From assembly GCA_027347985.1 (NCBI GenBank), contig DAIEQH010000005.1, positions 1-32,682 of the forward strand: a stretch of DNA of 32,682 bases. Reading direction: 5' to 3'. Shown piece after piece: positions 1 to 32,682 of this stretch. The DNA is from Candidatus Nomurabacteria bacterium (lineage in GTDB: Bacteria > Patescibacteriota > Minisyncoccia > Phycocordibacterales > UBA9973). Positions within the stretch are counted from its first letter, which is position 1, and every line of letters begins with the position of its first letter. The position numbers and the translations under genes are program-made. Below the pieces are notes generated by a model. The model was not told the origin of the DNA and searched no databases. It saw only the letters and a program-made list of their open reading frames with translations.

Positions 1-1391
1 TCATTTTTGATATCTATTTGATAGTTTCTTTCTTCTTTCTCTTTCCAACTATATCCTTCCTTTAGGGCTTCTTCCTTTGTTAAAGGGAAGTATTCTTGAG
101 CTATGGTTTCATTGTAGGAGAATGGACTTAATTCAGATGGAAAGAACTCTCCATACTTGTATATTCTTCCCTTTTTATCCACATAGGGCATATCATTCAT
201 GTGCTGGATGATCTTTGGTACCAAAGCTTCGTATTCTTCTTTTGTATATTGTTTGTTTAGGATGCAGTATTGTTTACTTCTTAAACCTACACATGCAAAA
301 AGATTTTTTGAACTACGACAATTATCACAATATGATAAATTATGAGAATCACGGCAAAAGACAGTAAATAAACAATTGTAAGTTGTTAAACCTACACTAA
401 CTGATTCATAACAAAATTCTGTTTTATCAAAACCAGTGATATCATAAGACTCCTTTGCATTTAAGCCAGCTTGTAAATAAGCAGAATTTTCCGAGTCATG
501 AACATCGAAACCATGATTTATCTTTTTTGATTGAGAAATAATATCCCCTTTTACGTTGGTACAAGCTATAAAATTATTTGATTTTCTTATTTGAAAAATA
601 TTTTTTAATTCTTTAAATTTTTTAATAGCCTCTTGCAATTTTTCATAATTTTTAAAAATTTCTTCTACTTCACGTTGATATTCTTCTTTTGAAATGGATT
701 CGTTAAACAAACAATAAGATTTACTCCGAAGTCCAACGCTAAAAATACAATTATTGCAACTCTTACAGTCAAAAAGAAAAGCTGAATCTACACAATCTTT
801 GCATTCTTGGCCATAACGAAGATTAAAACATTTTTCACAATCAATACATTGATAAAGAAGTTCTGAATTTGAGCAATAAATACTATCGCAAACATCTTTA
901 TCATCTACAAGAAAAAATCCAAAAAAACAATTTTCATTACGGTTGGCTGTGGTTATGAGATAACAATTTTTGTTTTCATCAGCAAAATTACAATAATCAG
1001 AATTGATGGCTTTGTTGTTTATTAAAGAGGGTTTAAGAACTTTTTTTTGTAAATCATATAATTGCCCAAAAAAAGTTTTAGAAAAATCATAATCTATACC
1101 ACAATCCATTGGATTCCAATCATCAGACCACCAATAATCTTTATCACAAACAGCTCCTCCTTTACCAGAGGAATACATAGATATTATCTGTTCGTTATGA
1201 TTTGGCGCATCACATTTTCTTTTATATAAAGCGCGATCATTTTTTATAATGAATCTTCTGATCATTCTGCACTCCGGACAAAAAGTCGGCGGAGGAACTT
1301 TTATTTTTTCATAAAAAGAAAAGTCGTCTGGCTCTATTGTGAAGTCCTTTTTGCAGTTTTGACATATTCTTTTTTCACTTTTGTACTCCAT
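1..1391 (-). CDS. Cys-rich zinc-ribbon-like orphan protein, 3' end beyond window (partial)
   Basis: Open minus frame from ATG at 1391 to the window edge (absent from the ORF track because no stop lies in the window). Reads MEYKSEKRICQNCKKDFTIEPDDFSFYEKIKVPPPTFCPECRMIRRFIIKNDRALYKRKCD...WWSDDWNPMDCGIDYDFSK..., with many CxxC pairs and an internal duplication (SVGLRSKSYCLFNESISKEEY / CVGLRSKQYCILNKQYTKEEY). Confidence 0.85.
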   Translation of the reverse strand, partial: MEYKSEKRICQNCKKDFTIEPDDFSFYEKIKVPPPTFCPECRMIRRFIIKNDRALYKRKCDAPNHNEQIISMYSSGKGGAVCDKDYWWSDDWNPMDCGIDYDFSKTFFGQLYDLQKKVLKPSLINNKAINSDYCNFADENKNCYLITTANRNENCFFGFFLVDDKDVCDSIYCSNSELLYQCIDCEKCFNLRYGQECKDCVDSAFLFDCKSCNNCIFSVGLRSKSYCLFNESISKEEYQREVEEIFKNYEKLQEAIKKFKELKNIFQIRKSNNFIACTNVKGDIISQSKKINHGFDVHDSENSAYLQAGLNAKESYDITGFDKTEFCYESVSVGLTTYNCLFTVFCRDSHNLSYCDNCRSSKNLFACVGLRSKQYCILNKQYTKEEYEALVPKIIQHMNDMPYVDKKGRIYKYGEFFPSELSPFSYNETIAQEYFPLTKEEALKEGYSWKEKEERNYQIDIKN

Positions 1392-1477
1392 ATTGTTTAT
1401 ACATATACTCTGCTATCGCTAGATATATGTATATCATCTAATTTCTTAGTATACAATATACTGCATGCTAATGTTTT

Positions 1478-2062
1478 TTAACTTTTTAAAATTACAAACG
1501 CCAAGCCATATTTTATTGGTATTTCTTTATATTCTATGCCCTCATTATCTAATTGTCTTTTCCACCTATCCAGAGGAACTGAAAATTGTCCATTTGGTAA
1601 AAGCAGTTCTTTTGTCTCATAATCTTCCTTGTCCATCACATGAATTGCAAACCCCCCTGATTTTAAAGCATTATAGGAATTTTTTATTAAATCCCATTGT
1701 TTTTCCGTTTCAATAAATTTTAATAAAACATGAGCATAGGTAATATCAAAAGGAATATCTAGTAAGGGCAAGGTGCAATCCCATTCAAAAATATTTTCAC
1801 CTCCCTTGAGATGTTCAATGGTAATATCAAATGTCGTTATCTGAAGAGGTTGTGTAATAAATTCTGCAAATATTTTTTTGTGATATTCTATAAATCTTTT
1901 GTCGCCACAACCCAACACACCAATTTTTACTATGTCACTTTTAGTATTGAGTTTTATCTGTTCAAAAATTTGAAAAAGTTCGTCTCTTTTTTCTTTAACA
2001 CGATTTTTTATTTCTTCATCGCTATAATCTGCATATTTTTGATGATATTTACTTAGTGCCAT
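1478..2062 (-). CDS. class I SAM-dependent methyltransferase-like protein
   Basis: 194 aa; motif-I-like IGVLGCGDKRF, FDIT, and YAHVLLKFIETEKQWDLIKNSYNALKSGGFAIHVMD. Confidence 0.65.
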   Translation of the reverse strand: MALSKYHQKYADYSDEEIKNRVKEKRDELFQIFEQIKLNTKSDIVKIGVLGCGDKRFIEYHKKIFAEFITQPLQITTFDITIEHLKGGENIFEWDCTLPLLDIPFDITYAHVLLKFIETEKQWDLIKNSYNALKSGGFAIHVMDKEDYETKELLLPNGQFSVPLDRWKRQLDNEGIEYKEIPIKYGLAFVILKS

Positions 2063-2108
2063 ATAGCTTGATTCCTTAACTTAACATATATGTTAGGTTA
2101 ATTTTTAC

Positions 2109-2786
2109 CTATTTTATGACTGTTCCTAAAAATTCTTCTCCATTTAAATATTTCGCTAAATTGTCTATCGGTTTACCGTTCATTATGACCACCTCCATCC
2201 CCTCTTTCTCTGCCATCTCGGAAGCAATAGGGTCAAATGGAGAATTTAGGCCTGGATTCCATTCTTTTGGTATTAATTTTCTATATTCTGCCCAAAAAAT
2301 TTTTTCAATCTTCTTTGCCTCTTTATTTATCTTCGGGTCAGAATCATAAACATAATCTGTGTTTGATAAATTGATTATTTTTCTAGCACCTAAATTCTTA
2401 CCTAAAACTACAGCAACATAATCGGTGCTATTTCCCGGCTTCCAGCCTCCTCCTAACACTATAGGTTTATCAAATTTAATCGGCAAAGTCGGATCAAGAA
2501 TTATCTGCTCTTCAGCTAAATCTTCAAATAAAGTTTTTATAAATTCAGCATTAAAACGTGTTGAAGAAATTCCTAACCAATCAAGATTTTCATTAGATAT
2601 TTCTGAAATCTCTTTGCCAGCATTATTATAATTTCTACATATTTTTCCTCCACCTGTGATAATTACAAATTTTTTACCTTTTTCTGTTTGAGTTAAAATC
2701 AACTGCTTAAATTCTTTCAAAAAACTAATATCAATTTCATCTGGAATAATCAGAGAACCTCCTAATGAAATGATAATAGTTTCCAT
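2109..2786 (-). CDS. pyrH: UMP kinase, archaeal-type amino acid kinase family
   Basis: 225 aa; IISLGGSLIIPDEID, VIITGGGKICRNYNNA, LDWLGISSTRFNAEF, VVLGKNLGARKIINLSNTDYVYDSDPK. Confidence 0.75.
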   Translation of the reverse strand: METIIISLGGSLIIPDEIDISFLKEFKQLILTQTEKGKKFVIITGGGKICRNYNNAGKEISEISNENLDWLGISSTRFNAEFIKTLFEDLAEEQIILDPTLPIKFDKPIVLGGGWKPGNSTDYVAVVLGKNLGARKIINLSNTDYVYDSDPKINKEAKKIEKIFWAEYRKLIPKEWNPGLNSPFDPIASEMAEKEGMEVVIMNGKPIDNLAKYLNGEEFLGTVIK

Positions 2787-2790
2787 AGTA

Positions 2791-3378
2791 CTAGAAGTTT
2801 AAAGCTTTAATAATTTCTTTATGAACATTTTCTATACTCTGCTCACCGTTTATCGTATATATCGTATAACCTTTTTTATCTTTAAAATAGTTCATCGCTG
2901 GCACTACGTTGTTTATATATTCATCAAATCTTTTTGCTATACCCTCTTTCGTATCATCATGTCTACCACGCAACATCATTCTCTTTATGGCTTCTTCTTT
3001 TCCAACTTTTATATAAATTATTTTTATATCTCCTCTTTTGAAAAACTTCATCATCGCTTCAAAAGTTTCGGATTGTACCAAGGTGCGAGGATAACCATCA
3101 GCTATCAAATGTTTTTCGGGAGACAAAGAAGCTGTCAAAATATTGGTGAAAATTGCATTAGTTAAAAAGTCTGGCTGTAGTTCTCCGCGAGTCATTGAAT
3201 CTTTAATAAGAGTGGCAATATAATTTCCACTTGCTATGAGCTTCCTGTATTCATTGCCTGTGGAAGTCTCTACACATTCGCGTCCGTCGCGTTTTTTCAA
3301 TACTCCGGCCAAGAGTTCTACTTGGGTTCCTTTACCAGAGCCCACTTGTCCAAAAAATACAAAAGTTTCTGCGTTCAT
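2791..3378 (-). CDS. adk: adenylate kinase / nucleoside monophosphate kinase
   Basis: 195 aa; P-loop FFGQVGSGKGTQ, DGYPRTLVQSE, MLRGRHDDTKEGIAKRFDEY. Confidence 0.8.
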   Translation of the reverse strand: MNAETFVFFGQVGSGKGTQVELLAGVLKKRDGRECVETSTGNEYRKLIASGNYIATLIKDSMTRGELQPDFLTNAIFTNILTASLSPEKHLIADGYPRTLVQSETFEAMMKFFKRGDIKIIYIKVGKEEAIKRMMLRGRHDDTKEGIAKRFDEYINNVVPAMNYFKDKKGYTIYTINGEQSIENVHKEIIKALNF

Positions 3379-3384
3379 AACTTA

Positions 3385-3413
3385 AGAATACAAAATTTAA
3401 GTAGAAAAATCAA
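3385..3413 (-). promoter_or_regulatory. sigma70-like promoter of adk
   Basis: TTGATT-17-TATTCT with 6 nt to the adk ATG. Confidence 0.65.
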
Positions 3414-3420
3414 TCTAAAT

Positions 3421-3472
3421 TAGACCCCCTCCTTCACCTCCCCCTTAGCAAGGGGGAGGCTGGGTAGGGGTG
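3421..3472 (+). repeat. MITE-like palindromic element, copy 1
   Basis: TAGACCCCCTCCTTCACCTCCCCCTTAGCAAGGGGGAGGCTGGGTAGGGGTG; central CCTCCCCCTT-AGC-AAGGGGGAGG stem; near-identical inverted copy at 5368-5419. Confidence 0.9.
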
Positions 3473-3510
3473 TATTTTTTCTTAGTATATGCTTTAATAG
3501 GTAGAATAAT

Positions 3511-4083
3511 ATGAAAAAAGAGATTATAACCATTTGTGGTGGGTTAGGAAGCGGAAAATCAAGTACAGCAAAGGGAGTTGCAAAAGTTTTAGGCTTTAAG
3601 CACTTTTCCTCTGGAGACTTTTTTCGACAAGTCGGATTGGAACTAGGTTTATCTGTAACCGAAACGAACATAAGAGCGGAAACTGATAAAAAAATAGATG
3701 AAATGACTGATCAAAAATTACGAGATTTAAATAAAGAAAATAAAATAGTTGTTGATTCAAGAACTGCATATCATTGGATTCCAGAATCATTTAAAGTTTA
3801 TCTAGATTTATCTCCCGACATAGCTAAAGAAAGAATATTAAATAGCATAAAAGAAGATAAACTGCGCGAACAAAGCGAGCAAGTTAAAACAAGTGAGGAA
3901 GTTTTAAAAAAGATGACCGAACGTTTTGAAAGCGAACAAAAAAGATACTGGGATTTATATAAAATAGATAATACCGACAAAAGCCAATTTGATTTAGTGA
4001 TAGATACAAACAAAAACAACCTTGCAGAGGTTGTTGATATTATTGTCTCGGAATATAAAAAATGGATAGTAGAAAAAAATTAG
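3511..4083 (+). CDS. cytidylate kinase-like P-loop kinase
   Basis: 190 aa; TICGGLGSGKSSTAKGVAKVLGFKHFSSGDFFRQ, VVDSRTAYHWIPESFKVYLDLSPDIAKERI. Plus-strand gene inside the minus-strand secY-adk block. Confidence 0.7.
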   Translation: MKKEIITICGGLGSGKSSTAKGVAKVLGFKHFSSGDFFRQVGLELGLSVTETNIRAETDKKIDEMTDQKLRDLNKENKIVVDSRTAYHWIPESFKVYLDLSPDIAKERILNSIKEDKLREQSEQVKTSEEVLKKMTERFESEQKRYWDLYKIDNTDKSQFDLVIDTNKNNLAEVVDIIVSEYKKWIVEKN

Positions 4084-5351
4084 TATTCCCTCATTGATAT
4101 TTGGGCATCTACTTTTTTGATGAGGTCTAGGACGACGGAGACGACGATGAGGAGAGCTGTACCGCCGAGAGCAATTTCTGTAATACCTGTGAGAGACCTT
4201 ACAATCAAAGGCAAAACAGCAATAAAACCCAAGAAAACTGCACCGAGTAAAGTGATACGACTCAAGACTTTTGAAATGTATTGAGAGGTAGAAAGTCCTG
4301 GACGAATACCTGGAATAAATGCCCCATTTTTCTGCAAGTTGGTAGCGAGCGCTTCAGGGTCAAAAGTGACAGCAGTGTAAAAATAGGTAAAGAGGAAGAC
4401 CAAAATAAAGTAGAGTACAGCATAAAGCACGCTCGTTTGCGAGAAGGACATTAATACTTTAGAAATTGAAAGCAAAACTGCATTGGTGGAACTTGCTAAA
4501 AAGTTTCCAATCATTTGTGGAAAGAGCAAAAGAGAAAGTGCAAAGATTATCGGGATAACTCCTGCTTGATTCACACGAAGTGGCAAATATGTAGAACCTC
4601 CGCCATACATTTTCATACCACGGACACGTTTAGCATAAGTGACAGGAATAGGTCGCTCTGCTTCTGTGACGACAACGACACCTGCAATGACGAGCGCTCC
4701 GGCGATGATAAACATCAAAAGTAAAGGAACTTGAGAAATATCAAATTTAAATAAGAGTTGGCTGACTTCTGTCGGAATCCTGGAAACGATACCAGCGAAG
4801 ATGATAAGAGAAACACCATTCCCAATGCCAAATTCTGTCATAAGCTCCCCTATCCACATTAAGAGCATTGAACCTGCAATGACGATAACAATATTACTAA
4901 TGCGGTCAAAAGCTGTTAAATTTACTAAAATCTTTTGACTTTCAAGAATAGCTAAAAGACTGAAGCCTTGAATAGCAGCAAGTGGGATAGTGAGCATTCT
5001 AGAGTATTGAGTAAATTTCTTTCTACCAGCTTCTCCTTCTTCATGATAAATTCTTTTCAAAGCAGGGACCATGATGGTCAAAAGTTGCATGATGATGGAG
5101 CTCGTGATATATGGACCAACACCCAACATGATAATGGAAAGGTTGGAAAGTCCACCTCCAGAAAAGATGTTTAAGATACCGAAGAATTGGTTATTGGAGA
5201 GAAAACGAGAAAGTGCTAATGTATCAATGCCTGGGATAGGAATAGCAGAAAGTAATCTAAAAATGACTAATGAAAAAATAACGAAGAGCACTCTTTTTCG
5301 TAAAACAGTGTCTGTCCAGATTAGTTTTATTTTATTTAAAAAATTTTCCAT
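4080..5351 (-). CDS. secY: preprotein translocase subunit SecY
   Basis: 423 aa, multi-spanning; [72 protein letters not shown]-type region. Confidence 0.97.
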   Translation of the reverse strand: [423 protein letters not shown]

Positions 5352-5367
5352 AGTATTTGTTTAAATT

Positions 5368-5419
5368 CACCCCTACCCTACCTCCCCCTTACTAAGGAGG
5401 AGGAGAAGGAGGGGGTCTA
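5368..5419 (-). repeat. MITE-like palindromic element, copy 2 (inverted)
   Basis: Reverse complement reads TAGACCCCCTCCTTCTCCTCCTCCTTAGTAAGGGGGAGGTAGGGTAGGGGTG, matching copy 1 with few differences. Confidence 0.9.
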
Positions 5420-5728
5420 CTTTATGATTATGTGTCTGCCTTTAATACCGAGACGCTTTCTGATTTCAGAAAAACTTTCTTTTTTGTCACCAACAGAAAG
5501 GACTTTGTCCGCTGCTAGTTTAAATGGTTTCTTTTTAGACTTAAATTGATATCCTCTATTTTTTGGCAACTTCTTAATAATATCACGAAGTTCTGGACGG
5601 CGTTTGTTACCAGCACGAGCTGTTTGACCCTTGCCTCCACGGCCAGAAGTCTTTGCATGTTTGCCTCCACGGCCAACTATTCTGTCTTTTTTATTCTTAT
5701 GTACTCTTTTTAAATTATGTATTTGCAT
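5417..5728 (-). CDS. rplO: 50S ribosomal protein L15, short form apparently lacking the C-terminal domain
   Basis: 103 aa; RVGRGGKHAKTSGRGGKGQTARAG, RPELRDIIKKLPKNRGY; position between rpsE and secY. Ends near where a VKILG-type motif would be expected. Confidence 0.88.
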   Translation of the reverse strand: MQIHNLKRVHKNKKDRIVGRGGKHAKTSGRGGKGQTARAGNKRRPELRDIIKKLPKNRGYQFKSKKKPFKLAADKVLSVGDKKESFSEIRKRLGIKGRHIIIK

Positions 5729-5741
5729 AAAATTATTTTAT

Positions 5742-6308
5742 TTATTTTTCAATTTCTGGAATAACCACTTCTTTATTTGCGACTACCACAACTTCTGGAG
5801 CAAATTTTGTATATTTTGAAGAAATCTGAGAAAGAGCTGCCATGACTGCCTTAGAATTGTTTAATTTATTTTTACTACCGGATAAAATTTTACCAGTGAT
5901 ATCTTTCATTCCAGCCAATTTCGCAATATCACGAACGACTGTTCCCGCTACGAGCCCACGGCCTTTATTTGGCATAAGGACCACTCTACAACTTGAAAAC
6001 TTTGCAGAAACTTCATGAGGGATAGACATTGTCTTGGTAAGTTTCAACTTAACCATATTCTTCTTTGCGTTTCGGAGAGCCTTGTTTATAGCGAGAGAAG
6101 TATCTCCTGCTTTTCCTAAGCCCAAGCCAATGGAACCTTTCTTGTCTCCAGCTACCAATGCGACACTGAAAGAAAATCTGCGTCCTCCAGCGACAACACG
6201 AGTGACGCGGCGAATACTCAAAATCTTCTGATCAAATTCAGGTTTTGGTCGTCCAAAAGAGGAAGATCTGCGAGGGTTATTCTTTTTTTTGTTTTCTTCT
6301 TCTGCCAT
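5742..6308 (-). CDS. rpsE: 30S ribosomal protein S5
   Basis: RRVTRVVAGGRRFSFSVALVAGDKKGSIGLGLGKAGD...; start chosen at MAEEENKK (internal ATG) rather than the track start 6317. Confidence 0.96.
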   Translation of the reverse strand: MAEEENKKKNNPRRSSSFGRPKPEFDQKILSIRRVTRVVAGGRRFSFSVALVAGDKKGSIGLGLGKAGDTSLAINKALRNAKKNMVKLKLTKTMSIPHEVSAKFSSCRVVLMPNKGRGLVAGTVVRDIAKLAGMKDITGKILSGSKNKLNNSKAVMAALSQISSKYTKFAPEVVVVANKEVVIPEIEK

Positions 6309-6329
6309 ATGTTTCAAATAAAAATTATG

Positions 6330-6671
6330 CTAAAACTTAAGACCTGCTACTCGGGCAGTATCTGCTACTAATTTTATACGTCCTGTATATTTAAATCCAT
6401 TTCGGTCAAAAACAACTTCTTTGACTTTTATTTTAGCACAAGCCTCTGCAATCATTTTACCGACTTCTTTTGCTCTTTCCGTCTTTGTACCTTTAGTGAC
6501 TTTCACATCACTAGCTTCTGTTAAGGTCTTGCCTTTCTGGTCGTCAATGACTTGTGCATAAATAAATTTATTAGAACGGAAAACAGAAAGACGAGGACGA
6601 GAAGAAGTGCCGAAAATCTTTGCTCGAATTTTTACTTTTAATCTTTTTCTTTTGTCGTCTTTCTTTTTCAT
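6330..6671 (-). CDS. rplR: 50S ribosomal protein L18
   Basis: [26 protein letters not shown] ... [25 protein letters not shown]. Confidence 0.96.
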
Positions 6672-6690
6672 GTTTTTTTATTTTTCTAAA

Positions 6691-6718
6691 GCCTAGTGCC
6701 TAGGGCCTAAGGCCTATT
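6691..6718. repeat. 7-nt periodic GCCTARN repeat, locus A
   Basis: gcctagt|gcctagg|gcctaag|gcctatt between rplR and rplF. Confidence 0.85.
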
Positions 6719-6720
6719 TA

Positions 6721-7254
6721 TTAAGCTGTTTTCTTACCTTGTTTTCTCCTAATAACTTCGTCTTCATAACGCATGCCTTTACCTTTATATGGTTCTGGCT
6801 TTTTAAGCGCTCTAATAGCGGCAGTAAAACTTCCAACTAATTCCTTATCAATACCTGTAATAGTAATATTATTTTTCTCTGCTGTAGCTGTGATGCCTTC
6901 TGGAATTGGAACAATAACTGGATGAGAAAATCCTAAAGCAAAAACAAATTCCTTGCCTTTAACTTCAGACTTGAATCCTACTCCCTCTAAAATCAATTTC
7001 TTTTGATATGGCGTTTCTACTCCCTTTATCATATTTTTAATATGGGAAGCATAAGTGCCCCAAAGAGATTTGGAAAATTTATCGTTTCTTTTTATATTTA
7101 AAGTTACTACTCCATCTGCAATATTTATAGTAATGTCATCACGAAAAGTTTTACTGATTGTTCCTTTTGGACCAACAACTGTCAAAACATCTCCACTCTT
7201 TGTTACAGTAACTCCTTTTGGTATTAAAATTTCTTGTTTTCCTATTCTTGACAT
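6721..7254 (-). CDS. rplF: 50S ribosomal protein L6
   Basis: MSRIGKQEILIPKGV...KKPEPYKGKGMRYEDEVIRRKQGKK. Confidence 0.97.
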   Translation of the reverse strand: MSRIGKQEILIPKGVTVTKSGDVLTVVGPKGTISKTFRDDITINIADGVVTLNIKRNDKFSKSLWGTYASHIKNMIKGVETPYQKKLILEGVGFKSEVKGKEFVFALGFSHPVIVPIPEGITATAEKNNITITGIDKELVGSFTAAIRALKKPEPYKGKGMRYEDEVIRRKQGKKTA

Positions 7255-7269
7255 AAAATTTCTTGTTCA

Positions 7270-7303
7270 GGACATCCGATGTCCACTTGGACATCGGATG
7301 TCC
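7270..7303. repeat. perfect 15-bp inverted repeat with 4-nt loop
   Basis: GGACATCCGATGTCC-ACTT-GGACATCGGATGTCC between rplF and rpsH. Confidence 0.95.
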
Positions 7304-7309
7304 AAATCG

Positions 7310-7696
7310 TTACCATAATCTAAATAATGCTTCTCCCCCGACTTGTTCTTTTCTCGTTTCCTTGCCAGACAAAATTCCTTTTGGCGTGGAAAGCACGAGA
7401 AGTCCAGAACCATTTCTGATTGAATGAATTTCTTTCATTTTGAAATAAACGCGACGGGATTGTTTAGAGATTCTTTCTACTTCCGTGATTTTTGGTTTCT
7501 TTTCTATATAAACTAATTCAACTTCCAATGTTGGAAAACCTTTTTTAACTTTTTTAGAAACTTGTTTCAAATATCCTTCTTTCTTCAAACATTCTGCAAT
7601 AGCATTTTTTAATTTGGAATATGGGAAAGAAACAGTCTCCTTGCCTGCAAGAGAAGCGTTCTTTAACATTATTATCATGTTTGAAATTGAATCCAT
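7310..7696 (-). CDS. rpsH: 30S ribosomal protein S8
   Basis: MDSISNMIIMLKNASLAGKETVSFPYSKLK ... LLVLSTPKGILSGKETRKEQVGGEALFRLW. Confidence 0.96.
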   Translation of the reverse strand: MDSISNMIIMLKNASLAGKETVSFPYSKLKNAIAECLKKEGYLKQVSKKVKKGFPTLEVELVYIEKKPKITEVERISKQSRRVYFKMKEIHSIRNGSGLLVLSTPKGILSGKETRKEQVGGEALFRLW

Positions 7697-7705
7697 AAAA
7701 TTTAA

Positions 7706-7891
7706 TTACCAGCTTGATTTACGAACACCCGGAAGCATTCCTTCATTTGCTAATTCTCTGAAACAAATACGACATATACCGAAATCTCTCATGAAGCCAT
7801 TGCCTCGTCCACAACGAAAACAACGATTTTTCTGTCGTGTAGAAAATTTAGGTGTTTTTTTACTTCTTGCTATAACTGATGTTTTTGCCAT
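7706..7891 (-). CDS. rpsN: 30S ribosomal protein S14, zinc-binding type
   Basis: 61 aa; CFRCGRGNGFMRDFGICRICFRELANEGMLPGVRKSSW with two CxxC. Confidence 0.96.
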   Translation of the reverse strand: MAKTSVIARSKKTPKFSTRQKNRCFRCGRGNGFMRDFGICRICFRELANEGMLPGVRKSSW

Positions 7892-8005
7892 AAATAAATA
7901 ATATTGGGAGGGCTTTACAATATCTCACTTTTTTTCTTTAAGCCTTTAAAATAAAGGTCTAAAGGAGAAAAGTGGATTAATCAAAGCTATATTCCCTTGC
8001 GATAT

Positions 8006-8034
8006 ATACTAGCAAAATCTAAAAAAATAGTCAA
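8006..8034 (-). promoter_or_regulatory. sigma70-like promoter of rpsN and downstream spc genes
   Basis: TTGACT-17-TAGTAT with TGC extension (TTTTGCTAGTAT). Confidence 0.75.
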
Positions 8035-8036
8035 AT

Positions 8037-8071
8037 AAAAAGGCCTGTATTGATATTATCTCAAGACCTCT
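8037..8071 (-). terminator. terminator of the 83 aa orphan gene
   Basis: AGGTCT ... AGGCCTTTTTATTT (stem with one G-U) on the minus strand after the stop. Confidence 0.55.
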
Positions 8072-8076
8072 TGGAT

Positions 8077-8328
8077 TCAACCAAGTAAATTACTTATCTC
8101 CTGAAAATTTGCGGTAAAACGACACTTTTCCGGAGTTTCCTCAACCAACTTTATGCAACGTTCTACTGAAATCCCTTCTTCAAGAATGGACACCTTTTCT
8201 CTATCTTCCTTGGTCCATTCAACATTGAAACTGAGATCAAAATCTTCTTTTGTTTTGTATTGCATATAAAAGCGGACATCTTTATAACCACCCGCTTTTT
8301 CTGTATAAACAAACACTACATTATACAT
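8077..8328 (-). CDS. orphan 83 aa protein inserted between rplE and rpsN
   Basis: Start placed at the second ATG (MYNVVFVYTEK): a GGAGG lies 5 nt upstream of it, whereas the track start (8340) would contain the SD. Own promoter-like and terminator-like sequences. Confidence 0.75.
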   Translation of the reverse strand: MYNVVFVYTEKAGGYKDVRFYMQYKTKEDFDLSFNVEWTKEDREKVSILEEGISVERCIKLVEETPEKCRFTANFQEISNLLG

Positions 8329-8385
8329 AGATACCTCCATTAAGTATAATTTTTAAAAAATATTCGGAACAATTTTTACCAACTA

Positions 8386-8413
8386 AATATAACATTTAAT
8401 ATAAAAAAGTCAA
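8386..8413 (-). promoter_or_regulatory. promoter of the 83 aa orphan gene
   Basis: TTGACT-16-TATATT. Confidence 0.65.
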
Positions 8414-8504
8414 CTGTAAAAAATCTTTTTTGTAAAGAGAATTTTTATTCAAAAATTTTATTACAAATAAATTATACATTAGCCCTTGTATATCGCAATA
8501 CAAC

Positions 8505-8532
8505 AAAAAATCCCTAATTTTAGGGATTTTTT
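8505..8532 (-). terminator. terminator after rplE
   Basis: AAAAAATCCCTAATTTTAGGGATTTTTT, bidirectional form. Confidence 0.85.
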
Positions 8533-8550
8533 ATATTTATATTTTAAGCC

Positions 8551-9117
8551 TTATTTCTTCTTTTTATCTTCCTCCTTCTTAAACGGTACTCCTATCAAAC
8601 TAAAGAACATCTTTCCCTCTTCTTTAGTTTTTGCTGTTGAAACGAGCGTGATAGCAAGACCAAATACATCTTTGATATCTTCATCTGCTGTCTCTGGGAA
8701 AATAGTATGTTCTTTGATGCCAATAGTAAGGTTACCTATATTATCCACTGCTCCAGGGTTAATACCACGAAAGTCTTTAGTGCGAGGAAGAGCAACATTT
8801 ATAAGTTTTTCTAAGAAAGCATACATTCTCTTTCCGCGTAATGTAGTAACGACACCAATAGCATCTCCCTGACGAACTTTGAAAGACGCAATGGATTGTT
8901 TAGCACCCCTTAATGCTGCTTTTTGTCCTGTGATTTTTGCTAAACGCGAACTAATAGCATCATTTTTATTTTTATCTTTCTTGATAGCTGTACCTGTGCC
9001 GACATTCAATACGACTTTCACCATTTTTGGCGCAGCCATTTTATTTTTATAATGAAAATTACTTTTCATCTTATCAAAACTTTCTATTTCTTTTTCTTTA
9101 ACAGTTAAATGTTTCAT
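8551..9117 (-). CDS. rplE: 50S ribosomal protein L5
   Basis: MAAPKMVKVVLNVGTG ... RGKRMYAFLEKLINVALPRTKDFRGINPGAVDNIGNLTIGIKEHTIFPE. Confidence 0.96.
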   Translation of the reverse strand: MKHLTVKEKEIESFDKMKSNFHYKNKMAAPKMVKVVLNVGTGTAIKKDKNKNDAISSRLAKITGQKAALRGAKQSIASFKVRQGDAIGVVTTLRGKRMYAFLEKLINVALPRTKDFRGINPGAVDNIGNLTIGIKEHTIFPETADEDIKDVFGLAITLVSTAKTKEEGKMFFSLIGVPFKKEEDKKKK

Positions 9118-9124
9118 AATATTT

Positions 9125-9343
9125 TTAATCTATTTTTTTAACGTTGGAAGCATGTATCGGCATAGCCACATCTATTATCGTTCCCTTTTCATCAGATTTT
9201 CTAGGACGTTGATGCTTTTTCATCATATTTATTCCTTCTACTACAACTTTATTTTTAGAAACTAAAACAGAAGCAATTTTACCCTTCTTGCCCTTGTCTT
9301 TACCTGTTATTACTTTTACATTGTCTCCTTTTTTTATTTTCAT
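9125..9343 (-). CDS. rplX: 50S ribosomal protein L24 (short)
   Basis: MKIKKGDNVKVITGKDKGKKGKIASVLVSKNKVVVEGINMMKKHQRP; 72 aa. Confidence 0.94.
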   Translation of the reverse strand: MKIKKGDNVKVITGKDKGKKGKIASVLVSKNKVVVEGINMMKKHQRPRKSDEKGTIIDVAMPIHASNVKKID

Positions 9344-9350
9344 ATTATAG

Positions 9351-9722
9351 TTAAATTACCTCTGGTGCCAAAGAAATTATCTTTTGGAACCCTCTTTCAG
9401 CTAGCTCTCTTGGGATAGGTCCGAAGACGCGTCCAGCTTTTGGATCAAGCTTGCCTTTTTCTAATAAAACTACCGCATTGTCATCAAAACGAATATACGA
9501 TCCGTCTTTTCTTCTGTATGCATTTCTAGTACGCACCACGACAGCTTCACAGACATCTTTCTTTTTTACTCCTTTTCGTGGAGAAGCTATTTTCACGGAA
9601 ATTATCACTTTCTCGCCAATAGAAGCATACCTTTTTTTAGAACTGCCTAAAACCTTAAACACCTTTCCTACGGTGCCTCCTGCATTATCTGTTATTTTTA
9701 CTAATGTTTCTGTTTGAATCAT
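9351..9722 (-). CDS. rplN: 50S ribosomal protein L14
   Basis: MIQTETLVKITDNAGGTVGKVFKVLG ... RVFGPIPRELAERGFQKIISLAPEVI. Confidence 0.97.
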   Translation of the reverse strand: MIQTETLVKITDNAGGTVGKVFKVLGSSKKRYASIGEKVIISVKIASPRKGVKKKDVCEAVVVRTRNAYRRKDGSYIRFDDNAVVLLEKGKLDPKAGRVFGPIPRELAERGFQKIISLAPEVI

Positions 9723-9731
9723 AAAATTATT

Positions 9732-10004
9732 TTATTTTGTAACTACTTTGAATTTCTTATCTTTTGAAATTGGCTTCGTTTCCGTTATTTCTACTTTGTC
9801 CCCTATTTTGTATTGATTTTCCTCGTCATGAGCTTTATATTTTTTATTTATTTTATAAAACTTTCCATATTTAGGATGTTTAACAAAACGTGAAACAGAT
9901 ACAACAATTGTCTTATCCATCTTATCAGAAACAACAACACCACTTAGGACATTTCCTTTTTTTATATTCTTTTCTTCTGCTGTTTTTTCTTTTTTCGTTT
10001 TCAT
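9732..10004 (-). CDS. rpsQ: 30S ribosomal protein S17
   Basis: [66 protein letters not shown]. Confidence 0.95.
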
Positions 10005-10023
10005 ATTTTTATTTTATAAATTT

Positions 10024-10218
10024 TTACTTCTTCTTGTTCATTTCTGTTAAAATCCTGGCCACTTGTTTTTTGAGAGTTGTGGATTCTTTTACATTTTTTG
10101 ATTTTGAACCTTGCGCTTTAAATCTCAAAACTCTTATGCTTTCTTCTAAATCGGCAAGCTTTTTTTTAAGCTCTTCCTTTTTCATTCCTTTTAAATTTTC
10201 CTTTTCTTTTTTTGCCAT
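10024..10218 (-). CDS. rpmC: 50S ribosomal protein L29
   Basis: 64 aa; KEELKKKLADLEESIRVLRFKAQGSKSKNVKESTTLKKQVARILTEMN; position between rplP and rpsQ. Confidence 0.92.
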   Translation of the reverse strand: MAKKEKENLKGMKKEELKKKLADLEESIRVLRFKAQGSKSKNVKESTTLKKQVARILTEMNKKK

Positions 10219-10231
10219 ATAAATAATTCAA

Positions 10232-10660
10232 TTACATATTATGAACTCTAGAAACGACTCTCGTTTTGACTGGAAGTTTAGTACCAGCCTTTCTTAATGC
10301 TTCATGGGCCGTCTTTTCATCTACTCCATCTACTTCAAATATAATACGTCCAGGAGAAACATCAAAACAATATCCTTGTGGATCTCCTTTTCCTTTTCCC
10401 ATGCCTACTTCCGCAGCTTTGGCAGTGAAAGGTCTGTCTGGGAAAATACGAACCCAATATTTACCAGCCTTGGTGAGTGTTCGAGAAATAACTTTTCTGG
10501 CAGATTCAATTTGATTTGATTTCACTCTAGCTTGAGTTACAGCTTTGAGTCCATAAGAACCGAAGGCTAACTTCGTGCCACGAGTTTCTGGCGTCCTAGC
10601 CTTAGGATTGATGCGGCCAACTTGCCATTTTCTAAATTTTACTTTTTTAGGGAATAACAT
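10232..10660 (-). CDS. rplP: 50S ribosomal protein L16
   Basis: MLFPKKVKFRKWQVGR...GTKLAFGSYGLKAVTQARVKSNQIESARKVISR...WVRIFPDRPFTAKAAEVGMGKGKGDP. Confidence 0.97.
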   Translation of the reverse strand: MLFPKKVKFRKWQVGRINPKARTPETRGTKLAFGSYGLKAVTQARVKSNQIESARKVISRTLTKAGKYWVRIFPDRPFTAKAAEVGMGKGKGDPQGYCFDVSPGRIIFEVDGVDEKTAHEALRKAGTKLPVKTRVVSRVHNM

Positions 10661-10670
10661 AATAGTTTAA

Positions 10671-11381
10671 TTAATTTTTTTCGCCTGAGGCGAATCCGCC
10701 TTTAGCGGAAACTTTTAACGGTTTCTTATCAGCAAATATTTTCCCACGGTAAATCCAAACTTTTATACCTACATCACCATATGGCAAATGTGCTTTCTCA
10801 CGTTTAAAATCAATGTCCGCACGAAAGGTCTGAAGAGGGATAGACCCACGCTTAAGCTCTTCTGTTCGGGCAATTTCAGCACCGCCTAGACGGCCTCCTA
10901 AAACAACTCTGACTCCTTCTACCCCATGGGCCATCATGACTTTTTCTACTATTTGTTTAATGACTCGACGATAAGGCATTCTTTTTTCTAATCCTTCCGC
11001 AATCATATAAGCAACGATAGACGCATCTGCTTCTGGGTTGCCTACTTCAACAATTTCAAGTTTAAAATCTTCTGGCTTAGCAAGTTTTAATTTGCTGATT
11101 TTTTTCAAAATATCTTCTTTAAGTTTTGTTACTCCTTCACCATTTCTTCCAATAATGAGACCTGGGCGAGAAGTTCTGATTATAAAACGAGTTGTTTTCT
11201 GATTTCTTTCAATTTCAATGGAAGAAACATACATAGCGCGTAGTTTTTTCTCTAAATATTCACGAATTAAGACATCTCTCTTTAAGAAATCACAATATTG
11301 TTTAGGATCGGCAAACCAGTGAGATTTCCAATCTCTTAATATTATCAACCTATGTGCATATGGGTGTACTATTTTTGACAT
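10671..11381 (-). CDS. rpsC: 30S ribosomal protein S3
   Basis: PGLIIGRNGEGVTKLKEDI, GVRVVLGGRLGGAEIARTEELKRGSIPLQTFRADIDF, GVKVWIYRGKI-like; C-terminus encoded by a repeat. Confidence 0.97.
   Translation of the reverse strand: MSKIVHPYAHRLIILRDWKSHWFADPKQYCDFLKRDVLIREYLEKKLRAMYVSSIEIERNQKTTRFIIRTSRPGLIIGRNGEGVTKLKEDILKKISKLKLAKPEDFKLEIVEVGNPEADASIVAYMIAEGLEKRMPYRRVIKQIVEKVMMAHGVEGVRVVLGGRLGGAEIARTEELKRGSIPLQTFRADIDFKREKAHLPYGDVGIKVWIYRGKIFADKKPLKVSAKGGFASGEKN
10679..10710. repeat. double mini-hairpin repeat, copy 1 (within rpsC 3' end)
   Basis: TCGCCTGAGGCGA-ATCCGCCTTTAGCGGA; same architecture as 31799-31826. Confidence 0.85.
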
Positions 11382-11383
11382 AA

Positions 11384-11827
11384 TTATTTATGTGGCGTTA
11401 AGCTCGTAGTTGCTTTCTTTGTTTTTACTGTTTTTGTTTTAACAACTTTTTTTACTTCCTTTTTTTCTACTTCAACAGCTTTTTTTACTTCTTTAATCGG
11501 TTGTGTCTTTTCTGCTAAAACCAAAGTGATATGGCTTGTACGTTTGTTTATCCTGTGTCCTGTCCCCATAGCAGCTGGCATCATTCTTTTCATAACGATT
11601 CCTTTGTCTACCCTCAATTCTTTAATATATAAATTTTCTTTGGCTACTCCTACTTGAGTGGCGTTGGCAACAGCGGAAAGTAAAAGTTTCTTGATTGGAA
11701 AACCTGCACGCTTTGCTAAAAAGTCTAGCATCGGGATAGCTTCCTCTACGCTCTTCCCTTTTACGAGTCCTGCCACTAAACGAACCTTTCTTGGAGCTTG
11801 TCTGTAATTTTTTAAAAATGCTTTCAT
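11384..11827 (-). CDS. rplV: 50S ribosomal protein L22 with Lys/Val-rich C-terminal tail
   Basis: APRKVRLVAGLVKGKSVEEAIPMLDF ... GTGHRINKRTSHITLVLAEK, then a ~35 aa low-complexity tail. Confidence 0.95.
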   Translation of the reverse strand: MKAFLKNYRQAPRKVRLVAGLVKGKSVEEAIPMLDFLAKRAGFPIKKLLLSAVANATQVGVAKENLYIKELRVDKGIVMKRMMPAAMGTGHRINKRTSHITLVLAEKTQPIKEVKKAVEVEKKEVKKVVKTKTVKTKKATTSLTPHK

Positions 11828-11828
11828 A

Positions 11829-12176
11829 TTATTTTTTCTTTACATCAGCTGCAGCTGCTGTTGCGGATTTAGCTTGAGTAATTTCTGCTTCTTTCTTTTT
11901 CTGTTCAAGTTCTTTCTGCATTTTACCTCCGTGTTTCATAAATTTCTTGGTTGGAGAAAATTCACCGAGTCTGTGACCTACCATGTCTTCTGTTACTAAA
12001 ACTTCAATGTGGGTCTTGCCGTTATGTACGCCGAAAGTGAAACCCACCATCTCAGGTGAAATCTGACAGGCACGTTTCCATGTCTTAATCATTGGGGTTT
12101 GTAACGGGTTTTTGCCAGCTATCTTCCCTAATAGTTTTTCGTCGATATTTAAGCCTTTTTTGATTGATCTTGTCAT
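11829..12176 (-). CDS. rpsS: 30S ribosomal protein S19 with Ala/Lys-rich C-terminal tail
   Basis: MTRSIKKGLNIDEKLLGKI...TWKRACQISPEMVGFTFGVHNGKTHIEVLVTEDMVGHRLGEFSPT. Confidence 0.96.
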   Translation of the reverse strand: MTRSIKKGLNIDEKLLGKIAGKNPLQTPMIKTWKRACQISPEMVGFTFGVHNGKTHIEVLVTEDMVGHRLGEFSPTKKFMKHGGKMQKELEQKKKEAEITQAKSATAAAADVKKK

Positions 12177-12205
12177 AACAAAAAGCTCCTAACGAGCTTC
12201 CACTC

Positions 12206-12233
12206 ATAGTAGCAAATTACAAAATAAAGTCAA
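12206..12233 (-). promoter_or_regulatory. promoter of rpsS
   Basis: TTGACT-16-TACTAT with AATTTGC before the -10. Confidence 0.7.
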
Positions 12234-12317
12234 ATTTTAAAATGACCATTAAATTTACTAGGTCGTTCAAAATCTAGTTGCAGGATTTTGAATATGTTGT
12301 GTAATATTGTTATAGAA

Positions 12318-12353
12318 ATAAAAAAGCCGGAAGCCCCTGCGTCCGTCTTTTTT
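12318..12353 (-). terminator. terminator after rplB
   Basis: AAAAAAGACGGACGCAGGGGCTTCCGGCTTTTTT on the minus strand. Confidence 0.75.
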
Positions 12354-12364
12354 ATATTTTTGTA

Positions 12365-13213
12365 TTACTGAGATTTTCTTGATTTACCGGTCTTCCTACG
12401 AGAAACAATAAATAGATTTGAGTATTTTTTAGGTGTGCGGGTTTTGCGTCCTCCTGTTACTTTACCCCACATAGTCTTCGGACGTTTAGTTCCACGGCCT
12501 TGTCTACCTTCACCTCCACCGTATGGATGGTCTACAGGGTTCATGGCTGTACCTCGGACAGTTGGCCTGATTCCCTTCCAACGAGAACGTCCCGCTTTAC
12601 CATAATTTTCTAAATGGTGTTCTTCGTTTGAAACAGTACCGACAGATGCCCAACAATTCTCATCAATTTTGCGAACTTCTGAGGAAGGCATTTTCAAATT
12701 TGTATAACCGTCAGCATTTGCAACGACTTGTGCGAAGATTCCTGCAGAACGTCCGATCTTGGCACCACCTCTTGGTTTGATTTCAATATTATAAACAAAT
12801 GTTCCAACTGGAATATTTCGCAAAGGCAATCTGTTACCAGCTGTAAGCTCTGCTTTTTCAGATACAACAAATGTCATTCCTGGTTTAACTGATTTTGGAA
12901 TAACGACATATCTCTTTTCTCCATCTTTATAGACAGCAAGGCCGATGAAAGCACTACGATTTGGATCGTATTCTATAGATTTTATTTTTGCAGGAATATC
13001 TTTCTTGTCATAGATAAAATCAACATCACGAAAAAGACGCTTGTGCCCGCCACCTTTATGTCTCATGGTAATACGTCCAGCGCTATTTCTCCCGACAGAA
13101 CGTTTGAAACCATAAGTTAAAGACTTAGTCGGTTTACTCTCGGTCAAAAAGTCACGATAATTAATATTCGTCATCTGTCTTCTTGATTTACTTGTGGGTT
13201 TGTATGATTTCAT
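12365..13213 (-). CDS. rplB: 50S ribosomal protein L2
   Basis: GRNSAGRITMRHKGGGHKR ... GTAMNPVDHPYGGGEGRQGRGTKRPKTMWGKVTGGRKTR. Confidence 0.98.
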   Translation of the reverse strand: MKSYKPTSKSRRQMTNINYRDFLTESKPTKSLTYGFKRSVGRNSAGRITMRHKGGGHKRLFRDVDFIYDKKDIPAKIKSIEYDPNRSAFIGLAVYKDGEKRYVVIPKSVKPGMTFVVSEKAELTAGNRLPLRNIPVGTFVYNIEIKPRGGAKIGRSAGIFAQVVANADGYTNLKMPSSEVRKIDENCWASVGTVSNEEHHLENYGKAGRSRWKGIRPTVRGTAMNPVDHPYGGGEGRQGRGTKRPKTMWGKVTGGRKTRTPKKYSNLFIVSRRKTGKSRKSQ

Positions 13214-13225
13214 CGTATTAAATAA

Positions 13226-13510
13226 TTAAATTATTTCTATTTTATCTCCTTTCTTTAAATAAGCGATAGCTTTTTTGCCTCCCCCTCGTACTCCCTTTTT
13301 ACCCTTAGACATGACATTCTTATGAGGGACAGGAAGGATATTTATTTTAACCGGGATAACTTTATAAAGTGCAAAAATAGCTTTCTTGATTTCTTTTTTG
13401 TTTGCAGAAACATCAACATTAAAAGTATAAACATTCTGCTCAAAAACGTTACTGGCTTTCTCAGTTACTCTAGGATTTTTTATTGGACTTTTCTTTGTTG
13501 TTTCTGACAT
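13226..13510 (-). CDS. rplW: 50S ribosomal protein L23
   Basis: KNPRVTEKASNVFEQNVYTFNVDVSANKKEIKKAIFALYKVIPVKINIL. Confidence 0.94.
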   Translation of the reverse strand: MSETTKKSPIKNPRVTEKASNVFEQNVYTFNVDVSANKKEIKKAIFALYKVIPVKINILPVPHKNVMSKGKKGVRGGGKKAIAYLKKGDKIEII

Positions 13511-13520
13511 AAATTTTTGT

Positions 13521-13564
13521 CCCTACACTGGGTTAAAAGGAATCCCCCTAAACCCAGCGTAGGG
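13521..13564. repeat. long imperfect hairpin between rplW and rplD
   Basis: CCCTACACTGGGTT ... AACCCAGCGTAGGG, 14-bp arms with one mismatch. Confidence 0.85.
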
Positions 13565-13569
13565 TCTTA

Positions 13570-14253
13570 TTACCCTCTTGATTCTAAAAACTTCACGCTT
13601 TCTTCAGGATTTTCTATTAAAAGATACTGATATTTCAAAACATCTAATGGATTCAAATTTTTAACGAAAACTATTTCAAGTTGTGGTAAATTTCTGAAAC
13701 TTTTTTCTGTCTTTTCATTTCTATCTCTCAAAGCAACCAGGATTCTTGGCTTCTTGGAATTGGCTAGTGGTTTCCAGCCTGTAGCTTTAGAAAGATTTTT
13801 CATCACTTCTAGTGCTTTTTTAGTCTTTGTTTCAGCTTGAGAAAGTGTATCAACGAAAAGTATTTCTTCGTCTTTCATTTTTTTAGAAAGAACAGAAAAG
13901 AGAGCTTGTGCACGCATTTTCTTAGAAACTTTTCTCTTATAATTCTTTTCTGCGAGTGGCCCATGAGTGACACCTCCTCCAACCCAAATAGGTGAACGAG
14001 AAGATCCATGACGAGCACGTCCTGTACCTTTTTGTTTCCAAGGCTTCTTGCCTCCTCCACGAACTTCTCCTCTGTCTTTCGTGTCAGCAGTACCGGCACG
14101 TTTATTGGAACGCATTCCTTCGACAACTTGATGTACTAAGTCAGCACGCCATTTAGCAGCAAAAACTTTCGCCGGCAATGTTATTTTGCCTGCTTCCACC
14201 CCTTTCTGATTATAAATTTTTGCTTCTGTTTTTGCTTCTGTTTTTGCTTCCAT
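13570..14253 (-). CDS. rplD: 50S ribosomal protein L4
   Basis: MRSNKRAGTADTKDRGEVRGGGKKPWKQKGTGRARHGSSRSPIWVGGGVTHGP. Confidence 0.96.
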   Translation of the reverse strand: MEAKTEAKTEAKIYNQKGVEAGKITLPAKVFAAKWRADLVHQVVEGMRSNKRAGTADTKDRGEVRGGGKKPWKQKGTGRARHGSSRSPIWVGGGVTHGPLAEKNYKRKVSKKMRAQALFSVLSKKMKDEEILFVDTLSQAETKTKKALEVMKNLSKATGWKPLANSKKPRILVALRDRNEKTEKSFRNLPQLEIVFVKNLNPLDVLKYQYLLIENPEESVKFLESRG

Positions 14254-14257
14254 AAAA

Positions 14258-14872
14258 TTATCTATTGATTATTTCCACTAAACTGCCACGCTTTCCGGCT
14301 ATTGCTCCTTTGACGAGCATTGTATTATTTTCTTTATCTATAAATATAACTTCTAAATTCTTTTGAGTTATTCTATCCCCACCTGTTCTACCTGCCATTC
14401 TCATTCCTTTCGGAACATGTGTTCGAAGTCCTCCACCGATAGAACCTGGCTCTCTTTCAGAATGTTTTTGTCCGTGTGAACGAGGGCCTCCGCCGAAACC
14501 ATGACGCTTCACGACACCTTGGAAACCTTTACCTTTAGAAACGCTTGAAACTAACAATTTGTCTCCTACTGCAAAAGCTCCTACGTCAATGATATCTCCT
14601 TCTTTAGCATCATTTTTATCAGTTGGTTTCAATCTAAATTCTTTGAGTTCTTTATAGAAAGCACCTTTCATTGCTCCACGACTTCCTTTAGAAACTCTAC
14701 TTTCTTTTTGGACACCAAAACCTACTTGTACTGCATCATATCCATCTTTGGACTTTTCGAAAATTCTAGTGACAGTGATCGGACCTGCTTCTATAACAGT
14801 AACAGGAAAAACTTTCCCATCGGGAGAAAAATACTCGGTCATGTTTTCTTTTTTACCAAGAATGAATTTCAT
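14258..14872 (-). CDS. rplC: 50S ribosomal protein L3
   Basis: VSSVSKGKGFQGVVKRHGFGGGPRSHGQKHSEREPGSIGGGLRTHVPKGMRMAGRTGGDRITQKNLEV. Confidence 0.97.
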   Translation of the reverse strand: MKFILGKKENMTEYFSPDGKVFPVTVIEAGPITVTRIFEKSKDGYDAVQVGFGVQKESRVSKGSRGAMKGAFYKELKEFRLKPTDKNDAKEGDIIDVGAFAVGDKLLVSSVSKGKGFQGVVKRHGFGGGPRSHGQKHSEREPGSIGGGLRTHVPKGMRMAGRTGGDRITQKNLEVIFIDKENNTMLVKGAIAGKRGSLVEIINR

Positions 14873-14880
14873 TGTTTTTT

Positions 14881-15291
14881 CTATAGCATTTTAACGTCGA
14901 TATCAACTCCTGAAGGAAGAGATAGGTTGGTAAGCGCCTCAACTGTTTTTGCGTTTGGATTGATAATATCAATCAATCTTTTGTGAACTCTTATCTCAAA
15001 TTGTTCTCGTGTATTTTTGTAGATAAAAGAAGCACGATTGACTGTATATTTTTTGATCTCAGTAGGCAATGGAACTGGTCCAATGATTTCTGCATCATAA
15101 CGCATAGCAGTATCGATAATCTGTTTAACAGAACTATCAAGAATTTTACTCTCATACGCTCGTACGCGTATGCGAAGTATCACTTTGCCATCTTCTTTCT
15201 TTTCTTTCTTGGAAGGACTTTTTTTCTTCTTCACTTCTGTCTCTACCGTTGAAATTTTTGGCTTTTTTGTTTTTAATTCTTTAGTTGCCAT
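14881..15291 (-). CDS. rpsJ: 30S ribosomal protein S10 with Lys-rich N-terminal extension
   Basis: RIRVRAYESKILDSSVKQIIDTAMRYDAEIIGPVPLPTEIKKYTVNRASFIYKNTREQFEIRVHKRLIDI; ~38 aa basic N-terminal extension. Confidence 0.95.
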   Translation of the reverse strand: MATKELKTKKPKISTVETEVKKKKSPSKKEKKEDGKVILRIRVRAYESKILDSSVKQIIDTAMRYDAEIIGPVPLPTEIKKYTVNRASFIYKNTREQFEIRVHKRLIDIINPNAKTVEALTNLSLPSGVDIDVKML

Positions 15292-15297
15292 TTGCGT

Positions 15298-16491
15298 TTA
15301 GCCTAATATTTTTGTGACCACTCCTGCGCCAACAGTCTTACCTCCTTCACGGATAGCAAATCTCTGTGATTCTTCAAGAGCAACTGGAGTAACTAATTTA
15401 ACTGTAATCTTTACTGTATCTCCGGGCATAACCATTTCTACTCCTTCAGCGAGAGTGACATCTCCGGTAACATCTGTAGTACGGATGTAGAATTGAGGTT
15501 TGTAACCTTTGAAGAATGGAGTGTGACGTCCACCTTCCTCTTTTTTCAAAACATAAATTTCACAAGTGAAGTTATCATGTGGAGTAACTGTTCCTGGTTT
15601 TGCCAAGACTTGTCCACGAGTAATATCTTCTTTCTTAAGTCCACGAAGCAATATGCCGGCATTATCTCCTGCCATACCTTCTTGCAAGTTTTTGTTGAAC
15701 ATTTCAATACCCGTAACTGTTGATTTTTGAGTAGGTTTGATTCCAACGATTTCTACTTCTTCACCAACCTTTACTACTCCTCTTTCTATCTTACCAGTAA
15801 CGACTGTTCCACGGCCTTCGATTGAGAATATGTCTTCTACAGGCATAAGGAAAGGTTTAGTAACATCTCTCACTGGAATAGGAATATAAGTATCAAGAGC
15901 GTCTGTCAATTCAAGAATTTTCTTTGCCCATTCATCGTTCAAATCTTTAGCTTCAAGAGCTTTAAGAGCAGAACCTCTAATGATAGGAGCGTTTGCACCA
16001 TCAAAGCCTTGTTTGGTTAGAAGTTCACGAATTTCTTCTTCAACTAGATCAAGCATGTCTTTATCATCAACCATGTCGCATTTGTTTAAGAAAACAATCA
16101 TTTTTGGAACACCGACTTGTTTTGCAAGAAGAACGTGCTCACGAGTTTGTGGCATAGCTCCATCTGTAGCGGCAACCACCAAAATAGCACCGTCCATTTG
16201 AGCGGCACCAGTAATCATGTTTTTGATGTAGTCAGCGTGTCCAGGGGCATCGATGTGTGCGTAGTGACGAGCGTCAGTAGCATACTCGTTGTGAGAAATG
16301 TTAATAGTGATTCCACGAGCTTTTTCTTCTGGAGCATTGTCGATTTGGTCAACGCCACGAAGTCTGACTGTTTTACCAGCCATGTTTAAAACGTGAAGGA
16401 TTGCTGCTGTTAAAGTTGTCTTACCATGGTCAACGTGACCGATGGTGCCCACATTGATATGTGGTTTATCTCTCTTAAATTCTTCTGCCAT
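15298..16491 (-). CDS. tuf: elongation factor Tu
   Basis: 397 aa; [62 protein letters not shown]. Confidence 0.99.
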
Positions 16492-16598
16492 AATATTTTT
16501 TTAATAATGAGAACTCAGTGTACGAGAACCAGTCACTAAGGCCTTATTACTAACTATAATTAAACTAATAATAATTTATAATAAAAATCCAAAATATT

Positions 16599-16694
16599 GC
16601 TCACCCGGCAATATAAGTAAACCTTGTATTACCATCGTTCGCGAATCATGTAAAACATAAAGTTTTCCGCGATTTCGCTCACTCGGCAATATAA
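16599..16694 (-). repeat. 18-nt direct repeat in the tuf leader
   Basis: GCTCACCCGGCAATATAA (16599-16616) and GCTCACTCGGCAATATAA (16677-16694), one mismatch, 78 bp apart. Confidence 0.85.
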
Positions 16695-16720
16695 AAACTG
16701 CAGAAAGTGCAGTTGCTAGT

Positions 16721-16748
16721 ATAGTAGCAAATTGAAGAAAAATGTCAA
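16721..16748 (-). promoter_or_regulatory. promoter of tuf
   Basis: TTGACA-16-TACTAT with AATTTGC before the -10, as at rpsS. Confidence 0.75.
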
Positions 16749-16749
16749 A

Positions 16750-16772
16750 CCCCAAGCAAAATTACTTGGGGG
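16750..16772 (-). terminator. terminator after the 66 aa orphan gene
   Basis: CCCCAAG...CTTGGGG directly before the tuf -35. Confidence 0.65.
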
Positions 16773-16778
16773 AAGGTT

Positions 16779-16979
16779 TTAATAAACTAAGTGGACTATG
16801 TCCAACTCTTTAATTATTGAGACACGTCTTTTTTTTGGAAGATCTGTCTCTTTTAAACTTTCTTTTAAAACTGATTTCAGCCCCTTCCCGTTTTCTACAG
16901 CTATTCTCACAGGATGCTCCTTATCGGGGAAAAAATCAGCCATTTTTTCTTTATACCAGGGTGGGTATTTGTGTACCAC
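16779..16979 (-). CDS. orphan 66 aa protein between fusA and tuf
   Basis: GTG start at 16979 with AGGAGG SD at 16985-16990; terminator-like hairpin downstream (16750-16771). Confidence 0.7.
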   Translation of the reverse strand: MVHKYPPWYKEKMADFFPDKEHPVRIAVENGKGLKSVLKESLKETDLPKKRRVSIIKELDIVHLVY

Positions 16980-17059
16980 AACATCCTCCTTTTAAAAAGG
17001 TAAATAAAAAAGCTAGTTTTCTAAAAATTAATGGTATTACTTTCAGAAAATTTGTCAAC

Positions 17060-17093
17060 AAAAAATTCCCGAGTATATACTCGGGAATTTTTT
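17060..17093 (-). terminator. terminator after fusA
   Basis: AAAAAATTCCCGAGTATATACTCGGGAATTTTTT, near-perfect stem and U-tract. Confidence 0.88.
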
Positions 17094-17118
17094 ATAGTAC
17101 TTCTATTTTCTAGAGTGT

Positions 17119-17160
17119 CTGCTACCCCAGAAGCAGAGCGAAGCTCGCTACGGGGCAGGC
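17119..17160. repeat. G/C-rich imperfect palindrome downstream of fusA
   Basis: CTGCTACCCCAGAAGCAGAGCGAAGCTCGCTACGGGGCAGGC: AGCGA-AGC-TCGCT core with outer CCCC/GGGG. Confidence 0.6.
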
Positions 17161-17171
17161 GTTATTTGGTA

Positions 17172-19322
17172 TTATTTACGAGATGAGATTATTACTTCAG
17201 CTACGTTTTGTGGGACTATGTCGTAGCGTAAAAATTCCATAGTGAAGGATGCGCGGCCTTCTGTCATAGAACGAAGTCCTGTCATGTATCCGAACATTTC
17301 AGAAAGAGGAACAATACCACGCAATACTTTGTTCATTCCTCGATCTTCCATGCCTTCAATGATTCCACGTTTTGAAGAAAGATTTCCTGTGATATCTCCC
17401 ATGAATTTTTCTGGAGTAACTACTTCAACTTTCATCATCGGTTCTAGAATAACTGGTTTTGCACGCTTACAAGCATCTTGAATAGCCATAGAAGCTGCGA
17501 TTTTGAAAGCCATTTCGTTAGAGTCCACTTCGTGATAACTACCATCCCAAAGTTCAACAGAAACATTAACCATTTTGAATCCTGCAAGCACTCCGCGGTC
17601 AAGACCTTCTTTAAATCCTTTTTCACAGGGAGCAATATATTCTTGTGGAATGACACCTCCTTTAATGGTATTTATAAATTCAAAACCATTTGCTCTCTTA
17701 GTATTCTTTGGCAAATCTTCCACTTCTTCTTTAGTTAGAGGAACCATCGGTTTAACTTTAATTTTAACGTGACCGTAGTTTCCGCGTCCGCCAGATTGTT
17801 TGATGTATTTACCTTCTGCATCTGCATTACTGGTGATGGTCTCACGGTAAGCTACTTGTGGTTTACCGACGTTAGCTTCAACGGTAAATTCTCTTTTCAT
17901 ACGATCCACAATAATTTCCAAATGAAGCTCTCCCATTCCAGCAATAATTGTCTCCCCCGTTTCTTGATCAGTACTAACTCTGAAAGTAGGGTCTTCTTGT
18001 GCAAGACGGTTTAAAGCCATGCCCATTTTTTCTTGGTCTGCTTTTGTCTTTGGTTCAATACGAAGTTGAATGACAGGTTCAGGGAAAACTATTCTATCTA
18101 GTTCAATAGGATGTTCTTCATCACAAATAGTATCGGAAGTGATAGTGTCTTTGAGCCCGACAGCAGCTGCTATTTCTCCAGCAAAAACTTTTTTCATTTC
18201 TTCTCGGTCGTTCGCATGCATACGGAGTATTCGTCCGATACGCTCTTTGTTGCGAGTGCGAGGATTGTAAATATAAGAACCAGCAGTCAGTGTTCCAGAA
18301 TAAACTCTAAAGAAAATAAGTTGTCCGACAAATGGATCTGTCGCAACTTTAAAGGCGAGAGCAGAGAAAGGTTCATCATCTGAAGCTTTTCTTATTATCG
18401 GTTCGTCATTGTTATCTGGATCTGTTCCTGTGACAGGAGGGATATCAAGAGGAGAAGGAAGATAGTCTACAACTCCATCCAAAACCAACTGAACCCCTTT
18501 ATTTTTCAAAGCAGAACCTGCATAAACTGGGAAAATTTCATTAGCGATAACTCCTTTTCTCAAAAGCTTTTTCAAAGTAGGAGCATCTGGAATCTTTCCT
18601 TCAAAATATTCATTCATGACAGCATCATCTTGTTCTACTATCTTTTCAATAAGTTCATGATGATATTTTTCTGCATCGGCTTTCATGTCTTCAGGGATTT
18701 CTTTTTCAACAACTTTATTTCCCATTTCTCCTTCAAAATAGAAAGCTTTCATGGTAAATAAATCCACAACGCCTTCATGTTTTTCTTCGAGACCGATAGG
18801 GATCTGCATGCGAACAGCTTTCTTGGTTAAACGATCCAAAATCGTAGCATAAGAATGTTCAAAAGATGCTCCCGTTCTATCTAGTTTATTCACAAAACAA
18901 ATACGAGGAACTTTCGCTTCGTCAGCATAACGCCAATTTGTTTCTGACTGAGGTTCTACTCCTGCTACTCCGTCGAAAACGACAACAGCGCCGTCTAAGA
19001 CACGGAGAGATCTTTTCACTTCAACGGTAAAATCTATGTGCCCAGGTGTATCAATAATATTAAAACGGTGTTTTTTACTTTTATCATTTAAGGCATAAGT
19101 AGGGGTCCAGAAACAAGTGACAGCAGCAGAAGTAATGGTGATGCCTCTTTCGCGCTCTTGTTCCATCCAATCTGTAACTGTCTCTCCGTCATGTACTTCT
19201 CCTATTTTATGAGAAACACCAGTATAAAAAAGCACGCGTTCTGTCGTGGTTGTTTTACCAGCATCAATGTGTGCAATAATTCCAATATTTCTAACTTTTT
19301 CTAGTGGATAGTCTCGTTCCAT
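17172..19322 (-). CDS. fusA: elongation factor G
   Basis: 716 aa; [74 protein letters not shown]. Confidence 0.99.
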
Positions 19323-19331
19323 ATAAATATT

Positions 19332-19802
19332 TTACCAAGCAAAGTGGGCAAAAGCTTTGTTAGCTTCAGCCATTTTATGAGTATCTTCTTTCTTTTTAAT
19401 AGCAGCTCCTTCATTCTTGGAAGCAGCAATCAATTCATCGGCAAGTTTCAAATGCATAGGACGTCCCTTTCCTTTACGAGCAGCGTCACGAATCCATCGC
19501 ATTGCAAGAGCAAGACGTCTCTCAGGACGAACTTCTCTTGGTACTTGATAGTTTGCTCCTCCGATTCTCTTTGAGCGAACTTCTGTTAATGGTCCAGCAT
19601 TTTTCATAGCTAAATCAAAAACTTCAAGCGGATTTGGATTGCCTGTTTTTTCTTTGATAACATCAAGAGCTTTATACATTATTTTTCTAGAAGTTTCTTT
19701 CTTTCCAGACCACATAACGTAATTTATAAATTTCTCCAATTTTTGAGAATTGTAGACGAAATCTGGGTTGACTATGTTTCTATTGTTTACTTTGCGTCGC
19801 AT
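19332..19802 (-). CDS. rpsG: 30S ribosomal protein S7
   Basis: [35 protein letters not shown] ... [36 protein letters not shown]. Confidence 0.97.
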
Positions 19803-19810
19803 ATTTTTAT

Positions 19811-19878
19811 TAGGCTTTAGGCCTTAGGCTCTGGGCTCTAGCTTTTGATTTGCTAATGCCTAGGGCCTAGTGCCTAGA
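19811..19878. repeat. 7-nt periodic TAGGCTN ... GCCTAGN repeat, locus B (inverted arms)
   Basis: taggctt|taggcct|taggctc|tgggctc|tagcttt ... gcctagg|gcctagt|gcctaga between rpsL and rpsG. Confidence 0.85.
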
Positions 19879-19890
19879 TACCTGTATTAA

Positions 19891-20313
19891 TTACTTCTTT
19901 GCTTCTTTTGGTCTCTTATTTCCGTAAAGAGATCGCCCTTGTCTTCTCTTCTCAACTCCTTGAGTGTCTAGCACTCCGCGAACAATGTGATATCTAACCC
20001 CAATTAAGTCTTTCACACGTCCTCCGCGGAGCATGACGACTGAGTGTTCTTGCAAGTTATGACCTTCACCTGGAATATAAGCCGTGACTTCCATGCCGTT
20101 GGTCAAGCGAACTCTGGCGATCTTTCGGAGAGCGGAGTTTGGCTTTTTAGGAGTAGTGGTAGAAACTTTCGTGCAGACGCCTCTTTTGAAAGGAGAAGCG
20201 GAAAATACTGGTCTATTTTTCAAAACGTTAAATCCGCGCGCCAAAGCAACCGTTTTTGATTTGGCTTTAGTCTTAATTCTATTCTTTTTAATTAATTGGT
20301 TGATTGTTGGCAT
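19891..20313 (-). CDS. rpsL: 30S ribosomal protein S12
   Basis: [12 protein letters not shown]...[70 protein letters not shown]. Confidence 0.99.
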
Positions 20314-20322
20314 AATTTTATA

Positions 20323-20350
20323 CAGGCTTTAGGCTTCTAGGCGTTAGCTG
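20323..20350. repeat. 7-nt periodic TAGGCTT repeat, locus C
   Basis: caggctt|taggctt|ctaggcg|ttagctg upstream of rpsL. Confidence 0.7.
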
Positions 20351-20368
20351 AACCCAAAACTAAAACAA

Positions 20369-20386
20369 AAGAGTCCAAAGACTCTT
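20369..20386 (-). terminator. terminator of the M50 protease gene
   Basis: AAGAGTC-TTTG-GACTCTT followed by TTGTTTT. Confidence 0.65.
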
Positions 20387-20410
20387 AGAAAGAATATAAT
20401 ACAAAAATAA

Positions 20411-21022
20411 TCAAATTGCAAGTCCTGTGATAAGCCCATATAAACTAGTCATTATCGGATATAAACTATCCGCAAAGAAAAAGATAAAAACAACTATTAA
20501 AATAAGAGAATATTGTTCAAGAAAGACAATTAGAGAGTAAAAAGAAACTGGCAGAAGTGAAAAAAGTATCTTTGAACCATCAAGAGGGGGAATAGGGACA
20601 AGGTTAAAAATGGCTAGTCCGAGGTTTACTAGAACAATTGAAGAAATTATAAAAACAAATTTGTCTGGCACAGCGCTATTTATAGAGAAACGCAAAATAA
20701 GTCCAAATAAAACTGCAATAAATAAATTTGCTAAAACACCAGCGGAAGCAACTGCAATCGTTCCCCATTTCTTATTTGTCAGATTAGCTGGATTATAAGG
20801 CACAGGTTTTGCCCAACCAAACATAAATGGAGAATGTGACAAAATAAGAAGCCCAGGTAAAATTATAGAACCAAATAAATCTAAATGTTTCAGAGGATTT
20901 AGAGTCAGACGTCCTGCATAGAGAGCCGTCTTGTCGCCAAAACGCAAGGCAACAAAACCATGAGAAACCTCATGAATGACGACTGACATTATAAGTATCG
21001 CTATAAAAAAAATTGTATCCAT
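20411..21022 (-). CDS. site-2 protease / peptidase M50 family membrane metalloprotease
   Basis: 203 aa; SVVIHEVSHGFVALRFGDKTALYAGRLTLNPLKHLD (HExxH) and IFNLVPIPPLDGSKIL (NPxPxLDG-like); multiple TM segments. Confidence 0.85.
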   Translation of the reverse strand: MDTIFFIAILIMSVVIHEVSHGFVALRFGDKTALYAGRLTLNPLKHLDLFGSIILPGLLILSHSPFMFGWAKPVPYNPANLTNKKWGTIAVASAGVLANLFIAVLFGLILRFSINSAVPDKFVFIISSIVLVNLGLAIFNLVPIPPLDGSKILFSLLPVSFYSLIVFLEQYSLILIVVFIFFFADSLYPIMTSLYGLITGLAI

Positions 21023-21024
21023 TT

Positions 21025-21061
21025 TAGCTAGAGCCTAGAGCCTAGTTGCCTAAAGCCTAGT
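21025..21061. repeat. 7-nt periodic GCCTAGN repeat, locus D
   Basis: tagctagagcctagagcctagttgcctaaagcctagt in the divergent M50/rpmB intergenic. Confidence 0.8.
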
Positions 21062-21088
21062 TCTATGATAGCATACAGGGACTACATT

Positions 21089-21337
21089 ATGAAAACATGT
21101 GCAATATCAAAAAAGGGTTCAATAGTTGGTGGCGGGTACTCAAACAGAACTCGTGCTACTAAATTCAACCCAACAGGCAGAGTCAGAAAGTATCCAAATC
21201 TCCAGAAGAAGAGAGTCTTCGTGCCTGAATTAAATAAAACTATAAACATTGAAGTCTCCACTCGTGGCATGCGTACCATGACCAAAAATGGTGTTTATAA
21301 AACTCTCCTCAAAGCCGGCCTCGTAAAAGCAAAATAA
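21089..21337 (+). CDS. rpmB: 50S ribosomal protein L28
   Basis: MKTCAISKKGSIVGGGYSNRTRATKFNPTGRVRKYPNLQKKRVFVPELNKTINIEVSTRGMRTM; start at internal MKTCAIS. Confidence 0.88.
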   Translation: MKTCAISKKGSIVGGGYSNRTRATKFNPTGRVRKYPNLQKKRVFVPELNKTINIEVSTRGMRTMTKNGVYKTLLKAGLVKAK

Positions 21338-21346
21338 ATCTAAACT

Positions 21347-21374
21347 AAAAAATCCCCCATCTGGGGGATTTTTT
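21347..21374 (+). terminator. terminator of rpmB, bidirectional with the helicase
   Basis: AAAAAATCCCCCATCTGGGGGATTTTTT. Confidence 0.9.
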
Positions 21375-21384
21375 TTATTATTAT

Positions 21385-22659
21385 TTACACAAAAGTCAAA
21401 GCTATTCCCTTCTTGCCAGAACGGCCAGTACGGCCGATGCGATGCACATAAGTATCGTAAGTTTGCGGAACATCATAGTTGATGACGTGCGTCACATCTG
21501 GGATATCAAGTCCTCGAGCTGCGACATCTGTCGCAATTAATATATTTATTTGATCTTTTTTAAATTGTTCCAAGGTGCGAATACGTTCACGACTTCTTTT
21601 GTCGCCATGAATACAGCCCACTTTAAAGCCCATATGTGAAAGCTCTTTAGTGAGAGTATCCACGCTGTGTTTCATTTCTCTGAAAATCAAAACTTTATTT
21701 GAACCTTCTTTTTTTAATACTTCATGTAACTTTTCCAGCTTCTCTTCTTTACTTCTTGTGTGAATGACGTCTTGGTCAATATTTTTTGCTGTTTCTCCAG
21801 AAATGACGGAAATAAAAACTGGTTCTTTAAGAAATTCTGTTGTTAACTTTTTTACTTCAGGAGAAAGAGTTGCGGAAAAGAAAAGCGTTTGACGATTTTC
21901 TTTAGGAACTTTTCCAAGTATGAAAACCATATCGTCACGGAATCCCATATCAAGCATTCTATCCGCTTCATCAAGTACCACAGAATGACAAGTAGATAAA
22001 TCTAAAACTTTTCTCATTATTAAATCTTTTATTCGTCCTGGTGTACCAATGACGAAAGAGACCCCCCTTTTTATTTCCCCTATTTGTCTCATTATAGGAA
22101 GTCCACCGACACAAGAAACAGAAAAAATTCCTAAACCGAAAGCGAGCATTTTAAAATCGGAATCTATTTGCATAGCGAGTTCTCTGGTCGGAGCCATGAT
22201 CAAAACAACCTCTCTTTTATTTTGTCCTTTGGTTTTAACAATCTTTTCAATTAAAGGAAGAATAAAAGCTGCTGTCTTTCCTGTGCCAGTATTAGCCATA
22301 CCGAAAACATCTTTGCCTTCCAATACAGAAGGAATCGCCTGATCTTGAATCGGCCTTGGATTTATAAATCCTGCTCTCGCTATATTTTTATGAATTTGAG
22401 TGTCAAAAGGAAAATCAATAAAAGTGTGTTTGGAAACATAAGCCTTCTCTTCTACGTGTTCGCCTTTTTTAATAAAACGAGAAAAATCTATGCGCTCAGA
22501 AAAACCTCTCTTTTTAGAACGGCTATTATTTCTTTTAAACTTACTGCTAGCGAATTTGCGAACAGATTTATCAGAAAATTTGTGGGCAGGTTTTGGTTTT
22601 GAACCAAATTTAGAATGCCCAAATTTCTTCGGTTTTGATACGATATTATTTTTGTACAT
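21385..22659 (-). CDS. DEAD-box RNA helicase with basic N-terminal extension
   Basis: 424 aa; PIQDQAIPSVLEGKDVFGMANTGTGKTAAFILPL, VLDEADRMLDMGF, FFSATLS, HRIGRTGRSGKKG. Confidence 0.96.
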   Translation of the reverse strand: MYKNNIVSKPKKFGHSKFGSKPKPAHKFSDKSVRKFASSKFKRNNSRSKKRGFSERIDFSRFIKKGEHVEEKAYVSKHTFIDFPFDTQIHKNIARAGFINPRPIQDQAIPSVLEGKDVFGMANTGTGKTAAFILPLIEKIVKTKGQNKREVVLIMAPTRELAMQIDSDFKMLAFGLGIFSVSCVGGLPIMRQIGEIKRGVSFVIGTPGRIKDLIMRKVLDLSTCHSVVLDEADRMLDMGFRDDMVFILGKVPKENRQTLFFSATLSPEVKKLTTEFLKEPVFISVISGETAKNIDQDVIHTRSKEEKLEKLHEVLKKEGSNKVLIFREMKHSVDTLTKELSHMGFKVGCIHGDKRSRERIRTLEQFKKDQINILIATDVAARGLDIPDVTHVINYDVPQTYDTYVHRIGRTGRSGKKGIALTFV

Positions 22660-22703
22660 AATGGGTCACTCCCAATATGTATATAGTCGAGAATGATGTT
22701 TAA

Positions 22704-22732
22704 AGAATAGCATTTTTGCTATATTTTGTCAA
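22704..22732 (-). promoter_or_regulatory. promoter of the DEAD-box helicase gene
   Basis: TTGACA-17-TATTCT with an ATAGCA-AAAA-TGCTAT inverted repeat overlapping spacer and -10. Confidence 0.7.
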
Positions 22733-22734
22733 CT

Positions 22735-22762
22735 TTGTGAAGCATCTCGTAAAAGATATAAT
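22735..22762 (+). promoter_or_regulatory. promoter of thyA
   Basis: TTGTGA-16-TATAAT with only 8 nt to the thyA ATG. Confidence 0.6.
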
Positions 22763-22770
22763 AGACTGAC

Positions 22771-23643
22771 ATGAAAGCTTATTTAGATATCGTAAAAAAC
22801 GTTTTGGAAAACGGAGTAAAAATTGAAACCCGCCAAGGTATTCCCGCCTATACAATTGCTGGTGCTATTTTTGAACACGACATGTCTAAAGGCTTTCCAT
22901 TACTTACAACAAAAAAAGTTCCACTCCGTCTCATTGCAACTGAATTAGAATTTTTTATAAATGGAATTACAGACAAACAATGGCTTATTGAACGCAATAA
23001 TCATATTTGGGATGAATGGGCAAAGCCCCAAAAAGCTCCTTATGGACATGATGAGACTTCAAAGAAAAAAATGTTAGAAGAAAGAGACTTGGGTCCAATC
23101 TATGGTTTTCAATGGAGACATTTCAATGCACCATATACAAACTATGATTCAGATTACAACGGAAAAGGAATTGATCAATTAAAAAAAATAGTTGAAACAT
23201 TAAAAACAAACCCACGCGACAGAAGAATGATAGTAAGTGCATGGAATCCTATTCAATTTGAAGAAATGGCGCTTCCTCCTTGTCATTATTCTTTTCAAAT
23301 AACAACTATCGGCGACAAATTAAACTTAATGTGGAACCAGCGTTCTGTAGACACAATGTTGGGTCTTCCTTTTAATATAGCAAGCTACGCTCTTCTTCTT
23401 CACCTGCTTGCAAAAGAAACTGGTTTTAAAGAAGGAAAACTTGTCGGATTTTTGGCCGATGTGCATATTTTTGAAAATCATGTGGATGGAGCAAAAGAAC
23501 AACTTTCTCGTGACCCAAACAAATATCCGTTACCTAAAATAGAAACAGAAAATTGGAAATCCATCTTTGATTGGAAAAACACTGACACAAAACTTTTAGA
23601 TTATCAAAGCTACGACAGAATACCTTTTGAAATAGCAATATAA
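22771..23643 (+). CDS. thyA: thymidylate synthase
   Basis: 290 aa; GFPLLTTKKVPLRLIATELEFFINGITD, RRMIVSAWNPIQFEEMALPPCHYSFQI, WNQRSVDTMLGLPFNIASYALLLHLLA. Confidence 0.97.
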   Translation: MKAYLDIVKNVLENGVKIETRQGIPAYTIAGAIFEHDMSKGFPLLTTKKVPLRLIATELEFFINGITDKQWLIERNNHIWDEWAKPQKAPYGHDETSKKKMLEERDLGPIYGFQWRHFNAPYTNYDSDYNGKGIDQLKKIVETLKTNPRDRRMIVSAWNPIQFEEMALPPCHYSFQITTIGDKLNLMWNQRSVDTMLGLPFNIASYALLLHLLAKETGFKEGKLVGFLADVHIFENHVDGAKEQLSRDPNKYPLPKIETENWKSIFDWKNTDTKLLDYQSYDRIPFEIAI

Positions 23644-23646
23644 ATT

Positions 23647-24144
23647 ATGATATCAATCATCTCAGCTATCGGTAAAAATAATGAGATAGGAAAAAAGAAT
23701 GAGCTTCTTTGGAATTTGCCTGCCGATATGAAGCATTTTAAAGAAACAACATCGGGACACACAGTAATAATGGGACAAAAGACCTTTGAAAGTATTGGGC
23801 GTCCCCTTCCCAAGAGAAGAAATATCGTTTTAACATTAGATAAAAATTTTAATAGAGAAGGGATAGAGATAGTTCATTCAATAGAAGAACTTGATGCATT
23901 ATTAGAAAAAACTTCTACTCCGGAAGAAGAAAATTTCATTATTGGAGGAGGAATGATTTATAAATTATTTATAGATAAAGCAGACAAACTTTATATCACT
24001 CACGTAGACGCTTCTTTCCCTGATGCAGATACATTTTTCCCGGAAATTATCCCAATTGTATTTTTGGAAACTTCCAGAGAAGAACATAAAAAAGACGAAC
24101 AAAATGCATATGATTATGCTTTCGTCACTTATACTAGATTCTAA
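23647..24144 (+). CDS. folA: dihydrofolate reductase
   Basis: 165 aa; MISIISAIGKNNEIGKKNELLWNLPADMKHFKETTSGHTVIMGQKTFESIGRPLPKRRNIVLT, IIGGGMIYKLF. Confidence 0.95.
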   Translation: MISIISAIGKNNEIGKKNELLWNLPADMKHFKETTSGHTVIMGQKTFESIGRPLPKRRNIVLTLDKNFNREGIEIVHSIEELDALLEKTSTPEEENFIIGGGMIYKLFIDKADKLYITHVDASFPDADTFFPEIIPIVFLETSREEHKKDEQNAYDYAFVTYTRF

Positions 24145-24149
24145 AATAA

Positions 24150-24716
24150 CTAAGAAATCTTCTTAATTGTTTCGTCTACTTGTTTATATAAATCTTCAAA
24201 AGTTCCGTTATTTTCAAAGACATAATCTGCCATTCCAATACACTTGGACAAGTTCTGTTTATTAGGATCATCTGACTTCATTTCGGTCTCTTCTTGTTCA
24301 ATAAATTTTTCAAAACTAACATCATCGCTTTGCACATTTTTTCTTTTCTGAACTCGGTCATACCTTGTTTTTTGTTCGGCATTTATAGCAAATAAATAGA
24401 ATTTACCTTTTTTTCTAAGAGATTCAATTTCACCAGCGGTTCTCAAACTTTCCAAGACACAACTTTTGCTAGAATTCTGAGCCATTTTAAAAAGCTCTTC
24501 AGCAACATAACTTGGTCCATAATTTTTTCTAAGGTCATTACCAATCAAGACCATGTTATCTCTTGTTATTGGAAGTCCTCTTTTTTCTATCTCTTTATTT
24601 ATAACATCTTCTCTCGCGGAAAAATGAACAAAATCTTTGTTTTTTACAAGATAGTCAACAATAGTTCCTTTCCCAGCACCAAGTGTTCCAGTTATCCCAA
24701 TAATAATTTTTGTCAT
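24150..24716 (-). CDS. AAA/P-loop nucleotide kinase-like protein
   Basis: 188 aa; IGITGTLGAGKGTIVDYL Walker A; start lies 2 nt after the dCMP deaminase stop. Confidence 0.65.
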   Translation of the reverse strand: MTKIIIGITGTLGAGKGTIVDYLVKNKDFVHFSAREDVINKEIEKRGLPITRDNMVLIGNDLRKNYGPSYVAEELFKMAQNSSKSCVLESLRTAGEIESLRKKGKFYLFAINAEQKTRYDRVQKRKNVQSDDVSFEKFIEQEETEMKSDDPNKQNLSKCIGMADYVFENNGTFEDLYKQVDETIKKIS

Positions 24717-24718
24717 GA

Positions 24719-25243
24719 TTAAAATTTTGGTATCTTATTACCCCACATCTCTTTTAAATAACTTTTACCACTGACATTATGACAATCAACTTCAGGCGAA
24801 GACAGTAACATTCTAGTAATAGCTTCATTTGTTATAGAAGTGGTCATTGACTGTGCAACATTATTTACCTTGCTTTCAACAACAGGATTCTTATATATAA
24901 TTTTTTTAATACCGGCTTGGATGACGTGCTTCAAACAATTTTCACAAGGAGCATATAGACTATACAAAGTGCAACCTTCTAAATCTCTTCTAGAAAAAAT
25001 AATGGCATTCATTTCTGCATGAATAACTAAGTGATATTTAATGGGTCTTTCTTGAGACATTTTCTTTTCATCACAACCACTCATAAAACCATTGTAACCA
25101 AAAGATATGGGTCTTTTTTTACCATCAACTATTACACAACCAGTCTTTGTAGATGGATCTTTTGATTTTTTAGCTACTTGTTCAGCTATATTTATAAAAT
25201 ACTCGTCCCAAGTTAAACCACTACTTTTTGTCTCTTTTTTCAT
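24719..25243 (-). CDS. dCMP deaminase family protein
   Basis: DPSTKTGCVIVDGKKRPISFGYNGF, HAEMNAI, APCENCLKHVIQAGIKKIIY (HAE + PCxxC). Start placed at MKKETKSSG. Confidence 0.88.
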   Translation of the reverse strand: MKKETKSSGLTWDEYFINIAEQVAKKSKDPSTKTGCVIVDGKKRPISFGYNGFMSGCDEKKMSQERPIKYHLVIHAEMNAIIFSRRDLEGCTLYSLYAPCENCLKHVIQAGIKKIIYKNPVVESKVNNVAQSMTTSITNEAITRMLLSSPEVDCHNVSGKSYLKEMWGNKIPKF

Positions 25244-25249
25244 AGGTCT

Positions 25250-25255
25250 ATTATA
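25250..25255 (-). promoter_or_regulatory. -10 box of the dCMP deaminase gene
   Basis: Consensus TATAAT 6 nt before the ATG; TTGGCT 16 nt upstream lies in a terminator arm. Confidence 0.6.
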
Positions 25256-25268
25256 CACTGTCAAAAAT

Positions 25269-25300
25269 AAAAGCCAACGTTCATAAAACTGTTGGCTTTT
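25269..25300 (-). terminator. terminator-like hairpin between dCMP deaminase and HD genes
   Basis: AAAAGCCAAC ... GTTGGCTTTT, 10-bp perfect arms. Confidence 0.85.
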
Positions 25301-25310
25301 AATTGAAAAA

Positions 25311-26039
25311 TCATGCTACTTTTGATTCCTGATTAGGAACATTACTGTTTTGTTTTAGAAAATCTTGCATCCATTCTTCTAAAGAGAAAGTAAAAAGTTC
25401 TTCTCTAAAACCTGGGAGTCTTTGAGCATATTCCTGATATTTAGGTAGGTTTCTTCTTATTACCCATGTCAGAAGATAAGGATGTTTTTCCTGCATCCAA
25501 ATGGGGTAGAAAAGATACTCAAATCTTTCTAAGGCTTTAAAAGCAATCACCTCATAATAATGAACATCATAAATCTTGCTCATTATTAATCTTGCTTTTT
25601 CTGGAAAACAGTTAGGATTGTCTTGAGCAAACTGAAGAAGAAAAGCATATTCTAGTTTAGAAAAAACATTTTTCCGAATTTTAGAAAAATGTTCCTTGAA
25701 AGCAATATACTCTTCTAAATCATCAGCATAGGTTTTTTTACTAGCAATAATATCACCATTTTTGGTAAGTCCTTCTGCTAAGTCGTGAAGCGTAAAAGCC
25801 CTATGTAAAAGAGCCTCGTTAAGATCTTTCTTTAAAGAATTTTGCATGTGCGGTTGTAAAAGCAAAACACACATATCTGCGAAGATTGAAAAAGAAAAAG
25901 AGTGTTGCAATGTTGATTGTTTCATCATATTTTCCCCAATTCCATCTTCAAGATAATCAGACCATCTTATTACCTTGTGTAGTTTATACTGGGAATTTTT
26001 CCATATAGGGAAAAAGTCATCTAAAATAGATTCCTTCAT
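25311..26039 (-). CDS. HD-domain hydrolase, YfbR/5'-deoxynucleotidase-like
   Basis: 242 aa; QSTLQHSFSFSIFAD ... HRAFTLHDLAEGLTKNGDI (H...HD) arrangement; SD AAAGGTGAAGAAATG. Confidence 0.7.
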   Translation of the reverse strand: MKESILDDFFPIWKNSQYKLHKVIRWSDYLEDGIGENMMKQSTLQHSFSFSIFADMCVLLLQPHMQNSLKKDLNEALLHRAFTLHDLAEGLTKNGDIIASKKTYADDLEEYIAFKEHFSKIRKNVFSKLEYAFLLQFAQDNPNCFPEKARLIMSKIYDVHYYEVIAFKALERFEYLFYPIWMQEKHPYLLTWVIRRNLPKYQEYAQRLPGFREELFTFSLEEWMQDFLKQNSNVPNQESKVA

Positions 26040-26117
26040 TTCTTCACCTTTAATTTATTATTTAAATGTAATTTACAATTATTTGTCTTTAAACTACCTT
26101 AAAACACCCAAAAAGTA

Positions 26118-26140
26118 AAGCGTCTCAAACTGAGACGCTT
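26118..26140 (-). terminator. terminator after the ATP-grasp gene
   Basis: AAGCGTCTC-AGTTT-GAGACGCTT then TTACTTTTT. Confidence 0.8.
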
Positions 26141-26165
26141 ATTACAAAGTTATATACAAAATTGT

Positions 26166-27185
26166 TTAATATTTTTTCCCCATCGCTTTAAAAACTTTCG
26201 TATATAGTGATTCAACAATTTCTTGTTGTTTTTTCCCTAAAGACGCATAGTGATCTAGCCCTGGAGAAGAATTAATTTCAATTACATACCATTTTCTTGT
26301 GGGCAAGGTAGATATGTCGCCATCGATCATTAAATCGACACCACACAATCGTAAACCCATATCTTTTGATAACTTTATAGCTGTTTCCTTAAAAAACGGA
26401 TGAACCTTTTCTGTCACGTCAACAGAAGTTCCTCCTGTCGATAAGTTGGCGTTATCAAGCAACCTTAAAGATTCTCCTTTTAAAAGAACTGATTTAAAAG
26501 TTAATTTCTTTCTAAGAAGCCCCATCTTTAATCTTTTGTCTCTTATGTTAAATGTTTTTTCTCTACCTGCTTTTTTAAATTCACTTTGTCTTTTTGTAAG
26601 CAAGGTCTTAATACTAGACCTACCATCACCTATAATGGTTAAAGGGATGCGTTCATAGGCAGAAATAATTTCTCTGTCCAAAACGACAACACGGTAATCT
26701 CTACCAGTGACTGGCCGTTCAACTAATATAACATTATCAATACGACTAATTTCCGTAAATACCTTAAAGAAGTCAGTTTTGGTATAAACTTTAGTGACCC
26801 CAATTCCTTGGCTTTTGCTGTTTGGCTTAAGAAACACTGGCAATCCTATCTTTTTTGCAAATTGCCATGCTTTGTTGATGTTCTGTTTGGACTTAATTTT
26901 AGTACACCAAGAATCACTATAAAATTTTTTCCATGAGATAACAGGATATCCCATTTGTTTCATAAAGATTTTTGAATAATCTTTGTCACGAGCTATTTCT
27001 GAAGAACCCATTGTGTTTATGTCCAATGTTGTTCCACGAAAATATCTGTTTATGCCGTTTGAATATGATATCTTTCCAACAACACCATATTCTTCTTCAA
27101 CAAAAACCTTTACATTTAACTTCTTGCCGATTTTTAAAAACAAAGAAGCAAGTAGTGGTTGGCTTAAGATTGTTTTAACTTTCAT
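26166..27185 (-). CDS. stand-alone ATP-grasp ligase (RimK/cyanophycin-synthetase-like)
   Basis: 339 aa; KIGLPVFLKPNSKSQGIGVTKV, GRDYRVVVLDREIISAYERIPLTIIGDGRSSIKTLL, LDNANLSTGGTSVDVTEKVHPFF, YVIEINSSPGLDHYA. Confidence 0.82.
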   Translation of the reverse strand: MKVKTILSQPLLASLFLKIGKKLNVKVFVEEEYGVVGKISYSNGINRYFRGTTLDINTMGSSEIARDKDYSKIFMKQMGYPVISWKKFYSDSWCTKIKSKQNINKAWQFAKKIGLPVFLKPNSKSQGIGVTKVYTKTDFFKVFTEISRIDNVILVERPVTGRDYRVVVLDREIISAYERIPLTIIGDGRSSIKTLLTKRQSEFKKAGREKTFNIRDKRLKMGLLRKKLTFKSVLLKGESLRLLDNANLSTGGTSVDVTEKVHPFFKETAIKLSKDMGLRLCGVDLMIDGDISTLPTRKWYVIEINSSPGLDHYASLGKKQQEIVESLYTKVFKAMGKKY

Positions 27186-27280
27186 AATTTCACCTTTCTT
27201 TTATTATAAAATTGACAAATATATTTATTGTAAATAATACCACTAAAACTACAAAAAGTAAAGCTTAATTACTTCCTTTT

Positions 27281-28003
27281 TTAAAATTTTATTCTTTTTA
27301 TATTTTCAAAAAGGGGCTGATATAAATCCTCTTTTGGATTGATATAAAGTTCTTTTTTGTTAATCCTTTCAGTAAATTCAACAGGAGCACCAATTATTAA
27401 AGCAAGTGGCTGTTGTTCTTTTCCTTCTCCCATGCAAAGTACAGCAGAAGTTGCAAGACTGTCAGCAACATCTGTGCGAGAAAATTTCAACGTACGTCCA
27501 AAAATATCTTTCTTACCAATATAATTTCTAATTCCTTTAAATCCAGCATAACCGAGAGCAACACCCACAACTCCAGCACGCAAAGGAAATAACCGACTAT
27601 CTGTAATCAAAACACCTAGATTTTTTATTTTAAATTTTTTACGAAGTTCTTTGCGAATAAATTTTGCTGATTTAAAACTATCTTTTGGCAATAAAACCAT
27701 TTTACCGTTTGCGTTTGATTCATCAATTCCAGCCGAAGCCATAACCATACCATCTTTAATGGTAAGCCAAGTATGCTTTGTACGAAGCATAAAATCACTT
27801 TCAGATTTAATAATCTTCTCGTACATTTCGTCATGCGAAATTGTTTTGTCGATTAAAACAATCCTTCCTTCTGAAAGAGCCACTATCTTTGACGTTACAA
27901 CCAATATAGAATTTTCTGGAATCTTTTTAACATATTTAAAAATAAACTGAAGTAATTCTTCTTTCTCTTTAAAGATACTAGTTTTAAAAGTTTTAATTTG
28001 CAT
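27281..28003 (-). CDS. CofE/COG1478-like gamma-glutamyl ligase (F420-0:gamma-glutamyl ligase superfamily)
   Basis: 240 aa; SILVVTSKIVALSEGRIV, MVMASAGIDESNA, GVLITDSRLFPLRAGVVGVALGYAGFKGIRNYIGKKDIFGRTLKFSRTDVADSLATSAVLCMGEGKEQQPLALI. Confidence 0.85.
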   Translation of the reverse strand: MQIKTFKTSIFKEKEELLQFIFKYVKKIPENSILVVTSKIVALSEGRIVLIDKTISHDEMYEKIIKSESDFMLRTKHTWLTIKDGMVMASAGIDESNANGKMVLLPKDSFKSAKFIRKELRKKFKIKNLGVLITDSRLFPLRAGVVGVALGYAGFKGIRNYIGKKDIFGRTLKFSRTDVADSLATSAVLCMGEGKEQQPLALIIGAPVEFTERINKKELYINPKEDLYQPLFENIKRIKF

Positions 28004-28517
28004 ATTTATATTTTAACAGAAGAGTTCCATTTTTATTCATTTTTTTTACTGATTGCAAAAACAGTTTAGTTTTTTTAAATTTTCCAGAAAACATTGGTAC
28101 GCCATTACTAAAAATATAAGGCTCAATAGTAACATATAATTCATTGAGCATTTTATGCTCCAGAAAAAAATTATACACCCTTGGTCCACCAAGGATAGCA
28201 ATGTTTTTATATTTCATGCTATTAAAATAATCCAAAATGTTTAAAAGCTTAGGATTTAGAAAGGTGGCCGAGCCAATTGTTTTAGGCTTAATAATTTTAG
28301 AAATAAAAACTATAGTATTTCTTTTTTGGAGATTGTTTTTCGCAATTTTATAAGTGTTGTGCCCTACCACAACAACATCATGTCTTGCTAAAGAATTTTG
28401 AAAAAATTTCCAATCTTCAGAACTAGTCCAATCAGCAGAAAAACTTCGTTTACTTTTTGCTATACGTCCATCAATGCTAGTAGCTATATACGCTGTAAAT
28501 TTAATCTTTGACTTCAT
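27993..28517 (-). CDS. RibD C-terminal / dihydrofolate-reductase-fold reductase
   Basis: 174 aa; KFTAYIATSIDGRIAKSKRSFSADWTSSEDW, VVVGHNTYKIAKN, IAILGGPRVYNFFLEHKMLNELYVTIEPYIFSNGVPMF. Confidence 0.82.
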   Translation of the reverse strand: MKSKIKFTAYIATSIDGRIAKSKRSFSADWTSSEDWKFFQNSLARHDVVVVGHNTYKIAKNNLQKRNTIVFISKIIKPKTIGSATFLNPKLLNILDYFNSMKYKNIAILGGPRVYNFFLEHKMLNELYVTIEPYIFSNGVPMFSGKFKKTKLFLQSVKKMNKNGTLLLKYKYAN

Positions 28518-29154
28518 TTTTCCCTCTCAATAAATAAATGCCTAAATAAGAAAGAGGAGTAAGTAAAAATCCCATTGCTATTTTATAAAACCACCATGGG
28601 ATTATAATAAGCAAAATAGTTTGTATTGGATAAATGCCAATAAAAGCAATAGACATAAATACAATCGTATCAAATAATTCTGACCAGGCATTTGATAAAT
28701 TTGAACGTAACCAAAATTTCTTTTCACCTATACGCTTCTTTAGAAAGAAAAAAGATAAAACATCTTGGTATTGGCCAATAGCAAAAGCAACAAGCGAGGC
28801 TATCGCAAAACGGGCAGAAAGCCCAAAAATTTGATTATATCCTACCTGCACCCAGAGACCCTCTTTCGCCCAAGGCATGATAGTAGAAATTAAAGAATAA
28901 AATAAAAACAAAAAAATACTTACTATCCCAGCAAGAACAAAATTGTTCGCCATTTTTTTACCATAAACTTCTCCTATGACATCCGTCATACAAAAAACAA
29001 TAGGGAAAGAAAAAACAGCCACTGAAAGATGAGTACCAAAAAGAAAAGGCATCAATTTTATTCCTAAAGTATTCGCAGCAAAAAGAGAACTTATATAAAG
29101 CGTTAGACAAATAAGAATTTTTTTGTAATCCAATTCTCCAAGTTGTTGCATCAA
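28501..29154 (-). CDS. VUT family (YhhQ-like) transporter
   Basis: 217 aa, ~6 TM; AANTLGIKLMPFLFG, SFPIVFCMTDVIGEVYGKKMAN, SNAWSELFDTIVFMSIAFIG. Confidence 0.82.
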   Translation of the reverse strand: MMQQLGELDYKKILICLTLYISSLFAANTLGIKLMPFLFGTHLSVAVFSFPIVFCMTDVIGEVYGKKMANNFVLAGIVSIFLFLFYSLISTIMPWAKEGLWVQVGYNQIFGLSARFAIASLVAFAIGQYQDVLSFFFLKKRIGEKKFWLRSNLSNAWSELFDTIVFMSIAFIGIYPIQTILLIIIPWWFYKIAMGFLLTPLSYLGIYLLRGKNEVKD

Positions 29155-29155
29155 A

Positions 29156-29578
29156 TTATATTACGTCTATACCCATTGAGCGAGCGGAGCCGGCAATGAT
29201 TTTGATTGCGCCTTCGTCATCTTTTGCATTCAAATCTGCCATTTTCTTTTTTGCTATCTCTAATGCTTGAGCTTTGGTAATTTTACCTACCTTACTGGTA
29301 GCGTTCTTGCCCGAGCCTTTTTCTACGCCAGCAGCTTTCAAAATAAGGCCTGTAGCTGGAGGAGTCTTCACAACGAAATCATAACTTCTGTCTTCGTAAA
29401 CTGTAATATTTACAGAAACTTTATCTCCTGCCATTTTAGCTGTCGCAGCATTAAACTTGGTAACGAAATCGCCAATGTTTATACCAGCCTGACCCAATGC
29501 AGGTCCTAATGGTGGAGCTGGAGTTGCTTTTGCAGCTTGTATTTGTAATTTTATTTTTTTTGTTATTTTTTTTGCCAT
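29156..29578 (-). CDS. rplK: 50S ribosomal protein L11
   Basis: [36 protein letters not shown] ... [20 protein letters not shown]. Confidence 0.98.
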
Positions 29579-29616
29579 ATATATTTTGTGATGTTAAGTA
29601 CGTAGTTTAGATTACC

Positions 29617-30162
29617 TTAAGTCTTCTTAACTTGCAAGAAATCGAGTTCGACTGGAGTCTCACGACCGAACATTGAGACCAACACTTTCACCTTCCCTCT
29701 TTCGTTGTCTACTGAATTTACTTTACCTTCAAGGTCTTTAAACGGACCATCGACGATTCTGACTGTCTCGTCTATCGCAAGATCAATATTGTGTTTGACG
29801 GTACCTGTATCCATTTTCTTAAACAAATATTCAACTTCATCATTTCGGAGAGGTACAGGGTTTACTCCCGCACCAACGAATCCTGTGACACGTGGAGTAT
29901 TGCGAACAACATACCAAGAATCATCTGTGACAATCATGTCTACGAGTACATAGCCTGGATAAATCTTTTCTTCTACTTCTACACGCTTACCTCCTTTTAT
30001 TTTTATCTTCTTTTCAATCGGTACTATAACATTAAAAATCTTATCATTCATGCCTAGAGAATCTATGCGCTGCTTCAAATTACGAAGCACGACATTTTCA
30101 TATCCAGCATAAGTGTGAATAGCATACCAATTTCTTGATCCTTCTGTTTCTTGTTTTGACAT
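29617..30162 (-). CDS. nusG: transcription termination/antitermination protein NusG
   Basis: RNWYAIHTYAGYENVVLRNLKQRI ... PGYVLVDMIVTDDSWYVVRNTPRVTGFVG ... VRIVDGPFKDLEGKV. Confidence 0.98.
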   Translation of the reverse strand: MSKQETEGSRNWYAIHTYAGYENVVLRNLKQRIDSLGMNDKIFNVIVPIEKKIKIKGGKRVEVEEKIYPGYVLVDMIVTDDSWYVVRNTPRVTGFVGAGVNPVPLRNDEVEYLFKKMDTGTVKHNIDLAIDETVRIVDGPFKDLEGKVNSVDNERGKVKVLVSMFGRETPVELDFLQVKKT

Positions 30163-30168
30163 AAAATT

Positions 30169-30354
30169 TTAAAGAGAAATTACTTTTTGCAAACCTTGTA
30201 AGAAGATAAAGTCAAAAATACCCAAAAGGTAAGCAATAAGCACGGACAAAATGACGACGATTAAAGTATAGTAAACAGTCTGGCGCCTATTTGGCCAAAT
30301 TACGTGCTTTAATTCTATCTTTGTTTCTTTAAAATACTCGGTAATTTTTGACAT
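30169..30354 (-). CDS. secE: preprotein translocase subunit SecE
   Basis: 61 aa; YFKETKIELKHVIWPNRRQTVYYTLIVVILSVLIAYLLGIFDFIF upstream of nusG. Confidence 0.95.
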   Translation of the reverse strand: MSKITEYFKETKIELKHVIWPNRRQTVYYTLIVVILSVLIAYLLGIFDFIFLQGLQKVISL

Positions 30355-30382
30355 AGCTTATTTTTACTTTTCTATCCCTTAT

Positions 30383-30407
30383 AAAAAAGCCCCTAGAAGG
30401 GCTTCTT
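30383..30407 (-). terminator. terminator after the SIMPL gene
   Basis: AAGCCCTTCTAGGGGCTTTTTT. Confidence 0.85.
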
Positions 30408-30408
30408 T

Positions 30409-30437
30409 ATATTACTCTTTTATTGAAGAATAGTCAA
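30409..30437 (-). promoter_or_regulatory. promoter of secE-nusG-rplK
   Basis: TTGACT-17-TAATAT just upstream of the terminator hairpin at 30387-30404. Confidence 0.65.
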
Positions 30438-30438
30438 A

Positions 30439-31269
30439 CTACCTTATCTCATAAGTAATCGTAACATCTGAAGTTATTGTGTTCTCTCCTTTCGGTAATT
30501 GAGCAGGAGCAGGTGCGCTGGAAGCGCTATCCATCATCGCTGATTTAGCAGAATACATCACAGGATAATTTCCTCCTTCATTAAAGGAAGTAATCTTACC
30601 TAAATGAACACCTAAATCTTTTGCCAACAATTCTGCTTTTGCCTTAGCATCATCGATGGCTTTCTTTCTAGCCTCTGCCTTCAAGCCATCTTCATTGTCT
30701 ATCGCAAAATTAGGGCCACTTAAATTGGAGACCCCGAGTGTTCCAAGTGCTTGCATTATTTTACCGACATCATCAGTATTTCTAACTTTCACGGTTATAC
30801 TTTCGCTTGCGGTGTAGCCAGTAATGACTTGTTTATTTGGAGGACAGTAATATGGAGAAGAAGGACTTACAGTGACTCCTGCATAACCCATACCCATAGG
30901 AACTGGAGGGCAAGCTGCTTGCTTATATTCATACTTTGGATAAAAAGAAGCATCAGCTGTTTTAATATCTTTTTCTAAAACATTATTTGCTTTCAAAGAG
31001 TCCAATGAACTTTTTTCAACAGTTGCGACGAGTGCTTGAGCTTCTTTCACTGTTTTTGCATCTTTACTGATAGTGAAATAAACATTTGCAATATCAGGCA
31101 CGGCTGTTACTTCCCCATGTCCAGAAAAACTTATCGTATTTTCTGGTTTATTGCTTTCAATGCGAATAGATTCAGTTAAAAGACCAACTGCAACAGCAAC
31201 TAAAAAAGCAAGGAGAACAATTTTTAAAGCTATGTATAATCTTCCTTTTTTCTCTGATGATATTTCCAT
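30439..31269 (-). CDS. SIMPL (DUF541) domain protein, membrane anchored
   Basis: 276 aa; N-terminal TM, SFSGHGEVTAVPDIANVYFTISKDAKTVKEAQALV, ARKKAIDDAKAKAELLAKDLGVHLGKI. Confidence 0.85.
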   Translation of the reverse strand: MEISSEKKGRLYIALKIVLLAFLVAVAVGLLTESIRIESNKPENTISFSGHGEVTAVPDIANVYFTISKDAKTVKEAQALVATVEKSSLDSLKANNVLEKDIKTADASFYPKYEYKQAACPPVPMGMGYAGVTVSPSSPYYCPPNKQVITGYTASESITVKVRNTDDVGKIMQALGTLGVSNLSGPNFAIDNEDGLKAEARKKAIDDAKAKAELLAKDLGVHLGKITSFNEGGNYPVMYSAKSAMMDSASSAPAPAQLPKGENTITSDVTITYEIR

Positions 31270-31297
31270 ATATTTTAGACGCTATTAGGCGTATAAG

Positions 31298-31789
31298 TTA
31301 TTTTTTAATTTGTAAAAGTTCGACTTCAAAACTAATCGTTGCATTTGGAGGTATTACTCCACCTGCACCAGTTGCTCCATAAGCAAAATCTGGAGATATT
31401 TCAAGATTTCTTTTTTCACCTACTTTCATGCCAGCGACTCCGACATCCCAACCTTTAATGACCTGCCCTGCTCCTATCGTAAAAATAAAAGGTTGAACAT
31501 GATTAAATTTAGGATCAACATTGGAATCAAAAACAGTACCATCCGCAAGTTTACCTGTGTAGTTCATAGCGACAGTATCTCCCGTCTTGGCGACATCTCC
31601 AGTCCCTTCTTTAATAATTGTGGTCTTCACTCCTTCTTGTTGTGTATTTGGCATATTTTGTTGCTCTACAGCACCAACTTGTGATGTTGCAGATTCTTCT
31701 TTTTTGTTAATAGTAATAAACACTAAAACGACAATCACTGCGATGACTATCAAAAACCAAACTAACATTTTTATTTTATCTTTAGACAT
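31298..31789 (-). CDS. FKBP-type peptidyl-prolyl cis-trans isomerase, membrane anchored
   Basis: N-terminal TM; GTGDVAKTGDTVAMNYTGKLADGTVFDSN, VIKGWDVGVAGMKVGEKRNLEISPDFAYGATGAGGVIPPNATISFEVELL. ATG at 31789 preferred over the TTG at 31804. Confidence 0.95.
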   Translation of the reverse strand: MSKDKIKMLVWFLIVIAVIVVLVFITINKKEESATSQVGAVEQQNMPNTQQEGVKTTIIKEGTGDVAKTGDTVAMNYTGKLADGTVFDSNVDPKFNHVQPFIFTIGAGQVIKGWDVGVAGMKVGEKRNLEISPDFAYGATGAGGVIPPNATISFEVELLQIKK

Positions 31790-31798
31790 AATAATTTC

Positions 31799-31826
31799 AG
31801 CCAAAGGCTGATCCGCCTCTGGCGGG
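31799..31826. repeat. double mini-hairpin repeat, copy 2
   Basis: AGCCAAAGGCTG-ATCCGCCTCTGGCGGG just upstream of the FKBP gene; same ATCCGCC core as copy 1. Confidence 0.85.
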
Positions 31827-31852
31827 AAAAAATAAACTAATAATAAATCAAT

Positions 31853-31896
31853 TATACCTCCACACCTATTTTTTTCAAAATAGGTGTGGAGGTATA
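31853..31896. repeat. long perfect hairpin downstream of murB
   Basis: TATACCTCCACACCTAT ... ATAGGTGTGGAGGTATA; 17-bp perfect arms, no clear U-tract. Confidence 0.9.
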
Positions 31897-31909
31897 CACC
31901 AAAACACCT

Positions 31910-32682
31910 CTATATCAAATTGACTTCTCTCTCTAAAATAAGCCCGAATTGAGAGTTGACTGAGGAAATGATTTGCTCAGATAGACTTTTTACTTCTTCA
32001 CCTGTCGCTCCACCATAATTCACCAAAACCAAAGCTTGTTTATCATGTACGCCAACATTTCCAACTTTTTTCCCCTTCCAACCACATTGTTCTATGAGCC
32101 AACCAGCAGGGACTTTAAAATTCTCTTCTTCTTCGTAATAAGGCATATTTTTATATAAGGCTAACAAATCTTTCAATTTCTGTTTACTAACAAAAACATT
32201 TTTAAAAAAACTTCCGGCATTACCAAGAACTCTTGGATCTGGCAATTTACTTTTACGAATTTCCATCACTGCATCACTTACATCTTTTGAGCTTTCAACT
32301 TTGATATTATTTTTATCTAAAAATTCTTGCAAAGCTCTATATCTCAAATGTTGATTCCGTTTTTCACTCAACTTCAAGACAATTGCTGAAATAAAATATT
32401 TTCCTTTAAATTTATTTTTAAAAACACTATCACGATAGCCAAATTCACATTCTTCTTTTAAAAAAATTTTTTTCTCTCCATTTTCTATACTATAAGCTTC
32501 CACATTCTCTAAAATATCTTTTAACTCTACTCCATAGGCTCCAATATTTTGGATGGGCGCCGCCCCCACTGTCCCTGGGATGAGCGATAAATTCTCAATA
32601 CCCCAATATCCCCGACTGACAGCAAATTCTACTAAGTTTTGCCACATTTCTCCTCCCATAGATTTTATAAAAACAAAATCTT
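31910..32682 (-). CDS. murB: UDP-N-acetylenolpyruvoylglucosamine reductase, 5' end beyond window (partial)
   Basis: IENLSLIPGTVGAAPIQNIGAYGVELKD, CEFGYRDSVFK, LGNAGSFFKNV, PAGWLIEQCGWKG; the frame stays open upstream of 32659 to the window edge. Confidence 0.95.
   Translation of the reverse strand, partial: DFVFIKSMGGEMWQNLVEFAVSRGYWGIENLSLIPGTVGAAPIQNIGAYGVELKDILENVEAYSIENGEKKIFLKEECEFGYRDSVFKNKFKGKYFISAIVLKLSEKRNQHLRYRALQEFLDKNNIKVESSKDVSDAVMEIRKSKLPDPRVLGNAGSFFKNVFVSKQKLKDLLALYKNMPYYEEEENFKVPAGWLIEQCGWKGKKVGNVGVHDKQALVLVNYGGATGEEVKSLSEQIISSVNSQFGLILEREVNLI

Follow-up and report, generated by a model that had tools for sequence, protein, structure and literature searches.

What compound is handled by a membrane transporter, a reductase and a gamma-glutamate ligase that are encoded in overlapping genes, in a bacterium that carries folate-dependent enzymes and in whose assembly no FolC was found? 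The genes lie in a stretch of 32,682 nucleotides of Candidatus Nomurabacteria DNA (the window), for which a preliminary description had suggested that a pterin, folate or deazaflavin-like precursor is imported, reduced and given an amino-acid tail. We consider it probable that the cassette is an operon for salvage of intact folate, by import, reduction and glutamylation. The transporter substrate and the enzyme activities are predictions from sequence.

The host assembly (646 kb in 133 contigs, 87% complete) represents a tiny, probably host-dependent bacterium. It carries thyA, folA and glyA (SHMT), and no FolC, FolP or FolK was found in it, absences that at this completeness are weak when taken alone. 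The nearest named loci with the ligase also belong to Candidatus Nomurabacteria.

Layout of the cassette

The transporter (VUT), reductase and ligase genes run in the same direction (Table 1) and overlap by 17 nt (VUT/reductase) and 11 nt (reductase/ligase), and an ATP-grasp gene follows the ligase after a gap of 95 nt; these values, from ORF coordinates, agree with the preliminary description. The cassette may be co-transcribed with rplK, because VUT starts 1 nt past that gene. A strong terminator-like hairpin, with a 10-bp stem and a T-rich tail (26140-26118), lies 3' of the ATP-grasp gene. A promoter of its own had been proposed for ATP-grasp, but this is unsupported, because the region has no more promoter-like matches than chance would give (16, against 17.9 in shuffles) and ATP-grasp overlaps the ligase gene in three relatives (L053, L139 and L158); the ligase/ATP-grasp gap holds a single, weak candidate. 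The thyA and folA genes are nearby as claimed, although the distance, given as 2.5 kb, measures approximately 2.0 kb to ATP-grasp and 3.1 kb to the ligase.

Table 1. Features of the cassette and its surroundings, in window coordinates
Feature	Position	Strand	Basis
VUT (PF02592/COG1738) membrane transporter, 217 aa, predicted folate importer	28501-29154	-	Vut_1, TIGR00697, folate-context clade
Thermotoga-type dihydrofolate-reductase-like enzyme (also matches RibD_C), 174 aa	27993-28517	-	T. maritima DHFR, W....D motif, overlaps
CofE/FolC2-like gamma-glutamate ligase, 240 aa, predicted dihydrofolate/folylpolyglutamate synthase	27281-28003	-	TIGR04132, model TM, FolC exclusion
Stand-alone ATP-grasp ligase, CphA-like ATP-grasp domain only, 339 aa, predicted glutamyl-tail modifier	26166-27185	-	Orthologues beside CofE-like gene
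Terminator-like hairpin, cassette end	26118-26140	-	10-bp stem and T-rich tail; consensus match only
rplK, upstream anchor of the cassette in Nomurabacteria	29156-29578	-	1 nt gap to VUT
thyA, thymidylate synthase, folate consumer	22771-23643	+	PF00303 E 1e-91
folA, canonical DHFR	23647-24144	+	PF00186 E 3e-59
Nucleotide-kinase-like AAA protein, thymidylate cluster	24150-24716	-	AAA_18 E 4e-11
dCMP-deaminase-like protein	24719-25264	-	PF00383 E 1e-21
Weak YfbR-like (HD) candidate deoxynucleotidase	25311-26039	-	PF12917 E 0.002, below cut-off

Family, fold and active-site residues

Profile searches confirmed the proposed families of all four proteins. VUT matches Vut_1 (PF02592; E 5e-39, 134.5 bits, cut-off 27.2) and exceeds the cut-off of TIGR00697, 'queuosine precursor transporter' (130.5 bits, cut-off 50.95). 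The ligase matches PF01996 (F420_ligase) with E 1e-39, and its top-scoring model in the CofE family is TIGR04132, 'putative folate metabolism gamma-glutamate ligase' (220.5 bits, below the cut-off of 350), ahead of the CofE model TIGR01916 (148.9 bits, below the cut-off of 180.65). No genome among 287 from the phylum reaches the TIGR04132 cut-off. Structure prediction, as had been suggested, gave an AlphaFold2 model (pLDDT 86) that aligns to A. fulgidus CofE (2PHN/7ULD) with TM 0.84-0.86. The CofE-aligned motifs AGID-SN, TDS and MGEG are conserved; a lack of GTP- and metal-binding residues on alignment, which the preliminary description would have taken as evidence against its proposal, was not seen. 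In 28/28 homologues a different segment, in which one Pro is invariant (P140 in the window), takes the place of CofE residues G153-C155, the stretch facing the deazaflavin (PMC10861534). The nearest relative of the ligase is FolC2, the folate ligase of the Chlamydia type. The preliminary description had named a COG1478 homolog that stands in for FolC in Chlamydia, and this is correct: the Chlamydia member CT611 complements E. coli folC (PMC1971073).

The reductase matches both RibD_C (E 4e-13) and DHFR_1 (E 2e-7), and its best PDB match is T. maritima DHFR (E 7e-22). The DHFR catalytic Asp (E. coli D27) is kept in 24/24 aligned sequences, two of which are canonical FolA, and the adjoining Trp in 23/24. 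The Trp exception (L039) appears RibD_C-like by eye, yet its locus has the same order of VUT, reductase and ligase. Against the RibD model TIGR00326 the window protein scores 18.7 bits (cut-off 156.35). A RibD-like pyrimidine reductase was rejected given the conserved DHFR active-site residues, so that of the earlier label, RibD_C/DHFR-like, the DHFR part is retained and the RibD-like part is dropped. That canonical FolA is already present counts against the need for a second DHFR, which may, as one possibility, reduce fully oxidised folic acid.

The ATP-grasp protein is closest to the ATP-grasp domain of CphA. It reaches 168 bits with the cyanophycin synthetase models, against 850-877, and its 339 residues lack the C-terminal Mur-ligase half. 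Close orthologues (E<1e-80) occur in 5/80 genomes searched and in four of the five adjoin the ligase gene, with varying order and orientation; one genome (G085) has ATP-grasp without the ligase. Gene order assigns the ATP-grasp to the same cassette. It had been described as a separate neighbour, of which the nearness holds and the separateness does not.

Distribution of the ligase and its neighbours

In the sample of 287 genomes the ligase (leaving out two marginal matches) is present in 53, from 33 families, and FolC (counted only over its cut-off) in 55; three genomes have both (p=0.004, kinship ignored). FolP was found in 26 genomes, of which 13 carry the ligase and 12 carry FolC, with no overlap and one genome lacking the two (p=2.7e-6, kinship ignored), so 25 of the 26 carry one or the other; nine of the 13 with the ligase are from one family. 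The 121 genomes with a strong ThyA match include 37 with the ligase, 27 with FolC and none with both (p=2e-5, kinship ignored). In folate-using genomes the ligase therefore stands in for FolC. This near-exclusion accords with the host assembly, where a canonical folC, which the preliminary description regarded as evidence against its proposal, was not found. CofH, a marker of F420 core synthesis, was detected in 0/53 ligase-bearing genomes.

Gene neighbourhoods were compared in 79 named loci picked by the ligase alone, with 'near' meaning within three genes on the same strand. VUT is near the ligase in 33/79 loci and an unrelated ECF-S-like protein in 14/79, never both together; over 118 loci the two exclude each other with p=4e-4 (kinship ignored). 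A DHFR-like gene is near the ligase in 19/79 loci and ATP-grasp in 12/79, ThyA lies within six genes in 22/79, rplK is upstream in 22 named loci, and in two (L200, L196) GlyA and FolD come after the ligase. The neighbourhood is conserved; its absence would, in the preliminary description, have spoken against the proposal.

In Nomurabacteria the site between rplK and folA-thyA varies in content among relatives. Versions with a transporter are VUT-ligase, VUT-DHFR-ligase, ECF-S-like-DHFR-ligase and ECF-S-like-ligase-ATP-grasp; those with synthesis genes are FolB-ligase (L133) and FolP-CADD-ligase-ATP-grasp (L139; DHPS 294 bits, over its cut-off, and CADD 194 bits, cut-off 200). In a near-complete congener genome (G132, locus L213) the whole cassette is absent from the same site, which reads rplK, 189 bp, a different gene, a dCTP-deaminase-like gene (by eye), folA and thyA. 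The case for folate as what the importers would supply rests most strongly on this exchange, within a single slot, of importers for FolB or FolP-CADD.

The ECF-S-like protein that replaces VUT in relatives adjoins the ligase (L045, L053, L054, L057, L061, L068) or FolC (L120, L125), or lies near FolC-thyA-folA (L114, L115). It occurs in 20 genomes, 19 of which also carry the ligase or FolC; in the remaining one (G050) there is a divergent ligase-like gene. The top 13 Foldseek PDB matches of its model (pLDDT 80) are all ECF transporter components, including RibU, ThiT, BioY and folate ECF, with non-significant E values (at least 0.065). Sequence searches found no known structure or named family except a weak Pfam match (PF12822, E 3e-4, in one of nine members).

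In a tree of 78 VUT proteins, a branch with support 98/95 separates all 42 folate-context members, together with seven others, from the three tgt-adjacent VUTs; the window VUT belongs to the folate-context clade. VUT occurs in 41/287 genomes, and in this sample, which was not picked by the ligase, 10/17 folate-clade VUTs have a folate gene (CofE-like, FolC, DHFR, ThyA, GlyA or FolD) within 3 kb, compared with 0/28 of the others (p=6e-6). The remaining 7/17 have none within that distance, and all 17 genomes carry the ligase or FolC (p=2e-8). VUT lies beside FolC (L090), DHFR (L097), folA-thyA (L103) and GlyA/FolD (L109, L099). Four genomes (G106, G135, G147, G210) and locus L181 contain one VUT of each clade. 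No tgt match was found in three genomes whose only VUT is of the folate clade, including the single-contig genome G199, in which VUT overlaps a DHFR gene. The window VUT has no adjoining tgt and no preQ1 riboswitch nearby; a search that covered 6 kb of the window and 11 loci found neither a THF nor a preQ1 riboswitch. No relatives were found in viral contigs.

Predicted folate salvage and its alternatives

In the proposed route, VUT would import folate, or a late precursor made after FolP, from neighbouring cells. Candidates are dihydropteroate, folic acid, dihydrofolate or a reduced folate. Since neither FolK nor FolP was found in the assembly, what is taken up should be dihydropteroate or a compound further along the pathway. 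The Thermotoga-type DHFR would reduce it toward tetrahydrofolate, and the ligase would add gamma-linked glutamate, using GTP and metal as in CofE, which would hold the coenzyme in the cell and fits the presence of ThyA, FolA and GlyA. In F420 synthesis, CofF lengthens the tail by a further amino acid. By analogy with CofE and CofF, the ATP-grasp may elongate the glutamyl tail or cap it, and would probably add one more amino acid as the last step. The original idea of import, reduction and tail addition is supported for folate by the FolC exclusion, the neighbourhood and the conserved motifs.

A quite unlikely alternative is that ligase and DHFR serve folate while VUT is an ordinary importer of queuosine precursors (preQ0, preQ1 or queuine), co-transcribed by chance. 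Characterised VUT members do carry queuosine precursors (PMC11130926), the window VUT scores over the cut-off of the family model named for that function, and the host genome has a tgt gene, on a different contig, and no second VUT. However, the folate-context clade is separate from tgt-adjacent VUTs, several genomes hold one VUT of each clade, folate-clade VUTs occur alone in genomes without a tgt match, and at one site VUT alternates with the ECF-S-like transporter, FolB or FolP-CADD. Tree and context together speak against a VUT that serves queuosine import alone. It is very improbable that the cassette serves a non-folate pterin or deazaflavin, with the ligase acting on an F420-like or pterin compound and a RibD-like reductase. 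The remote homology to CofE and RibD_C is as expected from such a system, but the missing CofH, the replacement of G153-C155 by the Pro140 segment, the exclusion of FolC, the folate gene neighbours and the conserved DHFR catalytic Asp all argue against it. Of the precursors first suggested, folate is thereby favoured, and the deazaflavin (F420) reading is disfavoured by the CofH distribution.

Within the folate salvage reading, a sub-case holds that dihydropteroate itself is imported and the ligase is mainly a dihydrofolate synthase. The ligase of L139 comes after FolP, whose product is dihydropteroate, and import must lie beyond both FolK and FolP. Against this, dihydropteroate in free form is not known to be widely available as a nutrient from outside, and the second DHFR suits oxidised or dihydro folates equally well; we regard the sub-case as unlikely. 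The ATP-grasp could also be unrelated to the folate genes and share only their transcript, an alternative to which we give somewhat less than an even chance. Its scarcity near the ligase (12 of the 79 loci) and its occurrence in G085 are consistent with this, whereas the adjacency of four of five close orthologues to the ligase in varied order and orientation, and its presence in the FolP-CADD version of the cassette, point to a link with folate.

It is interesting to speculate further that Patescibacteria import folate through either a COG1738 branch or the ECF-S-like family, the two being interchangeable and each working with a Thermotoga-type DHFR, a FolC2-type ligase and a new ATP-grasp. 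The ATP-grasp would then cap the tail of the folate with another amino acid, and a novel form of the coenzyme would result. Taken whole, this proposal is tentative and rather doubtful. A CofE-family protein in place of FolC is already known from Chlamydia; what appears new, judged from sequence, is the folate-linked branch of the 'queuosine' transporter family, the uncharacterised ECF-S-like family and the associated ATP-grasp. A literature search, with subscription journals mostly outside it, found no link between COG1738 and folate and no account of the cassette in Patescibacteria. Many folate-requiring bacterial taxa lack a candidate folate carrier (PMC1971073), and how reduced-genome bacteria with this requirement acquire folate is an old gap, for which the locus offers two candidate carrier families. 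The annotation of COG1738 as a queuosine-precursor transporter may be wrong for a definable clade, the Chlamydia-type FolC replacement would extend to many Patescibacteria, and their dependence on neighbours takes a concrete, testable form.

The closest known system is that of Chlamydia FolC2 (COG1478, CT611), in which a CofE-family ligase likewise replaces FolC and adjoins folate genes. L139 resembles it most, with FolP and a CADD-family protein beside the ligase, as CT610 (CADD) and folC2 cluster with folate genes in Chlamydia (PMC1971073). In contrast to Chlamydia, the ligase here mostly accompanies a transporter and DHFR in a cassette for salvage that lacks de novo genes; it also scores below the TIGR04132 cut-off, and complementation is known for CT611 only. 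A. fulgidus CofE shares the fold and the AGID-SN, TD and MGEG motifs, but the ligase carriers lack the F420 pathway marker CofH and the chromophore-facing segment differs. The reductase shares the active-site Trp and Asp of T. maritima DHFR (1CZ3), but is encoded in an operon with the ligase and in addition to canonical folA. VUT belongs to the same family as QPTR/YhhQ (COG1738), although in a separate clade that adjoins folate genes rather than tgt. The ATP-grasp recalls CofF, MptN, RimK and CphA, and adjoins a CofE-family gamma-ligase like the CofE and CofF pair; in contrast to these, it has no CphA Mur-ligase half and falls far below every curated cut-off.

Cassette absence and the thymidylate side

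The near-complete genome of a congener (G132) keeps thyA and folA, and the whole predicted folate salvage cassette is missing between rplK and these thymidylate genes, which indicates that all of the cassette genes are acquired or lost together. In the window, kinase-like, dCMP-deaminase-like and weak HD/YfbR-like genes lie between the cassette and thyA-folA, and are likely to form a dUMP/dTMP supply cluster.

Ligase and ATP-grasp distribution

Genome G053 encodes two CofE-like ligases about 26 kb apart, of which only the second is adjoined by ATP-grasp, transporter and DHFR genes. Neither FolC nor the CofE-like ligase was found in 57 genomes with a strong ThyA match (287-genome phylum sample). 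In genome G085, a clear ATP-grasp orthologue has no ligase or other folate genes nearby.

Alternative neighbors of the ligase

In Patescibacteria, genes for members of an uncharacterized ECF-S-like membrane family, most of which have no Pfam or NCBIfam name, adjoin either FolC or the CofE-like ligase (three are listed; there are further relatives). In a Nomurabacteria relative (L139), the site held by VUT in the window is occupied by a single operon encoding FolP, a CADD-family protein of the pABA synthase type, the CofE-like ligase and the ATP-grasp.

Coordinates of the features described
Feature	Locus	Positions
Thymidylate-side genes	window	24150-26039
Region lacking cassette	L213 (G132:C1)	156000-175000
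First ligase copy	G053:C7	7684-8373
Second ligase copy	G053:C7	33825-34508
Region with ATP-grasp orthologue	L212 (G085:C1)	54000-68000
ECF-S-like	L053	9210-9905
ECF-S-like	L061	8048-8692
ECF-S-like	L120	4021-4755
FolP/CADD operon	L139	6473-9744
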